A DNA stretch of 64,000 nt from Spirochaetes bacterium GWB1_60_80 (lineage in GTDB: Bacteria; Spirochaetota; Spirochaetia; Treponematales; UBA12059): the NCBI GenBank assembly GCA_001829185.1, contig MIAR01000024.1, forward strand, positions 1 to 64,000, in the 5' to 3' direction. A program made the position numbers and the translations under genes. The notes beneath the pieces were generated by a model. The model ran no database searches. It was given only the letters and a program-made list of their open reading frames with translations, and was not told the origin of the DNA. Position 1 is the stretch's first letter. The number at the start of each line of letters is the position of its first letter. Of this stretch, positions 1 through 64,000 are shown piece by piece.

Positions 1-97
1 TCAGGTTACACCACTCCGAGGGATAGACCTTCGAGCATAGTTTTCTCCTGTGAGAGGTACTACCTATTGTACCGCCTGAGTCAACTGCATACCCAGG
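1..97 (+). mobile_element. End of an IS1595-like element (cut by window edge)
   Basis: These 97 bases are the reverse complement of 55440-55536, the end of a second copy of the same element. They contain the transposase 3' end and the terminal inverted repeat reading CCTGGGTATGCA inward from position 97. The outer flank is TTATATAA. The rest of this copy lies outside the window, so I cannot say whether it is full length or internally deleted like the 55.4 kb copy. Confidence 0.8.
2..40 (+). pseudogene. 3' end of IS1595-family transposase
   Basis: The last 12 codons and the TAG stop of a transposase, reading QVTPLRGIDLRA, are identical to the C-terminus of the deleted transposase at 55497-55886. 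Only the tail lies inside the window. The whole gene may be intact beyond the edge, so calling it broken is provisional. Confidence 0.65.
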
Positions 98-178
98 TTA
101 TATAATTTAAACACGTTAACCGATCGATTATGACCGAACGAAGCCGGTTTTGACCATATTTGTCGTCTGGAGGTTTCC

Positions 179-1015
179 ATGAACTTGAAACGCGTGCTGT
201 CGTGCGCTTGGCTATTGCTGCTGACAACCTCACTTTCGACTCAAAACGTCGGCCTGAGCCTGCGCATTGCCGGCGCATCCACCATCCAGAGTCTGGCCCA
301 GGCTGTCGCGGCGTTGCCAGCGGCAGCGGTCGGTATTTCGGTCGAGGGCGGCGGTAGCGGGGCTGGTGTCAGTCGGGTGTTGGCCGGGACGGCCGATATC
401 GGCATGGTCTCCCGCTCGCTGAGCGCCTCGGAAGCCAGCCAGCTGTGGTACACTACTATCGGTTACGACGCGCTGGTTTTTATCGTCAATGAGCGCAATC
501 CGCTCACCAGTCTTGATTTGGCCACGGTGCGGCGCATCTTCGACGGTAGTCTGACCGAATGGGTTGGCCTCAGCGGTATGGCTGGCCCGATTATTCCCAT
601 CAACAAGGAGCTTGGCCGCTCCACGCTGGAGCTGTTTGAAGCCTACGCTGGCCTGCTGCATCCGAGTCGTGGCCGGGCGGGCAGCGCTGGCGTAATCGCC
701 TTGAACTATCAAATCGGCTCCAATCTGGAAATGGCCACGATAGTGGGCGGCCTGCCCAACGCCATCGGCTATTTATCCTTGGGCAGCGCCGAACTGCTCC
801 GGCAGGCTGGTTTGCCGATCAGGCTGCTGGAGCTCGATGGCGTCGTGCCGGGCCTTGATACCATCCAGAACGGGCGCTACCCGATAATCCGTGAGCTGAA
901 TCTGGTTTATCGGTCGGCCACGCCTGCGGTGCAGGCTTATATCAGCCTGTTTTTCGAGGCCGATGGCATCCGCCTACTGCAGCAGGCCGGGTTTGTGCCA
1001 GCTGAGCGGAAATAA
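179..1015 (+). CDS. PstS-like periplasmic substrate-binding protein
   Basis: A 278-residue exported binding protein of the PstS/PBP-like phosphate family. An N-terminal signal segment (about residues 1-22) precedes the family pattern: GASTIQ, then VEGGGSGAGVSRV and the ADIGMVSRSLSASE segment that normally cradles the anion. The later part has NPLTSLDLATVRRIFDG and PINKELGRSTLELFEAY. A clear GGAGG lies just before ATG 179. No pstC, pstA or pstB permease genes are near. The next gene, 12 bp downstream, is a chemoreceptor, so this protein may present phosphate or another oxyanion to a sensor rather than feed a transporter. Family assignment is firm; ligand and partner are inferred. Confidence 0.85.
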   Translation: MNLKRVLSCAWLLLLTTSLSTQNVGLSLRIAGASTIQSLAQAVAALPAAAVGISVEGGGSGAGVSRVLAGTADIGMVSRSLSASEASQLWYTTIGYDALVFIVNERNPLTSLDLATVRRIFDGSLTEWVGLSGMAGPIIPINKELGRSTLELFEAYAGLLHPSRGRAGSAGVIALNYQIGSNLEMATIVGGLPNAIGYLSLGSAELLRQAGLPIRLLELDGVVPGLDTIQNGRYPIIRELNLVYRSATPAVQAYISLFFEADGIRLLQQAGFVPAERK

Positions 1016-1027
1016 AAGGAAGGCTGT

Positions 1028-2740
1028 ATGAAAATCCGTGTCAAATTCGCTCTGCCGATTATCGCCCTCAGCCTGCTGGTGGCTGGCGGCTTGGCAGTCA
1101 TCTATAGCGCCCTGGAGTTTCGCCTCAAGCAAGCGGACCGCCTCTATGATGCCGTCCAAGCGGTCATGAGCGATGTGGACGGCCTGAACCTGGCCATTCG
1201 GGACGGCATCTTGACCCGGTCGGATCGGTATGCGATTACGGCCGCCCGCTTGTCCCTGGAAATTCTGGATCAGGTTATGGGGCTTGAAGATTTGGCGCCG
1301 GCCCTGCGCGCCGATTTTTTGGCGGCCTACCTGCCATTTTATACTACCCTGGTATCCCTCAACTCCCTGTACAACGAAAACCGCCTGGAGGAGGGAGCTG
1401 CCCGACTGGCCGAACTGGGTGACCAACAGGCCCTCATGCGCCTCATCACCGACCAGATGCAGGCCTACGCCTCGGCCGCCTACGATAGCGCTACCAACAC
1501 CGTCCGCGGCAGCCTGGTGGCCCTGATGCTTTCCCTGCTTGTTTTTAGCCTGTTTCTATTGCTGGTACTAATACCGCGCTGGCTGGTCAAACCAATCCGC
1601 GCCGTGGTGGCTGGTTTTGATCCCTTCGCCAGCGGCGATTTGACGTTCCGGATTGAGCTGAAAACGCGCGATGAGCTCGGGCACTTGACCACCATGTTCA
1701 ATCAAGCGGTGCAGGCCCTCAAGACGCTGCTGCTCAACATCCGGGCCACTACCCGCGAGCTGTCCGGTACCGGCCAGGAATTGTCGACCAACATGACCGA
1801 AACGGCCGCGGCTATCCGCCAGATCAACTCCCGCATCGGGGCGGTCCAAACCCAGGCCATCGACCAATCGGCCAGCGTCACCCAAACCACGGCTACCATG
1901 AAACAGATCACCGGCCTGATTGAGCGCCTGTTTTCCATGATCGAGCGACAATCGATAAACGTGACGCAATCTTCCGCGGCCATCGAGCAGATGATGGCCA
2001 ATATCGCCTCGGTGACCGAGACCTTGAAGCATAATTCGAGCGAGATCGAGAGCCTGCTGCAGGCTTCGCAGAGCGGACGGGCTGGCCTGGAGACGGTGGC
2101 GGCCGACATCGCCAAGATCGCCAAGGAATCGGAAGGCATCCTGGAAATCAGCGAGCTGATTCAGAACGTGGCCAGCCAGACCAATCTGCTGTCCATGAAC
2201 GCGGCCATCGAGGCCGCCCACGCCGGCGAAGCCGGCCGCGGCTTTGCCGTGGTGGCCGACGAAATCCGCAAACTGGCGGAATCCTCCGGCGATCAGGCAA
2301 AAACGGTTTCTCAAGTATTGGGCAGCATCAAGCGTTCGGTTGATCAGATCACGATTTCTACCGCTCAGGTACTAACCAAGTTTGAATCGGTCGAACAAGC
2401 CGTCATAACGGTCTCGGAGCAGGAGTTGTCCATCCGTCAGGCCATGGAAGAGCAGACTTCGGGCAGCCAGGAAGTCCTGGCGGCTATTGGTCAGTTGAAT
2501 CAGCTTACCCAGGAAATAAAGAGCGGTTCGCAGGAAATGCTCGGCGGCAGCCAGGAAGTACTGCAGGAAAGCCTCAATCTGAGCGAATTGACCAACCGCA
2601 TCAGCGACAACATGACGGAAATGGCCGCCGGCTCCAGCCAGATCGAGGCGGCCATCGCCAATGTCGACTCCATCGCCCTGCGGACGCGCGATGGCATCAG
2701 GCAAGTGGAGACGGAGCTGGACCAATTCGTGCTGGAGTAG
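1028..2740 (+). CDS. Methyl-accepting chemotaxis protein
   Basis: A 570-residue inner-membrane chemoreceptor. The first membrane helix lies near residues 7-27, an extracytoplasmic sensor domain spans about 28-160, and a second helix ([20 protein letters not shown]) lies near 165-186. A HAMP domain and a long coiled-coil signalling domain follow. The conserved hairpin tip, with [20 protein letters not shown] and [15 protein letters not shown], is near residues 380-422 and marks the CheA/CheW-binding region. AGGAAGG lies upstream of the ATG. It is spaced 12 bp from the PstS-like gene, suggesting co-transcription and possible binding-protein-mediated sensing. No unusual residues are seen in the tip. 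Confidence 0.95.
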
Positions 2741-2922
2741 GCGCCGGGCCGCGCCGCCGCCTGGTTCAGGCCGGATAGTCAGCGCAGGCGTTCGCGGCCA
2801 GCCTCCCTGCCGTTCGGGTCGGGCCGGGACTTGCCCGGCCTTTGCGGCACAGTCTATACTGCCGCGGCCGCCAGGCGCTGGCCTGCAGCCACCCGATACC
2901 GCCGAACCCAGACAGGAGCCCC

Positions 2923-4926
2923 ATGCAGCTTGATTACGAACAGGAACTGAACCCGGAACAGTATGACGCCGTCACCGCCATCGAGGGGCCGTTGCTGATC
3001 ATCGCCGGCGCCGGTTCCGGCAAGACCCGCGTCATCACCTTTCGGGCGGCCTACATGCTGCAGAAAGGCATCCCGCAGTCCAGCATCCTGGCCCTGACCT
3101 TCACCAACAAGGCGGCCAAGGAAATGGCCGAGCGGGTGCGTACAGTCACCGGCAAGAAGCTGCCCAACCTGACCGTTTCCACCTTCCACGCCTTCGGCGT
3201 CAAGATCCTGCGCAAGGAAATCCACCGCCTGGGCTGGCGCGAGAATTACTCGATCTACGACGAGGTGGACCGCAACCAGCTCATCAAGGACTGCGCCCGC
3301 GAGACCGGCTTCAAGCTGGAGACCTTCGACGTCAACAAGGCCGGCATGCTGTTCTCCGACGTCAAGACCGAGCGCAAGAACTGGGAAGGCGTCGACGACG
3401 GTTACGAAAAAGTCTTCCACGAGTACCAGGCGGCGCTCAAGGCCTACAACGCCGTCGACTTCGACGACCTGATCGGCCTACCGGTGCGCATTTTTCAGGC
3501 CTTTCCCGAGGTGCGCGAGGAATACCGCGACCACTACCGCTATATCATGATCGACGAGTTCCAGGACACTTCGCTGCAGCAGTACCAGCTGATGCGGCTC
3601 CTGGCGCGCGACAACGTCTGCGTGGTGGGCGACGACGACCAATCGATCTACTCCTGGCGTGGCGCTAATTATCAAAATATAATCAATTTCGAGAAGGACT
3701 GGCCGCGGCGCAAGGAGGTGACGCTGTACCGCAACTACCGCTCCACCACCACCATCCTCGACGCCGCCAACAGCATCATCGCCAACAACACCAACCGCAA
3801 GCTCAAGGACCTGCGCTCGCCCAACGAGGGCGGCGCCCAGATCGAGCTGTTGTCCCCGGCCAACGAGCTGGACGAGGGCGAGCAGATCGCCACCATCATC
3901 CGCGAGATCAAGCTCAAGGACAAGCTGCGCTACGACCAGTTCGGCGTGCTGATCCGCACCAACAACCTGACGCGCTACCTGGAGGAGGCCTTCCTGGGCG
4001 CCAACATTCCCTACAAGGTCACCGGCGGCACCAGCTTCTTCGGCCGCAAGGAAATCAAGGACATCATCTCCTACCTGCGCGTCATCGCCAACCCCGAGGA
4101 CGACGTCAACTTGATCCGCATCGTCAACGTGCCGCGGCGCGGCATCGGCCGGCGTTCGGTGGAGCTGCTGACCGACGTCGCCAAGAGCCGCGGCTGCTCG
4201 CTGAGAGCGGCCATGGAGGCGGTGCGCGGCGACCCGTTCATCGAATTCCCCGACCGCACCCGCCAGGACGTCGAATCGTTCCTGGGGCTGCTGGAAATGT
4301 TCCGCGAAGAGCTGCTGCACCGGCGCAACCTGGCGGTCAAGGTGCGCAAGCTGGTCGACGCCATCGACTACTGGGGCTACCTCGTAAACGACAACCAGCA
4401 TAACGACAAGGCCGCCAAGTGGAAGTTCCTGAACGTCGAGAGCCTGATCAAGGGCATCGACACCTGGGAGAAGGACCCCGACAACCTCGATCCCAGCCTC
4501 TTTGCCTGGCTGAACCGCATCTCGCTTATTACCCGTGACGACCAGGAAGAAGACGACACCGGTAAGGTTAACCTGATGACTATCCACGCCGCCAAGGGTC
4601 TGGAGTTCGACGTGGTCTTCATCGCCGGCTGCGAGGATGGCATCATCCCGCACGCCCGGGCCCTAGAGGAGGGCGACGGCAACGTCGAGGAAGAGCGCCG
4701 GCTGTTTTACGTGGCTGTCACCCGGGCCCGCCAGCGCCTGTTGATTTCGGTTTGTCAACAGCGGCGGCGCAACGCCATGCCGGTCAACTGCGTGCCCTCG
4801 CCTTTTCTGGCCGAGATACCGGAACACCTGACCTGCTGGCGCGAGCCGGAGTCGGAGCTGTCGGAGGACGAGCAGGCGGCCGTCTGGCAGGACGTGCGTA
4901 AGATGTTCGGCAAGGACGCGGAGTAA
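2923..4926 (+). CDS. UvrD/PcrA-type ATP-dependent DNA helicase
   Basis: A 667-residue superfamily 1A 3'-5' DNA helicase acting in repair and replication restart. Motifs in order are the Walker A GAGSGKT, LTFTNKAAKEMAERV, DEFQDTSLQQY (Walker B), VGDDDQSIYSWRGA, NYRS, LMTIHAAKGLEFDVVF and RLFYVAVTRARQRL. The reading frame stays open upstream to 2842, but ATG 2923 has AGGAG at a proper distance and gives the family's usual LNPEQYDAV start, so the upstream 27 codons are rejected. The C-terminus is somewhat shorter than in E. coli UvrD. It stands alone: nothing for 180 bp upstream, and the methyltransferase gene converges 4 bp downstream. Confidence 0.95.
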   Translation: MQLDYEQELNPEQYDAVTAIEGPLLIIAGAGSGKTRVITFRAAYMLQKGIPQSSILALTFTNKAAKEMAERVRTVTGKKLPNLTVSTFHAFGVKILRKEIHRLGWRENYSIYDEVDRNQLIKDCARETGFKLETFDVNKAGMLFSDVKTERKNWEGVDDGYEKVFHEYQAALKAYNAVDFDDLIGLPVRIFQAFPEVREEYRDHYRYIMIDEFQDTSLQQYQLMRLLARDNVCVVGDDDQSIYSWRGANYQNIINFEKDWPRRKEVTLYRNYRSTTTILDAANSIIANNTNRKLKDLRSPNEGGAQIELLSPANELDEGEQIATIIREIKLKDKLRYDQFGVLIRTNNLTRYLEEAFLGANIPYKVTGGTSFFGRKEIKDIISYLRVIANPEDDVNLIRIVNVPRRGIGRRSVELLTDVAKSRGCSLRAAMEAVRGDPFIEFPDRTRQDVESFLGLLEMFREELLHRRNLAVKVRKLVDAIDYWGYLVNDNQHNDKAAKWKFLNVESLIKGIDTWEKDPDNLDPSLFAWLNRISLITRDDQEEDDTGKVNLMTIHAAKGLEFDVVFIAGCEDGIIPHARALEEGDGNVEEERRLFYVAVTRARQRLLISVCQQRRRNAMPVNCVPSPFLAEIPEHLTCWREPESELSEDEQAAVWQDVRKMFGKDAE

Positions 4927-4930
4927 TAGT

Positions 4931-5881
4931 TTATTCGCTCCGGCTGGAGTTGTTTCGGGCTTCCGGCTGGCAGCAGATCCAGGTCAGCTCGTGCTTGTTG
5001 TGCCACAGGTGCAGCACCTGTGAGCCCGGGATGGCCGCGAAGGCCTCGGTGGTCGCCTTGTCCCAGTCTTTACCTTGCATCTTGATGGTGCAGATGAAAT
5101 TTTTGGCCAGGCTGGCGTCCAGCCAGAGCCGCACCCATTCGTAGAGCGCTTCCGGGTAGCAGATGACGTCCGAGCACAGCCAATCGACCGGACCCAGATC
5201 TTCGGGTTTAAGGGTGAAGGCGTTGTGCTTGAGGTAGGTGACGCCCGGCATGGCGGCCACGGCCGGGTCGAGCGGGGCGCGGTCGATGGCCGTGACGCTG
5301 GCGCCCAGGCCGGCCAGGACCCAGGTCCAGCCGCCGGGCGTGGCGCCGGCGTCGATGCAGCGGTCGCCGGGCTTGGGCCATACCCCGGCCATGACCAACG
5401 CTTCCCACAACTTGCGGTAGGCGCGGCTGGGCGGTCCTTCCTTGTCTTCCACGAAATCGATTTGACCATTCGGCCAGGGGCTTGAGCAGACGGCGCTGGC
5501 CAGCATCGTGTGCTCGTCCAACAAGGCGAAGGCGCCCATTGGCGCGCTAGGGCGGGCAAAGGGGAAGGCCCGCGGCTTGATCGGGACGTGCGGCAGGCTG
5601 GACTGGATGTGGGCGCAGCGCCGCGCCAGGCGGAAGGGGTAAGCCGCCCAGTTGCGTTGCAGTTCCTTGAGTCGCTTCGCGGCCTGCGAAATGGAATCAA
5701 ACTCGAAGGTGAACGGCTCCAGCCAGGTGTTGCGCGTCCAGAAGGCTCGTCGCGCTGGTCCCATCACGGTCAGGAGCTCGCCGTCAACGCGGTAGGCGGA
5801 GGGCAGTTCGGCCTGCAGGTGGTGCAGGAAGCCGTAGGCGGCGTGGTAGCAGGCGCCGTCGATGCGTTCGGGCGCGCTCAC
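4931..5881 (-). CDS. RlmM/FtsJ-like RNA 2'-O-methyltransferase
   Basis: A 316-residue SAM-dependent methyltransferase resembling RlmM, the 23S rRNA 2'-O-ribose methyltransferase. The SAM-binding segment is CIDAGATPGGWTWVL. The K-D-K-E set expected of FtsJ-fold 2'-O-methyltransferases can be followed in SRAYRKLWEA, DWLCSDVICYPE, FICTIKMQGKDW and HNKHELTWIC. An N-terminal domain of about 160 residues would bind RNA. Translation begins at GTG, overlapping the TGA of the upstream TPR gene by four bases (GTGA, 5878-5881), which implies translational coupling. The exact target nucleotide is not provable from sequence. Confidence 0.8.
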   Translation of the reverse strand: MSAPERIDGACYHAAYGFLHHLQAELPSAYRVDGELLTVMGPARRAFWTRNTWLEPFTFEFDSISQAAKRLKELQRNWAAYPFRLARRCAHIQSSLPHVPIKPRAFPFARPSAPMGAFALLDEHTMLASAVCSSPWPNGQIDFVEDKEGPPSRAYRKLWEALVMAGVWPKPGDRCIDAGATPGGWTWVLAGLGASVTAIDRAPLDPAVAAMPGVTYLKHNAFTLKPEDLGPVDWLCSDVICYPEALYEWVRLWLDASLAKNFICTIKMQGKDWDKATTEAFAAIPGSQVLHLWHNKHELTWICCQPEARNNSSRSE

Positions 5882-8832
5882 AGGAATTTGTGCTCGCGGG
5901 CCGCCTCGAGCAGGCGGTGGTTCCAGAGATTCTTTTCCATGAAGATGGCGCGGCTGGCGCGTTCTTCGATCTTGCCGGCCCGCTGCTGCAGGTAATTGAA
6001 GGCCCGCGACAGGATGGTCTGCTTATCTACCGGCTCGGCCTGCAGCTCGTCTTCCAGCACATAGCAATACATGCAGACGGTGGCATAGGCCGGGTTGTTC
6101 TTGAAACGCGCCTCGCGGGTTAAGGCGGCCAGTTCCACGGCCTTGCTGGCGTCAACCTCGGCCAGGCCGCTGGCCAATAGCCGCAGCGCCAGGTGCATGT
6201 CGTTGATCAGGCTGTTGGCTTGGTCGAAGCAAATGGCGCGGCCTTCCATCTCCTGGAAGAGGCTGCGCCGGTCGCGGCTGTCCGGCGGCAGGAAGGGACG
6301 GGGCTGGATTTCCGGCGGTTCTCGTAACCGGGCGGCGGCCTGGGCCGGTTGGTGGAGCAGAATCTCCAGCTCGGCCCGGAACAGCCGGGCCTCGGCGTCG
6401 TCGGCATGGAGCTCCAGTAGGTCACTGGCCGCGGCTGTCTGGCCGGCGTAGCCCAGGCAGCGCGCCTGCCAGACTGCGGCTCGCTGGCCGGCGTCGGCCT
6501 GTTGGTTGGCGGCGGCGAATTCGGCCAGGGCGGCGAAATGCCTGGCCGCCTCGTCGTATAGGCCCAGCTCCATGTCGAGGCGGGCGGCCATTAAGCCCAG
6601 GTCGACCATCAGGTCCGGCCGGCAGAGGCGTCGGGCCAAGGCGCGGGCCTCGGCCGCCAGCTTGGTCGCCCGGACCAGCGAACCGCTCATGAATTCGACC
6701 AAGGCGCGTAGGTAGAGGGTCTGGCACAGCTCGTGGCGGTCGCCCCCGGCCTCGGCGATCTCGGCGGCGTTGGTCAGGTAGTCGCCGGCGTCGGCGTATT
6801 TTTCGACCGACAGCGCAGCCAGGCCCATCATGCGCTGGATGCGCGAGCCGAGCTTTGGCGGGGTGGAGCGGTCCAGCAGCAGTAAGGCCTCGCGGGTTCG
6901 TTTGGCCATGGCCTCGATATTGCCCTCGGCGTAGGCGAATTCCGCCTGCATTAGCGCAAAGCGGCAGCGCGAGTGTTTGCCGTCCAGCAAGTCGTTGGCC
7001 CGCACCAAGGCGGCGGACTGCCGCTTCCGGTCAACCTCACGGGCGGCAACATAAAAATTACACAGCTCGCGGTTGGCCGCCGACAGGCTGCGGGTGTCCG
7101 GCGCCGCCGGGCTATCCGGCTGCTGGGCGCTATTCATGATGGCGTCGTAGACGAAGCGGATGGCGTCCACGCCATCGCCGGTACGATGTAACAGCGGCAA
7201 GGTGGCCGCGATCTTGCCTCGGTTGAAAAGGTCGATCAGGAAAGCGGTATACAGGCTGTCCAGTTGGCTGGCGCCAGCCGCCAGTTTGCGGCCGATGCCG
7301 CTTGGCAGGCTGAAAGGTTCAAGGATGGCCATGGCGTCGAGCGGGTCGAGGATGGCCGCTTGGCAGAGCAGCCGCTCGATCAATTCCGCGCCGGCCGGCT
7401 GGAGCCCGGCCTTGCCCAGGTAGGCGAGGAAATTGTCGCGTTCCAGGCTGCCGTCGGCCAGCTGCCGGGCGTGGAGGTAGAGACCGGCCTCGGCCGGCAG
7501 CCAGTCCAGGATGGCTTCGGCGCCACAGTGATCGGCCGACCCCGCCTGGTCGACCAGGGCCAGAGCGCGCGGCTCTATGATGGCGGCCAGTTCCGTCGGC
7601 AACGCTGCCATCAAGTCGGGTACCAAGGGTCCAAGGTTTTCCTCGGGGCCGGCGACGATGCACAAGGCGGCGTTATCCAGGGCATGCCACTCGGCCGGCA
7701 GCGGCCAGCGGCTAATGGCCAGGTACTTTTCGGTACTGGTTGGGTCGGCCAGCCGTTCCAAGATCAGCTGCCTGGCTTGCGCCGAAAAGTATTCCGGCCG
7801 GTCGCAGATCAGCCAGGCTGTGCCAAGAGTACTGGCTGTGCCAAGAGTACTGGCTGTGCCAAGAGTACTGGCTGTGCCAAGAGTACTGGCTGTGCCAAGA
7901 GTACTGGCTGTGCCAAGAGTACTGGCTGTGCCAAGAGTACTGGCTGTGCCGGTAGCCGCCGCCCGCGTCAGCAAATCCAAAACCAGGTTGATGAAACTGG
8001 CGCAGGCCAGGGCCAGCGCGGCCGGTAGTTCGACCAGCTCGAGGGCCGTCCGGGCATAATCGAAGGTCGGCCGCAGGCTGTCCAGCTGTTCCTGTTCGGC
8101 CGCGTCAGCCACCAGCCTGGCCTGGGCCAGCTTTTCTTCGGTCAGGCAATTGGTAAAAGGCCCAAAGGCGCGCCGGTTGCCCGGCGGGCAACGCAGGTTG
8201 AGTACCAGGCGGTGGCCGCCTGGATTGTCGGCAGCCTCCGTGGCAAAGACTGGCTCCAGCGCCAGCACCGAACGGCTGGCGCCATCGGCCTTGACATAGA
8301 CCATGCGGCAGGGACGGACCTTGTCGCCCTGCAAGAAGTTGCCGAGGGCTCGCAATAGGTTAGGTCGTTGCACCAGCCGGGCCAGGCCGGTATCGGCCAA
8401 CAGCGGGCTGTACAGGCAATGGGTTTCCTGATTGTCGCGGCGGCCCAGGCTAAAGTAGCCGCGGAAGGCGGCCTGGCAGCGGGCGCTGAAATGCAGGCGG
8501 ATGGCATGGCGACCGGACAGCTCGCGGTAGCGCCAGGCGCCGTTGTCGCTCTCGACCTCGCTCCCGTCAGCCAGGCTGATGATTGCCCCGCGCAGACTGG
8601 CGCGGTGTTCCAGCAGCGCCTCATGGCAACGGCGGACGGCTTCGGCACTTTGCAGCCGGGCAAAGGCCGAATCGTCGGGGAAGAGCAGGACCAGTTGGCG
8701 GCTACCAACGTCGACCTGCCCACCCAGCTGTTCGCCGGCCTGCCTGAGTTGCTGGAGCAGGCTAGTGACGGCTTCCCGGCCGCAGCGCTGAAACTGATGC
8801 AGGTAGTAGATATGAATACTGCAAATAGTCAT
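5878..8832 (-). CDS. Large TPR-repeat protein of unknown function
   Basis: A 984-residue protein I do not recognise. The first 280 residues look globular and faintly recall regulatory or cyclase-like modules (RQLVLLFPDDSAFARLQ). I see no catalytic motif. Residues about 295-340 are a perfect hexapeptide repeat (TASTLG) encoded by identical 18-bp units. The second half, from about residue 560, is helical and rich in alanine with TPR-like pairs such as EALLLLDRSTPPKLGSR and ALVEFMSGSLVRATKLAAEA, so it probably scaffolds protein contacts. No signal peptide or membrane helix is seen. It is translationally coupled to the RlmM-like methyltransferase. Confidence 0.75.
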   Translation of the reverse strand: MTICSIHIYYLHQFQRCGREAVTSLLQQLRQAGEQLGGQVDVGSRQLVLLFPDDSAFARLQSAEAVRRCHEALLEHRASLRGAIISLADGSEVESDNGAWRYRELSGRHAIRLHFSARCQAAFRGYFSLGRRDNQETHCLYSPLLADTGLARLVQRPNLLRALGNFLQGDKVRPCRMVYVKADGASRSVLALEPVFATEAADNPGGHRLVLNLRCPPGNRRAFGPFTNCLTEEKLAQARLVADAAEQEQLDSLRPTFDYARTALELVELPAALALACASFINLVLDLLTRAAATGTASTLGTASTLGTASTLGTASTLGTASTLGTASTLGTASTLGTAWLICDRPEYFSAQARQLILERLADPTSTEKYLAISRWPLPAEWHALDNAALCIVAGPEENLGPLVPDLMAALPTELAAIIEPRALALVDQAGSADHCGAEAILDWLPAEAGLYLHARQLADGSLERDNFLAYLGKAGLQPAGAELIERLLCQAAILDPLDAMAILEPFSLPSGIGRKLAAGASQLDSLYTAFLIDLFNRGKIAATLPLLHRTGDGVDAIRFVYDAIMNSAQQPDSPAAPDTRSLSAANRELCNFYVAAREVDRKRQSAALVRANDLLDGKHSRCRFALMQAEFAYAEGNIEAMAKRTREALLLLDRSTPPKLGSRIQRMMGLAALSVEKYADAGDYLTNAAEIAEAGGDRHELCQTLYLRALVEFMSGSLVRATKLAAEARALARRLCRPDLMVDLGLMAARLDMELGLYDEAARHFAALAEFAAANQQADAGQRAAVWQARCLGYAGQTAAASDLLELHADDAEARLFRAELEILLHQPAQAAARLREPPEIQPRPFLPPDSRDRRSLFQEMEGRAICFDQANSLINDMHLALRLLASGLAEVDASKAVELAALTREARFKNNPAYATVCMYCYVLEDELQAEPVDKQTILSRAFNYLQQRAGKIEERASRAIFMEKNLWNHRLLEAAREHKFL
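7816..7951. repeat. Perfect 18-bp tandem repeat inside a gene
   Basis: Seven identical copies of GGCTGTGCCAAGAGTACT run from 7816 to 7941, followed by a partial eighth copy. The unit is a multiple of three, so copy-number change would alter protein length by six residues without a frameshift. All units are identical, pointing to recent expansion by slippage or recombination. Confidence 0.95.
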
Positions 8833-9012
8833 GCGCCGGTTCGCTCCCGTTTATATGGTACCCGCCGTGCCCCAGGGCGGCTGTACTAGGCTGGTGTGCC
8901 GATTATAAGTCAGTTGACTCTAATTAACAAGTTGCCGTGGCGGCGCTACAGGCAAAGACTCGGGAAGCAGATGCGCTTGCCTCGCAAACAAAGGTCATCA
9001 TTTCGATTTTAC

Positions 9013-9042
9013 TTGACGATAATTTTTATAGCGTGCTAAAAT
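9013..9042 (+). promoter_or_regulatory. Sigma-70 promoter of the partner-switch operon
   Basis: TTGACG (9013-9018) and TAAAAT (9037-9042) are separated by 18 bp in an AT-rich stretch of an otherwise GC-rich intergenic region. A start near 9049 would leave a leader of about 60 bases before the phosphatase gene. The call rests on consensus match only. Confidence 0.55.
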
Positions 9043-9109
9043 CCGCAGGATTGCTGTCCTTCAACAGCCTGCTCGAAATCCGCCACAGTACGCCAATAAA
9101 GGGATGCTC

Positions 9110-11071
9110 ATGAATCTTTTGACCTTCAGCCAGCTCGTCGAGTCCTCCCTGCCGGCCCGGTTGGTGCTGGTCGGTGGTCTATTGGCGCTCTTTTTCAGTC
9201 AAAAGGCGAAGGATACCGAGGGCCATGTCGGCGCCTTTCTGGCCGCCTTGTTTTGTCTGGCCGCGCGCGACGTCGTCGTGGTCTGGATTCAGGTGCCGCT
9301 GTTGCCACAGCTGGCCTACCTGGGCGATTTGGCTTATGCCTGCTGTGTGTTGTATATCGTGCTGGCTGCCTACGAGAAGAAACGGCTGGTGGCCTTTCTG
9401 TTCATCAGCCTCAACGTTCTGGCGGCCGGTTTGATTGTCGACGTCAACTATCTGGGGCTGCTGCCCTTTGTGCCGCCGGCTTGGGTATTTCCAGCCATCC
9501 TGTTGCTGGATGGCTTGCTGATCGGGCTGCTTGGCCTGCTTAAGCACCGCCAACGCGACAGCCAGACCCGCCAACTGGTACGCTTCATCTGGCCGTTGGC
9601 CAGCCTAACCATGGTGGCCTACGCCGCCGCCGCCTGGTTTCTGCATTACGACAGCCCGGTGCTGCAGCGCCTGATCGTGCCGGTTTCCTACTGGTGGTTC
9701 CTGGCGGCCGGATTGGCCAGCTTCCGTATGCAGGACGCCCAGATGGTGCAGGCCTGCACCTATTACGAAGCGTCAATCGACTCGCTGTACAACCTGTTCA
9801 TCGCCACTGGCTCGGCCCTGAAGGGCAGTTTCTCGGTAGAGGACGTCCTCAAGAGCCTGAATGACATTCTGATCACCGAGACCGGCGCCTCGGGCGGCCT
9901 GGTCTTCCTGGTCGACGAGTTTGACGACCAGATATCGGTCAAGGCTCATTCCGGCGTTTTCCCGCCGCCCTTTGAGCTACCCGAAAATTTACCGCGCAAG
10001 GCCAACCGCGTTGAATCGCACATGCGCCACCTCCAGCTCAGCCTGGAGGAAACCCTGTTCGGCGAAATTGCCCGCACCGGTACCGACCTGTTCATTCCCG
10101 ACGCCCGTAACGACGAGCGCATCTTCCGCAACGGCGACGAGGAATACCTCTACCTGGCCTCATTCATGGCCGTGCCGCTGATGGTCGAGGACCGCATCAT
10201 CGGCCTGGCGGCGGTGGCGCGCAACCAGCCGGGCAGCTTCTTCAGCGAAAGCGAATTCGACCGTTACAAGTTGCTGGCTAACTTCGGCACCCTGGCGTTG
10301 AGCCACTTCTTCTCCTTCCTGGAGGCCAAGGAGCGATCCGGCCTCAAGCAATCGGCCGATACCGCCGCCGAAATCCAGAAAGCCATCACGCCCAAGCGCT
10401 TGCCGCAGTTCCCGTCCTTGCAGGTCGGCGTTTATAGCCTGCCGGCGGTCGGCGTCTCCGGCGACTACTACGACGTCATCCAGACCCGCAAGGACCGCGT
10501 CATCGGCGTGGTCGGCGATGTGGCCGGCAAAGGCGTGGCCGCCGCCCTGGTCATGGTCATGATCCGCTCCATTCTGCACCTGGTGACTAATACCACCCGC
10601 GACATGGCCACCGTGCTCGACTGGATCAACCGTGGCATGACCGGCAAGATGGACATCGACCACTATGCCACCATCTCGGTGATGGCCTTTGACCTGCACA
10701 CCGGCGAGGTTGAATACGCCTCGGCCGGTCATCAGCCCTTGTTGATCTACCGCCGGGCCACCGACTCCATCGAGACCATTGACATCCAGAGCGTGCCGAT
10801 CGGCGTGGAGCGGGTTACCGAGTTCACGCGTAAGGTTCTCAAGCTGGCCGACGGCGACATCGTGGCGCTCTACACCGACGGCATCATCGAAGCGCTCAAC
10901 GAACAAGGCAAGCAATATGGCCGAAAAAGCATCGCATCGATGATTATCCGCCATAAAGAGCTTGCGCCAAAAGAAATTGTGGCTAAAATTAAAAGTGACT
11001 TGGCTTCATTTGTCGGTTCTACCAGGCAGCATGATGATCAGACCGTGCTCGTCTTCAAAATGAAACTTTAG
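9110..11071 (+). CDS. 7TM-GAF-PP2C (SpoIIE-type) phosphatase
   Basis: A membrane-bound serine phosphatase of about 653 residues, the input arm of a partner-switching system. Seven hydrophobic helices fill residues 10-210, a GAF-like domain spans about 235-395, and a SpoIIE/PP2C domain covers about 420-650. The metal-binding aspartates are visible in GVSGDYYD, GDVAGKG, YTDGIIEA and HDDQTVLVF. ATGs occur at 9104 and 9110. The second is preferred because the AAAGGG ribosome site would touch the first. It is expected to dephosphorylate the STAS protein encoded 17 bp downstream in response to a membrane or GAF-bound signal. Confidence 0.9.
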   Translation: MNLLTFSQLVESSLPARLVLVGGLLALFFSQKAKDTEGHVGAFLAALFCLAARDVVVVWIQVPLLPQLAYLGDLAYACCVLYIVLAAYEKKRLVAFLFISLNVLAAGLIVDVNYLGLLPFVPPAWVFPAILLLDGLLIGLLGLLKHRQRDSQTRQLVRFIWPLASLTMVAYAAAAWFLHYDSPVLQRLIVPVSYWWFLAAGLASFRMQDAQMVQACTYYEASIDSLYNLFIATGSALKGSFSVEDVLKSLNDILITETGASGGLVFLVDEFDDQISVKAHSGVFPPPFELPENLPRKANRVESHMRHLQLSLEETLFGEIARTGTDLFIPDARNDERIFRNGDEEYLYLASFMAVPLMVEDRIIGLAAVARNQPGSFFSESEFDRYKLLANFGTLALSHFFSFLEAKERSGLKQSADTAAEIQKAITPKRLPQFPSLQVGVYSLPAVGVSGDYYDVIQTRKDRVIGVVGDVAGKGVAAALVMVMIRSILHLVTNTTRDMATVLDWINRGMTGKMDIDHYATISVMAFDLHTGEVEYASAGHQPLLIYRRATDSIETIDIQSVPIGVERVTEFTRKVLKLADGDIVALYTDGIIEALNEQGKQYGRKSIASMIIRHKELAPKEIVAKIKSDLASFVGSTRQHDDQTVLVFKMKL

Positions 11072-11088
11072 CGGAAGGAGCGCTTGGC

Positions 11089-11427
11089 ATGGAATTAAAG
11101 ATCCGAAAGAACGGCGAGAATTACATCATCGACGTCAATGGCGAGATGGATCTCTACAATTCGTACAAGCTCAAAGAGCTTGTGATGAGAATGCTGGAGA
11201 AAAAGGTTGAACATTTCATCATCAATCTGGAGAGCGTAGACTATATCGATTCGAGCGGCATTGGCGCGCTGATCTATATCTGCTCCACCATCAAGAAGAT
11301 GAATTTGAAACTCATCATCACCAATATCCATGGTTCGGTCAAAAAAGTAATCGAACTTACCAAACTCATGGGCTATTTCCCGATTACCAACAGTATCGAG
11401 GAAGCCATTCAACAGATGGATGACTGA
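11089..11427 (+). CDS. STAS-domain anti-anti-sigma factor
   Basis: A 112-residue single STAS domain protein of the SpoIIAA/RsbV type. The segment VDYIDSSGIGALIYICS contains the serine that the partner kinase phosphorylates and the upstream phosphatase dephosphorylates. The unphosphorylated form would bind and neutralise the anti-sigma kinase. A GGAAGGAG site precedes ATG. Its bases are more AT-rich than those of its neighbours, as is common for small lysine-rich proteins. It sits between the phosphatase and kinase genes in one operon. Confidence 0.93.
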   Translation: MELKIRKNGENYIIDVNGEMDLYNSYKLKELVMRMLEKKVEHFIINLESVDYIDSSGIGALIYICSTIKKMNLKLIITNIHGSVKKVIELTKLMGYFPITNSIEEAIQQMDD

Positions 11428-11438
11428 AGGGGAGCGGC

Positions 11439-11996
11439 ATGTCGGATACTACCTATTTGAGCGAAATGAAGGAAATTCGTGTCGACGAGAGCAGCAAGCT
11501 GTTTGACAAGAATGGCATGTTGTACAAGGAATTTGCCTCGGATTATAGGCAAATCCGTTATTATACGTTGTTGATCGTGCAGTCGGCCCCGCTGGAAATC
11601 AAGGAAATAAACCTCCTGGAGCAGCAGATCAGCGAAGTCATCAAGAATGCGGTCAAGCACGGCAACCAGTGCAATCCGGACAAGAAGGTCCGCGTCTGGT
11701 ATTCCTTCGATTCCACCCACGCCCGCCTGGTCGTCCAGGACGAGGGCGATGGCTTCAAGGATATGGAAAAATGGAACGATTTCAACCGCAAGCGCCTGGA
11801 ACTGTTATCCAAGCACGATTTTGAAGGCCTCGCCGACTACGTTTCCTTCCGTACCCAAAAGAGCGACGATAACGACGGCGGCAATGCCCTGTTTGCCGCA
11901 TTGGAATACTGGAACGGCGGTTTCGTCTTCGATCGCAGCCGGACGGCGGTGGCGATGCTTAAACAGTTCCCTAAAAAAAAGCACTCCATGAACTGA
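11439..11996 (+). CDS. RsbW-like anti-sigma serine kinase
   Basis: A 185-residue GHKL-fold (HATPase_c) kinase of the RsbW/SpoIIAB type. The N-box is EVIKNAVKHGNQ, the G1 box is VVQDEGDGF, and a later glycine-containing segment is GGNALFAALEYW. It should phosphorylate the neighbouring STAS protein and sequester a target. The linker between the G1 box and the last motif (KDMEKWNDFNRKRLELLSKH) is longer than in classic RsbW. No sigma factor gene is present, so the target may lie elsewhere or may not be a sigma factor. The TGA stop overlaps the start of the hairpin-repeat array. Confidence 0.88.
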   Translation: MSDTTYLSEMKEIRVDESSKLFDKNGMLYKEFASDYRQIRYYTLLIVQSAPLEIKEINLLEQQISEVIKNAVKHGNQCNPDKKVRVWYSFDSTHARLVVQDEGDGFKDMEKWNDFNRKRLELLSKHDFEGLADYVSFRTQKSDDNDGGNALFAALEYWNGGFVFDRSRTAVAMLKQFPKKKHSMN

Positions 11997-12712
11997 TTTT
12001 TTCATGCCGGGTGATCCGCGGCGTTGGCGCGCATCATGTGCTGCTTGACGGGCAAAAGCCCGCCAGCGCAGCCCCTGATGTGCGCCGCCTTGCGGCTCCT
12101 CCCGGCATGAAAAAATCGCGTTTCAGTAGAGCCGGGTGATCCGCGGCGTTGGTGCGCATCATGTGCTGCTTGACGGGCAAAAGCCCGCCAGCGCAGCCCC
12201 TGATGTGCGCCGCCTTGCGGCTCCTCCCGGCATGAAAAAATCGCGTTTCAGTGGGAGCCGGGTGATCTGCGGCGTTGGCGCGAGACTTGCGAAGCTCGAC
12301 GGGCGAAAGCCCGTCTTCGCGTCTCAAGTCTCGCGCCGCCTTGCGGCTCATCACGGCATGAAAAAATCGCGTTTCAGTAGAGCCGGGTGATCCGCGGCGT
12401 TAGCGCGCATCATGTGCTGCTTGACGGGCAAAAGCCCGCCAGCGCAGCCCCTGATGTGCGCCGCCTTGCGGCTCCTCCCGGCGTGAAAAAATCGCGTTTC
12501 AGTGGGAGCCGGGTGATCTGCGGCGTTGGCGCGAGTCTTGCGAAGCTCGACGGGCGAAAGCCCGTCTTCGCGTCTCAAGTCTTGCGCCGCCTTGCGGCTC
12601 ATCACGGCATGAAAAAATCGCGTTTCAGTAGAGCCGGGTGATCCGCGGCGTTGGCAAGAGCCACGCGCTTGCTTGACGGGCGAAAGCCCGCCTGCGCAGC
12701 TCGTGATCCCAA
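11995..12712. repeat. Array of six 125-bp hairpin repeats
   Basis: Units beginning GCCGGGTGAT start at 12006, 12131, 12257, 12382, 12508 and 12633, spaced 125 or 126 bp. Each of the first five forms a long hairpin with a GACGGGC-NAAA-GCCCG apex. Unit 1 also has a 17-bp outer stem (11995-12011 with 12101-12117). Units 1, 2 and 4 share one central sequence and units 3 and 5 another; unit 6 is a third type and is truncated. Unit 1 may double as a terminator for the kinase operon. There are no long ORFs with coding character here. Confidence 0.9.
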
Positions 12713-12815
12713 ATTAATATAGTCCTACAGAGTCCATTTATCGTCTCGGCCATGGCATTATCATAGGCGTCACTCACGTTGCCGACCGAAGCTTCAATTC
12801 TTATTGCGGTCGCGG
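12709..12815 (-). pseudogene. IS3-family transposase OrfB fragment
   Basis: On the minus strand about 34 codons read RIEASVGNVSDAYDNAMAE and then TINGL. This is the conserved C-terminal core of IS3/IS150-type transposases, usually SVGDSYDNALAETINGLYK. There is no start, the fragment abuts the truncated last unit of the hairpin array, and nothing else of the IS remains recognisable. It marks an old insertion or a deletion scar. Confidence 0.8.
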
Positions 12816-12869
12816 GCTGTCATCATTACCTCGAAATTGGTAATAAGCAATGACGGCCGGACTCTTCGG

Positions 12870-12898
12870 TTGACAGTTTGGCACTTAGGGGGGACAAT
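12870..12898 (+). promoter_or_regulatory. Sigma-70 promoter for the sigma-54 regulator gene
   Basis: TTGACA (12870-12875) and GACAAT (12893-12898) are spaced 17 bp apart. A start near 12905 would give a leader of about 35 bases before ATG 12940. Confidence 0.55.
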
Positions 12899-12939
12899 GC
12901 ACCAAGAGGCTGTATTCTGTGTCGCCAACGGGGAGAAAC

Positions 12940-15003
12940 ATGGAGCGGGGAGCTTTTAGACATGAGGGGCGTGACAACATTGCCCGGTCGCATCAGCGCT
13001 GCCGGGACTACGGCATCGCCATCCATCAGGTATTCAGTTCGCTGATTCTGGAAGGACGGGAACTTAAAAACCGGCTGGCCGCCCGTTCGGCCTTGATCGC
13101 GGTTGCGGAACCTTTTATCAACCAATTATACGGTTTTGTCAAAGGCTCGGGCTTTTTTGCCATTCTTACCGATGAAGATGGTTGTATTTTACGGGTTATT
13201 GGCGATGAAGAAATCGCATCCCGGGCCAGGGAGTTGCTTATGATACCTGGGGCATTTATGGATGAAGCGCATATCGGCACCAATGCCATGGGCACAGCTT
13301 TGGCCGAGGGCGCGGCTGTCCAGGTTTCCGGCGACGAGCATTTTGTTAAAGCCTATCATGGTTGGACCTGTTCGGGAGCCCCGATTCGCAACACCGCGGG
13401 GAATATTATTGGCGCGCTCGATCTTACCGGCTATTGCGCAGCGGTGCATTCGCATACCCTTGGGATGGTCGTGGCGGCGGTTGATGCCATCGGTACCATT
13501 CTGAAAATGCAGGACTCTACCGCCGAGCTTCAGCGGGCGAAGGCTTACACCGAGACGGTAATCGATTCCTTGCATGCCGGTATCATGACGGTGCAGTTGG
13601 ATGGCGAAATCCGGACTGTCAGCAAGCATGCCGCCGCCATGTTTGGCTACCGTCAGGAGCGCATGCGCCAAATGCCGATCAGAAATCTGCTGGATGGCTG
13701 GGAGACGATTCAGCAGGCGGTGCTGGCTGAACGGCCATTTATCGAGGAAGATGTGGCAGTAGGCGCCAGCAGCAATAAGGTGCGTTTCTGCGTCAGCGCT
13801 TATCCGGTCAAGTGCAGTGGCGGCAAGCTGCAGGATATTGTGCTGGTGTTGAAGGAATTGCGCAAAGCCCGCAAGCTGGCGGACCAGATTGTCGGCCGGA
13901 GGGCTCTCTATACCTTCGATAAAATCATCGGGCAGAATCCGGCTTTTCTGGCGGCGATAACATTCGCCAAAAAGATGGCCGACAGCCGTTCCACCCTGCT
14001 TATTCTGGGAGAAAGCGGAACCGGTAAAGAATTGTTCGCTCAGTCCGTGCACAACCACGGTGAGCGCCGGGATGAAACCTTTGTAGCCATCAACTGCGGG
14101 GCTTTGCCGCGCACTTTGATAGAATCCGAGTTGTTTGGCTATGAGGAAGGGGCTTTTACCGGCGCCAAGCGTTCCGGGCAGCCTGGTAAATTTGAAATCG
14201 CCGATGGCGGCACCCTTTTTCTGGATGAAGTCGGCGAGATGCCGCTCGATCTGCAGACCCGCCTGTTGCGGGTGATTGAAGAGGGCACTGTTTGCAGGAT
14301 CGGCGGCAACCGGGAAATTCCGGTGGATGTACGGATTATCGCTGCATCCAACAAGCAGCTGGCCCTGGAGGTAGATCGCGGTAATTTTCGGGCGGATCTG
14401 TTTTTTCGCCTCCATGTTTTGCCTTTGGAATTGCCGCCGCTGCGCAAGCGCATGGATGATCTTCCGCTCCTGCTCGATTTTTTCATGCAGCGGCTGTCGC
14501 GTCGCCTGAACCGCAAAATGGTGTCGCTGCCTCCGGAATATCTGCAGCAACTGCTGGCCTACCACTGGCCGGGAAATGTACGGCAACTGGAGAATCTGGT
14601 GGAATTGCTGCTGAACAATGGCAGTTTAGTGCCTGCGCCGGGAAGCTGCGCGGCGCGTCAGCCGGCTGACCAGCTTGAATCGGGCTGTATTGCAATTATA
14701 GCAAGCCAGCGGGGTACTGCTGCGGCTGAAATAAACTCTCCGCTACTGTGCATCAGTCTAGCTGAAGCCGAACGGCGGCACATCCAGCAGGTGCTGCTCC
14801 GATATCCGGGCAATGTATCGCTGGTTGCACGGACGCTGGGAATTGGCCGCAATACCCTGTATCGTAAAATGGCTCGGCACAAGTTGGAATGCCCGCAGCC
14901 GCCGGAACAGGTAGAACTAAGGTCGGTATCAGCGTTGTGCTCCAAAGTGGAACAGTGTTCCAATAATGAACAGTTTATCTACGATCAAGCTGTCCCATTT
15001 TAG
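12940..15003 (+). CDS. Sigma-54-dependent regulator (AcoR/DhaR-like)
   Basis: A 687-residue bacterial enhancer-binding protein. A GAF-like sensor domain occupies about 60-200, a PAS-like domain about 205-300, and the AAA+ domain about 320-550. The AAA+ part has GESGTGKE (Walker A), ESELFGYEEGAFTGA (sigma-54 contact loop) and GGTLFLDEVGEMP. A Fis-type helix-turn-helix (VARTLGIGRNTLYRKM) closes the protein. ATG 12940 has GGGGA upstream and is preferred to GTG 12919. Domain order matches AcoR/DhaR. The gene faces a sigma-54 promoter in front of the aldehyde oxidoreductase gene, so it is very likely the activator of that operon. The effector is unknown; an aldehyde or alcohol would fit. Confidence 0.92.
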   Translation: MERGAFRHEGRDNIARSHQRCRDYGIAIHQVFSSLILEGRELKNRLAARSALIAVAEPFINQLYGFVKGSGFFAILTDEDGCILRVIGDEEIASRARELLMIPGAFMDEAHIGTNAMGTALAEGAAVQVSGDEHFVKAYHGWTCSGAPIRNTAGNIIGALDLTGYCAAVHSHTLGMVVAAVDAIGTILKMQDSTAELQRAKAYTETVIDSLHAGIMTVQLDGEIRTVSKHAAAMFGYRQERMRQMPIRNLLDGWETIQQAVLAERPFIEEDVAVGASSNKVRFCVSAYPVKCSGGKLQDIVLVLKELRKARKLADQIVGRRALYTFDKIIGQNPAFLAAITFAKKMADSRSTLLILGESGTGKELFAQSVHNHGERRDETFVAINCGALPRTLIESELFGYEEGAFTGAKRSGQPGKFEIADGGTLFLDEVGEMPLDLQTRLLRVIEEGTVCRIGGNREIPVDVRIIAASNKQLALEVDRGNFRADLFFRLHVLPLELPPLRKRMDDLPLLLDFFMQRLSRRLNRKMVSLPPEYLQQLLAYHWPGNVRQLENLVELLLNNGSLVPAPGSCAARQPADQLESGCIAIIASQRGTAAAEINSPLLCISLAEAERRHIQQVLLRYPGNVSLVARTLGIGRNTLYRKMARHKLECPQPPEQVELRSVSALCSKVEQCSNNEQFIYDQAVPF

Positions 15004-15008
15004 AACAG
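14948..15008. promoter_or_regulatory. Probable enhancer sites for the sigma-54 regulator
   Basis: A perfect 15-bp palindrome TGGAACAGTGTTCCA (14948-14962) lies inside the regulator's 3' end. A second, imperfect dyad CTGTCCCATTTTAGAACAG (14990-15008) overlaps the stop codon, and a lone GAACAG half site is at 14968-14973. Centres about 130 and 87 bp upstream of the predicted start site are typical enhancer positions for AAA+ activators. Binding is inferred. Confidence 0.6.
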
Positions 15009-15058
15009 CTTGGTTTGTCTAATTGCCTAACTTCTTTTGCGATAATAATATATAAACT

Positions 15059-15074
15059 TGGCATGTTTCCTGCA
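15059..15074 (+). promoter_or_regulatory. Sigma-54 (-24/-12) promoter
   Basis: TGGCATGTTTCCTGCA matches the -24/-12 consensus TGGCAC-N5-TTGCA with the GG and GC dinucleotides at the required spacing and two mismatches elsewhere. It sits 36 bp before the oxidoreductase start codon, downstream of paired dyads and right after an enhancer-binding-protein gene, which together make the call strong. Confidence 0.8.
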
Positions 15075-15109
15075 TACTATAAGCAAGATCATCTGCCAAG
15101 GAGCACTGT

Positions 15110-16909
15110 ATGCATGGTTATACCGGAAAGATTTTAAGAGTCAATCTGACTGATGGCTCAATCAAGAGCGAAGCGCTGGATAAGAACCTGGCGCTCAAGT
15201 ACATCGGCGGCCGGGGTTTGGGCACCGCCCTGTTCATGAAGGAAGTCAAGCCAGAAGTAGATGCTTTAGGGCCGGACAATAAACTGCTGTTCGTGAACGG
15301 CCCGCTGACCGGAACGCCCACGCCAACTGGCGGCCGCTATATGGCCGTAACCAAATCGCCCCTTACCGGTACAATTGCCAGTTCCAACTCTGGCGGTTAT
15401 TTTGGTGCCGAACTCAAATTCGCCGGCTGGGACGCTATCATTCTGGAAGGCAAAGCCGCCAAGCCAAGCTACATTCTGATCGAAGATGACAAGGTAGAAC
15501 TCAGATCGGCGGCTCCGCTCTGGGGCAAGCTGGTCAGTCAGACAACCGACGAACTGGAAAAAGCGCATAGTGCCAAACACCGCATTCTGGCTATCGGGCC
15601 GGCGGGCGAGAAGCTTTCATTGATTGCAGCCATCATGAATGACCGCTGGCGTGCCGCCGGACGATCCGGTGTCGGTGCCGTCATGGGTTCGAAAAATCTC
15701 AAAGCCATTGTTGTCCGCGGCAGCGGCAAGGTTGGCATAGCAGACGAAGTGAAGCTCAAAGAAGTTTTCTCACGCTGCATGACCAAGATCAAGGAAAACG
15801 GCGTTACCGGTTCAGGTTTGCCGACCTATGGCACGGCTGTTTTGGTTAATATTATCAACGAAAACGGTGTTTTCCCTACCAATAATTTCCAGAGCTCAGT
15901 ATTTCCGGCGGCAGATGATATTAGCGGCGAAACACTTGCGGCCAAATATCTTAAGAAGAAGGATCCCTGCTATCGTTGCCCGATAGCCTGTGGACGGTAT
16001 TGCGAAGTTGATGATGTCAAAGGCGGCGGCCCGGAGTATGAGACTATCTGGGCCTTCGGGTCGGATTGTGGCGTACATGACCTGGCGGCGGTAATTAAAG
16101 CCAATTACTGGTGCAACGAGTATGGGCTCGATACTATTTCCGCAGGCGCTACCCTGGCCGCGGCCATGGAGCTGTACCAGCGCGGTCATATCAAGGACAG
16201 CGATTTTGGCGACGGACCGAAACTGGAATTCGGCAATGCCGCAGCCGTGATTGAGTGGACCAAACGGCTTGGCGCGGCCCAGGGGCTGGGGGCCAAACTG
16301 GCCCTTGGTTCGTATAGATTGACAGCACAGTACGGAGTTCCGGAATTGTCCATGACCGTAAAAAAACAGGAGTTGCCGGCCTACGACCCGCGGGGAATCC
16401 AGGGCCATGGCGTACAGTATGCCACGTCGAACCGTGGCGGTTGCCATGTTCGCGGCTATATGATTTCTCCGGAGATTCTCGGCCTGCCGGAAAAACTTGA
16501 CCGCTTCAGTCTTGAAGGCAAAAGCAATTGGACCAAAATATTCCAGGATTTTACCGCCGCCATAGATTCTGTCGGCTTGTGCCTGTTTACCTCCTTTGCC
16601 ATGAATGCCGATGACTACGCCGATTTGTATAATGCGGTCTGTGGCCTAAGCTGGTCCGGGGCGGACTTCATCGAGGCCGGCGAACGGATTTGGAATATCG
16701 AACGTTTGTTCAATCTGCGGGCAGGGATCGGCCCGGAGCAAGATACGCTGCCCAAGCGTCTTTTAACCGAACCAATACCGGAAGGACCCTCAGCCGGCTG
16801 GACGCATAAACTGTCCGAGCTGCTGCCGGAGTATTACAGCCTGCGTGGCTGGGGCAAGGATGGCATTCCAGGCAAAGAAAAACTAGCCGCTCTGGGGATT
16901 GACTTGTAA
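15110..16909 (+). CDS. aor: Tungsten-type aldehyde ferredoxin oxidoreductase
   Basis: A 599-residue enzyme of the AOR family, oxidising aldehydes to carboxylic acids with ferredoxin (or running in reverse) at a tungsto-bispterin centre. The N-terminal part has the family's GYTGKILRVNLTDGS, GGRGLGTALF and NGPLTGTPTPTGGRY. The cofactor region includes DRWRAAGRSGVGAVMGSKN. The iron-sulfur cluster ligands are C287, C290, C294 (CYRCPIAC) and probably C491 (GLCLF). Length is normal. It is the first gene after a sigma-54 promoter and is followed 10 bp later by a radical SAM maturase, then MoaD- and MoeB-like genes, forming one operon. Substrate is not predictable. Confidence 0.95.
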   Translation: MHGYTGKILRVNLTDGSIKSEALDKNLALKYIGGRGLGTALFMKEVKPEVDALGPDNKLLFVNGPLTGTPTPTGGRYMAVTKSPLTGTIASSNSGGYFGAELKFAGWDAIILEGKAAKPSYILIEDDKVELRSAAPLWGKLVSQTTDELEKAHSAKHRILAIGPAGEKLSLIAAIMNDRWRAAGRSGVGAVMGSKNLKAIVVRGSGKVGIADEVKLKEVFSRCMTKIKENGVTGSGLPTYGTAVLVNIINENGVFPTNNFQSSVFPAADDISGETLAAKYLKKKDPCYRCPIACGRYCEVDDVKGGGPEYETIWAFGSDCGVHDLAAVIKANYWCNEYGLDTISAGATLAAAMELYQRGHIKDSDFGDGPKLEFGNAAAVIEWTKRLGAAQGLGAKLALGSYRLTAQYGVPELSMTVKKQELPAYDPRGIQGHGVQYATSNRGGCHVRGYMISPEILGLPEKLDRFSLEGKSNWTKIFQDFTAAIDSVGLCLFTSFAMNADDYADLYNAVCGLSWSGADFIEAGERIWNIERLFNLRAGIGPEQDTLPKRLLTEPIPEGPSAGWTHKLSELLPEYYSLRGWGKDGIPGKEKLAALGIDL

Positions 16910-16919
16910 AAGAGCGGTT

Positions 16920-17993
16920 ATGGCACAAGGGCAGGGCTTGAAGAAATTATATGTTGAACTCAGCACACGCTGCAATCTTCAATGCCGGCATTGCTTCCGG
17001 CAGGGTTGGGAAAAAGCGCCAGCCGATATGAGCCCTGTCCTGTTCTCTGCCCTGCTTCAGCAACTTGATAGCCTCCCGGCCCTGCAGACTGTGGTGCTGG
17101 GAGGCGTTGGCGAGCCGACTTTGTCGCCGCTTTTTACAGAAGCAATGACCAGGTTTTCCGGCTACCGGCTGCTTGTAACTTCGAACGCCGTAGACTGGTC
17201 GCCGGCTGTCGTAGCTGCGCTGGCAAACCACGCCGATATGGTGGCGGTTTCGGTCGATGGCCTGTCCGGCCGGCATCAGGAGCGTCGCGGATCGGACCTG
17301 GGCGGGGTTTTGGAAAACCTGTCCAGACTGCGCCGGGCTGCCGGCAGGCGCCCTAAGCCCCGGCCCTTGCAGCTGGCTTTCCAGTTTGTGCTCAGCCGCA
17401 GCAATGCCGCCGATGGCGAGGCTGTCGTGGCCTTGGCTGCCGCCGAAAAGGCGAATCTTCTGATAGTCTCGCATGTCTTGCCGCAATGCGATAGCGAGGC
17501 CGATCAGATTATGTATGCACGCTATGGTAATGATGAGTGCCGCAATCTGTTTCAGCGCATGCAAGCCAGAGCGCTGCGGCTTGGTCTGAACATCCGCCTG
17601 CCGCGCCTTGAGCTTAAAACCGAACGCCGCTGCAACTTTGCGGAAGAGGGAGCCGCCTATGCAAGCGTCGACGGCGCCTTGTGTCCCTGCTACCGATTTG
17701 CCCATGATGGCCAGGAGCTCGTGTTTGGCCGGCTAAAGCAAGTCGGCCGGCACAGTTTTGCCTACCTGTCCAGCGCCAGCCCGATAGCGGCCGATGCCGT
17801 CGCTACTGCCTGGGAGTCTGGCAGTTGGCAAAATTTCCGTAACACCCTCATTAATAACCGGTATCCATCTTGCCCGGATTGCGATTTGCTGGATGGCTGT
17901 AATATAGTCGAGGATACCCGCTCGGACTGTTGGTCGGGAGCCCCTTCCTGCGCCGATTGTCTGTGGGCGCGCGGTTTTCTGCAATGTATATGA
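16920..17993 (+). CDS. Radical SAM maturase of the tungsten enzyme
   Basis: A 357-residue radical SAM protein with the 4Fe-4S/SAM motif C18-N-L-Q-C22-R-H-C25 and a C-terminal cysteine-rich region (CPDCDLLDGCN, then CWSGAPSCADC) that probably binds auxiliary clusters as in SPASM-type enzymes. From memory, a subfamily named tungsten cofactor oxidoreductase radical SAM maturase occurs beside AOR genes, and this gene's position fits. ATG 16920 is chosen over TTG 16899, which would overlap the AOR stop. Its chemistry is not established; a role in maturing the enzyme or a peptide is inferred. Confidence 0.85.
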   Translation: MAQGQGLKKLYVELSTRCNLQCRHCFRQGWEKAPADMSPVLFSALLQQLDSLPALQTVVLGGVGEPTLSPLFTEAMTRFSGYRLLVTSNAVDWSPAVVAALANHADMVAVSVDGLSGRHQERRGSDLGGVLENLSRLRRAAGRRPKPRPLQLAFQFVLSRSNAADGEAVVALAAAEKANLLIVSHVLPQCDSEADQIMYARYGNDECRNLFQRMQARALRLGLNIRLPRLELKTERRCNFAEEGAAYASVDGALCPCYRFAHDGQELVFGRLKQVGRHSFAYLSSASPIAADAVATAWESGSWQNFRNTLINNRYPSCPDCDLLDGCNIVEDTRSDCWSGAPSCADCLWARGFLQCI

Positions 17994-18026
17994 AAGTGGT
18001 GTCAGTGAATAAGCTGGAGGAATGAA

Positions 18027-18251
18027 ATGACCGTAACCGCACGGCTGTTTGCCACCTTTCGTGATGGCCGGGGTAAAGAGCTTGTAATGGATCTGGCTGA
18101 AGGATCGACAGTCTGTGATGTTCTGAAATTATTGCAGATAAAGCCGCAGGATGTTGCCATACTCCTGTGCAATGGCCGGGATGGAGGCCTGCAAAATGCG
18201 CTGAAGGAGGGAGACCGCATCTCCCTGTTCCCGCCGGTAGGCGGCGGCTGA
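18027..18251 (+). CDS. moaD: MoaD/ThiS-like sulfur carrier
   Basis: A 74-residue ubiquitin-like protein (TVTARLFATFRDGRGKEL at the start, DRISLFPPVGGG at the end). The C-terminal Gly-Gly is the site of adenylation and thiocarboxylation, so it should donate sulfur to form the dithiolene of molybdopterin/tungstopterin. GGAGG lies before the ATG. Its TGA overlaps the ATG of the MoeB-like gene by one base, supporting stoichiometric coupled synthesis. The MoaE partner is not in the window. Confidence 0.9.
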   Translation: MTVTARLFATFRDGRGKELVMDLAEGSTVCDVLKLLQIKPQDVAILLCNGRDGGLQNALKEGDRISLFPPVGGG

Positions 18252-19030
18252 TGCTGCCCCGCTATGCAAGAAACCTGGAGGCGTTGAGTGTATCCGACCA
18301 GGCTATTTTGGCCGGGCGGACGGTTGCGGTAGTCGGCTGTGGCGGCCTGGGAGGCTACCTGCTGGAATACCTGGGCCGGCTCGGCATCGGAGGACTGATC
18401 GCTATAGACGGTGACTGTTTTGACGAGACCAACCTGAACCGCCAGTTGTTATGTACCGAGGCTGATATCGGCAAAGCCAAAGCGTTGGTAGCGGCCGAGC
18501 GTCTGGGCCGGGTGAATGGAAGCGTGCGGATGACAGGGCATGCGCTTCGGCTGACAGAGCTGAACGGGCCGTCCTTACTGGCCGGAGCCGATCTGGTAAT
18601 GGATGCCTGCGACAATATTCCCACCCGGCGCAGCCTGCAGCTGATCGCCGCGCGCCTGAATGTTCCGCTGGTGCATGGCGCCATTGCCGGCTGGTATGGT
18701 CAGGTGGCTACGATCCTGCCGGGTGATCCTGGCTTTGACTTGATTTACAGACAGCCAGAAGCATCAAGTAAAAGTAACTTTTCTGATGCTTCCGCCGCGT
18801 TCGCGGCCGGACTGGCGGAGCCGGGGAAGCAGGGGGAACCAGGGGAGCGGGGCCGCGGTATAGAAAACCGGCTGGGTAATCTTTCTTTCGGGCCGGCAGC
18901 GGTGGCTGCCTGGCAGACTGCCGAAGCCGTCAAGCTGTTTAGCGGACGGGGTCAGACCCTGCATGGAAGAATAATGGTAATGGATTTCCTGGAAAACGAA
19001 ACGGAAGTCTTTTCGCTGGCAAGCGGGTAG
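18251..19030 (+). CDS. MoeB/ThiF/HesA-family adenylyltransferase
   Basis: A 259-residue E1-like enzyme that would adenylate the C-terminal glycine of the adjacent MoaD. It shows the nucleotide-binding VGCGGLGGYL (about 28-37), DETNLNRQLL and the MDACDNIPTRR segment with the catalytic aspartate. The start is taken at ATG 18251, overlapping the moaD stop; an upstream in-frame extension to 18167 lies inside moaD and is rejected. The two CxxC pairs that bind zinc in classical MoeB are absent: the stretch from ATILPGDPGFDL to NRLGNLSFG has no cysteine. It may therefore be a zinc-free HesA-like branch. Confidence 0.88.
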   Translation: MLPRYARNLEALSVSDQAILAGRTVAVVGCGGLGGYLLEYLGRLGIGGLIAIDGDCFDETNLNRQLLCTEADIGKAKALVAAERLGRVNGSVRMTGHALRLTELNGPSLLAGADLVMDACDNIPTRRSLQLIAARLNVPLVHGAIAGWYGQVATILPGDPGFDLIYRQPEASSKSNFSDASAAFAAGLAEPGKQGEPGERGRGIENRLGNLSFGPAAVAAWQTAEAVKLFSGRGQTLHGRIMVMDFLENETEVFSLASG

Positions 19031-19111
19031 GCCGTTTAAGACCCCCGTCCACCCAGGCATGCGGCACCGTCAGTCCAGACAGCGCCGGATGCCCAGTTCG
19101 GCCGGCACTTA

Positions 19112-19202
19112 GCCGGGCGATCCGCGGCGTTGGCATGAGCCACGCGCTTGCTTGACGGGCAAAAGCCCGCCTGCGCAGCCCCTGATGCGCGCCGCCTAGC
19201 GA
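19112..19202. repeat. Dispersed copy of the 125-bp hairpin repeat
   Basis: Starts GCCGGGCGATCCGCGGCGTT and continues with the CTTGACGGGCAAAAGCCCGCC apex, most like the last (type 3) unit of the 12 kb array. Its right side is cut at GCCGCC by the CTAG that begins the MITE at 19203. The copy lies downstream of the MoeB-like gene, again in an intergenic position. Confidence 0.85.
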
Positions 19203-19442
19203 CTAGGAGTCTGTCGGGCTTTGGAACGCGAAGAATGATTGTCAGGAAAAAATGGGAAACAAATCTGCAACATCCAGAATCTCGGGGAATTTTTCACGCT
19301 TTTTGGCCGATCTCAACGCCCCACGGCGTAAAATCGGCTCGTCAATCGGGCCATACAGGAAGTATGACCCTCAATCCTCACCAATTTTCCACTCGTGGCT
19401 CGCTTTCGCTGGGCCAAAATCCAAAGCCCGACAGACTCCTAG
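19203..19442. mobile_element. MITE A, 240 bp with perfect 22-bp inverted ends
   Basis: Ends are CTAGGAGTCTGTCGGGCTTTGG (19203-19224, counting the CTAG) and its exact reverse complement at 19421-19442. No transposase is encoded. CTAG at both ends fits the 4-bp YTAR target duplication of IS5-type elements, although it also belongs to the palindrome. The interior shows no coding sequence. It has interrupted a hairpin repeat. Confidence 0.85.
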
Positions 19443-19575
19443 CAGGGTGTTGAAAAACGCGGATGCGGCTTTTCAACACTTCAAAAGCCGGTACAATTAC
19501 GCAGCATAGCGCAAGCTATGCGAGGAATTGTTAAGGTTGTTGAGAAAGCAACCGGCTTTTTCAACAACCTGCTAG
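19439..19575. mobile_element. MITE B copy 1, 137 bp
   Basis: A non-coding, hairpin-forming element bounded by CTAGCAGGGTGTTGAAAAA and the inverted TTTTTCAACAACCTGCTAG, with a central CATAGCGCAAGCTATG dyad. The same 137-bp sequence recurs inverted at 37256-37392. It shares its left CTAG with MITE A, and its right CTAG supplies the stop codon of the GH5 gene. Confidence 0.9.
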
Positions 19576-21269
19576 GGTAGTTCTAGGCGCAGGTCGTCTA
19601 TACGGTATTCATGGTCACCCAGGTGGCTGTATTCGGACACGAATTCGAGCCGCCCGACTTTTGACCAGTCGAACAGTCCGGCCGGCTCGTGCCACTCGCC
19701 ATCCCAGGCTCCGGTCTCGACAAAATCAGCTAAGGCGATGCGGATGGTCTGCCAAGCGCGGCTCGCGGCCACTATGGGCGGGCCGAGGCGGATAGATTTG
19801 CGCCAGGGTTTGGCCGTACCATTGGCCGGGTTTTGCACCCAGCGCAATTCCAGATCGGGAGCGTCGGCTGGCCACTGCAGGTTCAGGCGGAGCACGGCGC
19901 CTTGGGCAGCCAGGCTTGACAGATCCAGGCTGGAGCGGAAGGTGAAGCCGACGACGTCGTAGCGTTCCAAGCGGCCGAAGCTGAGGCAGAAACGGCCGCT
20001 GGCCGGCTGGCGGGTGTCGAGCCAGCGCACTTGTGCCAAGGGGTCCCAGCTATCGTGTTGGATGCCGCGGGCTGGGCCTTCATCGTAGATGGCCAGCGGC
20101 GCTTCGACCGGCGCGCCTTCAGGCGCGGTGGCCAAGGCCGGCGGGGGCTGGCGCAGGCCCAGCGCCGCCAGAATGCCTGTATCCAGGTCTTGCGGGAAGC
20201 GGGCGGCGCTGTCCGGCCGGAAGACGCCAAAGGCATCCCGATAATCCCAACTAGTGAAGGGAATGTTACTGGCGCGCAATTCGGCGACCGCCAGGGCGTA
20301 CCAGGCTTGGCGGTCGGCTGGCGCCATGCGCTGGTTGTAGGCGCCCATCTCGCCGCAGAACAGGCGCACGCCGTGGCGCTCGGCCCAGTCCGCTACGCTG
20401 GCGATACGCTCGCGTACCAGCTGGACTTGATCGACTTCGAAGTAGTAATCCCACCAGGCGGCGCGTTCGTCGTCGGCTGGCCCCGGCCAGGGCAAGGCCT
20501 TCCCGGCCGGGAAGGGCAGTCCGTAAAAGTCGGCTAAATTCGACCAGTCGGCCCCTTGGTGGGTGAACAGGAAGGGTTCGTAAAAATGGAACGAGTACAA
20601 CAGGTGCCGGTCGGGCAGTGGCTGGACTTGCAGCAAGCCGTCGATGCCGCCCCACTGGGCGCCGGTGACAATGACCGTCCGCGTCGGGTTGTCGGCCCGG
20701 ATGATGGCCAGAACCCGAGCCTGCAGGCTGGCCCAGGTGGCGTCGGCGATGTCCATTGGCTCGTTGAAGATCTCAAAGAGCAATTCTGGCGGCCAGTCGC
20801 GGTAACGGAACGCCAACTGCTGCCATAGCACCGGCAGGAAGGCGTCCAGCTCCGGGTCGGCTTGTTGCTCGGGTAGTTGGCTGTGGTTGTCCAGGATGAT
20901 GGTCAAGCCGGCGTCCAGGCCGGCGCGCAGGGCCTTGTCCAGGAGCTCGAGTACCCAGGCCGGCACCAGATAGCCGGGGGCCGGCCCGGCCAGACACCGG
21001 AAGTTGACCGGCAGGCGGACCGTGCCCAAGCCGAGGGTGGCGATGTCCTGGTAGTCCGCGGCGCCAAAGGCTTGTGGCGACAGGCTGGTCGGCCGGTCGG
21101 CTTGGAACCACCCGGTCAGGTTAACCCCTTGCGCCAGCTTGGCGGGCGGTTCGGTCGGGGCGCTGCGACAGGCGACGAGCAGGCCGGCGGCTAGCAGGAC
21201 CGGCCAGTCGGCGGGGAATCGGCGGCGCTGGCGACGTTGCGGCGAGTCTGGCTTGCGTGATTGTTTCAT
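19572..21269 (-). CDS. GH5-family glycoside hydrolase lipoprotein
   Basis: A 565-residue secreted beta-glycanase, probably a cellulase-like GH5 enzyme. A basic N-terminus, hydrophobic stretch and lipobox LVAC (C34) indicate a lipoprotein. The GH5 barrel runs to about residue 360. The acid/base is E170 in EIFNEP, the nucleophile is E307 in FCGEMG, and GVNLTGWF and ILDNHS are also typical. The last 180 residues form a beta-rich module with a jelly-roll look (YDEGPARGIQHDSWD to YRIDDLRLELP), plausibly a carbohydrate-binding domain. The TAG stop lies within the CTAG end of the MITE, so the original C-terminus may have been slightly different. Confidence 0.9.
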   Translation of the reverse strand: MKQSRKPDSPQRRQRRRFPADWPVLLAAGLLVACRSAPTEPPAKLAQGVNLTGWFQADRPTSLSPQAFGAADYQDIATLGLGTVRLPVNFRCLAGPAPGYLVPAWVLELLDKALRAGLDAGLTIILDNHSQLPEQQADPELDAFLPVLWQQLAFRYRDWPPELLFEIFNEPMDIADATWASLQARVLAIIRADNPTRTVIVTGAQWGGIDGLLQVQPLPDRHLLYSFHFYEPFLFTHQGADWSNLADFYGLPFPAGKALPWPGPADDERAAWWDYYFEVDQVQLVRERIASVADWAERHGVRLFCGEMGAYNQRMAPADRQAWYALAVAELRASNIPFTSWDYRDAFGVFRPDSAARFPQDLDTGILAALGLRQPPPALATAPEGAPVEAPLAIYDEGPARGIQHDSWDPLAQVRWLDTRQPASGRFCLSFGRLERYDVVGFTFRSSLDLSSLAAQGAVLRLNLQWPADAPDLELRWVQNPANGTAKPWRKSIRLGPPIVAASRAWQTIRIALADFVETGAWDGEWHEPAGLFDWSKVGRLEFVSEYSHLGDHEYRIDDLRLELP

Positions 21270-21363
21270 GCCTTCAGTATAGCGCAGGCTGGTATCGGAT
21301 TCTGGCTAGCCTGCGTTGCATCCGCTTGCGCAATGTCCTAGACTGGTGGTTGGCGGAGGCGTC

Positions 21364-22704
21364 ATGTCATTTTTTCAGAAGGTCGCGGCCCGGTACCAGA
21401 ACGAGACGATGGTGATCCGGCTCAAATATCGCGTACTCTTGGTGTTGTCGCTGGTGCTGCTGCTCGTTATCCCGCTGCAGGCGCTGTCCGCATTGCGCCG
21501 GGGCGAGCTGGTACCGGCCGCCATCGATGGCTTCATTGGCCTGGCTTTCCTGGGCAGCCTGGTTCTGCTCTTGCGCGGCCGCTACCGGCTGGCCGCCAAC
21601 GTGGTCATCTTCCTGGTAACGCTGGCCCTTAGTATCCTCAGTTTCATGAAGCCGTTGGCTTCGGCTGACGCTCTTATCCTGATTCTGCTCTATTATCACG
21701 CTGGGGCGGTGGTTATTGCCGGCTTGATCGGCTATAGCTGGCTGCATGTCGTCGGCACGGCGCTATACGGGCTGGCTATCACGGTGGGCGGCTTGCTGCT
21801 GCGGGTGCCGGTGCTGTACCCCGACGCCGGCCTGCCGACCACCTTCTCTGGTGGCATCGTCATCTTTCTGTCGGTCGCCCTCAGCTCCTTTCAGGCCTCA
21901 CGCATCATGCTGAGCACCATGGCCCTGACCGAGCGTCAGGGCCAGAACCAGCAGTCGCTGCTGGGGCGCCTGAACGCGGTCATGGGCGAGGCCACCGTGT
22001 CCTCGGACGCCGTGGCCGCCGAGTGCGCCAGTTTTGGTCAGCAAGCCCGTCAGATATCCGACGGCTCGGCTACTCAGGCCGACAGTATTCGGGAGATTTC
22101 GGCTTCTTTGACCGCCATGGAAGCCCTGATGGATCGTAATGCTTCGAGCATCGCCCAGATGAGGGCTGCTGCCAGTGGCGCCAGCGCGGCGGCCAGCCAA
22201 AGCGGCCAAGCGGTGGGTGAAGCCTTTGGCAAGGTGGGCGAAATTACCGCCCGCATCGGCATCATCGAGGAAATCGCCCGGCAGACCAACCTGCTGTCGC
22301 TGAACGCGGCCATCGAGGCGGCCCGGGCTGGCGAGGCTGGCCGGGGCTTCGCGGTGGTGGCCGACGAGGTGCGCAAGCTGGCCGAGCGCAGCCGGGCCGC
22401 CGCCCTGGAGATCGCGGCTCTGTCGCGGCAAAGCATTGATATGTCGGAGCGGGCCGGGCGTTTGTTGGCCGAGTTGGTGCCCCACATCGAGACGACCGCC
22501 GCCCGGGTCAGCGAGGTCAGCGAGGCCAGCCGGGAACAGGCCGCCGGCATCAAGCAGATTGCCCAGGCCATCACTGGCCTGGACCGGGTGCTGCGCTCCA
22601 ACGCCGACGCCGCCGGAGCCATGTCCGGCGCCGTTTCGCGCTTGGAGGGCGGCGCCGAGGCTCTACGCGGCGTCTTGGCTCGGGAGTCGACGGCGCCGGC
22701 CTGA
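21364..22704 (+). CDS. Methyl-accepting chemotaxis protein with multi-span membrane domain
   Basis: A 446-residue chemoreceptor. About six hydrophobic helices fill residues 20-185 with almost no periplasmic loop and no evident HAMP domain, so it probably senses in or at the membrane. The signalling domain has the conserved tip [20 protein letters not shown] followed by [15 protein letters not shown] near residues 304-343. ATG 21364 follows GGCGGAGG and is preferred to the in-frame 21316 start. The signalling domain is short. It stands alone and is followed by a convergent gene. Confidence 0.92.
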
Positions 22705-22737
22705 GCTGGTCGCCACCGCCGACCTCAACGGCTACAC

Positions 22738-23991
22738 TCAGCGGTTGGCCAGGATGCGGCTGATCTCGACCGAGCCGGCGTCGGCGTCGGTCATCGGCCG
22801 CTGGTAGAGGTACTCGAACAGGTAGCGGAAATCCTCGATAGCCATGCTGTTGAACTGCAGGCCGAAGTAGCCGCTCGCCGTCTCGGCGAAATGGCGTTTG
22901 ACTAGGCCAGCCGCGCTGACGCTGCGTTGGGCGGTTCGGATCTGGACGCTGACCGAATTACCGTCCTGCAGTTGCTGGATCATGGCCTTGTCGGTGGTGG
23001 CGAAAAGCAGGCCGCCGGCCGAGATGTTGACGATGGTCGCCTTGAAGTCGTTGTCCAGGGTAGGCGCGTCCTTAAAATAGCCGTGGGCCTGCAGGGCTTG
23101 GGCCAGAACCCGCGCAAACTGCATGAAATTTTCGATGGTTTCCAGGTCCAATGGCGGTTTGGCGCTGTCGGCCGGCACGCCCAGGTATAAGAGGCCGATG
23201 GTGTAGTGCTGGAAGATGATCGGGATATAAACCAGCGACTTGAGCTTGCGGTTGCGCAGGCTGTGCTCCAGTACCCGCCAGGATTCGCTGTCCTGGCTGG
23301 CGTCGATATCGAGCTGTTTCAGCCAGCGGGCGGTTTCGCTGCGCGTCAGGATGCTGTGGTCGCTGAAAGGATTGGAAACGGGCAGGCCGCCGAACAGGCT
23401 GGGGATGTATAGCACCTGGCCGCTGGCGGTGCACAGCCGCTCGGCCAGGTTTTCCGGCTTGCGGTCCCTGAACATGATGATCTTGCGCTCTTCGGCCAGG
23501 TTGGCGCTTTGGCGCGAGAATTCCTGGATCAGGCCGCGTAGGTCGTTGAGGTCGAAGGCGCTGTTCAGCTCGGGGGCGGTGGCGGGCTTGCCGCTTGACT
23601 CCAGCTGCGGGAAGTCCAGGTCGTAGCGGGTGCCGGCCACCGAGAAGGAGACTTGCAGGCTGGCCGGCGGCTTGACGCGGTCGAAGTTGCGGTTGAGTGT
23701 CTTGACGATGCGGGTCGGCGCTTTAACGCCCAGCAGCTTGCTGCCGGGTTCGGTCAGCGTGCTGGTGAACAGCAACTGATTGCTGTCCTGCTGCCAGCTG
23801 AATTCGATGGCCAGGTTTTTCCGGAGCAGCCCGAAGGGTATGCCGTGGCCGATGCGCAGCGTGTCGCCATCTAGCTTGAGGAACTGGACGGTCCAGGCGC
23901 TGTCCGGCAGCTTGGCTTGGATGGCTGTTTTATTTTGGATGGCTAGGGTGACCAGGTATTCCGTCTCGAGGTGTCCGGTTCCGTTTGGCAT
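22738..23991 (-). CDS. PilZ-like / DUF1577-like spirochaetal protein
   Basis: A 417-residue cytoplasmic protein. The C-terminal 110 residues (ATIVNISAGGLLFATTD, YFGLQFNSM) resemble a PilZ beta-barrel, which in other proteins binds cyclic di-GMP. I do not see a clear RxxxR motif, so nucleotide binding is uncertain. The middle (about 190-320) resembles a GAF-like fold with HYTIGLLYLGVPAD. The start is ATG 23991, two bases after the stop of the upstream lipoprotein gene, so the pair is co-transcribed. The in-frame upstream extension overlaps that gene and is rejected. Confidence 0.7.
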   Translation of the reverse strand: MPNGTGHLETEYLVTLAIQNKTAIQAKLPDSAWTVQFLKLDGDTLRIGHGIPFGLLRKNLAIEFSWQQDSNQLLFTSTLTEPGSKLLGVKAPTRIVKTLNRNFDRVKPPASLQVSFSVAGTRYDLDFPQLESSGKPATAPELNSAFDLNDLRGLIQEFSRQSANLAEERKIIMFRDRKPENLAERLCTASGQVLYIPSLFGGLPVSNPFSDHSILTRSETARWLKQLDIDASQDSESWRVLEHSLRNRKLKSLVYIPIIFQHYTIGLLYLGVPADSAKPPLDLETIENFMQFARVLAQALQAHGYFKDAPTLDNDFKATIVNISAGGLLFATTDKAMIQQLQDGNSVSVQIRTAQRSVSAAGLVKRHFAETASGYFGLQFNSMAIEDFRYLFEYLYQRPMTDADAGSVEISRILANR

Positions 23992-23993
23992 GG

Positions 23994-24860
23994 TTATTGC
24001 AGCACTCCGTAGGGGTCGAAATTCTCGAGGGGCAGGTAGGGCGCGCTGAGCGCCGGCTCGTCGAGCGACAAGTGGTCGATGCGCCATTCGTCGTTGGCCT
24101 GACTGATGACCAGGAGGCCCCGGCTGCGGCTGGCCGCTCCCACCAGGCGCAGGTAGACCAACCAGGAGCCGTCGGGCTGGACGGTTGGTTGGCCGATACG
24201 GACCTGGTTGAGGGGTTCGGCGGCGGCCAGGCTGGCTTCGTACATCAGCCGGGTGACCAGCTGAACGGGCGCGGCTACTTGTTCTAGCGGCAGGCGGCGC
24301 TCCACCAGGCTGGCCTGGATAGTGTGCAGGAAGTCGGCCAGGGCCGAGTTGGCCGGCCGATTGGCGAAGAGTGGGCCGATCAGGTAATCATGCGCCAGCT
24401 GGGTGTCGAAGGGCCGTTGCAGCAGGTGGTAATCGGCGCCGGCCAGATTGGGGGCGGCGTTGCCCGGTTGGGTGGCGGTCGGCGAGGCGCCGCTGGGCCG
24501 CGGCGTGTTCTGCATGGTTACCACGGCGGCGCGGTTCTCGCCGGCTTGGAGCGGTGGGGTGAGCGGTGCCTCGGCTAGGGGCTGCTCGTTGGTGGCCGGG
24601 GGTAGCAGACCGGCGTTGAGGGGGCTTGGCCGTTCAGCCGCGGCGTCAGGCGCAGGGGGTAACTCGGCCGCAGGTTGGCCAGTGCTAGTGGCTGGCTGGT
24701 TGATGGCGAGAGCTGACTGGTCGACCGGCGCGGCGGATTTCGGTCGGCAGGCGTTCAGAGCCAAGCCTGCCAAGGTCAGGCAGGCCAGCGTCAGGTACAG
24801 CTGTAGGCGACGCGAGGCGGGATTGTTTCGCTCGATGGCGGCTTCGGCTTTGCCAAACAT
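23994..24860 (-). CDS. Lipoprotein of unknown function
   Basis: A 288-residue envelope protein. Hydrophobic LYLTLACLTLAGLALNAC ends in a lipobox with C38, so it is probably lipid-anchored. Residues 40-140 are a low-complexity, proline-alanine-threonine linker. The rest is a compact domain (HLLQRPFDTQLAHDYLIGP onward) that I cannot name; the segment ISQANDEWRIDHLSLDEPAL has the look of an NTF2-like or immunity-type fold tail. It overlaps no neighbour and precedes the PilZ-like gene by two bases. Confidence 0.75.
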   Translation of the reverse strand: MFGKAEAAIERNNPASRRLQLYLTLACLTLAGLALNACRPKSAAPVDQSALAINQPATSTGQPAAELPPAPDAAAERPSPLNAGLLPPATNEQPLAEAPLTPPLQAGENRAAVVTMQNTPRPSGASPTATQPGNAAPNLAGADYHLLQRPFDTQLAHDYLIGPLFANRPANSALADFLHTIQASLVERRLPLEQVAAPVQLVTRLMYEASLAAAEPLNQVRIGQPTVQPDGSWLVYLRLVGAASRSRGLLVISQANDEWRIDHLSLDEPALSAPYLPLENFDPYGVLQ

Positions 24861-24995
24861 ACCTGGCTATAGTATACTTGGCGTGCCGGCTTGGCAAGGG
24901 CGTCGGCTGGCGCGAATCTCCGCAACATCGTGATCCTATCAGGAATAAGCGATTGGGCTGCCTGACTTAAGGCCGATGGAACAAGGAAACAGGAT

Positions 24996-26237
24996 ATGGA
25001 TACAATCTGGGAAGCCCGCGGGCTGCGCTTCAGCCAGCCGGTACGTGATCCGTTGTGGCAGAACATCATGCTGCCGGCCGAGTTCCTGCCGGTGGTCAGG
25101 TCGGCTGATTTCATCAAGCTGGGTCGCATCTTCCAGCTTGGGCCGGCCCACCACGTTTACCCGGGCGCTACGCACACTCGGCGGGCCCATTCCTTTGGCG
25201 TCTTTGACCTGGCCCGGCGGCTGTTGGAGGCGCTGGCCGCCCGGCATGATTTGGGCTGGCTGGACGCCACGGCGTTACGTAGTTTTTTATTGGCCGCCCT
25301 CTGCCACGACCTGGGGCATTTTCCGTATACCCATTCGCTTAAGGAATTGCCGCTGGTGGAGCACGAGACGCTGTCGGCTGGCCTGTTGCTGGGGCCGCTG
25401 GCCGGCGCGGTCGAAGCCGCCGGGGCCGATCCGGCCTTGGCGGCGGCCATCGTTGACGACCACCAGCCGCATGGCCACCCGGCGTTGGGTTTCCTGCGCT
25501 CCCTCTTGTCCGGCGTGCTCGACCCGGACAAGCTCGATTACCTGAACCGCGACGCCTGGGCCTGTGGCGTGCCTTACGGCACCCAGGACGTGGCCTTCAT
25601 CCTGCAGCACGTCTGCCTGCTCGACGACCGGCGTCTGGCCATCGACGAGCGCGGCGTGATGGCGGTGGAGGCGTTGCTGTTCTCCAAATATCAGATGTAC
25701 CGGGCCGTCTACTGGCACCGCGCGGTGCGCTCGGCCACGGCCATGATTAAACAGGCGGTGCTGGCCACTCTGGCCGACGGCCGACTGCAAGCCGAGGCTC
25801 TGTACGGCCTGGACGATGCCGGCTTTTATAGTTTGATGGCTGGCCAGTCCGGGCGGCCGCTCGACGACTCTGGTCTGATAGCTGCCGTTTTTGCCGGGCA
25901 CCTGCACGAGACCTGTTACGAGCAGGTTTTTGACCCGGGAAATCCGCGCCACGCCGCCGCCCTCGACCTGCGCCAGCGTCCGGCCCTGGCCGCCGCTTTG
26001 GCCGCCAGCCTTGGCCGGCCGTTGCGCTGGCCGCTGGTCATCGATGTGCCCGAACCGATCTCCTTCGAGTCGGCCTTACCCGTAGCTGGCTGCGGCGCTT
26101 CGTTCAACGAAGTGTCCATCGCCTTCGGTTCCGGCCTGGTCGGCGCCTTCGAGCATGCCCTGCGCATCGTGCGGGTTTTCTGCCACTCAGACGACGCCGT
26201 CGACCCGCGGGCAGTGCGGGCCTTCTTGGCCGGCTAA
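24996..26237 (+). CDS. HD-domain phosphohydrolase (SAMHD1/dNTPase-like)
   Basis: A 413-residue metal-dependent phosphohydrolase. The HD signature is complete: histidine in THTRRAHSFGV, HD in CHDLGHFPYTH, and the later aspartate in DPDKLDYLNRDAW. The arrangement with YLNRDAWACGVPYGT and YQMYRAVYWHRAVRS matches the YwfO/SAMHD1-like group, which hydrolyse nucleotides such as dNTPs. The C-terminal 120 residues are less conserved. Substrate is unproven. AAGGAAAC precedes ATG 24996, and the gene is divergent from the lipoprotein gene. Confidence 0.9.
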   Translation: MDTIWEARGLRFSQPVRDPLWQNIMLPAEFLPVVRSADFIKLGRIFQLGPAHHVYPGATHTRRAHSFGVFDLARRLLEALAARHDLGWLDATALRSFLLAALCHDLGHFPYTHSLKELPLVEHETLSAGLLLGPLAGAVEAAGADPALAAAIVDDHQPHGHPALGFLRSLLSGVLDPDKLDYLNRDAWACGVPYGTQDVAFILQHVCLLDDRRLAIDERGVMAVEALLFSKYQMYRAVYWHRAVRSATAMIKQAVLATLADGRLQAEALYGLDDAGFYSLMAGQSGRPLDDSGLIAAVFAGHLHETCYEQVFDPGNPRHAAALDLRQRPALAAALAASLGRPLRWPLVIDVPEPISFESALPVAGCGASFNEVSIAFGSGLVGAFEHALRIVRVFCHSDDAVDPRAVRAFLAG

Positions 26238-26366
26238 TGGGCTAATCGCTTGGTCGGCGAAGCGGCGGCTGGCCTGAATGGCTTGCGTAATTTCGTGAAA
26301 CGATTACACTTGTAAGAGCGGGCGGCGGGCAGGCCGCTGGTTAGGTCCGGAAAACGGGAGGCTGAC

Positions 26367-27089
26367 ATGGAAATTCACAACTTGATGGAAGATATGGTCC
26401 GGTCCACGGTCGACGAGCTGTTTGATGCCGACAAGCCTGGCCAGCCATCCTGGTGCACCTGTCAGCAGTGCCGCATGGACGTGGCCTGTTACGTGCTTAA
26501 CCGCATGAAGCCGGAATACGTGGTGTCCAGCCGCGGCGTCGCCCATGCCGAGCAGGACTATAATGAAAAGCTGCAGCGCTTGGCTGACGTGGTGTCAACG
26601 GTCCGGGAAGGCTGGGCGCGGATCAACGCTACCCGCCGGCCCCACTTCGACCACACCAGCGTCGCCCCGGTTATCAGTCTGCCTGATGGCCCGGTCTACA
26701 ATATTCCGCCCATTATGGGGCGGCTCTTCGACGGCGCTACCTTCGCCCCGATCGACAATCTGGCCGTCTCGCTGCTTGACGAGAAGGGGCAGTTGGTGCC
26801 CATGATGGATGGTAACTGGCAGAATCCTTGCCCTCTGGTCAAGAATACCGGTGGTACCTTTATTTTCTGGACCTATCCGGTGCTGGCCACCTCGGAGCGA
26901 CCGGAACGCCTGTTCACGTTCCGGGTATCGGCCCAGGCTGAAGGCTACGATGAGTTGTCGCATTTCGTGGAGTTGCGTTTGGCGGTAGAGAACAAGGCCC
27001 AAGATCAGTTTTCGATGCAGGCGGTATACAAGTTACCCGACATGTACCTGTTCCCGCCCACCAAGGATGAAGACTTGGAGTCTGAGTAA
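26367..27089 (+). CDS. ComFB-family protein
   Basis: A 240-residue protein whose first 100 residues match the late competence protein ComFB family: EIHNLMEDMVRSTVDELF, then CTCQQCRMDVACYVLNRMKP and KPEYVVSSRG. The cysteine pairs suggest zinc binding, and some ComFB proteins bind cyclic di-nucleotides. The C-terminal 140 residues (PPIMGRLFDGATFAPIDNLA to MYLFPPTKDED) form a beta-rich extension that looks like a carboxypeptidase-regulatory or Ig-like fold and is not part of ComFB. AACGGGAGG lies before the ATG. Confidence 0.85.
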   Translation: MEIHNLMEDMVRSTVDELFDADKPGQPSWCTCQQCRMDVACYVLNRMKPEYVVSSRGVAHAEQDYNEKLQRLADVVSTVREGWARINATRRPHFDHTSVAPVISLPDGPVYNIPPIMGRLFDGATFAPIDNLAVSLLDEKGQLVPMMDGNWQNPCPLVKNTGGTFIFWTYPVLATSERPERLFTFRVSAQAEGYDELSHFVELRLAVENKAQDQFSMQAVYKLPDMYLFPPTKDEDLESE

Positions 27090-27108
27090 TCGTCTGACTT
27101 CTGGCTGC

Positions 27109-27348
27109 TTACCAGCCGCCGGAAAGTTCGTTGACCGGCACCAGTTCCAGGTAGTACATGATATTGAGTTCGCCACGCGTTTCCAGGCGGCGCAGCTTGA
27201 ATACCCGGTAGGCGATGAGGTGCGGGTCGCGCAGTGGCAGACTCAGGCTGAAGCCGTTCATGTCCACCAGCTGGTTGACGCGCAGACTGTTGGTGGTTTC
27301 CTGGCGGTCTCCATCCGGGTAGACCAGCCAGCTGGTTTCGATAGTCAT
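27109..27348 (-). CDS. Small conserved-looking protein, unknown
   Basis: A 79-residue protein (MTIETSWLVYPDGDRQ start, LELVPVNELSGGW end) with alternating hydrophobic residues suggestive of a beta-strand fold. It converges with the ComFB gene, leaving 19 bp between stops. I do not recognise it. The codon usage is not obviously non-coding and no better frame competes, hence a moderate call. Confidence 0.5.
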   Translation of the reverse strand: MTIETSWLVYPDGDRQETTNSLRVNQLVDMNGFSLSLPLRDPHLIAYRVFKLRRLETRGELNIMYYLELVPVNELSGGW

Positions 27349-27505
27349 GCCGCATTGTAGCCCAGACTTCTTTGACAGACAAGATACAAACTGTCAGAAT
27401 ACTTTACTCTTGGCCGCAATTTTGCTATATTGTGACCATACTGTCAGACTGCTGCGCTCCTGTTTTTAAGGAGACAGCTCTATCATACCGTGAACAGAGG
27501 GATCC

Positions 27506-27892
27506 ATGCCAACATACGAGTACGAATGCCGCGAATGCGGGCACAGCTTTGAGCGGACGCAGAGCATGTCCGAGGATGCCATCAAGGATTGTCCGCTCTG
27601 CGGCCAGTCGGTCCGCCGCTTGATTTTCGGTGGCGCCGGCGTTATTTTCAAGGGCTCCGGTTTCTATGTTAACGACTCGAAGGGCAAGAAAACCAGCAGC
27701 AGCCCGGTCGACAAGAAGTCGGCCGAGGCTGGTGCCGGACTTATCGGCACCGACAAGTCCGGTGCCGATAAGTCCGGCACCGACAAGTCCGGTGTCGACA
27801 AATCGTCTGCGAACAAAGCTGAACAGTCAGGCCAGGCTGCCAACGCGCCGGTCAGCGGCGCCAAGTCTTCGTCCGGTGGAGACCCGGCCTGA
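27506..27892 (+). CDS. FmdB-family zinc ribbon protein
   Basis: A 128-residue protein with the FmdB/CxxC zinc ribbon: MPTYEYECRECGHSFE (C8, C11) and KDCPLCGQSVRRLIFGGAG (C29, C32), followed by the usual FKGSGFYVND. The C-terminal half is low complexity, with five-residue repeats of the DKSG type near residues 82-98 and no predicted fold. The role of the family is unclear; regulatory and translational roles have been suggested. It overlaps the next zinc ribbon gene by four bases. Confidence 0.9.
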   Translation: MPTYEYECRECGHSFERTQSMSEDAIKDCPLCGQSVRRLIFGGAGVIFKGSGFYVNDSKGKKTSSSPVDKKSAEAGAGLIGTDKSGADKSGTDKSGVDKSSANKAEQSGQAANAPVSGAKSSSGGDPA

Positions 27893-28209
27893 AAACTCCT
27901 GGCCAGCGCTACTTCTGCGAAAACTGCGCGGCGGAAGTAGGGCGGGACGACAAGCGTTGCCGCAAATGCGGCCGCATCTTCAGTTCGGTACGTTGCCCGC
28001 AGTGTCAATATTCCGGGGAGCCGCAGCAGTTTCGAAACGGTTGCCCGGTCTGCGGCTATAGCGGCTTCAAGGCCGCACCGGTACTAGCCGGTGATTTCAA
28101 ACGGCGCCCGGTCGTCCATTACGACCGCGTGCCCTGGTGGGTGTGGCTGACGGCCTGCTCGCTACTGCTGCTGGCCGTCTTTGCCTTTCTCCGCCGCCTG
28201 CTGTCCTGA
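27889..28209 (+). CDS. Double zinc ribbon, membrane-anchored small protein (CTG start)
   Basis: A 106-residue reading frame without an ATG. CTG 27889 overlaps the FmdB stop as CTGA and has GGTGGAG seven bases upstream. The protein has four CxxC pairs (C10/C13, C24/C27, C36/C39, C52/C55), which would make two zinc ribbons, and a C-terminal membrane helix (WWVWLTACSLLLLAVFAFL) with a basic tail. Cysteine spacing and helix leave little doubt that it is coding. The start codon is the weak point. Its 3' end overlaps the convergent AI-2E transporter gene by 48 bp. Function unknown. Confidence 0.75.
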   Translation: MKTPGQRYFCENCAAEVGRDDKRCRKCGRIFSSVRCPQCQYSGEPQQFRNGCPVCGYSGFKAAPVLAGDFKRRPVVHYDRVPWWVWLTACSLLLLAVFAFLRRLLS

Positions 28210-29307
28210 GGCCTCGCCGCCAGCCTTGCCTTCCTTGAGCACGGCGGCCTTGTAGGAACCCATCATGATGGAGACCGGTTCCAGCGCTGGCACCTGCTCG
28301 CAGATGATCTTGACGATAACCGTCATCGGCACGGCCAGCAAGAGACCGGCGAAACCCCACAGCCAACCCCAGACCAACAACGACAACAGGATAACGATAG
28401 GCGACAGGCCCAGATTGTCGCCCTGGATCTTCGGTTCTAGTAGATTGCCGATGATCTGGTTGGCGCCTAGTACGATGATGGAGGCGATGATGATCGGCAC
28501 CGGATTGGGGTAGAACTGAACCACCGCGAAGACCACTACGCCGCCGCCGGCGACGATCGAGCCCAGGGTGGGGATAAAATTGAGCAGGAAGCAGATGACG
28601 CCCCAGACTAGCGGGAAATCCATGCCCAGCAGCCACAAGCCAATGCCGATCAGCAGGCCGGTGGCCAGGCTGAGCACGAATTTGATACTCAAGTAACGGC
28701 TAATCTGTAGGACGATAGCCTCGATCATGTGCTTGATGCCGCCGGGAAAGGCGTTGGCGAAGGCCAGTTCCGCCCGATCTTTGAGGTGGCTCATCTCCAG
28801 CAACAGGAAAACCATAAACAGTACCACCATCATCGTGTCGCTGAGCAAGCCCAGGAAATTCTGGGAAAAGTCGATGGCCAGCGACTGGATGTTGGCCCGG
28901 ATATTCAGTTGCTGCCAGAGGTTCTGGAACAGGTTGAGCTGCTCGTTGTAGGGCAGGTCGAAGGCCTTGGCTATCAGGATGTATATCTCGGTGAAGCGGC
29001 TTTCGTAGCGCGGGTAGGATACGGCGATGGTGCTGATACTGGTGTACAAGATCAGGCCGATGACATAGACCACCAGGCCAACGAAGAGAACCGTAACCAA
29101 TACCGCCAGGGTGCGCGGAATGCGCAGCTTGCCCAGGAAGTGGATCAGCGGCTCCAGGATGAAGGTCAGCAGCACGGCGATAATGAACGGCAGCAGCACG
29201 GACGCGGTCAGCTTGAGCGTGGCGCCGACCATGATTAAGGCGACGACGCCAAGCAGGAAAAGGTTGGCGCGCACGAAATTAGCATTGCGCTTGCCGGGTT
29301 CTGTCAT
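28162..29307 (-). CDS. AI-2E/PerM-family transporter
   Basis: A 381-residue polytopic membrane protein of the AI-2 exporter/PerM superfamily. It has paired N-terminal helices (NLFLLGVVALIMVGATLKL, LLPFIIAVLLTFILEPLI), a cytoplasmic loop, and the family's C-terminal block (FLLNFIPTLGSIVAGGGVVV, LGANQIIGNLLEPKIQGDNL, SPIVILLSLLVWGWLWGFAG). About eight helices are expected. The substrate is not predictable: members export autoinducer-2 or act in ion/pH homeostasis. A GAAGGAT site precedes ATG 29307. The 3' end overlaps the opposing zinc ribbon gene. Confidence 0.9.
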   Translation of the reverse strand: MTEPGKRNANFVRANLFLLGVVALIMVGATLKLTASVLLPFIIAVLLTFILEPLIHFLGKLRIPRTLAVLVTVLFVGLVVYVIGLILYTSISTIAVSYPRYESRFTEIYILIAKAFDLPYNEQLNLFQNLWQQLNIRANIQSLAIDFSQNFLGLLSDTMMVVLFMVFLLLEMSHLKDRAELAFANAFPGGIKHMIEAIVLQISRYLSIKFVLSLATGLLIGIGLWLLGMDFPLVWGVICFLLNFIPTLGSIVAGGGVVVFAVVQFYPNPVPIIIASIIVLGANQIIGNLLEPKIQGDNLGLSPIVILLSLLVWGWLWGFAGLLLAVPMTVIVKIICEQVPALEPVSIMMGSYKAAVLKEGKAGGEASGQQAAEKGKDGQQQ

Positions 29308-29360
29308 GGTTATCCTTCTTGTCGGGACGAGGACCTTGTTCCGGCGGCTGCAATGGCCGC

Positions 29361-30173
29361 TTAGTTACGAACCGTCACCTCGGTGATATAGGCGCTTTCG
29401 CAGCCGGTTAGGGCACGAACCCGCTCCAGCCAGCCATCGGCCTCGGAGCGATTCTGGTATGGGCCGATGCGCACTCGGTACCAGGTGGCGGCATCGATCT
29501 CGCTGAGCGAGATAATAGCGCTCAAACCAGTGCTAATCAAGCGGTCGCGCAGGTCGCCGGCCCGGCTGGAGTTGGACAGGCTGGCGGCCTGAATCCAGAA
29601 TTGCAGGGTTGGCTGAGCCGGGATGGCGGTCGAGCTGGCCGGACGGGTGGTCACGGCGCCGCTAGCGTTGGCGCCACTGGTCGGCTGGCTGGGAGTGCTA
29701 GCCGGTGCCGGCGGAGTGCGGCTGGTGCTCGGAGTGGCCGGGGCCGGCGTGTAGGGTTTGGCCGTCACAGCCATCGGCGCGGGGACGGCTGGGTTGCCGG
29801 TGGCCGGAGCGCTGGGGCTGGCGCTAACGGTGGCCGGGGGCAGCGGGCTGGCGCTGCCGTCGCCGAGGATGACGATATTGTCGCCGTAGTTGTTGACGGT
29901 GCCGGGCATAGCCCCGGGAGCGGGAACTATGGCGCCAACCAGCGGCGCGCTGAGGTCAGTGTAGGTGGGCGGGGTGGTGCCGGCCAGCGGCGCTACGGGA
30001 GCGGTCCAGGCTTCGGGATTGGCCGACGCGGCTGAACGCCCGCTGGTGCCGGCCGGATTGCGGGCCGAGTCGTTACCCGGCCAGATGAAGAGCAGGCCCA
30101 GGCCGATGAAGACAATCAACACAAAAGAAACCGATAATAACACGATAAGTACTTTGCGAGTGTCTTCAGCCAT
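29361..30173 (-). CDS. SPOR-domain membrane protein
   Basis: A 270-residue bitopic protein. One membrane helix (VLIVLLSVSFVLIVFIGLGLLF without breaks, residues about 8-30) leads to a long Pro/Ala/Thr/Ser-rich periplasmic linker (about 35-185). The C-terminal SPOR domain (FWIQAASLSNSSRAGDLRD, then ATWYRVRIGPYQNRSEADGW) should bind glycan strands lacking stem peptides at the division septum. It is probably a cell-division or envelope factor. It lies between the transporter and coaE genes, all on the same strand. Confidence 0.88.
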   Translation of the reverse strand: MAEDTRKVLIVLLSVSFVLIVFIGLGLLFIWPGNDSARNPAGTSGRSAASANPEAWTAPVAPLAGTTPPTYTDLSAPLVGAIVPAPGAMPGTVNNYGDNIVILGDGSASPLPPATVSASPSAPATGNPAVPAPMAVTAKPYTPAPATPSTSRTPPAPASTPSQPTSGANASGAVTTRPASSTAIPAQPTLQFWIQAASLSNSSRAGDLRDRLISTGLSAIISLSEIDAATWYRVRIGPYQNRSEADGWLERVRALTGCESAYITEVTVRN

Positions 30174-30307
30174 TACATGCCTCCCGTCAGGTGAAAGCGC
30201 CGCGCCCGCGGTTCCGTCCGTCGACCCACCCTGTCAGGAGCGGTAGCCGGCGGCTGGCCGATGAAAAAGGCCGGACAGCTTCATTTAACTATCGGAATTC
30301 GGCCGGA

Positions 30308-30898
30308 TTAATTGAGGGCTTTGTCGAGAATGATCCGCTGGACCTGTCGTCGCAGTTTTGCCAGGCTGCCGGAGTTATCGAGCCAGCTTAGCCGGTCAGT
30401 GAAGCGGCGGCGGGCGCGCAAGAGGACGGCTTGCCGTCGCATGCGCGCCAGGAGGCGGCCGAGCGGCAGTCGGTCGCGTAAGCGGGCCCGGTAGAGCCTG
30501 ATCAGGCAGGCGGCGCGTACCTCGACGATACGGTCGCAGCGCCCGGCCTGGGGCATCATGTAGAGGATGGCGGCGTTCAGGCAGACCGGCCGGCCGGCCG
30601 CGAGGGCCGCGGCAATGGCGGCGTCGGCCAGGGCAAACATCGCTGGGTGGACGATGGCCTCGTAGGCGGCCAACAGCCTGACGTCGGCGAAGACCCGGCC
30701 ACCGATGTAGCGGCGGTCAGGCTGGCCGTCGACGGTGATGGCGGCCGGCCCCAGCAGTTCGACTACCTCAGGTAGGCTAGCGGCCAGGGCCTGGTGGCCC
30801 AGCCGGTCGACGTCGATGCCGGCCCAGCCGGCCTCGGCCAGGATGTCGGCCACCGCGTTCTTGCCGGCGCAGGCTGCGCCAGTCAGGCCCAGGAGCAT
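30308..30898 (-). CDS. coaE: Dephospho-CoA kinase
   Basis: A 196-residue P-loop kinase for the last step of coenzyme A synthesis. The Walker A is GLTGAACAGKN, with asparagine where most bacteria have serine or threonine; the same AGKN form occurs in Treponema CoaE as I remember it. IDVDRLGHQAL holds the family's DxD motif and VHPAMFALADAAI the usual EHP-like segment. AAAGG precedes the ATG. The start region is duplicated: a 47-bp tandem repeat places a second copy of the ribosome site and ATG upstream, out of frame. It lies 90 bp downstream of polA. Confidence 0.88.
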   Translation of the reverse strand: MLLGLTGAACAGKNAVADILAEAGWAGIDVDRLGHQALAASLPEVVELLGPAAITVDGQPDRRYIGGRVFADVRLLAAYEAIVHPAMFALADAAIAAALAAGRPVCLNAAILYMMPQAGRCDRIVEVRAACLIRLYRARLRDRLPLGRLLARMRRQAVLLRARRRFTDRLSWLDNSGSLAKLRRQVQRIILDKALN

Positions 30899-30969
30899 AA
30901 GAAGCCTTTCTGTCTACTGGCGGCGCCAGTCAGGCCCAGGAGCATAAGAAGCCTTTCTGCCTACTGGCG
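30876..30969. repeat. 47-bp tandem duplication over the coaE start
   Basis: Units 30876-30922 and 30923-30969 begin GCGCCAGTCAGGCCCAGGAG and differ at one base (T versus C in CTTTCTGYCTACT). The unit spans the coaE ribosome site and the first codons. The extra ATG (at 30945, minus strand) is out of frame with coaE and could act as a decoy start or small upstream ORF. Confidence 0.9.
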
Positions 30970-30988
30970 GCGCCGGTGGTGTTGGCCG

Positions 30989-33895
30989 TCAATGGATGTC
31001 GCCCCAGGAATCGGCCAGCTCGACGCTGGCGCGCAGTGGCAGGCTCAGGCTGATGGCTTCACCCATCAGGCGCTTGACGGTGGCCGCGATCGTCTCGGCC
31101 TGGGCTTCCGGCGCCTCGATGATCAGCTCGTCGTGCACCTGCAGCAGGAAGCGGGCTTCGGGATAGTCGCGCCGCAGCGCCTCGTCGACCTTGAGCATGG
31201 CCAGCTTCATGATGTCGGCGGCCGAGCCTTGGATGGGGGTATTGACGGCTACCCGTTCGGCGGCCTGGCGCTCATTGGCGTTGCGACTGGCGATGGCCAG
31301 GATGGGGCGGCGGCGTCCCAGGATGGTCTCGACGTAGCCTGATGAACGCGCCTGGTCGATACAGGTCTGGATGAAGCGGGCCACGCCCGAGTAGCGGGCG
31401 AAGTAGGCCTCGATGAAACGCTGGGCTTCCTTGCGCGGGATGCCCAGCTCGCCGGCCAGGCGGAAGGCGCCCATGCCGTAGATGATGCCGAAGTTGATGG
31501 TCTTGGCGGCGCGGCGCTCCACCGGGCTGATGTCTTCCTCTTTAATGCCGAAGATCAGCGAGGCGGTGCGGCGGTGGACGTCGGCGCCGTCGCGGAAGGC
31601 GCGGCAGAGCTCTTCGTCCTGCGCCAGGTGGGCGAAGACGACTAGCTCGATCTGGGCGTAGTCGGCCGAGATCAGCTTGCAGCCCGGCGCGGCCACGAAA
31701 GCCGCCCGGATGCGCCGCCCGTCCTCATCGCGGATCGGGATGTTCTGCAGGTTGGGCTCGCGGCTGGACAGCCGTCCGGTGGCGGTGCCGCTCTGCACGA
31801 AGTGGGTGTGGATGCGCGGCTGCTCTTCGCTCAGTTCCAGCAGGGCGTCGACGTAGGTGCTTTTCAGCTTCTGCAGGCTACGGTGCTGCAGGATGAGGGC
31901 CGGCAGCGGATCCTCGCGGGCTAGTTCCTCGAGCACCGAGACGTCGGTGGAAAAGCCGGTCTTGGTCTTCTTGCCCGACGACAGGCGCCGCTCCACGAAC
32001 AGCACTTCTTGCAGCTGCTTAGGCGAGTTAAGGTTGAACTCGTGGCCGGCCAGGGCCCAACTGTCCTGCTGGCTTTTAGCCAGCTTGGCCTCCAGTTCCA
32101 CCGAGTAGGCTTGCAGGGCGGGGCGGTCCACTAGGATGCCGTGCCGTTCCATGCGCGCCAACAGGGCTAAGAGCGGCATCTCCAGGTCGACGAACAGGTC
32201 ATGCAGCTTCAGTTCGACCAGGGCCGGCGCCATGACCTGCTTCAGCTGCCAGGCGAAGTCGGCGTCCTCGGCGGCGTAGGGCACGGCCTTGGCCAGCTCG
32301 ATCTCTGAGAAGACTTGGCCCTTGGCCACGACGTCCTTGAAGGCGATGCCGGAGTAGCCTAGCCAGGCCGAGGCCAGGAATTCCAGCTTGTAGGAATTAC
32401 GTTCCGGGTCCAAGAGCCAGGCGGCCACCATGGTGTCCCAGGGGCGGCAGCGCACGTTGATGCCGTAGTTTTCCATGATGTGGAAGTCGAATTTGAGGTT
32501 CTGGCCGATGATCAGGCAATCCGGGCGCTCCAAGAGGGCAGCCAGGCGCGGCCGCACCGCCTCGGCCGGCAAGACGGTGGCATCCGGGGCTTGCAGTGGC
32601 ACGTAGCAGGCCTGACCTGGGCCGACGGCCAGCGAGAAGCCGACCGGCTGGGCGCGCATTTCGTCGAGCGAGTCGGTTTCGCAGTCGAAGGCAAAGCAGC
32701 CGGCGGCGGCGGCACGTAGCAGCCAGTCGTCCAGTTCGGCCAGGCTGAGCACCACCTGGTAGTCGGGCGTCGGGCGCGGCGTGCTGGGTGCGACACGGGG
32801 CCAGCCGGAAGGGGCGACGACGACGGTGTCGTGGGCGGCGGCATGGCCGGGGGCAGCGGCGACGGCCGGTTTGCGCGGCGCATAGTCGCCGCCAAACAGG
32901 TCGCCGCGGTCGCCGCTTGGCTGGGCGGCGGCTGGTTTGGCTGGCCCCGGCTTTGACGCCGTAGTGGGCCCGGCCAGGTCGGCGGCTGGCGGGCTGGCGG
33001 CTTTTTCGGCGTTGGCGGCGGTGGCGGCGGCCCGGCCGCCGGGCGAAACCAGGCTGCTCATGTTCTCGCGCAGGAAGATGGCGTCGGCCGCCTGGCGGCG
33101 CAGGCTGCCCACGCTCAGGGCGTCGACCGTGGCCGGCTCGATTGGCACGGTGTGCACCAGGCGCACCAGCTGGTGCGATAGCATGGCGCTGTCCCGTCCG
33201 GCGGCCAGTTTTTTCTGCAGGCTGTCCGGCTTCACCTGGTCGAGATTTTGCCAGATGGCCTCGAAGGAGCCCCAGGCCTCCAACAGCTTGAGGGCGGTCT
33301 TGTCGCCGACGCCCGGCACGCCGGGAATGTTGTCGGAGGCGTCGCCGGCCAGCGACAGGTAGTCGTGGATGCGGTCCGGGCCGACGCCCCACTCGGCCAG
33401 CACTTCGTCGGGACCCAGGTCCAGGAAGCCCTGGTCCTTGTCCGGGCGCAGCGCCCGGGTTGTACCGCCCACCAGTTGCAGCAGATCCTTGTCGCGCGAG
33501 ATGATATAGCAGGGCCGGCCTTCCTCCCGGCAGCGGCCGGCCAGGGTGGCGATCAGGTCGTCGGCCTCGTAGCCGTCGGCCCGTAGCTGCGGCACGCCTA
33601 AGAGGTCGAGTATTTCGACGATCAGCGGGATTTGCGAATGGAGATCCTCCGGGGTTTTTTGGCGGGTGGCCTTGTACTGGTCGAATAATTGGTGGCGGAA
33701 GGTGGGGCCGGCCGAGTCGAAGGCGCAGGCGAAACACTCCGGTTGGTAGTGCGCCCAGAGCGTGAACAGGCTGCGGAAGAAGCCGAAGACGGCCGAGACG
33801 TTCTCACCCCGGGCGTTCTTAAGCGGCCGGGTGATGAAGGCATAGTAGGAACTGTAGATCAGACCGTAGGCATCCAGGATGTAGAGTGGTTTCAT
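30989..33895 (-). CDS. polA: DNA polymerase I
   Basis: A 968-residue family A polymerase for repair and Okazaki fragment processing. The 5' nuclease domain covers about 1-285 (DAYGLIYSSYYAF, DGYEADDLIATLA, GDASDNIPGVPGVGDKTALK). The 3'-5' exonuclease starts near 385 and keeps FDCETDSLDEM. The polymerase part has SADYAQIELVVFAHL, AAKTINFGIIYGMGAFRLA and LLQVHDELIIEAP. Between the nuclease and exonuclease lies a roughly 90-residue Ala/Pro/Gly linker (about 288-380) that is unusually long. The gene is followed by coaE. Confidence 0.97.
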   Translation of the reverse strand: MKPLYILDAYGLIYSSYYAFITRPLKNARGENVSAVFGFFRSLFTLWAHYQPECFACAFDSAGPTFRHQLFDQYKATRQKTPEDLHSQIPLIVEILDLLGVPQLRADGYEADDLIATLAGRCREEGRPCYIISRDKDLLQLVGGTTRALRPDKDQGFLDLGPDEVLAEWGVGPDRIHDYLSLAGDASDNIPGVPGVGDKTALKLLEAWGSFEAIWQNLDQVKPDSLQKKLAAGRDSAMLSHQLVRLVHTVPIEPATVDALSVGSLRRQAADAIFLRENMSSLVSPGGRAAATAANAEKAASPPAADLAGPTTASKPGPAKPAAAQPSGDRGDLFGGDYAPRKPAVAAAPGHAAAHDTVVVAPSGWPRVAPSTPRPTPDYQVVLSLAELDDWLLRAAAAGCFAFDCETDSLDEMRAQPVGFSLAVGPGQACYVPLQAPDATVLPAEAVRPRLAALLERPDCLIIGQNLKFDFHIMENYGINVRCRPWDTMVAAWLLDPERNSYKLEFLASAWLGYSGIAFKDVVAKGQVFSEIELAKAVPYAAEDADFAWQLKQVMAPALVELKLHDLFVDLEMPLLALLARMERHGILVDRPALQAYSVELEAKLAKSQQDSWALAGHEFNLNSPKQLQEVLFVERRLSSGKKTKTGFSTDVSVLEELAREDPLPALILQHRSLQKLKSTYVDALLELSEEQPRIHTHFVQSGTATGRLSSREPNLQNIPIRDEDGRRIRAAFVAAPGCKLISADYAQIELVVFAHLAQDEELCRAFRDGADVHRRTASLIFGIKEEDISPVERRAAKTINFGIIYGMGAFRLAGELGIPRKEAQRFIEAYFARYSGVARFIQTCIDQARSSGYVETILGRRRPILAIASRNANERQAAERVAVNTPIQGSAADIMKLAMLKVDEALRRDYPEARFLLQVHDELIIEAPEAQAETIAATVKRLMGEAISLSLPLRASVELADSWGDIH

Positions 33896-33983
33896 GTCGC
33901 CATTGTAGCCGCTGGCCGGCTAAAAAGCCAGCGCCAATAGTTGGTGACGGCCGTGGCGCCTGGTCGACCCGGCTGATTCCAGC

Positions 33984-34012
33984 TTGACAATCTATGACTA
34001 CAGTTGTAGGCT
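33984..34012 (+). promoter_or_regulatory. Promoter with BlaI-type operator between -35 and -10
   Basis: TTGACA (33984-33989) and, 17 bp on, TAGGCT (34007-34012) form a plausible promoter. Between them lies TACAGTTGTA (33999-34008), an exact match to the TACA-NN-TGTA core bound by BlaI/MecI/CopY repressors; the full dyad is CTACAGTTGTAG. It stands 30 bp before a BlaI-type repressor gene, so autoregulation is likely. Confidence 0.7.
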
Positions 34013-34038
34013 TAAATTGAAACGAAAGCGGGAGACCT

Positions 34039-34971
34039 ATGGAAGACACGAATCACATTACGGAGGCGGAGTGGCAGGTCATGCGGGCGGTCTGGTCGAC
34101 GGTACCAGCCACCTCGTCGGCCATCATCCAGGACCTGGCCGCCGGCACGGGCTGGGAGCCGACTACCGTCAAGACCCTGCTGGCCCGGCTGGTCAAGAAG
34201 GGAGCTGTGCGCTTCGTGTCGCAAGGCCGGACCTACTTGTACTTTTCGGTGCTGTCCGAGGAGGCCTGCATCCGGCGCGAGATGCGCCTGTTTGCCGGCA
34301 AGATCTACGGCGGCGCCATCCACCTGGCCAGCCCGCACTTCGATTTCAAGGGGACGGACGACCCGGCCTTCATGGGCTTGCTGGCGGCGGCGCTGGAAGC
34401 CGGCCTGGCCTCCGTGACCGCGGATTTTCAATACAAGTTGACGGAACGGCTGGTGGTTTATGTCCATCCCAGCCGGCAACGCCTGCAATCCGCCCTGGGT
34501 GTTCTGGACGGCCCGGACTGGCTGCGAGCCGGTACCATCTGGGGCATGATCCATCTGGCGCCGCGGGACTGCTTCGACGTGCCGCCGCCGGACAAGGCAG
34601 CGCTGCATGTTCTGACCCAACTGCTGGTTGGCCTGGTCAACCCGGCCGTACCCTACTGGCTTTCCCAGGCCTTGGCGGCTTGGGAAAGTCAGTGGCTGGA
34701 TCAGGCCCGCGTTAGCCGGACTATTCAGGCCCGGTCGGCCGGTTTCAGGCTGGCGGACATGCTGGAAGTGGGGGCCGTCTACCGCCAGTTCCGGGATGCC
34801 GGCGGTTATGAGCTGGCTTTTACGGTGGCGGAATTCGTGGTGGCCGAATTCGGACGCGACAGCCTGGCCACACTGGTGCGCTCACCGAGCGATTTTTCCG
34901 GCGTTTTCGGTTTTTCGGAGGCGGAATTCTGGACGCGCTGGGACGCTTTCCTGGCCAGGCGCTATGCCTGA
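34039..34971 (+). CDS. BlaI-type repressor fused to a degenerate metalloprotease-like domain
   Basis: A 310-residue protein. Residues 1-80 are a BlaI/MecI/CopY winged helix (ITEAEWQVMRAVWS, TTVKTLLARLVKKGAV). BlaI itself is about 125 residues and dimerises through its C-terminus. Here about 220 further residues resemble a peptidase MA-like gluzincin: HVLTQLLVGL (190-199) sits where HExxH is expected and VPYWLSQALAAWES where WLxEGLA is expected. The first histidine stays, but the catalytic glutamate and second histidine are lost, so it is probably inactive and may sense rather than cut. The promoter carries a BlaI-type operator. An S41 peptidase-like lipoprotein follows 60 bp later. The metalloprotease assignment is by eye. 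Confidence 0.75.
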   Translation: MEDTNHITEAEWQVMRAVWSTVPATSSAIIQDLAAGTGWEPTTVKTLLARLVKKGAVRFVSQGRTYLYFSVLSEEACIRREMRLFAGKIYGGAIHLASPHFDFKGTDDPAFMGLLAAALEAGLASVTADFQYKLTERLVVYVHPSRQRLQSALGVLDGPDWLRAGTIWGMIHLAPRDCFDVPPPDKAALHVLTQLLVGLVNPAVPYWLSQALAAWESQWLDQARVSRTIQARSAGFRLADMLEVGAVYRQFRDAGGYELAFTVAEFVVAEFGRDSLATLVRSPSDFSGVFGFSEAEFWTRWDAFLARRYA

Positions 34972-35031
34972 GCTCAAATTAAGGGGCGAGGCGTGGCGCG
35001 GACTACGTCAGCCCTTGCCGAGGAGCAGAAC

Positions 35032-36465
35032 ATGATGAACTGCCTGACAATTTTCCGTGGTTTTCGTCTTTGCCAACGTCAAGTCTGGCGGTTTACCCTG
35101 GCTTGGCTACTGGGCAGTCTGCTGCTGTCGTGCAGTACCAGCCGCCCGACTGCCGACCTCGCGCCGGTCGCCGATATCGCCGCCGAGGCAACGCCAGATC
35201 CATTCAGCCGCGGCTACACTCTGGCCGAGCTGCAGGCTGATTTCAAGGAGCTGCAAAGCCGGATCGAGCTGACCCATCCCAAGCTGTATGCTGATCGTAC
35301 GGCCGTCGCGGCGCTGCTGGAAACCAATTACGGCCGACTGGCCGAGGGCATGACGGAACTGGATTTGTTGCGCTTGTTGGCTCCGATAGTGTCGCGGCTG
35401 AACTGCGGCCATACCGCGCTGTCGCTGTCCGCGGCCTACCAGGAACGACTGGCCAGCGTTGGCCGCTATTTCCCGCTGCTGCTGCGCTTCCTGGGTGGCA
35501 AGGCCTACATCTCCGGCAATAGCCTGTACCCGGCTATCCCGCTCGGGGCGGAGCTGTTGTCCATCAATGACCAGAGCATGGCCGACATCGTGGCCGTCCT
35601 GTTCGCTTCAATGAGCGCGGACGGGTTCAACCAGACCGGCAAATTCGCGCAGCTCAATGGCTGGTTTCGCTACAAATACCAGAACATCATCGATGACCAA
35701 GGTGACTATGACATCACCTGGCGGACTGATGCCGCTGGCCCCATCCAGTCGGCCCACCTGGCCGGCGCCGGCAACGCCACCATTGCCCAGGCGCACCAGG
35801 CTTTCTTCGACAGCTGGAACGCCAGCCATGACCGGCCTTTCGAAGCCGACTTCCAGGCCGGTTACGCGCGCTTGATCATGCGTTCCTTCTATCCGGAAGG
35901 CAACCACAGCTTGCCCCGCTACAAAAGCTTCATTGATGATTTTTTTACTCGCGTCCAAGCCGAGGCCGTCGGCACGGTCATCCTGGACGTCCGGGGCAAT
36001 AGCGGCGGTGATCCTTATGTTACCGCCCACTTGTTCAGTTTCCTGGCCGAGACTGCCCAGCCCTACTTCGCCGACTCGGCACCGGGCTATTACCCCAGCC
36101 TGAAGCGGACGGTGCCGTTGGCCGCCAAGCGCTTTGGCGGCCGCTTGCTGGTGCTGATGGACGGCGCCAGCTTCTCGTCCACCGGCCACCTGCTGGCCCT
36201 GCTGCGCTCCCAGTCGGTCGGCAGCTTCATCGGCGAGGAATCGGGCGGGTCCTTCGTCTGCACCGACGGCTCCCAGGATTACCGCCTGTGCCATAGCGGC
36301 CTGCAATTCCGCAGCTCCACCATTGTTTGGGAAGTAGCCACCGCCGGTCTGGAGCCGGGCCGCGGCATTATGCCCGACCATCCGGTTCAGCCCAGCATCG
36401 CCGACTGGCTGGCCGGCCGCGACACCGTTCTGGACTACGCCGTCAGGCTGGCCGGGCAACCGTAA
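35032..36465 (+). CDS. S41 family peptidase-like lipoprotein
   Basis: A 477-residue exported protein of the S41 (tail-specific/tricorn-like) group. A lipobox LLSC with C34 follows the hydrophobic FTLAWLLGSLLLSC. TLAELQADFKELQSRIELTHP begins the family's N-terminal domain. The catalytic domain contains GTVILDVRGNSGGDP, DGASFSSTGHLLAL with the nucleophile-site serine, and SFIGEESGGSF. I do not see a paired lysine of the CtpA type, as is usual in this subgroup. ATG 35032 with AGGAG six bases upstream is chosen over GTG 34993. It probably shares the operator of the preceding repressor gene. Confidence 0.85.
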   Translation: MMNCLTIFRGFRLCQRQVWRFTLAWLLGSLLLSCSTSRPTADLAPVADIAAEATPDPFSRGYTLAELQADFKELQSRIELTHPKLYADRTAVAALLETNYGRLAEGMTELDLLRLLAPIVSRLNCGHTALSLSAAYQERLASVGRYFPLLLRFLGGKAYISGNSLYPAIPLGAELLSINDQSMADIVAVLFASMSADGFNQTGKFAQLNGWFRYKYQNIIDDQGDYDITWRTDAAGPIQSAHLAGAGNATIAQAHQAFFDSWNASHDRPFEADFQAGYARLIMRSFYPEGNHSLPRYKSFIDDFFTRVQAEAVGTVILDVRGNSGGDPYVTAHLFSFLAETAQPYFADSAPGYYPSLKRTVPLAAKRFGGRLLVLMDGASFSSTGHLLALLRSQSVGSFIGEESGGSFVCTDGSQDYRLCHSGLQFRSSTIVWEVATAGLEPGRGIMPDHPVQPSIADWLAGRDTVLDYAVRLAGQP

Positions 36466-36478
36466 AGGAAATAAAAAA

Positions 36479-37219
36479 ATGAACTTGAACCATTCCAGCA
36501 GGCTTGGCTTTGCCATGGCCAGCGGCCTTTGCCTGGCGCTGGCCGCGGCGGCCTGCGCCGCCCAGCGGACCGGTTCCGGCCGCCAGGCCAACCCCGTCCC
36601 GGAGGCGGTCGTCGACGTGGACGGGACAAGCAATACAACGGTCAGGATAGGCGACCAGGTCTGGATGGCCGAAAACCTGCGTGTTACCCGTTACCGCAAC
36701 GGCGAGGCCATCCCTGTGGTGGCCGAGGATGGGGCGTGGGCCAATCTGGCCAGCGGCGCCTGCTGCACGGCCGATAACACGGCCGACCCGGCGGCGATTG
36801 CCGCCTATGGCCGCCTGTACAACTGGTATGCCGCCAACGACAGCCGCGGGCTGGCGCCGGAGGGGTGGCATATCCCGAGCGTCGACGAATGGCAGGAGCT
36901 GGTGGACTGCCTGGGTGGCAGTGCCGTCGCCGGCGGCCACTTGAAGGCCGCCGGGATCGCCCACTGGCCGAGCCCCAATGTCACCGCGACGGACTCAAGC
37001 GGCTTCGCGGCCCTGCCTGGCGGTGTCCGCGATGGCAATGGCGGCCCCTTCTTCAACGTTGGCCGCTTGGCCTACTTTGGCCTGACGGCGGAGGCTGCCG
37101 GCGTCTGGTATGTCTGGTATGTCTGCCTGGGCTATGAAAATGGTGAATTTCTTGTCACCAGTGACGAGTACCCGACGGATGGCTTTTCCATCCGCTGCGT
37201 CAAGGATGATGATTTGTAA
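36479..37219 (+). CDS. Fibrobacter major paralogous-domain lipoprotein
   Basis: A 246-residue secreted protein with the domain first noted as a major paralogous family in Fibrobacter succinogenes (TIGR02145). Features are VRIGDQVWMAENLRVTRY, YGRLYNWYAAND, LAPEGWHIPSVDEWQEL and SGFAALPGGVRD. The signal segment LCLALAAAACAA suggests lipid anchoring. Function is unknown; members are surface or periplasmic. AAAGGA lies before the ATG, 13 bp after the peptidase gene, so the three genes from 34.0 kb may form one operon. Confidence 0.85.
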   Translation: MNLNHSSRLGFAMASGLCLALAAAACAAQRTGSGRQANPVPEAVVDVDGTSNTTVRIGDQVWMAENLRVTRYRNGEAIPVVAEDGAWANLASGACCTADNTADPAAIAAYGRLYNWYAANDSRGLAPEGWHIPSVDEWQELVDCLGGSAVAGGHLKAAGIAHWPSPNVTATDSSGFAALPGGVRDGNGGPFFNVGRLAYFGLTAEAAGVWYVWYVCLGYENGEFLVTSDEYPTDGFSIRCVKDDDL

Positions 37220-37255
37220 ACCGGTGCCGGAGGTAGCTGCGCAGGCGGCTGGCCC

Positions 37256-37392
37256 CTAGCAGGTTGTTGAAAAAGCCGGTTGCTTTCTCAACAACCTTAA
37301 CAATTCCTCGCATAGCTTGCGCTATGCTGCGTAATTGTACCGGCTTTTGAAGTGTTGAAAAGCCGCATCCGCGTTTTTCAACACCCTGCTAG
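37256..37392. mobile_element. MITE B copy 2, 137 bp, inverted
   Basis: Reverse complement of 19439-19575, bounded by CTAG on each side. It lies between the paralogous-domain lipoprotein gene and the beta-propeller gene, ending 31 bp before the latter's ATG, so it now forms much of that gene's upstream region. It contains a large imperfect hairpin and no ORF. Confidence 0.92.
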
Positions 37393-37423
37393 GTTTGGCT
37401 GAACCGATTTTCCGGAGGGAAAG

Positions 37424-38371
37424 ATGAAAAAGCTGATGGCTGCGATGTTGGGCCTGATGGTGGCGCTGGCTTCGGCCAGCCTGGCTTGTACCGGGCAGGC
37501 CGAAGCCGCCGACCGGATGGCAGCGCCGGCGGAAGGTCAGGCCACTGGCGCGGTCGACGCGCCGGTCCGGCAGCTGGACGGCCAGCTGGCCTACGCCTCC
37601 GATGTGGACGGCGACTTCGAGATCTGGCTCCAGGCGCTGGATGGCAGCCCGCCGCGCCAGCTGACCGACCATCCGGCCATGGACCACTCGCCGGCCTGGT
37701 CGCCGGACGGGCAGTGGCTGGCCTTCGTGTCCAATCGCGATGGCAACGAGGAAATCTACCGTCTGGCCGTCGACGGCAGCGGCCTACAGCGCCTGACGTT
37801 CACGACGCAGGCGGCCGAAAGCTTTCCGGCCTGGTCGTCGGATGGGTTGACCATCAGCTTCGATTCCGACCGCGGCGGCGATTGGGACATCTACGCCATG
37901 GACGCCGACGGCGCGGCGGTCCGCCGCCTGACCAACCATCCGGCCGAGGACTGGATCAGCCACTGGTCACCGGACGGGCAGTGCCTGGCCTTCGAGTCGC
38001 GACGGGACGGCAACTACGAGATTTATGTGATGCGGGCCGACGGCAGCCAGGTCCGCCGCCTGACGGACAATCCGGGCGTGGACAGCGCGCCCAAGTGGTC
38101 GCCGGATGGCAGCCGGCTGGCCTTCTTCAGCCAGCGTGATGGCCGCATGGCGCTGTGTTTCATGCAGCCGGATGGCAGCGGCGTCCAGTTCCTGGCCAGC
38201 GGCGCCGAGGACTATAGTTTTCCAGCCTGGTCATCGGACGGCCAGTGGCTGGCCTTTACGGCCGGCGATGACCACGCCTCGCGGCTCCAGATTGTGGCGG
38301 CCGCAGGTGGTCAAGCCTGGACGCTGCTTGACAATGGCGCTCGTTGCTGGGCGCCGGCCTGGCGGCCCTGA
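37424..38371 (+). CDS. TolB/PD40-type beta-propeller lipoprotein
   Basis: A 315-residue exported protein. A hydrophobic leader with lipobox-like LASASLAC precedes a six-bladed propeller of PD40/WD40-like repeats, each with a WSPDG or WSSDG turn (for example AWSPDGQWLAFVSNRDGNEE) followed by IY-D-DG segments. It resembles the C-terminal domain of TolB. No pal or tolA genes are near, so a scaffold role at the envelope is inferred. GGAGGG precedes the ATG, directly after the MITE. Confidence 0.88.
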   Translation: MKKLMAAMLGLMVALASASLACTGQAEAADRMAAPAEGQATGAVDAPVRQLDGQLAYASDVDGDFEIWLQALDGSPPRQLTDHPAMDHSPAWSPDGQWLAFVSNRDGNEEIYRLAVDGSGLQRLTFTTQAAESFPAWSSDGLTISFDSDRGGDWDIYAMDADGAAVRRLTNHPAEDWISHWSPDGQCLAFESRRDGNYEIYVMRADGSQVRRLTDNPGVDSAPKWSPDGSRLAFFSQRDGRMALCFMQPDGSGVQFLASGAEDYSFPAWSSDGQWLAFTAGDDHASRLQIVAAAGGQAWTLLDNGARCWAPAWRP

Positions 38372-38593
38372 GACGTTGCCGGCCCGGGTATCTTGCCGAC
38401 TACCGACCCAGCTGGACCGTTGGTCACGGCCAAGCCGGCGGCCTTCGGCGTCGAGCGGGTGCGCCGCTCCAGTTCCTGGCGTGAGGAACGCTTCAGACAG
38501 CGGGCGAGCTATCGGGTTATGATTTTACCAGTTACGACGGCGACAACGGTTTCCGCCTGTTCCGAACCGCTCCGGCCGGTGAGGCGGCCGGTT

Positions 38594-39070
38594 TCAGCCC
38601 TTGATGTCCAGGGCGCGTGGTTCCGGGTTGCCGGAATAAACGCTTTTACGTTTGGAATAGGGGTTATTGATGGTCATGATTTCGTGGCGCAGCATTTCCA
38701 CGCGTTGCTTGAGCAGCACCTGGTTCTGGCCGTTGCGCTTGACCACTTCAGTCTGCAGCTCGCCTAGGCTGGCCTTCAGGTCGTCGATGCCTTCCGGCGC
38801 GGCGCCGTGGTAAGCGGCCCGGTACATATCTTCCAGCGGGTCGATCACCTTTTGGACGGCGAAGATTTCGGCCACCATGCCCTGTTCGGCCTCGACGTGG
38901 ACGACCAGGGCGTCGACATCGCCGTTTTCGATGTCGGCCCGCTGATTGTCGAGTACCTTCAGGTAGTCGCGGAACTTGTCGCGTTGGCGCACCAGCAGTT
39001 CGCGGAAGCGTTTGAGCACGGCGACGCGCTGGTTCATTTCTTCCGGGCTGGGGCGCTCCTTGGCTGGCAT
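38594..39070 (-). CDS. flgN: FlgN-like flagellar chaperone
   Basis: A 158-residue helical, charged protein of the FlgN type, expected to chaperone the hook-filament junction proteins FlgK and FlgL. Heptad patterns run through AVLKRFRELLVRQRDKFR and GELQTEVVKRNGQNQVLLKQ; the C-terminal NNPYSKRKSVYSG tail resembles spirochaetal FlgN proteins. It starts 14 bp after the fliS stop, so the two are co-transcribed. FliT is an alternative name for such small helical chaperones, but the tail and length favour FlgN. Confidence 0.75.
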   Translation of the reverse strand: MPAKERPSPEEMNQRVAVLKRFRELLVRQRDKFRDYLKVLDNQRADIENGDVDALVVHVEAEQGMVAEIFAVQKVIDPLEDMYRAAYHGAAPEGIDDLKASLGELQTEVVKRNGQNQVLLKQRVEMLRHEIMTINNPYSKRKSVYSGNPEPRALDIKG

Positions 39071-39084
39071 GGCGATTTCCGGAC

Positions 39085-39519
39085 TCAGCCGGCGATGTTG
39101 ACGCCGGCTTGGCCCTCGCCGCCGACGCCGCCGGTCTGGGCGGCGGCCTGGACCCAGGCTTGGCGCAGTTCGTCGAGCAGGTTGCGGACCGAGCGGATGC
39201 GTTGGCCGTCTTTGGCGATGTTGGCTTCCATCAGCTCGCGGTTGAAGAAGACGTAGAGGGCAAACAGGTCGCGGGCAATGTCGCCGCCGGCCTCAAAGTC
39301 GAGGCTGGCCATCAGCTCGGTGACGATATCCTGCACCTTGTTGACGGCTTGGTTGATTTTCTCGATATTCTGGGGCTTTTTTTTGACATTTTCGGTCATG
39401 TAGTCGAGCGCGGTGTCGCATTGCTTGACGGCTTCATTATACAGCATCACGATGAGCTGGCCGGGGCTGGCGGTACGGACACGGGTTTCTTTATAGGCGC
39501 CGAGCGGACTCTGGATCAT
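39085..39519 (-). CDS. fliS: Flagellin chaperone FliS
   Basis: A 144-residue FliS, which binds the flagellin C-terminus in the cytoplasm. The signature GAYKETRVRTASPGQLIVML is near the N-terminus, followed by YNEAVKQCDTALDYM. The KINQAVNKVQDIVTELMASL and LYVFFNRELMEANI helices match the family. GGGGGGAACC lies before the ATG. In a spirochaete it would serve periplasmic flagella. It is first of a two-gene unit with flgN. Confidence 0.93.
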   Translation of the reverse strand: MIQSPLGAYKETRVRTASPGQLIVMLYNEAVKQCDTALDYMTENVKKKPQNIEKINQAVNKVQDIVTELMASLDFEAGGDIARDLFALYVFFNRELMEANIAKDGQRIRSVRNLLDELRQAWVQAAAQTGGVGGEGQAGVNIAG

Positions 39520-39599
39520 GGTGGTTCCCCCCCTATAGGTCTGTTAACAGTTTCGGTATAAATTGGGCCAGCTTAAGCGATTTTTTGGGACCGGGCTGT

Positions 39600-40073
39600 T
39601 TATTCGTCGCCCAGGTTGCCTTTCTCATGCCAGGTTTCGACGATGCGATAGGCGTCGTTGATGCGGGCGCAAGTGTTGGTAGCCTTCCGGAAAGCCTCAT
39701 CGTTGCCGGCGTGCTTGTCGGGATGGTGTTGCTTGATGAGGTCTTTCCAAGCCTTCTTGGCTTCGGGTAGGCTTTGGTCGGGTCGGATGCCCAGGACATG
39801 GCAGGCGGCCAGCAGTTTGGCCGGCGGACCGGCGCTGTGGCTGCCAGTCTGGCCACTGGCGCGGCGACGGGCTTCCTCGCGGGCCGTTTGTTCGCGGCGC
39901 AGGCGTTCCTGGGCGGCCTTGTCGTCGTTCAGGAAGGCGTCCAGTTCGTCCATGGCGGCGCTGAAATCGTCGTCCGGGCGGCTGGAGTGCGGTGGCTGGG
40001 CTGGTTTGTCGGCCTGGTCGCCATGCAGGATTGATTTGAAGAGTGTTTCCAAACGGTCGAAAATGGGGTCCAC
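39600..40073 (-). CDS. DnaJ-domain protein (C-terminal J domain)
   Basis: A 157-residue cytoplasmic protein with a J domain in the last 70 residues (LLAACHVLGIRPDQSLPEAKK to YRIVETWH) and the essential HPD tripeptide in IKQHHPDKHAG. The N-terminal half is charged and coiled-coil-like (KAAQERLRREQTAREEARRR). It lacks the Gly/Phe and zinc domains of DnaJ, so it is a type III J protein that would stimulate an Hsp70 for a specific client. Lies between the flagellar chaperones and the divergent propeller gene. Confidence 0.88.
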   Translation of the reverse strand: MDPIFDRLETLFKSILHGDQADKPAQPPHSSRPDDDFSAAMDELDAFLNDDKAAQERLRREQTAREEARRRASGQTGSHSAGPPAKLLAACHVLGIRPDQSLPEAKKAWKDLIKQHHPDKHAGNDEAFRKATNTCARINDAYRIVETWHEKGNLGDE

Positions 40074-40187
40074 GCGGCCTCCTGCTGTCCCTACTGTAGC
40101 TTATCGGCCCTTTTCCTGCAAGCCATGCCGGGCGGCGACCAGGAATTGCGACTTGCAAATATCCGGATTCCGTTTACAATGCTCGAT

Positions 40188-43100
40188 ATGAATAATAGAA
40201 AATGTTGCGCTATTGCGGTTTTGCTGCTATGCACGCTGCTGCCAAGTGGGGCCGACGACGGCGTCCGGTTCGAGCTCCTGGGCATGAAGGATGGCATGGC
40301 CAATGCTTCCGTATCCTGCATGGTCCAGGATGGCGCCGGCTTCCTGTGGCTGGGAACCCAAGGTGGCTTGCACCGTTACGACGGCACGGCCTTTACCGTT
40401 TACCAGAATGAACCGTTCGACACCACCAGCCTGCCGCATAATCTCATTCAGACCATGTTCCTGGACAACGACCGGGAGACTATTTGGCTGGGTACCTACG
40501 GCGGCCTGGTGCGCTTCGACAGCCGCTATGATCGTTTTACGTCCTGGACCCATCGGGCCGACGAGGCGGACAGCCTGATAAATGATATTGTCATCACCAT
40601 CGCCCGTGACGCCGCCGGACGGCTGTGGGCCGGCACCATCGAAGGCCTGTGCCGCCTGGACGAGGCTAGCGGCCGCTTTACGCGCTATACCTCAACGGCG
40701 CCACAGAACGATATCCTGGCCTCCGGCGTCATCCGGTCGCTGCTGCTCGATTCGCGCGGCGATTTCTGGGTCGGCACTTCCGGCGGCGGCCTGTTCCGCT
40801 ACGATCCGGACAGCGATGACTTTAGCCACCTTGGCATGGCCGCCGACCCGTCTAGCGGCTTGCCCAGCAATCACGTGATGAGCGTGCGCGAGGACAACAA
40901 CGGCATCCTGTGGTTCGGCTGCTGGCTCTACGGACTGGCTTCCTGGGACCGCGCCACGGACCGCTGGCATAATTACCCGCTGGACGACAACCGCGTCTAC
41001 TTCGTCAACGTGGACGACCCGGCTTATGCCTACGCCGGCAGCTGGGGCGGCGGCCTGTTTGCCTTGCACAAGTCCAGCGGGCGGATCGAGAACTTCCGCC
41101 AAGGTTCAGGCGGCCCGTCGTCGCTGTCGCACGACACCGCCTACTCGATGCTGCGGGACAGCGCCGGCAATACTTGGATCGGCACCAACGGCGGCGGCCT
41201 CAACCGCCTGTCGCGCCTGCCGCCCGGGCTCAAGGTCTACGAGCATGATCCGGCCGACCCCACCACCCGCTCGGCCGGTCGGACGGCCGCCATCCTCCAG
41301 GACAGCCGCGGCCGGCTGTGGGTCGGCACCCATAACAGCGGCCTGAGCATGCAGCAGCCCGGCTCGGACCGGTTTACCCGCTTCCGCTACGACGCGGCCA
41401 ATCCGTCCAGCCTGCCGAACGACGTCATCACCTGCCTTTACGAGGATAGCCGCCACAACATCTGGGTGTTGTCCAATGCCGGCATTGCCCGCTATCTGGA
41501 GGACGGCAGCGGTTTTGAGGTGACCCGCAAGGACTCAGGCCGGCCGGAATCCCTGCCCGACGATATTGTCTACGCCATGCTGGAAGAGCCGGGCAGCGGC
41601 AATTTCTGGATCGGGACCTATACCGCCGGCCTGGCCTACTGGGACCGAACAACCGACCGCTTTATCCGTTATCCCTCGGTCCAGGACCAGCCCGACAGCC
41701 TGAGCAACAATCTGGTGCGAGCCTTGGTCTACGACAGCCGCGGCCGTCTCTGGATTGCCACCAATGACGGCTTAAACCGTTACAACGGTGACGGAACCTT
41801 CCATCGATACATGAATGAGCCGGACAATTACCGCAGCCTGCCTTCCAAGAACCTGCAGAGCTTGTTCGTCGATAGCCTGGGCAACCTGTGGATAGCCAGT
41901 AATGGCGGCGGCCTGGTGCTCTATATGGAAGAAAGCGACACCTTCCGCTACTGGACGCGGCGCGATGGTCTGCCGTCCAATGTGGTACACTCGGTACTGG
42001 AGGACGCGGACGGCAATCTCTGGATCTCAACTACTGCCGGCTTGGCCATCATGGACCGCCGGACGACGCTACTGCGCCCCTATCTGGCCTTCAGCGACCT
42101 GCGCTTCCGCGATTTCTCGACTGGCGGCTACCGCGACTCCAAGGGGCTGCTCTATTTTGGCACCCTCAACGCCCTGTACCGTATCGATTCCAGCCAATCG
42201 ACTCCGGTCGTGTCGCCGGCGCCTTTACGCCTGACGGCTATCGATTATGTGACTGCCAGCGATGAGCCCCGACCAGCGCCTTGGTACGTCGACAGCCTGA
42301 GGCTTTCTTGGCGCCAAAACGCCGTTTCCTTCACGTTTGCCCTTCTGGACTATCGCGAGCAAGCTGGTAACCAGTACGCCTACCGGCTGGCCGGCTTTGA
42401 TACCGAGTGGCAATATCCTGGTTCCCGGAATTACGCCAGCTATACCAACCTGCCGGGTGGCGATTACGAATTCATGGTGCGAGCCGCCAACAATGATGGC
42501 ACCTGGAGCGAACTGGCCACCACTATCCGCCTTTCGGTACAGGCGCCGCCGTGGCTGCGCTGGTGGGCGCTAGGCCTGTACCTGGTGGCGTTGGCGGTGG
42601 TGGTGCTGTCGCTGGTTAGCCTGCGCGGGCGTCTGCTGCTCAAGAGCCGCGTTGACGAGCTGTCCAGCCTCAAGGAGAGCCTGGAGCAGGCCAATGCCCG
42701 CCTCTTGGACATCAGTTCGCACGATGACCTGACCGGGCTGTGGAACCGACGGCATTTCGACACCCAGCTTAACCTCTTGACCAGGCAGGCCGTGGATCAG
42801 CACCAACCCTTGTCGTTGCTGATGATAGACCTGGACTTGTTCAAGCAATACAACGAGAACTACGGCTACCTGGAGGGCGACCGCTGCCTGGCGCGACTGT
42901 CTTCGGTCATTTCGACCGTCTGCCATGTCGACCTGGCGGAGCTGTCGCCGGCGACTACCGCCCTGGTGGCCAGGTACGCCGCCGAGGAGCTGGTTATCCT
43001 GCTGCCGGGGACGCCGGGCGACCAGGCCCGCCAGCTGGCCGAGAGTATCCGTCAGGCGGTGCTCGGCTTGCAGATTGAAAATGGGTCAACCGGGCAGTTT

Positions 43101-43235
43101 TTGACCGTCAGCCTTGGCCTGTGCTCGATGCTGCCCACCAGGGTGGCCGATGCCCACCGGCTGCTCGACCTGGCCGAGTCGGCCCTCTACCGGGCCAAGC
43201 AGGCTGGCCGCAACCGGGTGGAGTTGCAGTTGTAA
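40188..43235 (+). CDS. Two-propeller sensor with degenerate GGDEF domain
   Basis: A large membrane protein of about 1015 residues. After a signal segment (IAVLLLCTLLPSG) come 14 Reg_prop blades, each with a WLGT/WIGT-GGL signature, making two seven-bladed propellers in the periplasm (about 25-665), then a YYY domain (about 690-785), one membrane helix (WALGLYLVALAVVVLSLVSL), a coiled coil and a GGDEF fold (about 845-1015). The fold has DDLTGLWNRRHF and MIDLDLFKQYNENYG, but the signature loop reads YAAEEL (930-935) instead of GGDEF, so diguanylate cyclase activity is doubtful. ATGs at 40179 and 40188 are both possible; neither has a clear ribosome site. Confidence 0.88.
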   Translation: MNNRKCCAIAVLLLCTLLPSGADDGVRFELLGMKDGMANASVSCMVQDGAGFLWLGTQGGLHRYDGTAFTVYQNEPFDTTSLPHNLIQTMFLDNDRETIWLGTYGGLVRFDSRYDRFTSWTHRADEADSLINDIVITIARDAAGRLWAGTIEGLCRLDEASGRFTRYTSTAPQNDILASGVIRSLLLDSRGDFWVGTSGGGLFRYDPDSDDFSHLGMAADPSSGLPSNHVMSVREDNNGILWFGCWLYGLASWDRATDRWHNYPLDDNRVYFVNVDDPAYAYAGSWGGGLFALHKSSGRIENFRQGSGGPSSLSHDTAYSMLRDSAGNTWIGTNGGGLNRLSRLPPGLKVYEHDPADPTTRSAGRTAAILQDSRGRLWVGTHNSGLSMQQPGSDRFTRFRYDAANPSSLPNDVITCLYEDSRHNIWVLSNAGIARYLEDGSGFEVTRKDSGRPESLPDDIVYAMLEEPGSGNFWIGTYTAGLAYWDRTTDRFIRYPSVQDQPDSLSNNLVRALVYDSRGRLWIATNDGLNRYNGDGTFHRYMNEPDNYRSLPSKNLQSLFVDSLGNLWIASNGGGLVLYMEESDTFRYWTRRDGLPSNVVHSVLEDADGNLWISTTAGLAIMDRRTTLLRPYLAFSDLRFRDFSTGGYRDSKGLLYFGTLNALYRIDSSQSTPVVSPAPLRLTAIDYVTASDEPRPAPWYVDSLRLSWRQNAVSFTFALLDYREQAGNQYAYRLAGFDTEWQYPGSRNYASYTNLPGGDYEFMVRAANNDGTWSELATTIRLSVQAPPWLRWWALGLYLVALAVVVLSLVSLRGRLLLKSRVDELSSLKESLEQANARLLDISSHDDLTGLWNRRHFDTQLNLLTRQAVDQHQPLSLLMIDLDLFKQYNENYGYLEGDRCLARLSSVISTVCHVDLAELSPATTALVARYAAEELVILLPGTPGDQARQLAESIRQAVLGLQIENGSTGQFLTVSLGLCSMLPTRVADAHRLLDLAESALYRAKQAGRNRVELQL

Positions 43236-43318
43236 AGCGGACGGGGCGGGCCGTCGCCTGCCCCGCGCCCAAAAGACCGCAACTTTTCAAGCCGTAGCCT
43301 TTGTGATACACTCGCTAA

Positions 43319-45127
43319 ATGGCAAATTCCAAGGCAAAGTACGACGAATCGAATATCAAGACCTTGTCGTCGCTCGAACATATCAGGCTGCGCACCGGCA
43401 TGTATATCGGCCGGCTGGGCAATGGCCAGAATCCCGACGACGGCATCTATATCCTGCTTAAGGAAGTAGTCGACAACTCGGTCGACGAGTTCATCATGGG
43501 TAACGGCAAGGAAATCGTGGTGACCATCGGCGACGGCCTGGTGTCGGTACGTGACTGCGGCCGCGGCATACCGCTGGGCAAGGTTATCGACTGCGTGTCC
43601 ATCATCAATACCGGCGGCAAGTTCAACGACGACGTCTTCCAGTTTTCGGTCGGCCTGAACGGCGTGGGCACCAAGGCGGTCAACGCCCTGTCGTCCAAGT
43701 TCCGCGTCGTTTCCTACCGTGATAAAAAATTCTTCGAGGCCGTTTTCGAGAAAGGCGTCCTGAAAGGGAAGCGGGAAGGGGAGGCGCGGCGCGAACCGAA
43801 CGGCACCTACGTCGAATTCGTGCCCGATTTCGAGGTCTTTGGCGAGCACGGCTACAATATGGAATTCGTCGAGAAGCGGATGCGGCATTACGCCTACCTG
43901 AACTCCGGCCTGGTGCTCACCATCAACGGCCAGTCGTTTTCCAGCGAGAACGGTCTCCTTGACCTCCTGAAGGACGAGACGGGCAGCGACGTGCTCTACG
44001 ATGTCGGCTACTGGCGCGGCGACCAGATTGAATTTTCCTTCACTCATACCAATAACTACGGCGAGGAGTATTTCTCCTTCGTCAACGGCCAGTATACCTC
44101 CGACGGCGGCACGCACCTGTCGGCCTTCCGCGAAGGCTTCCTCAAGGCCGTCAACGAATACTTCCAGGCCTCCTATAAGGGCGAGGACGTGCGCGAGGGC
44201 ATCGCTGCCGCCGTGGCCGTCAAGCTCAAGGCGCCGATGTTCGAGAGCCAGACCAAGAACAAGCTCGGCAACGCCGACATCAAGCCCTGGATCATGCAGG
44301 AAGTGAAGCGCGGGCTGGACAACTACCTGCGCCGCAACCCGGTGGCCGCCCGGGCACTGCAGGACAAGATCGTCCAGAACGAGAAGCTGCGCACCGAGCT
44401 CAACCTGGTCAAGAAGGAAGCCCGCGAGGCCGCCAAGAAAATCGAGCGCAAGATACCCAAGCTCAAGGACTGCAAGCTGCACCTGGGCGACGGGCCGGAA
44501 GGCGACATGTCGACTATCTTCCTGACCGAGGGCCAGTCGGCCGCCGGCTCGATGGTCAGCGCCCGCGACGTCTACACCCAGGCCATCTTCAGCCTGCGCG
44601 GCAAGCCGGAGAACATGCAGGGCGCCAAGCGCGCCGCCATCTACAAGAACGAGGAACTGTATAACCTGATGATGGCGCTGGGCATCGAGAACGATATCGA
44701 CGGCCTGCGCTATAACCGCATCGTCATCGCCACCGACGCCGACTACGACGGCTTCCATATCCGCATCCTGCTGCTGACCTTCTTCCTGACCTTCTTCGAG
44801 GAGCTGGTCACCAAGAAACACGTCTATATCCTGGAGACGCCGCTCTTCCGCGTCCGTAATAAAAAAGAAACACGTTACTGCTATTCGGCCAGGGAGCGCG
44901 ACGAGGCCCAGGCCGCGCTGGGCAGCGCGGCCGAGATGACGCGATTCAAGGGCTTGGGCGAGATTAGCCCCAAGGAATTCGGCCAGTTCATCGGTGAGAA
45001 CATGCGCCTGGTGTCGGTCGACGTCCAGACGCTCAAGGGCGTGCCGGAGATCTTGAGTTTCTATATGGGAGCCAATACGCCGGTGCGGCGGGACTTCATT
45101 ATGCAGAACCTGATAAACGAGCTGTGA
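43319..45127 (+). CDS. parE: DNA topoisomerase IV subunit B
   Basis: A 602-residue type IIA topoisomerase ATPase/TOPRIM subunit. The GHKL site shows LLKEVVDNSVDEF, DCGRGIPLG and FSVGLNGVGTKAVNALS. The TOPRIM part has FLTEGQSAAGSMV and TDADYDGFHIR; EGQSAAGS in place of GyrB's EGDSAGGS supports ParE. The C-terminus RRDFIMQNLINEL fits. It is shorter than GyrB and lacks an insert. It is followed 13 bp later by parC; together they should decatenate daughter chromosomes. GyrB remains a less likely alternative. Confidence 0.9.
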   Translation: MANSKAKYDESNIKTLSSLEHIRLRTGMYIGRLGNGQNPDDGIYILLKEVVDNSVDEFIMGNGKEIVVTIGDGLVSVRDCGRGIPLGKVIDCVSIINTGGKFNDDVFQFSVGLNGVGTKAVNALSSKFRVVSYRDKKFFEAVFEKGVLKGKREGEARREPNGTYVEFVPDFEVFGEHGYNMEFVEKRMRHYAYLNSGLVLTINGQSFSSENGLLDLLKDETGSDVLYDVGYWRGDQIEFSFTHTNNYGEEYFSFVNGQYTSDGGTHLSAFREGFLKAVNEYFQASYKGEDVREGIAAAVAVKLKAPMFESQTKNKLGNADIKPWIMQEVKRGLDNYLRRNPVAARALQDKIVQNEKLRTELNLVKKEAREAAKKIERKIPKLKDCKLHLGDGPEGDMSTIFLTEGQSAAGSMVSARDVYTQAIFSLRGKPENMQGAKRAAIYKNEELYNLMMALGIENDIDGLRYNRIVIATDADYDGFHIRILLLTFFLTFFEELVTKKHVYILETPLFRVRNKKETRYCYSARERDEAQAALGSAAEMTRFKGLGEISPKEFGQFIGENMRLVSVDVQTLKGVPEILSFYMGANTPVRRDFIMQNLINEL

Positions 45128-45140
45128 GGGAACGCTGACC

Positions 45141-47486
45141 ATGGCATACATCAAGAGCATCTTCAAGGATAATTTCCTCTACTTCGCCAGCTACGTCATC
45201 AAGGACCGGGCCATCCCGGACCTCGAAGACGGACTCAAGCCGGTGCAGCGCCGCATCCTGCATACTTTGTTCGAGGCCGACGACGGTAAGTTCCACAAGG
45301 TGGCCAACATCGTCGGCTCGTGCATGAAGTACCACCCGCATGGCGACCAGTCGATCTACTCGGCCCTGGTGGTGCTGGCCAACAAGGAACTGTTCATCGA
45401 CAAGCAGGGCAACTTCGGCAACATCTTCACCGGCGACGAGGCTTCCGCCCCGCGCTACATCGAATGCCGCATCACGCCCTTCGCCAAGGAAATATTGTAT
45501 AACCCGAAGATCACCGAGTACGCCGAGAGCTACGACGGCCGCAACCGCGAGCCGGTGCTGTTTCCGGCCAAGATTCCTTTAGTGCTGGTGCCCGGCGTGG
45601 AAGGCATCGCCGTGGGCATGAGTACCCGCATCCTGCCGCACAATCCGGTGGAGCTGATCGAGGCCGAGATCGCCTGCCTCAAGGGCGAGGATTTCCGGGT
45701 GCTGCCGGACTTCATTACCGGCGGCATCGTCGACGTGTCCGACTACCAGGACGGCCAGGGCAAGGTACGTACCCGCGCCAGCCTGGACACCGCTGATCCG
45801 AAACGGATCGTGGTGCGGGAGCTGCCGTATAGCGTCACCACCGAGAGCTTGATCGAGAGCATCGAGAAGGCCGCCAAGACCGGACGGCTCAAGATTGCCA
45901 GCATCACCGACTACACCACCGAGAACGTCGAAATCGAGATCAAGCTGGCGCGCGGCGAGTATTCCAAGGACACCGTCGACGCCCTGTATGCCTTTACCAA
46001 ATGCGAGCAATCCATCGCCTGCAACCTGCTGGTCATCAAGGACGGCGTCCCCACCCTAATGACCGTGACCGAGGTCCTACGCCATCACGCCAAGCAGCTG
46101 CTTAAAATCCTGAAGGCTGAGCTGGACCTGGCGGTGCGCGAGTTGTTGGACGAGCTGCACGCCCGCACCCTGGAGCGTATCTTCATTGAAGAGCGGGTCT
46201 ACAAGGCTATTGAAACCAAGAAAACCCAAGAGGCGGTACGCAAGGCCGTCGTCGACGGGCTACTGCCCTTTGCCGCCGAAATTAAGCGCGAGGTGACTCT
46301 GGACGATGTCGAGCGCCTGCTCAAGATTCCGATCCGGCGCATATCGCTCTACGATATCGAGCGGGCCCGCGCCGAGATGGAGCGCATCAAGGCCCAGCTG
46401 AAAGAAGTCCGCTACCACCTGGCGCACCTCACCGAGTACGGTATCGCCTTCCTGAGCCGGCTGGCCGAAAGCCTGCGCCCCAACTGGCAGCGCCGCGCCC
46501 GCATCAATAGCTTCGACCTGGTTGATGCGCGCGAGGCCGCCCGGCGCGATATTGCCCTGCGCTACGACGGGCAGTCCGGCTATCTGGGTATGGCCGTGTC
46601 CGGTGGTGAACTTTTGTTCTCGGTGTCGCCCTTCGACAGGCTGCTGGTCATCCGCCACAACGGCCTGTACACCGTGACGCCGGTTCAGGACAAGCTGTTC
46701 GTCGACAAGGCCATGGCTTGGTGCGGCATCGCCGAGAAGGAAGCCCTGGCGCCGCTGGTTTTTACCGCCGTCTACGCCGACCCCAAGAGCGGCCAACCGT
46801 ACATCAAGCGCATCCATATCGAAGGCTGGATCATGAACAAGGTCTACCACCTGGTGCCTGAAAACGCCAAGATGCTGTTTTTCACGGCCGAGACGGACTG
46901 CAAGTTCGTGGTACATTACGCCGGTCGTGCGCGCCTCAAGGCCGGTTCGCAGCAATTCAACGTCAAGAATTTCGAGGTACGCGGCCAGAAAGCCAACGGC
47001 CTTAAAATCTTGGCGCGGGAGGTGACGGCGGTGTACGCCGTTGTGGCCGGCCAGCTGTTCAGCGAGGACGAGCTGGCGGCTGCGGCCGATGGTGGCTCAG
47101 CGGCTGCCGCCCGGTCCGCAGCCAGCGAGGAGCCGCTGTCTGCCAAGGCGGCGGTCGCCAAGGTGAAAGGTGCCAAGGCGAAAGGTGCCAAGGTCGGCAG
47201 TGCCAAGGCGACGAAGCCAGACGCGGCGGGCAAGGCCAAGGCGGCCGGTAGGCCGAAAGCGGCTGCCAGTAGCGCGACTACCGGCAAGTCGGCCGGCGGC
47301 AAGGCGGGAAGCGCTAAAACGGCTACCGCCAAGAAATCCGGTGTAGCGAAGGTCGTGCCAAGCGCTACCGGAAAACCTGCTAAGCCGGCCAAGCCGAAAG
47401 CCAAAGGCAAGTCGGCCGATGAGGCCGCCGCCGGCCCGCGCCAGCCAGGGCTATTAGAGAAGGCTGCGACTAAGAAGAAAAAATAA
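45141..47486 (+). CDS. parC: DNA topoisomerase IV subunit A with basic tail
   Basis: A 781-residue breakage-reunion subunit. Y106 in SAPRYIECR is the DNA-linking tyrosine, preceded by GLKPVQRRILHTLF and KYHPHGDQSIYSAL. The C-terminal domain is short and divergent from a GyrA pinwheel (SVSPFDRLLVIRHNGLYT). From about residue 646 to the end runs a 136-residue alanine-lysine-glycine tail with KAKGAKVGSAKATKP, GRPKAAASS and KPAKPKAKGK, like histone H1 or Hc1 tails. The tail could bind DNA nonspecifically. It uses the same codons as the gene body, so it is not a frameshift product. Confidence 0.9.
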   Translation: MAYIKSIFKDNFLYFASYVIKDRAIPDLEDGLKPVQRRILHTLFEADDGKFHKVANIVGSCMKYHPHGDQSIYSALVVLANKELFIDKQGNFGNIFTGDEASAPRYIECRITPFAKEILYNPKITEYAESYDGRNREPVLFPAKIPLVLVPGVEGIAVGMSTRILPHNPVELIEAEIACLKGEDFRVLPDFITGGIVDVSDYQDGQGKVRTRASLDTADPKRIVVRELPYSVTTESLIESIEKAAKTGRLKIASITDYTTENVEIEIKLARGEYSKDTVDALYAFTKCEQSIACNLLVIKDGVPTLMTVTEVLRHHAKQLLKILKAELDLAVRELLDELHARTLERIFIEERVYKAIETKKTQEAVRKAVVDGLLPFAAEIKREVTLDDVERLLKIPIRRISLYDIERARAEMERIKAQLKEVRYHLAHLTEYGIAFLSRLAESLRPNWQRRARINSFDLVDAREAARRDIALRYDGQSGYLGMAVSGGELLFSVSPFDRLLVIRHNGLYTVTPVQDKLFVDKAMAWCGIAEKEALAPLVFTAVYADPKSGQPYIKRIHIEGWIMNKVYHLVPENAKMLFFTAETDCKFVVHYAGRARLKAGSQQFNVKNFEVRGQKANGLKILAREVTAVYAVVAGQLFSEDELAAAADGGSAAAARSAASEEPLSAKAAVAKVKGAKAKGAKVGSAKATKPDAAGKAKAAGRPKAAASSATTGKSAGGKAGSAKTATAKKSGVAKVVPSATGKPAKPAKPKAKGKSADEAAAGPRQPGLLEKAATKKKK

Positions 47487-47504
47487 GCAGCCGGCGGACG
47501 TTTT

Positions 47505-48536
47505 CTAGGGGGTAGGCTGTAGCACGCCAGGTCGGCGTAGGTCGGCGACGTTGCGGCTGCCGGTGAGCAGCATGATGACCTTGAGGCCATGCGCCAGGCT
47601 GGACAGCCGTTCGACCATCGCGGCCTGCCCGCCGGCCTCGGCCGCCCTGGCCAGGGGCGTGGCCAAGCCGCAGGCCTGAGCGCCCAGCGCCAGGGCCGTG
47701 GCGCAGTCCTGGGCACTACGCAAGCCCCCGGAAGCCAGCACCCGGCCGTCGCGCCGGCCCAGAGCGGCCAGCAGCTCGGCGGTCGGATAGCCCCAGTTGC
47801 GCAGTTCCTTAGCCAGGCTACTATCGCCACCTTGCCGGAAACTCTCCACCAGCGCCCAATTTGCCCCGCCCGAGCCGGACAGGTCGACGTAGGCCGCGCC
47901 GGCCTCAAGCAGCCAGTCAGCCTCGTCGGGCGCCAGGCCGAAACCGGTTTCCTTGACGATGACCGGCAGTTGGGCTTGCTTGATATAGCCGGCGATGGCC
48001 GCGCGCAGGCCACGGAAGTCGCGGTCGCCCGCGGGCTGGAACAGCTCCTGGCCGGCGTTGAGGTGGATGACCAAGGCATCGGCCGCCATGGCATCCAGCC
48101 AGACCTGAATGGCCTGTGGCGGCAAGTCGCGAATGGCGGTGGCGCCGATGTTGGCCAGCAGCGGCACCGACGGCGCCCAGCGCTTGAGGCAGAAATCGGG
48201 CAGATATTCCGGATGGTGCGCCAGCAGGCGGATAGAGCCGGTGCCGACGGCGATGCCGAGTTGTTCGGCCGCACCGGCCAGCTGGCGGTTGAGGTCGCCG
48301 GCGCCCGGCGCGCCGCCGGTCATGCAGGAGATGAACAGCGGCAGCGCCAGCCGTTGGCCCAGGAAATCGACTGTCGTATCCAGCTCATCCCAGGCCAGCT
48401 CGGGCAGCGCCCGGTGGTTCAGGCGCCAGCGACCGAAGCCGTTGTCGTCACTCTCGATGGGGTAGCGTTCCGGATGGCTGCAGATGTCCAGATGCCTGGC
48501 CTTGCGTTGGCTGGCTGTTTCCGGCGCAATTTTCAT
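47505..48536 (-). CDS. fni: Isopentenyl-diphosphate isomerase, type II
   Basis: A 343-residue FMN- and NAD(P)H-dependent isomerase interconverting isopentenyl and dimethylallyl diphosphate. Family segments are RKARHLDIC, ALPLFISCMTGG, GTGSIRLLAHHPE, VIVKETGFGL, AAYVDLSGSGGANW and VLASGGLRSAQDC. Start ATG 48536 has GGGAG seven bases upstream; in-frame codons beyond it are rejected. The start lies within the 3' end of mvaS, an 89-bp overlap. It is downstream of mvaS on the same strand and completes the mevalonate route. Confidence 0.93.
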   Translation of the reverse strand: MKIAPETASQRKARHLDICSHPERYPIESDDNGFGRWRLNHRALPELAWDELDTTVDFLGQRLALPLFISCMTGGAPGAGDLNRQLAGAAEQLGIAVGTGSIRLLAHHPEYLPDFCLKRWAPSVPLLANIGATAIRDLPPQAIQVWLDAMAADALVIHLNAGQELFQPAGDRDFRGLRAAIAGYIKQAQLPVIVKETGFGLAPDEADWLLEAGAAYVDLSGSGGANWALVESFRQGGDSSLAKELRNWGYPTAELLAALGRRDGRVLASGGLRSAQDCATALALGAQACGLATPLARAAEAGGQAAMVERLSSLAHGLKVIMLLTGSRNVADLRRPGVLQPTP

Positions 48537-49791
48537 GGGTGTACTCCCTGTAGCCGTCGGCACGCACGCCACTGAGGCGGAAACGCAGGTCGGTCCGGCG
48601 GACCTGGCTGCATTCGCCGTAGCTGGCGACGTTGTCGGACGTCCAGTGCTGGTAGTCGGCCATGGTGGCCGGGATGAAGTCGTGTTTCAGGTCGGGCAGC
48701 TGCCAGCGCTCGATGATGTGCGGCGCGTTGGCCGCCACCGTGGCCCGGATCAGGGTCATGATGTTACCCGAGCCATACGAGGCGATCAGTAGTTTCTTGC
48801 CGATGATCTGGTCGCCGAGGCGCTGCCAGCGGTCCTTGAGTAGGTAGGCGATACAGAAGAAGACGCTGGCGGTGTAGGAATTGCCGATTTCGGATACCGG
48901 GTCGACGCCCTTGTAGAAGCCGCGCTCCTCCAGCCAGCCGATGGCGGCCGGTTCGTCCAGCTCCAGATGGGTGGCCAGGAGCTTTTTCATGGCCATCTCC
49001 GGCATGTTGCGGAAGGGGGTGTGCAGGGCCACGAAGTCGGTGTCGGCCAGCAAGTCGGCCGGCGCGGTGCCCAGGCGCTGGGCCAGGTCCAGCAGGGTTT
49101 CGTCCAGGCTTTGGTTGTAGCACTGCATGGAGTAGGTGCCCTTGACCTTGGCGGTGGTGCTGCCTAGCGGGCGGAAGAAGTCGTCGACGTCGCTCGAGTA
49201 GAAGCCGATGTTGCTGAGGTCGATTTCCAGCAGGCGCGGGTTTTTTTCCACCAGAACAGCGGCCGCGCCAGCGCCCTGGGTGATCTCGGCGGTACTGTGC
49301 AGGCTGTAGCGGGCAATGTCGGAGGCCAGGATCAGGCCGGTCTCGTCGCGGCCGCTGGCGGCTAGCATGCCGGCCGACGACAGCAGGGCCATGGTGGCGC
49401 CGGCGCAGGCGTGCTGCACCTGGAAGGACGCCAGGTTGTTGGGCAGGGGCAAGCCCGAGGACTGCAGCATGCCCTGGACATAGGCCGACAGCGGCTTGGA
49501 GTGGTCGACGCCGGTTTCGGTGCCGGCGGCCAGGAAGCGCAAGTTGGCCAGCGCCTTGCCGGAGTTGTGGGTCAGCAGGTTATAAGCCGCCTCGGCCGCC
49601 ATGGTGGCGCTGTCCTGACCGACCGCCGGGAAGCGTAGAGCCCGTTGCCCGGTGACGGCCAGCGCCCGCCCGAAATGCCGCTCCATGGCCGGGTCGGCCT
49701 TGATGCGTTCCGCGGCCAGCGTCTCCAGATCCATCCGGAAGCGGGGAACATACAACTCTATATCGCCAATGCCGTACGCAGCGCTGCTCAT
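48448..49791 (-). CDS. mvaS: Hydroxymethylglutaryl-CoA synthase
   Basis: A 447-residue thiolase-fold enzyme condensing acetyl-CoA with acetoacetyl-CoA, the first committed step of the mevalonate pathway. The nucleophile is C129 in VQHACAGATMA. HTPFRNMPEM carries the catalytic histidine, and GNSYTASVFF and YGSGNIMTLIRA are typical. The family normally ends shortly after the GYREY motif, present here as DGYREYTHEN; about 26 further residues read into fni and look unrelated. Either ATG 49794 or 49791 could start; the second has better spacing from AAGGAG. It is divergent from the cruF operon. Confidence 0.93.
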   Translation of the reverse strand: MSSAAYGIGDIELYVPRFRMDLETLAAERIKADPAMERHFGRALAVTGQRALRFPAVGQDSATMAAEAAYNLLTHNSGKALANLRFLAAGTETGVDHSKPLSAYVQGMLQSSGLPLPNNLASFQVQHACAGATMALLSSAGMLAASGRDETGLILASDIARYSLHSTAEITQGAGAAAVLVEKNPRLLEIDLSNIGFYSSDVDDFFRPLGSTTAKVKGTYSMQCYNQSLDETLLDLAQRLGTAPADLLADTDFVALHTPFRNMPEMAMKKLLATHLELDEPAAIGWLEERGFYKGVDPVSEIGNSYTASVFFCIAYLLKDRWQRLGDQIIGKKLLIASYGSGNIMTLIRATVAANAPHIIERWQLPDLKHDFIPATMADYQHWTSDNVASYGECSQVRRTDLRFRLSGVRADGYREYTHENCAGNSQPTQGQASGHLQPSGTLPHRE

Positions 49792-49811
49792 CATGACTCC
49801 TTGCTCGCCAT

Positions 49812-49840
49812 AGTGTATCTTTTTTTGACAGGTATTGCAA
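49812..49840 (-). promoter_or_regulatory. Divergent promoter for mvaS-fni
   Basis: On the minus strand TTGCAA (49840-49835) and TACACT (49817-49812) are spaced 17 bp. It overlaps the opposite-strand promoter for cruF-mvaA, so the two directions may compete for RNA polymerase. A start near 49805 would leave only a short leader before mvaS. Confidence 0.45.
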
Positions 49841-49854
49841 TAAAGCTGTATAAT
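49825..49854 (+). promoter_or_regulatory. Near-perfect sigma-70 promoter for the cruF-mevalonate operon
   Basis: Exact TTGACA (49825-49830) and exact TATAAT (49849-49854) with an 18-bp spacer. Predicted start is near 49861. It precedes a strong 5' leader hairpin and the five-gene rightward operon. This is the best vegetative promoter match I found in the window. Confidence 0.8.
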
Positions 49855-49866
49855 AGGCCATGGTTA

Positions 49867-49894
49867 CAGAGCGCCGCCCTCAAGCGGCGCTCTG
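49867..49894 (+). promoter_or_regulatory. 11-bp stem-loop in the operon leader
   Basis: CAGAGCGCCGC (49867-49877), loop CCTCAA, then the exact complement GCGGCGCTCTG (49884-49894). It begins about six bases after the predicted start site and 33 bp before the cruF ATG. There is no T-run after it, so it is not an obvious terminator; a 5' mRNA stabiliser or a regulatory leader is more likely. Confidence 0.7.
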
Positions 49895-49926
49895 GCACGC
49901 CAATCTAGTCCGCGAGGAACCCGACC

Positions 49927-50664
49927 ATGCTTGAAGTCCGCAAAGCCCATCAAAGTATTTACCTGGTAGTGGCCAGTGTGTTGATCATAGCCCTGTTTGG
50001 CGCTTATCTAGCCGCTACCCTGCTGGACGGCGGCCGCGAACTGGCTATCCGCCTGTCGCCTTGGTTATTCCTGGTGGCCGGCGGCCTGACCCTTTATCCG
50101 TCGCTGCGGGCCAGCGGCAAGCCCTTCGCCATCTGGCTGGTGTTGGCCTTCGTGGTCACCTTCGTCATCTCGGCCCTGGGTGCCAGCACCGGGCGGATCT
50201 TTGGTCCCTTCAGCTACGGCGCCACCCTCGGCTGGCGGCTGTTCGACACACCGCTGGTTTTCGCCTTTAACTGGGTGCTAGTGCTCTACGCCGGCGCCGC
50301 CTTCGTGCAAGCCCGGCTGCAGGGCACCTCCGGCGTGGTCGGCGAGTTGATCGTGGCGGTCTGCACCGGCTGTCTGATTATGTTCTACGAGTGGATGCTG
50401 GTACCGGTGGCCAGCCGGCTCGATTTCTGGCATTTCGACTCCGGCGTCCCGATGGCCCGCAACTACCTGGCCTGGTTCGTCATCGGCACGGTTACCTCTT
50501 TCACTTACCTGTATTATATTTTGCCGCGCGTCCGCCGCGACGATGTTACCGAGCTGGATCGCAAACGCGCCAAGGCCGCCGAGCGCCTAGTTGGGCTGTT
50601 TGCCTTGAGCCAGCTGGTTTTCCTGCTGGTGGTGCGCATCGTCTGGGCCATCGGCGTAATCTGA
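49927..50664 (+). CDS. cruF: Carotenoid biosynthesis membrane protein (CruF-like)
   Basis: A 245-residue integral membrane protein with about seven helices, matching the CruF/DUF422 carotenoid family (carotenoid 1',2'-hydratases and C50 cyclase relatives). Typical is GRIFGPFSYGATLGWRLFD followed by TPLVFAFNWVLVLYAGA. No other carotenoid gene (crtB, crtI) is in the window. Its position as first gene in the mevalonate operon links isoprenoid supply to pigment or another polyprenoid product. The precise reaction is inferred. AGGAA precedes the ATG. Confidence 0.8.
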   Translation: MLEVRKAHQSIYLVVASVLIIALFGAYLAATLLDGGRELAIRLSPWLFLVAGGLTLYPSLRASGKPFAIWLVLAFVVTFVISALGASTGRIFGPFSYGATLGWRLFDTPLVFAFNWVLVLYAGAAFVQARLQGTSGVVGELIVAVCTGCLIMFYEWMLVPVASRLDFWHFDSGVPMARNYLAWFVIGTVTSFTYLYYILPRVRRDDVTELDRKRAKAAERLVGLFALSQLVFLLVVRIVWAIGVI

Positions 50665-50677
50665 GAGCCTGGTCAAC

Positions 50678-51967
50678 TTGAAACTTCCGGACAATTTTCG
50701 CAAATGGCCAACCGAGCGGCGCCAAGCCTGGTGGTCCAAAAATTTTCATGACGACGACGACGAGCGGGCGGCCTCTTTAACCAATCCGGCTGCCCTGGAG
50801 CTGGCTGACCTGATGGTCGAGTCGGCTGTCGGCAGCCTTGGCCTGCCCCTGGGCCTAGCCGGCGGCTTTTTGATAGATGGCTGCGACTATAGCCTGCCGT
50901 TGGCGGTGGAGGAACCGTCGGTCATAGCCGCCGCTGCCTACGCCGCCCGGATCATCGCTAGTGGCGGCGGCTTCAGTACCACAGTCGGGCCGTCCGTCAT
51001 GGAAGGCTACGTTTACCTGGAACAGGTCGACGAGGCGGGCGCCAGCCGCCTGGCCGGCGGCTACGAGGCCCTGCGCCGCAGCCTGAAATCGACGTTAGCC
51101 GGCCTGGAACGGCGCGGTGGCGGCCTGTGCGGGTTGCGTCAGTATCGCCTGCAGGACTCTGGCGTCCTGGCCCTGGAGTTGGCCATCGACGTGGTCGACG
51201 CCATGGGCGCCAATATCGTCAACAGCGCCGCCGAAGCCCTCCGCCCATTAGCCGAAACTCTGAGCGGCGGCCGCGCCTTGCTGTGCATCTTATCCAATGC
51301 CACGCCTCAGCGACGCGCCCAAGCCGCCTTCCGCCTGCCGCTGGCCAAGTTGTACCCCTACTGTCGCGGCCTTGACGCGGCCGACGTCGCCCGGCGCATC
51401 GTTTTGGCCACCGTTGTGGCCGACGAAGACCCGGCCCGGGCGGTGACCCACAACAAGGGCGTCATGAACGGCATCGCCGCCCTGGCTCAGGCCACCCTGA
51501 ACGACACCCGGGCCGTGGAGGCCGCCGCCCACGCCTGGGCCGCCCGCTCTGGCCGGTTACGTTCGCTGACCGCCTACCGGGTGGAGACCGACTGCCTCTG
51601 TGGCAGCATTGATCTGCCGCTGGCCCTGGCCACGGTGGGCGGCTCGGTCGACCTGCACCCTACCGGCCGGGCCTGCCTGCGCCTCCTGGGCAACCCCGAC
51701 AGCCGGCAGCTCAGCCGCCTGGCCGCCGCCCTCGGCCTGGCCCAGAATTTCGCCGCCCTGCTGGCCCTGGTGTCTGGCGGCATCCAGGGCGGCCACATGC
51801 GCCTGCACGCCGCCCGCCTGGCCTACAAGGCCGGCGCCCGTGGTGAATTGACCCGCCGCATCGCCGACCGCCTGGCCGCCCGCGGCGAGTTCAGCCTGCG
51901 GGCCGCCGCCGAGGAGCTGGCCGCCCTGCGGGACGCCGCCGCCGCCGGGGCCGGATCATCGGCATGA
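50678..51967 (+). CDS. mvaA: Hydroxymethylglutaryl-CoA reductase, class II
   Basis: A 429-residue HMG-CoA reductase of the class II (soluble bacterial) type that makes mevalonate. Catalytic elements are AVEEPSVIAAAAYAA with the glutamate, DAMGANIVNSAAE with the aspartate region, THNKGVMNGIAAL with the lysine, and GIQGGHMRLHA with the histidine. Translation seems to start at TTG 50678; no ATG or GTG in frame would keep the full N-terminus. Whether it prefers NADH or NADPH cannot be told. ATGA overlap with mvaD at the end. Confidence 0.93.
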   Translation: MKLPDNFRKWPTERRQAWWSKNFHDDDDERAASLTNPAALELADLMVESAVGSLGLPLGLAGGFLIDGCDYSLPLAVEEPSVIAAAAYAARIIASGGGFSTTVGPSVMEGYVYLEQVDEAGASRLAGGYEALRRSLKSTLAGLERRGGGLCGLRQYRLQDSGVLALELAIDVVDAMGANIVNSAAEALRPLAETLSGGRALLCILSNATPQRRAQAAFRLPLAKLYPYCRGLDAADVARRIVLATVVADEDPARAVTHNKGVMNGIAALAQATLNDTRAVEAAAHAWAARSGRLRSLTAYRVETDCLCGSIDLPLALATVGGSVDLHPTGRACLRLLGNPDSRQLSRLAAALGLAQNFAALLALVSGGIQGGHMRLHAARLAYKAGARGELTRRIADRLAARGEFSLRAAAEELAALRDAAAAGAGSSA

Positions 51968-53037
51968 ATCCAGCATCCAACGCCAATCCAGCGGTGCTGA
52001 TCCGCGCCAACCCCAGCCTGGCCCTGGTAAAATACTGGGGTAAATGCCGTTTCGGGCGCAACCGGCCGGCCAGCACCAGTCTGGCGCTCAGCCTGGCCGG
52101 CCTAACCACCCGCACCGAGCTGCGCCTGCTGCCGCCTGGCGCGGCTGCTGACCAAATGACACTCGGCGGTCAGATTCAACCAGACGAGCGCTTCGCCGCC
52201 TTTTTTGACCAAGCCCGCCGTCTCTACCGACATCAGCGGCGTTATCAGGCTATCAGTAGTAACGACTTCCCCTCGGCGGCCGGCCTGGCTAGCTCGTCGT
52301 CCGGCTTTGCCGCCCTGGCCCTCGGCTGCGCCGCCCTGGCCGGACAAGCTGCTGGCGCCGATTTTCCCGCTACCGGCGACTGCCTAGCCGCCGACGGCCT
52401 GTCGGCCCGCCAGCTGACCCAAGCCAGCGCTTTGGCCCGGCTCGGTTCGGCCTCGGCCGCCCGGGCGGTTTACGGCGGCTGGACCTGGTTGCCAGCCGGC
52501 GCGGCCGCCGCCATTCCCCTACAAGCCGCCGGTTTCTGGCCGGACTTCCGCGTGCTAGTGGTGGTGGCCAGTCGCAGCGCCAAGGCCGACAGCTCGCGCG
52601 GCGCCATGAACCGCACCCGCGCCAGCTCGCCGTATTACCCGGCTTGGCTGCGCGACGCCGTCGCCGTCAGCCGCGAGGCCCGCCTGGCCTTGTACCGGCG
52701 CGACCTGGAGCGGCTCGGCCAGCTGGCGCGGCTGTCCTATAGCCGGATGCACGCCAGCGCCCTGGCGGCCGACCCGCCGCTCCTGTACTGGCTGCCGGCC
52801 TCGCTGGTGGCTATCCAATGCTGCGCGGAATTGCGCACCGCCGGCATTGGCGCCTGGGAGACGATGGACGCCGGGCCGCAAGTGAAGATTTTATGTGAAC
52901 AAAAAGATATTGCTGCCATCAGAGCCGCGCTGTCAGTCGCCTTGCCGGCCGCCGGCCTGATTGAGGCCAGCCCGGCTACCGGCCCGACGCTGGCCGCCTG
53001 GCCGTCGGAGTGGGTAGAAGGGTTCGGCCAGCCGTGA
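51964..53037 (+). CDS. mvaD: Diphosphomevalonate decarboxylase
   Basis: A 357-residue GHMP-superfamily enzyme giving isopentenyl diphosphate. It begins IRANPSLALVKYWGKCRFG, then ASTSLALSL, and has the P-loop SSNDFPSAAGLASSSSGFAA and METMDAG-type segment TMDAGPQVKIL. KADSSRGAMNRT aligns with the usual SS-G-M region. The ATG overlaps the mvaA stop by four bases and its TGA overlaps the next ATG, so the cluster is translated in a coupled way. Confidence 0.93.
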   Translation: MNPASNANPAVLIRANPSLALVKYWGKCRFGRNRPASTSLALSLAGLTTRTELRLLPPGAAADQMTLGGQIQPDERFAAFFDQARRLYRHQRRYQAISSNDFPSAAGLASSSSGFAALALGCAALAGQAAGADFPATGDCLAADGLSARQLTQASALARLGSASAARAVYGGWTWLPAGAAAAIPLQAAGFWPDFRVLVVVASRSAKADSSRGAMNRTRASSPYYPAWLRDAVAVSREARLALYRRDLERLGQLARLSYSRMHASALAADPPLLYWLPASLVAIQCCAELRTAGIGAWETMDAGPQVKILCEQKDIAAIRAALSVALPAAGLIEASPATGPTLAAWPSEWVEGFGQP

Positions 53038-54047
53038 TGCGCCTGAGCGTAGCTGGCAACCTTTTGTTGGCCGGCGAGTACCTGGTGCTGGAGGAGGGTG
53101 GCCCAGGCCTGGCTTTGGCGGTAGAGCCGCGCCTGCTGGCCAGCGCCCACCCGGCCGAGCGCTGGCAGGTGACGGCCATCATGGGTGGGCAACGTATTGT
53201 CTGGCAGCCGCCCGTGCTGGCTGGGGCCGCCGCTCCTGGCGCCAACGCCGCAGCCTTGCCGCTGGTGGACGCCATTTTCGCTGTAGCCCGCGACTACCTA
53301 GCCGCCCGCAGCCTAGCCTGGCCAGCGCCGCTGGCCATCGAGCTGGACTCCGGCGCTTTTTTCGACGCCGCCGGCCGCAAGGCTGGTTACGGCTCGAGCG
53401 CCGCCGGGGCGGTGGCCCTGGCCATGCTCTTGTGCCGCCAGGCCGGCCTGAGTACGGCTGACGGCGCCGGTCCGGCCGCAGAGTCGCCGCCCGATCTTCT
53501 GATCGCCTTGGACGGCCACCGCCGGCTGCAGGGCGGCCGCGGCTCGGGTTATGATATATTTACTTCGTATCACGGCGGCTTGGGCTTGTTCCGCGGTGGT
53601 CGTCGACCGACTTGGCAAGCCTTGCCTGACCTGCGCCTGCCGCCAGCCCGCCTCTACGCTGGAGCGCGGGCGGTGGCCTCAGGCGGCGCCGTGGCCAGCT
53701 TCGAGGCGGCGCGGCGGCAGCAGCCGGATGCGGTGTCAGCCTGTCTGGACCAGGCGCGCCGGCTGGTGCTGGCCATGGCCGCCGGCCGACTCGGCTTGTG
53801 GACCGGCCTGCGCCAGGCCCGGCAGCTCGGCCTGGAACTGGGCGACCTGATCGGCGTGCCCGCCCGCCTGTGGCCGGATTTTGACCAACCGACCCGCTAC
53901 GCCAAGGCCCTCGGCGCCGGCAACGAGCTCGGCCTGCTGCTCTGCCACGGCGACCAGTCCAGCCCATCGGCCGGTCTGTCCGACGCGGCTGCCGCCGACT
54001 TCGGAAGGCACCTCCTGCCCGGCGACGGTCCACGATGGTTGGCGTGA
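53037..54047 (+). CDS. mvaK2: Phosphomevalonate kinase
   Basis: A 336-residue GHMP kinase. The start RLSVAGNLLLAGEYLVLEEG is the hallmark of phosphomevalonate kinase, and KAGYGSSAAGAVALA is its ATP loop; GSGYDIFTSYHGG and an AGNELGLLL tail also fit. The start is taken at ATG 53037, overlapping the mvaD stop by one base. Shorter than most eukaryotic forms. It overlaps mvaK1 by 13 bp, or by GTGA if mvaK1 starts at 54044. Confidence 0.9.
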   Translation: MRLSVAGNLLLAGEYLVLEEGGPGLALAVEPRLLASAHPAERWQVTAIMGGQRIVWQPPVLAGAAAPGANAAALPLVDAIFAVARDYLAARSLAWPAPLAIELDSGAFFDAAGRKAGYGSSAAGAVALAMLLCRQAGLSTADGAGPAAESPPDLLIALDGHRRLQGGRGSGYDIFTSYHGGLGLFRGGRRPTWQALPDLRLPPARLYAGARAVASGGAVASFEAARRQQPDAVSACLDQARRLVLAMAAGRLGLWTGLRQARQLGLELGDLIGVPARLWPDFDQPTRYAKALGAGNELGLLLCHGDQSSPSAGLSDAAAADFGRHLLPGDGPRWLA

Positions 54048-55018
54048 GCGACAGTTCGGCAGCCAGCGGTACGGGTCACGGCAAACTATTGCTCTTTGGC
54101 GAGCACGCCATCCTATACGGCCATCCCGCCGTTGGTCTCGGCCTGCCGGCCAGCCTGACGGTTCGCCTTGAGTCGGGACCGGCCGCCGCCGGCCTGCTGG
54201 TCGACTGTCAGCCAGCCTGGCGAAGCGCCGTCCTGGCCGCCACCGACCGCATCGCCGCCAGCCTGGGCCTGGATAGGCCGACCGGTTGGCTGCGCATCGA
54301 CAGCCAGCTGCCCTCAGGCAGCGGCTTCGGCTCTTCGGCCGCCCTATGCGTGGCCCTGGCCGTCTGCCTGGCTGGGCTGCCGGCCGGTCAGCCGTTGAGC
54401 CAGGCCGACTACCGGCGCCTCTGGCAGGCCGCTCACTGTGGCGAGCGGCAGTTCCACGGTCAACCCTCCGGCATCGACACCGCCCTGGCCCTGTACGGTG
54501 GCTGCCTGGCCTTCCAACCCGTCAGCGGCGACCTGCCCACTCTGACCAGACTGCCGTCAGCTGGATTGCCGCTGATCTCCGGTAGCCTGCCCCGCCTGGC
54601 CAACGCCAAGGCCAGCATCCAGCGATTGCGCCAGCGCATGGACCAGGCTGACCTGGTGGTGGTAGTCGCCATGACCGAAGCCGGCCGCTGCGCTGAACAG
54701 GCCATCGCCCTGCTGGCAGCCGACCCGGTCGATCCGGTTCGCAACCAACGTCACCACCAGCTCGGTCAGCTGGCCAACCAGGCCCAGGCCGCCCTACGCC
54801 GCCTGGATCTGTCTACCCCGCCACTAGAGCGCCTGCTGACCGTCGGCCTGGAGGCCGGCGCCTGCGGCGGCAAGCTGAGCGGCGCCGGCGCCGGCGGCGC
54901 CTTCTGGTTGATCTGCCCGGACACAGTCATCCGCGCCTCGGTACTGGCCGCCCTGCGCCAGGCCGCCGCTGTCCTAAACCTACCCGACGGCGGTGGATTG
55001 TCCCTGACTGGCGACTAA
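54035..55018 (+). CDS. mvaK1: Mevalonate kinase
   Basis: A 327-residue GHMP kinase with all three motifs: GKLLLFGEHAILYGHPAVGL near the N-terminus, LPSGSGFGSSAALCVALAV as the ATP loop, and GGKLSGAGAGGAFW near the C-terminus. It catalyses mevalonate 5-phosphorylation. ATG 54035 overlaps the previous gene by 13 bp; a GTG at 54044 forming a GTGA overlap is an alternative. It is last in the operon, with AT-rich sequence after it. Confidence 0.93.
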   Translation: MVGVSDSSAASGTGHGKLLLFGEHAILYGHPAVGLGLPASLTVRLESGPAAAGLLVDCQPAWRSAVLAATDRIAASLGLDRPTGWLRIDSQLPSGSGFGSSAALCVALAVCLAGLPAGQPLSQADYRRLWQAAHCGERQFHGQPSGIDTALALYGGCLAFQPVSGDLPTLTRLPSAGLPLISGSLPRLANAKASIQRLRQRMDQADLVVVVAMTEAGRCAEQAIALLAADPVDPVRNQRHHQLGQLANQAQAALRRLDLSTPPLERLLTVGLEAGACGGKLSGAGAGGAFWLICPDTVIRASVLAALRQAAAVLNLPDGGGLSLTGD

Positions 55019-55099
55019 GACTGCAGAATGATCGCATTTCTCTATAAAAGCCTAGCTTTCCCGCGCCCCTCAGACCTCAAAAAAACTGCCGCTACTATA

Positions 55100-55128
55100 T
55101 TGACATTTTTTTCCCGCTTGTGTATCCT
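55100..55128 (+). promoter_or_regulatory. Sigma-70 promoter of tRNA-Asn
   Basis: TTGACA (55100-55105) and TATCCT (55123-55128) spaced 17 bp apart, with the tRNA beginning 20 bp after the -10 box. Good consensus match and position. Confidence 0.7.
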
Positions 55129-55147
55129 GACCATGCTAACTAAGCAT

Positions 55148-55220
55148 TCCCCTGTAGCTCAGCTGGCAGAGCAAGTGGCTGTTAACCACTGGGTCCGTGG
55201 TTCAAATCCGCGCGGGGGAG
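55148..55220 (+). tRNA. tRNA-Asn (GTT)
   Basis: A complete cloverleaf: acceptor TCCCCTG with CGGGGGA (one T-G pair), D arm GCTC/GAGC, anticodon arm AGTGG-CTGTTAA-CCACT with anticodon GTT, and T arm CGTGG-TTCAAAT-CCGCG. The discriminator base is G, as usual for Asn. CCA is not encoded. It stands alone with its own promoter and terminator, and an accessory island begins 70 bp downstream. Confidence 0.95.
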
Positions 55221-55246
55221 CAAGTTAAGTCCTTACCTGGTAAGGA

Positions 55247-55283
55247 AAAGAGCCCTAGCTTCCGCTGGGGCTCTTTCGTTTTT
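55247..55283 (+). terminator. Rho-independent terminator after tRNA-Asn
   Basis: AAAGAGCCC pairs with GGGGCTCTTT across a short loop and is followed by CGTTTTTAT. It ends the tRNA transcript just before the left island repeat. Confidence 0.85.
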
Positions 55284-55290
55284 ATACCCT

Positions 55291-55311
55291 ACTGGGCGCA
55301 AACTGGGCGCA
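55291..55311. repeat. Left 21-bp direct repeat of the island
   Basis: ACTGGGCGCAAACTGGGCGC plus A, itself two copies of an 11-bp unit. It matches 59765-59785 in 20 of 21 positions in the same orientation. Lies 70 bp downstream of tRNA-Asn. Paired short direct repeats of this kind resemble integrase arm sites; no integrase gene is present. Confidence 0.75.
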
Positions 55312-55439
55312 CATCTGAAAGTGGTATAAAACGACTGGGCTGCCTAAACTTCTTCTCCTGCGCGTGATCTACCACCTTTTAGCCCAGATAGCCTATACTT
55401 TTAGGTAGAAGGGGATGCCGTATGGGAGCAAAAAAGAAA

Positions 55440-55934
55440 CCTGGGTATGCAGTTGACTCAGGCGGTACAATAGGTAGTACCTCTCACAGGAGAAAACTAT
55501 GCTCGAAGGTCTATCCCTCGGAGTGGTGTAACCTGAACAGCATTTTCAAGAATGCGACGAAAAAGTAGCCCTCTGGAACGAGATGTTCTACGATTAAACC
55601 GGAAAGTAAACTCATCTAGATAATATTCAAGATGGCTAACCTGAATCCCACCTTGATGTGTTCCCATAAGCCAACGCTTCAACAGCGAAACTACCAAATG
55701 AACTTGAGGCAATAGATCCTCTGTCGATTCAGGCTTCAAAACATGGTGAACGAATTTTTTTTCAGTTAACCCCCGGTAACCCGACCACCCATTAGGCCAC
55801 CGTAGGTGAACTAAAAAAGAACGACAGGATTCCTCCGAATTGATCAATTGTTCGAAAGCTTGTTGATCTGCCGGATACTTTTCCATCTAGCTATACTACC
55901 GGTGGTATATACCTTAGTCAAGTGCATACCCAGG
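55440..55934. mobile_element. IS1595-derived element, internally deleted
   Basis: A 495-bp element with inverted ends CCTGGGTATGCAGTTGACTC (55440 side) and CCTGGGTATGCACTTGACTA (55934 side). Its only gene is a transposase lacking the catalytic core. The first 97 bp recur inverted at the start of the window. No 8-bp target duplication is visible, so the insertion may be old or rearranged. A full-length relative would have to supply transposase. Confidence 0.85.
55497..55886 (-). pseudogene. Deleted IS1595-family transposase
   Basis: A 129-residue in-frame remnant. The N-terminus (AFEQLINSEESCRSFLVHLR then WPNGW) is that of IS1595/ISXO2 transposases before the zinc ribbon, fused directly to the C-terminal region (WSGYRGLTEKKFVHHVL, LVVSLLKRWLMGTHQGG, YYLDEFTFRFNRRTSRS). 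The zinc ribbon and most of the DDE catalytic domain are missing, so it cannot transpose by itself. The join at the two GW-type segments suggests recombination within short similarity. Confidence 0.85.
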
Positions 55935-55962
55935 TTACATAATACCCATACCCATATCAATA

Positions 55963-58359
55963 TTATTTTATTTCAATACGGTTGATCGTATATCCTAGAG
56001 CCCGATAACCGCGTTCTCGTTTCCCCCACATGCGCACTAGGCGGCTATCATTATCATCAAGATAATCATAGATTCGGAGATCGTGCTTCCCAACACATAC
56101 TCGGTTAAGTCTGCCAGCGTACTGAGCAATGGTACCCTTCCAGGAAATCGGCATTGTTAAAACTAGAGTATCAAGACTCGGGTGATCAAAACCTTCCCCG
56201 ACAAGTTTGCCCGTCGCAAGTATGACTCTTGGTTCTTTAATATCAAGTGTTTCCAGCTCCATCAATACGGAAAGGCGATCTTTTCGCTTCATCCTTCCAT
56301 GAAGGACAAAGAGCCGGAAACCAGCAATTCTGATCATCTCAGCCAATTCTTCCAGCTGATCACTCCGTTCGGTCAGGACAATTATCTTGCGTCCTTCCTC
56401 CCAAGCTGCTTTTATATCTTTAAATATTACCAAATTCCTTTCTCTGTTTGTTGCCAGGAGATTGAAGATACTTTGGATACCTAGTTCTGACGGAAGAGGA
56501 GCTTGATGTATAACTTGAAGCCTGACTTCCATCGTTTCCATTCGTCCATGTTTCTTATCAACTGAATGCCGGATCGGGCCGCATTGCATAAAAATAATCG
56601 GATCAAGGCCATCCCGCCGTATTGGTGTGGCTGTTAACCCGAACACCCAGCGACTGGAAGCCTGCTTCAAAAGGCTCTCAAATGATAAAGCCGAGATGTG
56701 ATGGCATTCATCGATAATTATTTGTCCATACGCGGAAAGAAAACCTGCCACATCTTCTAAACGAGCAAGTGACTGAATAAGAGCAATATCAACTACGCCT
56801 TTGGCCTTTTTCTTTCCTCCGCCAAACACACCGATGCCAGGGTCATCAAGCTTAAGGAAAACCCCAAAACGTTCCTTCCATTGCCGAAGTAACTCGACAC
56901 GATGAACCAATACCAGTGTGCTGACTTTTCTATGCGCTATAACTGCTGCCGCTATAACCGTTTTCCCAAAAGCAGTTGGGGCGTTAAGAACAGCTGTTTC
57001 ATGAGGCAAGACTGCTTCAAAAGCCATTGTCTGTTCATTTCGAAGTGTACCAGTGAAGACTGCTTCGATCGTTTGACCGGAAGACCTTTCGTCTTTTTGT
57101 TCTGCAACTATGTCATTAATCGAGAACAATTTTAAAAGTCCATCAATGCAGCCCCGAGGCAAGGCTATGTGCATTGGGAAATTTTCAGCACAGCCAATAA
57201 CACGAGGTTTGTCCCAAACCGGTAAACGCATGGCTTGAGCTCGATAGAACTCAGGATTTGGAAAAGCGGCCAGCCGAATAATTCTGTTGAGTAAAGCTTG
57301 TGGTAACTTATCTTTTTCGAGATAAATCTTGTTAGCCAGAATAACAGTAAGTTTATCGGGAACCGGATTATTCAGTTTGATAACTTGTGAATGCTTTATC
57401 TTCCAAGGCGCTTCATCACTTTCATAGGAAAAATTAAGATCTAGCGGATCGCTTCCTGGAGGATCTTTGGATATGAGCTCTTTTGTAGCGGGATATGTCA
57501 TTTTCTTAAGTGAAGCCAGGTAATCCCATTGGTCTGAAAATGGAATAAAATCCTTGTCGACAAAAAGGCTACCCCCTTGCTCCCGCATTTTTTTCTGAAG
57601 TGGTAAAGCTATTAAATTGCCAAATCCTCCAGAAGGAAGATTGTCCTGATTGGGGAATAGACGGTCGTAACTGGTGAGTTCTAATTGTCTCTGACTGGCA
57701 CAGGTTTTGCTTATTATGAAAGTGCCAAAACGTCGGGCAATAATAGCCGGAATTGCTGAATCGAAGAATATCCAGACATGAGCCCCATTGCTTGACCGGG
57801 AAATTTCTATAGCACAAGGAACTGAATAATTCTGACAGGTAGCTGCAAAAGAAGCCGCGTCAGCTTTCCAATCACCTTCGTCAAAATCAACAGCCAAAAA
57901 ACGACAGAGGTCGCCATCAAGCAATGGATAAACACCAACAACATATTTCCCGGACAAATGATCGAAAAGCACTTGGTCTGTCAAGGGAATCAGTTTTTTG
58001 TCTGCACATTCGGCACATTTGATACTTGGTTTCCGGCAGATTCCTGAAATCCATTCATGCGCACAAACAGGTGAATACCCAGACTTACCATTAGATGATT
58101 CCCAACGCTTGGCAAATACATCAGGCCGACCTTGAAATAAATCTCGAAACAAAGCAACCTTTTGCTCGGAAGAGAGTCCACGGCCAGGATTCTCGGACAC
58201 TGAAAGGGATGCATTTTTAAATTCAGTTGTCTTAGTTGATTCCTGACGAGAATTACGTAGTAAGTCATCTTTCCAATCGATGTTATGGTGCGCAAGCAAA
58301 GCTTTTAACCGTTCATTTTCCTGTCGCAGTTTTTCTACTTCGCTATTCCCTGCCAGCAT
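55963..58359 (-). CDS. TOTE-type AEP primase fused to SF2 helicase
   Basis: A 798-residue protein. A short coiled coil (VEKLRQENERLKALLAHH) leads into an archaeo-eukaryotic primase domain with the metal site FLAVDFDEGDWK and the later SSNGAHVWIFFD histidine motif, then GFGNLIALPLQ. The second half is a superfamily 2 helicase: NAPTAFGKTV (Walker A), IIDECHH (Walker B), GLTATPIRRDG, and ATGKLVGEGFDHPSLD with QYAGRLNR. This layout is that of primase-helicase proteins of TOTE conflict systems. ATG 58359 after AAGGTG is preferred over an upstream TTG inside a palindrome. Lower GC than the backbone suggests transfer. A defence role is inferred. Confidence 0.85.
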   Translation of the reverse strand: MLAGNSEVEKLRQENERLKALLAHHNIDWKDDLLRNSRQESTKTTEFKNASLSVSENPGRGLSSEQKVALFRDLFQGRPDVFAKRWESSNGKSGYSPVCAHEWISGICRKPSIKCAECADKKLIPLTDQVLFDHLSGKYVVGVYPLLDGDLCRFLAVDFDEGDWKADAASFAATCQNYSVPCAIEISRSSNGAHVWIFFDSAIPAIIARRFGTFIISKTCASQRQLELTSYDRLFPNQDNLPSGGFGNLIALPLQKKMREQGGSLFVDKDFIPFSDQWDYLASLKKMTYPATKELISKDPPGSDPLDLNFSYESDEAPWKIKHSQVIKLNNPVPDKLTVILANKIYLEKDKLPQALLNRIIRLAAFPNPEFYRAQAMRLPVWDKPRVIGCAENFPMHIALPRGCIDGLLKLFSINDIVAEQKDERSSGQTIEAVFTGTLRNEQTMAFEAVLPHETAVLNAPTAFGKTVIAAAVIAHRKVSTLVLVHRVELLRQWKERFGVFLKLDDPGIGVFGGGKKKAKGVVDIALIQSLARLEDVAGFLSAYGQIIIDECHHISALSFESLLKQASSRWVFGLTATPIRRDGLDPIIFMQCGPIRHSVDKKHGRMETMEVRLQVIHQAPLPSELGIQSIFNLLATNRERNLVIFKDIKAAWEEGRKIIVLTERSDQLEELAEMIRIAGFRLFVLHGRMKRKDRLSVLMELETLDIKEPRVILATGKLVGEGFDHPSLDTLVLTMPISWKGTIAQYAGRLNRVCVGKHDLRIYDYLDDNDSRLVRMWGKRERGYRALGYTINRIEIK

Positions 58360-58393
58360 TTTGTACACCTTAATTATGCTCTCTAATCGGTAT

Positions 58394-58421
58394 TTTTCGA
58401 CACACAATAGTGTGTCGAAAA
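58394..58421. promoter_or_regulatory. Perfect 12-bp palindrome between ATPase and primase genes
   Basis: TTTTCGACACAC, loop AATA, GTGTGTCGAAAA. It starts 35 bp before the primase ATG and ends two bases before the ATPase stop codon. With no T-run following on the minus strand it is more likely an operator or RNA hairpin than a terminator. Confidence 0.65.
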
Positions 58422-58423
58422 TA

Positions 58424-59644
58424 TTACACCATCCACCACGGTATAATAGAGTTGCGTGCGTCTATCGGCATATATTCACTTGCACAGCAAACAACCCCGC
58501 CCGTGCCAACCTTTCTACCAGCAGTAGCCAATATTTTGAAGGCTGCAATGGCATCCTTGCCGGGATTTGCACTTTTTTTGATTTCGACCGGATACAATCG
58601 GCCGTCTGTCTCGAGAATCAGGTCTATCTCATTTCTGTCTTTGTCCCGATAGTAAAACACCGGCGGTTTCTTCCCGGCGTTATACCAGCTTTTCATGATC
58701 TCGCTGACCACAAAGGTCTCAAAGAAGGCTCCTGACATCGCACCAGCTTCAAGAGCCTCGGGACTTGTCCAACGTGTCAGGTAGGCAGCCAAGCCGGTAT
58801 CGAGGAAGAAAAACTTTGGAGCTTTGATCATGCGTGTAAGCGTATTGCTGTACCAAGGTTCAATAATTGTGGCGATTCCAGAAGTGACGAGCAGTGAAAG
58901 CCACTTCTTGGCTGTTGGCTGACTGATTCCGATATCCCGGGCCAGGTCAGCATACTGGAGCATCTGTCCGGTGCGGGCAGCTGCCGCAGTCAGAAAACGC
59001 AGGAAAGACAGTTCGTCGCCAACCTGAGTAAGATCTTTAATATCCCGTTGCAAATAAGTCTGGACATAGGCGGCATAATATTGTTCAACGTCCGGACGGT
59101 TTTCATCCGCCAGCAAGGCCGGCAGGCTCCCACGGTATATAGCGTCGAACACCTCCGATAGACTACCTCGAGTAGCCTCTTTTCTCGTGGCAGAAAGAAT
59201 TTCTTTGGTGGGAAGAAAGGGAACGCTTTCGCGCCTATCTATTTCTGCCTGCGACAATCCAAGCAGATGCACAATCCCAACCCGGCCAGCTAGTGATTCG
59301 CTGGCATCCCGCATCAGGTGGAACATCTGCGAACCGGTTAGCCAGTAGTCACCCTTCGTTGCATCGCGGTCTACCCGCATTTTGATGTACGGCAACAGGT
59401 TTGGAGCGTACTGAATTTCATCGATGATAACCGGGGCTTCAAAACGCTCTAGAAATAGTTCAGGTTCCTCAAGCGCAAGTCGCCTTTGAAGCGGGTCGTC
59501 AAGGGTTACGTAATTTCTTCTTTCCTCAGCTATATGCTTAAGCAAGGTCGTCTTGCCTACCTGACGGGGACCAGTTACAAGTAGTACAGGGAAGGTTTTA
59601 GCGATTGAGATAATGGCCGGTTCAATTGCTCTTGGGATATACAT
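58424..59644 (-). CDS. AAA ATPase with DUF4143 domain
   Basis: A 406-residue P-loop ATPase of the AAA_14/DUF4143 type. Walker A is TGPRQVGKTTLL (about 24-35), Walker B is PVIIDEIQYAPNLLP, and sensor-like YWLTGSQMFHLM follows. The C-terminal DUF4143 part contains a winged-helix-like stretch (ARDIGISQPTAKKWLSLL) and a PD-(D/E)XK-like segment NEIDLILETDGRLYPVEIK. ATG 59644 has GGAGG nine bases upstream; TTG 59650 is possible. Such ATPases are scattered in variable regions and their role is unclear. It ends 65 bp before the primase-helicase start, so they may be co-transcribed. Confidence 0.85.
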   Translation of the reverse strand: MYIPRAIEPAIISIAKTFPVLLVTGPRQVGKTTLLKHIAEERRNYVTLDDPLQRRLALEEPELFLERFEAPVIIDEIQYAPNLLPYIKMRVDRDATKGDYWLTGSQMFHLMRDASESLAGRVGIVHLLGLSQAEIDRRESVPFLPTKEILSATRKEATRGSLSEVFDAIYRGSLPALLADENRPDVEQYYAAYVQTYLQRDIKDLTQVGDELSFLRFLTAAAARTGQMLQYADLARDIGISQPTAKKWLSLLVTSGIATIIEPWYSNTLTRMIKAPKFFFLDTGLAAYLTRWTSPEALEAGAMSGAFFETFVVSEIMKSWYNAGKKPPVFYYRDKDRNEIDLILETDGRLYPVEIKKSANPGKDAIAAFKILATAGRKVGTGGVVCCASEYMPIDARNSIIPWWMV

Positions 59645-59764
59645 GGACAACAGCCTCCAATACGACCAAAATAAAATATGTGTTTATTATAGTCGAACAA
59701 GCTCGCATCGTCTAGCCTATTAATTTGTAGAATAAGAACACCCTGCTTAACTAAAAAGATCTTA

Positions 59765-59785
59765 ACTGGGCGCAAATTGGGCGCA
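59765..59785. repeat. Right 21-bp direct repeat of the island
   Basis: ACTGGGCGCAAATTGGGCGC plus A, one mismatch from 55291-55311, same orientation. It bounds the ATPase/primase block on the right. Confidence 0.75.
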
Positions 59786-59801
59786 GAAATCTAAAAAAAC
59801 T

Positions 59802-59831
59802 ATGCTAAAGCATGCTAAGCCATGCTATTGA
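59802..59831. repeat. Three 10-bp iterons
   Basis: ATGCTAAAGC, ATGCTAAGCC and ATGCTATTGA follow one another at one helical turn each, 16 bp beyond the right island repeat. They could be protein-binding iterons linked to mobility or regulation. Only three short copies, so chance is not excluded. Confidence 0.4.
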
Positions 59832-59903
59832 CTACCACTCATTTCATTACTACAATTACAATTAATGACAGGCTGTATAAACCGGTGATAAGCTGAACCC
59901 AGG

Positions 59904-60010
59904 CGGATTTGATCCGGAGGGGCCGCCGAGCGATAGCGAGGAAGAGTGCGCAGGACGCGCACGAAAGGCCCCGCAGGCGGCCGGAAGGGCGAGACAGGAA
60001 GTCGAGCCCT
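59904..60010. ncRNA. Structured GC-rich element with AGGA loops, possible RNA
   Basis: About 107 GC-rich bases inside AT-rich sequence. Predicted by eye are stem CGGAT/ATCCG (59904-59916), GGGGCC/GGCCCC (59919-59924 with 59967-59972), GTGCGC-AGGAC-GCGCAC (59946-59962) and AGGGC-GA-GAC-AGGAA-GTC-GA-GCCCT (59986-60010). The last has opposed GA/GA steps. GGCCGCC (59921-59927) can instead pair with GGCGGCC (59976-59982). Several AGGA motifs fall in loops. It may be a dispersed repeat family rather than a free RNA. The strand of transcription is unknown; pairings are given as read on the plus strand. Confidence 0.45.
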
Positions 60011-60233
60011 GGATGAGTATTTCGATCCAAACCTGCCACCTGTTCCGAAGTAATCCTGCCCATAGCTTTTACTGATTTTGAAGAAGACGAACACTATGAT
60101 CTTTAGATTAGAAGGTCTCTTCAACACTTTTCTTTTCAGTAGCTCATGGAATTACGCAATAAGAAAATGGAATATATAGACCGGCAAGAAATCATTTCCT
60201 TATTGTACGAATAAGTCTACGATCTTTATTGAA

Positions 60234-60428
60234 TTGAATTACTTTTTCCCTATCAAAATGATGAGGGAAAGAGTTGCACCTCATTACAATCGCAAGAGAT
60301 GCGAGCCAGTAGTAATCCGACAGGACATCCGGGAATTATATCCAAGTCACGAACAGTTCGAGACGAAGATTATCTATTATTCTCACAAAATCTGCCCGAA
60401 GCGCACGGGCAGACCACGCTTTTACTAA
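60234..60428 (+). CDS. Short hypothetical ORF
   Basis: A 64-residue reading frame (MNYFFPIKMMRERVAPHYNR start) in the AT-rich stretch beyond the island, with no recognised motif and no clear ribosome site. Basic and aromatic-rich. It may be a remnant or a chance ORF. The surrounding 59.65-60.48 kb holds no other supportable gene. Confidence 0.25.
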   Translation: MNYFFPIKMMRERVAPHYNRKRCEPVVIRQDIRELYPSHEQFETKIIYYSHKICPKRTGRPRFY

Positions 60429-60479
60429 TACTATTACTAAAAACCTAGGAAATTTTCCATAAACAAGTATGTTGCCAAG

Positions 60480-60740
60480 TCACTCGATGCACCACTGGAT
60501 CTTCCCGTTTCGGAGAAAGAAGTGGGATAGACATCCCTTTAGTCTCCATATGGACGGATCAAGACTAACGGTGCCATTCCGGTCTATTATTCTCCAGTAA
60601 GGATGAGAATCATCTCGTACATTGAGTTGAATGATATCATTACAACCACAAGGACAGAGGAGTGCGACAGACCAGCGATATGAACCTTCCCCAACGATAT
60701 AAAGTGTAAATGGTTTTATTTTCTGAGGAAGATCCAGCAT
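60480..60740 (-). CDS. DUF6527 (BubE-like) small protein
   Basis: An 86-residue protein matching the DUF6527 family as I remember it: SYRWSVALLCPCGCNDIIQL, WRIIDRNGTVSLDPSIWR and CLSHFFLRNGKIQWC. The cysteines CPCGC and the C-SHFF/WC histidine-cysteine pairs suggest a metal site. Members are often encoded beside bacterial ubiquitin-like, E1 and E2 proteins, where one is called BubE. None of those partners is visible here, and no good ribosome site precedes the ATG, so this may be an orphan left by a decayed defence cluster. Confidence 0.65.
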   Translation of the reverse strand: MLDLPQKIKPFTLYIVGEGSYRWSVALLCPCGCNDIIQLNVRDDSHPYWRIIDRNGTVSLDPSIWRLKGCLSHFFLRNGKIQWCIE

Positions 60741-61002
60741 CTCTATTACCCGGTATTTTGGGCTTATGAGTTCTTTGACCTTCGACCAAATACCATGCCG
60801 ACGACAGGCGCAAGAATACTCTCCTGGCCGAATACCAGTGTATACTGCGAAATGAAGACGGGAAGCCCGTTATCCAGCGTTACCCGTGTAACACCGACCG
60901 GGATCCCAACTGGTCTGGTGCGGCAAGGACGAGCAGGGCTGAAGTGACCTGGTACTCGACCCGACGTGCGGTTTCGGCACCAGTCGCAGCCGGGGCAACC
61001 AT

Positions 61003-61030
61003 TTGCGAACCGCCATTTTCGCGTTATACT
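61003..61030 (+). promoter_or_regulatory. Promoter for the chagasin-like gene
   Basis: TTGCGA (61003-61008) and TATACT (61025-61030), 16-bp spacer. The 330 bp between the DUF6527 gene and the chagasin-like gene otherwise shows nothing recognisable; the long minus-strand frame there is antisense to the inhibitor gene and was not accepted. Confidence 0.5.
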
Positions 61031-61073
61031 GTTCCGTGCAGCCGGAGCGCTGCCGAATTTAGTGGAGGTTTTC

Positions 61074-61469
61074 ATGAATACAAAAGGCATCGCCCGCTTG
61101 CTGCCTTCTATCATGGTACTGATTCTCGGCGCCAGCCTGTCGGCCTGCGTCACACTGCTGGCCACCAACCCGGAAATACCGTTACGCGCCCGGGTAGGAC
61201 GGGAGTTTTCCATTGTCATTCCGTCGAATCCGTCCACCGGCTACCGCTGGGTGTTGGTTGAAGCTAGCTTGCCGGATAATCTGGCGAACACTGGTACCCG
61301 CTACGTGCCGGACAACGCGGCGGTGGGTCTGGCCGGGGCGGGCGGCAAGTCGGTCTGGACCTTCCGGGCCGCGACTGTTGTCGACGTCGTGCTGCGCTTC
61401 GAGCAGTATCCACCGGCCGCGAATGCTGAGCCGGTGGCGACGCTCGAGTTCCGGGTGATTGTCGAATAA
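61074..61469 (+). CDS. Chagasin-like (I42) cysteine protease inhibitor lipoprotein
   Basis: A 131-residue exported protein. The lipobox is LSAC (C25). The mature part has the two best chagasin/I42 loops: SNPSTGYRW (normally NPTTGY) and GAGGKSVWTFRA (normally GxGGxxxxxF). The third loop, usually RPW, reads RFEQYPPAANA, so protease binding may be weakened. These proteins block papain-like proteases at the cell surface. GTGGAGG precedes ATG 61074. Longer in-frame starts upstream are rejected. Confidence 0.85.
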   Translation: MNTKGIARLLPSIMVLILGASLSACVTLLATNPEIPLRARVGREFSIVIPSNPSTGYRWVLVEASLPDNLANTGTRYVPDNAAVGLAGAGGKSVWTFRAATVVDVVLRFEQYPPAANAEPVATLEFRVIVE

Positions 61470-61575
61470 ACGGCGGCGCGCCGGCTGGCTATGGTTGAGG
61501 CCAGCCAGCGCTGCCAGACTGGTGCACACCAGGTGCCCAGCCTTTCGTGGCTGGCGGCTTTTGCCTTGGTATTAC

Positions 61576-62247
61576 TCAATGCGCGCAGTCGTGGTCGCCA
61601 TGTTCCTTGCAGCCAATGCCAGAATCCTGGAGCGTGCCGGCTAGCCAGGCTTCTACCACGGCGCGTGCTGTACCGCTAGTACCGCGCACCACCTCGATGC
61701 CGTTGGCCTTGAGGACGCGGACCGCGCCATCGCCCATATTGCCGGCCAGCATCAGGGTGACGCCGTCCTTGGCCAGCACCGAGGCGATGTCGCTCTTGCA
61801 GCCGCAGCCGTCGGGGCTGTCTACCCGCCGCTCGGCTTTGATGGTGCCGCCGTCGATCTCGAAGACCGAAAAATACTCGCAATGTCCAAAATGGGCGTCA
61901 ACTTCGCCGTTCCGGGTCGGGACCGCTACGTTCTTGTGCATACTGTTCTCCTCTTCATGAATAATCTGTCCGCCCTCGATGCGCAGGGCCTTGCCGTTGA
62001 GCAGGGCGTCGGCGACGCGTTTGCGGGCTTCCTCGACGATGCGCCCGAAGGTCTGGCGCGAAACGTTCATTTTGCGGGCGGCGGCTTCCTGGTACAAGCC
62101 TTCCAGGTCGGCCAGGCGCAGCGCTTCGGCCTGGTCGATGGTCAGCACCACCTGCTCCAGTTCGCGCGCCGGGATGCCGGCCGGCTTCCAGAGGGCCGCG
62201 GGCAGGGCGCCGGAGCGCACCCGCCGGTCATTGAGGGGGCGCGGCAT
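61576..62247 (-). CDS. DUF134 plus NifX/NafY-like fusion protein
   Basis: A 223-residue protein in two parts. Residues 1-100 are UPF0251/DUF134 (MPRPLNDRRVRSGALPAAL, then RQTFGRIVEEARKRVADAL), a helix-turn-helix-like family. Residues 102-223 form a dinitrogenase iron-molybdenum cofactor-type domain (VPTRNGEVDAHFGHCEYFSV, LAGNMGDGAVRVLKANGIEV) with a His/Cys-rich tail (GCKEHGDHDCAH) that may bind metal. An ATG at 61941 inside the frame has AGGAG ideally placed, so the second domain may also be made alone. It begins two bases after the Mrp-like gene. Confidence 0.85.
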   Translation of the reverse strand: MPRPLNDRRVRSGALPAALWKPAGIPARELEQVVLTIDQAEALRLADLEGLYQEAAARKMNVSRQTFGRIVEEARKRVADALLNGKALRIEGGQIIHEEENSMHKNVAVPTRNGEVDAHFGHCEYFSVFEIDGGTIKAERRVDSPDGCGCKSDIASVLAKDGVTLMLAGNMGDGAVRVLKANGIEVVRGTSGTARAVVEAWLAGTLQDSGIGCKEHGDHDCAH

Positions 62248-62249
62248 GG

Positions 62250-63095
62250 CTAGCGCGCGGCCCGGTCCACGGGCTTGGCCTGTGCCAGGGCCAGCTCGAC
62301 CTCGGCGGCCAGGCCGTCGGCGATGGCGGTGATGTCCTCCGGCAGCCTGTCCCAGTGCAGCTCGCGGGCCTGGGCGATTTCCTTGCGCCAGGGGAAGCGG
62401 GCTAAAAGCGGCAGGCCGAGCGCCGCCTGGATGCTTTGGCCATCCAGCGAATCGAACAGTGGGATGGCCTCGCCGCAGTGCGGGCAGGTCAGCGCGCCCA
62501 TGGTCTCGACCACGCCGAGGACCGGCGCGTCCACCAGGCCGGCCATGCGTACCGCTTTGGTAACGATCATCGAGACCAGCGACTGGGGCGTGGCGGCCAC
62601 CACCAGGCCGTCGACGCGTAGGGCGTTGAAGGCCGTGATCTGGATGTCGCCGGTGCCGGGCGGGAAGTCGACGATCAGGTAGTCCAGTTCGCCCCAGTCG
62701 GTGTCGTGCCAGAATTGTTCGACGGCCTTGGACAGGAGTGGGCCGCGCCAGACCACCGGCGTGTGTTCCTCGTCGACGAAAAAATTGATGGATACCACCT
62801 TGAGGCCGCCTTCGCTCAGTACCGGCTGGATGCGTTCGCCGTCGGTCTCGGCGTGGAAGGAACCGAGGCCCAGCAGGCGCGGCACGCTGGGGCCGGTGAT
62901 GTCGGCGTCGAGGATGCCGACGCGGCGCCCCTTGGCCGCCAGGGCCTGGGCCAGCAGGACGGCTACCGTGGATTTGCCGACGCCGCCCTTGCCGCTGGCC
63001 ACGCCGATGACGCGCTTCACCTTGGCGCCGCCGGCCTCTTTCGCGCCGCCAGTGCCGCCGATCGGCGTGGCGTGGCAGCCATTGTCTTCACTCAT
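62250..63095 (-). CDS. mrp: Mrp/NBP35-family P-loop ATPase
   Basis: A 281-residue ATPase of the Mrp/ApbC/NBP35 group that carries and transfers iron-sulfur clusters. The deviant Walker A is SGKGGVGKST, followed by ILDADITGPSVPRLLG and DYLIVDFPPGTGDIQ. CPHCG near residue 205 is the CxxC that bridges a cluster between two subunits. AGGAGACAGC sits before ATG. It lies between a NifX-like gene and the DUF134 fusion gene in a single leftward operon. Confidence 0.93.
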   Translation of the reverse strand: MSEDNGCHATPIGGTGGAKEAGGAKVKRVIGVASGKGGVGKSTVAVLLAQALAAKGRRVGILDADITGPSVPRLLGLGSFHAETDGERIQPVLSEGGLKVVSINFFVDEEHTPVVWRGPLLSKAVEQFWHDTDWGELDYLIVDFPPGTGDIQITAFNALRVDGLVVAATPQSLVSMIVTKAVRMAGLVDAPVLGVVETMGALTCPHCGEAIPLFDSLDGQSIQAALGLPLLARFPWRKEIAQARELHWDRLPEDITAIADGLAAEVELALAQAKPVDRAAR

Positions 63096-63135
63096 GCTGT
63101 CTCCTGTTCATTATTGGCATATGACCATACCTATC

Positions 63136-63432
63136 TTATTGCCGATGAGCGGCCTGCGCAAGAGGGGTACCGGCCTTGACGATAGTGGCCGGGATGGCGG
63201 CGGCGGCTAGGGCATCGTAGGCTTTGGGCCCCAGCTCCGGGGCGCAGACTTCGGTGACGCCCAGTTCAACCAACTTGGCCACGGCGCTGGTACCGGCGCC
63301 GTGCTCGCTGTCGGCGTTGCCGACGATGAATTCGGGGGCGGCGTCGGCGGCGCGGAAGAGGGCGAACCAGGCGGCCCGCCCGAAAACCTTGGATACGGTA
63401 AGCTTGTCGTCGGTGGGAATGGCGATAATCAT
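63136..63432 (-). CDS. NifX/NifB-C-terminal-like protein
   Basis: A 98-residue dinitrogenase iron-molybdenum cofactor-type domain (MIIAIPTDDKLTVSKVFGRA, IVGNADSEHGAGTSAVAKLV, LGPKAYDALAAAAIPATIVK). Start at ATG 63432 with AGGAAA, not at the in-frame 63468 start, which overlaps the neighbour. No nifHDK genes are visible, so the role is probably in general cluster chemistry rather than nitrogenase. Upstream of the Mrp-like gene by 40 bp. Confidence 0.88.
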   Translation of the reverse strand: MIIAIPTDDKLTVSKVFGRAAWFALFRAADAAPEFIVGNADSEHGAGTSAVAKLVELGVTEVCAPELGPKAYDALAAAAIPATIVKAGTPLAQAAHRQ

Positions 63433-63467
63433 CAGATTTCCTTTCTTGGCCCGGGTGATCGGGCTCA

Positions 63468-64000
63468 TCAGCAGTCTTTGGCGGCCTCAAGCAGGCCGGC
63501 GCACAGTTCCATGGCGCTGGCCCGGATTTCCGGATCTCTCGAGTCGACCCAGGCTTTGCCGCCTTCGGTGGCGCGGCGGAAGCGCTTGTCAAACGGCAGG
63601 CTGGCCACTACCGGTGAACCGAACTCGGCGGCCAGGTCGCGCGCCAGGCGGTCCATCTGGGGCGCCAGGCCGGCCTTGTTGACGACGCAGACGGTGCGGC
63701 GCTTCATGCCGGCCAGCAATTCATACAGGCGGCGGGCGTCGCGGATGCCCGACTGGCCGGCCTCGACCACCACCACCGCCAGGTCGGCGCCGCTGAGCGC
63801 GGCGATGACCGGGCAGCCGATGCCGGGCGGGGCGTCGACCAGGATGTAGCGCGCGCCGGGCAGGGCGGTCGCCACGGCTTCGGCGCGCAGGCGGACGGCG
63901 CGCACCAGCTTGCCGGAGGTATCCTCGCCCGGGATCAGCTTGGCGTGGACCAGGATCGAGCCGCAGTCCGTGGCCGAGACGCTCAGGCTGCCGCCGCGCT
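63468..64000 (-). CDS. MinD-superfamily P-loop ATPase (partial)
   Basis: The C-terminal part of a ParA/MinD-type ATPase of the group that carries an inserted ferredoxin domain; the start lies beyond the window. The in-window frame runs without a stop from the edge: GSILVHAKLIPGEDTSGKLV, then YILVDAPPGIGCPVIAAL and VVVEAGQSGIRDARRLYELL. Such proteins occur in tandem next to NifX-like and Mrp genes in anaerobes. The Walker A and cluster cysteines would be outside the window. The GTG at 63905 is an internal codon and not the start. Confidence 0.85.
   Translation of the reverse strand, partial: RGGSLSVSATDCGSILVHAKLIPGEDTSGKLVRAVRLRAEAVATALPGARYILVDAPPGIGCPVIAALSGADLAVVVVEAGQSGIRDARRLYELLAGMKRRTVCVVNKAGLAPQMDRLARDLAAEFGSPVVASLPFDKRFRRATEGGKAWVDSRDPEIRASAMELCAGLLEAAKDC

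Follow-up and report, generated by a model that had tools for sequence, protein, structure and literature searches.

A BlaI-type winged helix joined to a gluzincin-like domain that has probably lost its active site: a candidate self-contained repressor in uncultured spirochaetes

The 64,000-nucleotide stretch of spirochaete DNA analysed here (the window) contains an open reading frame in which a BlaI-type winged helix is continued by a domain related to metallopeptidases, with a predicted operator over its own promoter and genes for envelope lipoproteins directly behind it. From sequence comparison, it is close to certain that the C-terminal domain is a gluzincin descendant with catalysis lost, and repression of its own operon through the operator is very likely. 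The exchanged C-terminal part, together with a unique and conserved operator in front of its own envelope-lipoprotein operon, suggests a self-contained sensor. Tentatively, this would be a BlaI repressor which captured a metallopeptidase, whose active site was lost and whose old cleft would now be the inducer pocket. The promoter and the fusion gene show the following features, all on the + strand:

33984..33989, +, -35 box TTGACA, identical in the other two intact loci (L010 and L011, below) and at the same distance to the palindrome
33998..34009, +, predicted operator CTACAGTTGTAG (palindrome CTACAnnTGTAG); the 16-base form, 33996-34011, fits RNYKACANNTGTMRNY
34007..34012, +, -10 box TAGGCT, 17 bp past the -35 box, placed by sequence comparison and missed by a generic promoter scan
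34030..34034, +, ribosome binding site GGGAG upstream of the fusion ATG, from sequence
34039-34971, +, fusion open reading frame of 310 residues: BlaI winged helix and predicted dead gluzincin domain
34039..34263, +, residues 1-75, BlaI/MecI-type winged helix (PF03965; MecI/BlaI structures by sequence)
34264..34335, +, residues 76-99, linker and what is left of the first dimerisation helix of BlaI (to YGG); the PF03965 match stops here
34336..34968, +, residues 100-310, gluzincin-like domain (stand-alone homologs; hhalign)
34606..34620, +, HVLTQ (residues 190-194) in place of HExxH, aligned without gaps to HEYVH
34657..34677, +, WLSQALA (residues 207-213) in place of WLxEGLA, aligned without gaps to the WLKEGLA of stand-alone proteins

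Only three relatives of the fusion turned up when 85,000 species genomes were scanned with two peptide patterns, and searching 394 genomes of the order with a profile gave the identical set; with this coverage (two patterns, about 400 genomes of the order), distant fusions may have been overlooked in other phyla. The relatives are locus L010 in the Spirochaetes MAG RA.bin94 (genome G011), locus L011 in the MAG MM_PW_MetaG.mb.28 (G001), which belongs to the same genus as the source, and a decayed copy at locus L012 in a Spirochaetaceae MAG (G068). Intact fusions thus number three, all from MAGs of uncultured spirochaetes. Locus L012 was considered as a fusion with its active site kept and rejected, as the recognition helix and the middle are missing; the better reading of its positions 7902-8630 is a decayed fusion gene with a stand-alone HExxH gene, likewise decayed, directly behind it. 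No relative of the fusion was found on viral contigs, and the plasmid matches listed all concern the winged helix and are of the ordinary BlaI/CopY type. BlaI-type genes are present in 14 of 393 genomes of the phylum; the clear non-fusion ones are stand-alone and of about 130-150 residues, and a few of the matches fall in longer read-through frames with stops.

The fusion gene is divergent to a DNA polymerase I-like gene. In a Pfam scan, Penicillinase_R (PF03965) matches residues 7-94 with 82.3 bits (E 4.2e-23; cut-off 22.6), and a sequence search also matches them to the solved MecI 1okr (E 6.5e-13) and to solved BlaI repressors, which bears out the BlaI/MecI winged helix that a preliminary description had assigned to this 310-residue protein. 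Of the 115 profile positions, 1-88 are matched: the protein has the winged helix and, up to KIYGG, the first dimerisation helix, but not the remainder of the dimerisation domain. The protein therefore lacks the complete three-helix C-terminal dimerisation domain of BlaI, MecI and CopY and shows a different domain after position 88, which, as read from the profile match, places the fusion point within the BlaI dimerisation domain.

A profile of the C-terminal domain finds stand-alone spirochaete proteins in G015 (E 3.0e-15) and in the congener G001 (E 9.7e-11), with weaker matches in G056 (E 1.7e-5) and G019 (E 6.5e-4). When the fusion domain and these proteins are compared profile to profile (hhalign), the probability is 98.3 and the E 1.2e-14 over 179 columns. 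The stand-alone homologs show an N-terminal membrane anchor or lipobox and keep HEYVH or HEYAH together with WLKEGLA- or WLWE-type motifs; in contrast to them, the fusion shows no N-terminal signal peptide or anchor. Where the stand-alone proteins have any Pfam match, the best is Peptidase_MA_2 (PF13485), with 26.1 and 22.7 bits against a cut-off of 32.4 (E 8.5e-6 for the G015 protein, under the curated cut-off), and a profile built from them jointly hits lugdulysin, a metalloprotease of known structure (7bb8), with E 3e-5. The ancestor of the fusion domain is, by this homology, an extracytoplasmic gluzincin. The fusion C-terminal part alone has no Pfam match and no DUF955/M78 match, a PHROGs scan is likewise empty, and a PDB profile search with it gives a chance match only. 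AlphaFold models are of low confidence (pLDDT 47 for the full protein from three sequences, 50 for the C-terminal domain from four), and structure searches with them retrieve winged helices over residues 4-82 but no meaningful match for the remainder.

HVLTQ and WLSQALA align without gaps to the HEYVH and WLKEGLA of the homologs, which together with the profile matches supports both gluzincin descent and the loss of the active site. The two relatives show HVLAQ and HVLAL at the HExxH position, and the distal motif is WLxQA in all three fusions, with Q210 invariant. Of the four active-site residues, the Glu, the second His and the distal Glu are lost in every intact fusion, and H190 alone is retained. 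The preliminary description had claimed a gluzincin-like C-terminal part, here of about 211 residues, in which these two replacements probably abolish catalysis; homology to the HExxH stand-alone proteins supports the first claim, and the alignment in three of three fusions the second. Simple Nei-Gojobori counts between the three species, with dS partly high, put dN/dS at 0.16-0.33 over residues 100-310, at 0.09-0.14 over residues 185-220, which hold the two former active-site helices, and at 0.10-0.21 over the winged helix. The values over the dead domain indicate that it is maintained under purifying selection.

The palindrome CTACAnnTGTAG occurs once in the 3.6-Mb genome, against seven sites for the reversed control pattern. 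Its counterpart is CTACAGATGTAG in L010 and CTACGGTTGTAG, with one mismatch, in L011; in both, the operator lies 8 bp after TTGACA and the -10 box is TAGTCT at 17 bp. The 16-base sequence RNYKACANNTGTMRNY is the refined form of the CopY-family operator consensus (PMC7253601). An exact TACA-NN-TGTA operator had been described as lying between the -35 and -10 boxes: the exact motif is there, but when the spacer is taken as 17 bp the palindrome runs into the first bases of the -10 box and is not wholly between the two. The 10-base motif TACAnnTGTA is not enriched genome-wide (10 sites against 19 for the control), so that the regulator appears dedicated to its own operon, and a wider regulon was rejected on the same ground. 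The other TACAnnTGTA sites of the window (24796 and 26305) fail the 16-base consensus. The second of these, TACACTTGTA at 26305-26314, is in an intergenic stretch before an open reading frame at 26367 which may encode a ComFB-type protein; the site is probably due to chance, because the 10-base motif is not enriched and the 16-base consensus is not matched.

Downstream of the fusion gene, the operon contains three lipoprotein genes:

35032..36465, +, S41-type peptidase lipoprotein, lipobox LLLSC (PF03572, E 7.6e-10), with the His (NCGH) and Ser (FSS) of a presumed Ser-His dyad
36479..37219, +, FISUMP (Fib_succ_major) lipoprotein (PF09603, E 8.5e-39); the L010 ortholog is 62% identical
37424..38371, +, PD40 beta-propeller lipoprotein (PF07676); the G001 ortholog is 64% identical and directly follows the S41 gene

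The S41 peptidase-like lipoprotein that had been noted behind the fusion is confirmed by this PF03572 match, and it is the next gene in all three genomes. The L010 ortholog (2073-3491) is 58% identical; that of G001, 67% identical, starts at the end of contig C395 and continues on contig C142. In L010 the S41 gene is followed by a WD40 propeller and a FISUMP gene, and no FISUMP gene was found on the G001 contig examined. Across the aligned S41 relatives, the xCGH His and the FS Ser are conserved. A Ser-His dyad has been reported for the S41 protein NSR (PMC4828448), and these two residues are presumed to be the positions assigned to it; the S41 lipoprotein of the operon is likely active. A 138-bp repeat with terminal inverted repeats of about 20 bp (CTAGCAGG[TG]TGTTGAAAAA) is found in the window at 19438-19575 and at 37256-37393, between the FISUMP and propeller genes. 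At least 40 copies in the source genome are 97-100% identical (222 first-look candidates, 40 scored), none was found in the congener G001 and G011 shows one diverged copy (76%); it is a recently expanded MITE-like element. Near the fusion, L010 (5507-6040, - strand) and L011 (2748-3317, - strand) each encode a small membrane protein without Pfam match, the two being related; none was found in the window.

In the textbook picture of BlaI/MecI control, a separate sensor protease cuts the repressor and so brings about induction. The source genome contains a single BlaI gene and no M56 match over the Pfam cut-off (best 18.4 bits against 31). The same is true of G001 and of G068; the two fusion genomes without M56 are about 95% complete, and G011 is only 57% complete. 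Elsewhere in the phylum, a stand-alone BlaI gene is directly beside an M56 gene in G009, G023, G444 and G668, and beside a sub-cut-off M56 match in G457. This agrees with the preliminary description as far as it sets the fusion apart from BlaR/MecR systems, where metalloprotease sensor and repressor are two proteins: no BlaR/MecR-type partner is recognisable here.

In the proposed mechanism, the fusion gene would encode a soluble one-component autoregulatory repressor. Its winged helix would bind CTACAnnTGTAG over the spacer and the -10 box of its own promoter and shut off the operon formed by the fusion, the S41 lipoprotein and the further envelope lipoproteins. The dead domain, which replaces most of the BlaI dimerisation domain, most likely would hold the dimer together, and its old substrate cleft would serve to bind the signal, which might be a peptide akin to the substrate of the S41 protein; repression would then be relieved by binding and not by cleavage. 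In this model we infer the repression itself, the role of the new domain in dimerisation, the binding of a ligand and the nature of the signal. Of the single readings of the dead domain, the preferred one, at about even odds, gives it both dimerisation and binding in a switch that works without cleavage.

A rather unlikely alternative makes the dead domain an oligomerisation scaffold only, with induction coming from elsewhere, for example from an unrelated protease that cleaves the repressor or turns it over. It would fit the position of the fusion point within the dimerisation domain of BlaI (the Pfam match ends at 88 of 115) and the relief of canonical BlaI by proteolysis (PMC7593790), but G000 (the source genome), G001 and G068 show no M56 over cut-off, and 211 residues with constrained cleft helices (dN/dS 0.09-0.14) exceed the needs of a dimer clamp. 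Less probable still is a dead domain that binds a partner protein, such as an unexported lipoprotein precursor or the peptidase of the operon, and so reports export or envelope load; the tight linkage to the lipoprotein genes in three of three genomes and the recurrent adjoining of gluzincin and S41 families without BlaI speak for it, but such linkage would be just as likely with the operon as a mere target. It is improbable that H190, together with H143, H172 and C178, forms a re-arranged site for metal binding or catalysis, which would make the protein a metal sensor or an unusual peptidase: all four residues are invariant in the three fusions, and H143 and H172 are also retained in the decayed G068 copy, but the Glu that acts as general base is gone, as are two ligands, and invariance among three sequences is cheap.

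Compared with known systems, the fusion shares with BlaI/MecI (and BlaR1/MecR1) the winged helix, a TACAnnTGTA-type operator over its own promoter and a predicted autoregulated operon; it differs in the 211-residue gluzincin-like domain in place of the second part of the dimerisation domain, in a genome without M56 over cut-off and in an operon in which no beta-lactamase or PBP gene is seen. Among the plasmid matches listed, CopY/TcrY come closest to the winged helix (38% identity), and the operator fits the refined CopY consensus, but the fusion shows no C-terminal CxC motifs and the operon no copper exporter; after the winged helix only C77 and C178 are invariant Cys in the fusions, and TIGR02698 is below cut-off. 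In IrrE/DdrO a gluzincin and a repressor also cooperate, but they are two proteins and an active M78 protease cuts the repressor; ImmA/ImmR likewise consists of an M78 protease and a separate repressor, which the protease cuts. The stand-alone HExxH proteins (L005, L009, L007 and L050) are homologous over the whole domain length but are exported or membrane-anchored, with the active site intact and no HTH. NSR, the nisin resistance protein, is a membrane-linked S41 peptidase with a Ser-His dyad, as presumed for the S41 protein of the operon, but shows no close sequence match to it.

In canonical BlaI systems derepression occurs by proteolysis (PMC7593790). MtPrpR/RamB join an HTH to an IrrE-like domain without the conserved HExxH, and this domain takes part in binding CoA esters as ligands (PMC6765138). 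MtPrpR is a precedent for a dead metallopeptidase-like domain in a ligand sensor behind an HTH; the HTH with a metallopeptidase-like domain lacking the HExxH residues is shared, but MtPrpR/RamB have an XRE-type HTH in place of BlaI, another peptidase-like family (DUF955) and additional GAF-like and Fe-S regions. A literature search found no paper on BlaI-metallopeptidase fusions, so the earlier statement that no system of this form is described holds for BlaI as far as searched, but not for the general plan, known from MtPrpR/RamB (PMC6765138). If the proposed mechanism is true, a two-protein proteolytic switch is convertible to a one-protein binding switch, in parallel to the independent MtPrpR/RamB case, and binding replaces the cleavage step which defines BlaI/MecI control.

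The gluzincin and S41 families also adjoin without BlaI. Contig 29 of G001 shows, in this order, a LuxR-type regulator, a HExxH stand-alone protein, a lipoprotein and an S41 fragment that belongs to the S41 family of the operon (40% identical), and the same LuxR family precedes a HExxH protein in G015 and an S41 protein in G020. This arrangement favours, suggestively only, a shared substrate or signal. In other members of the family, a LuxR-type regulator with a probable membrane part recurs beside a HExxH gluzincin, a protein of the same S41 family or both, at L048 (1699-4853), L049 (4368-6201) and L073 (4830-7559).
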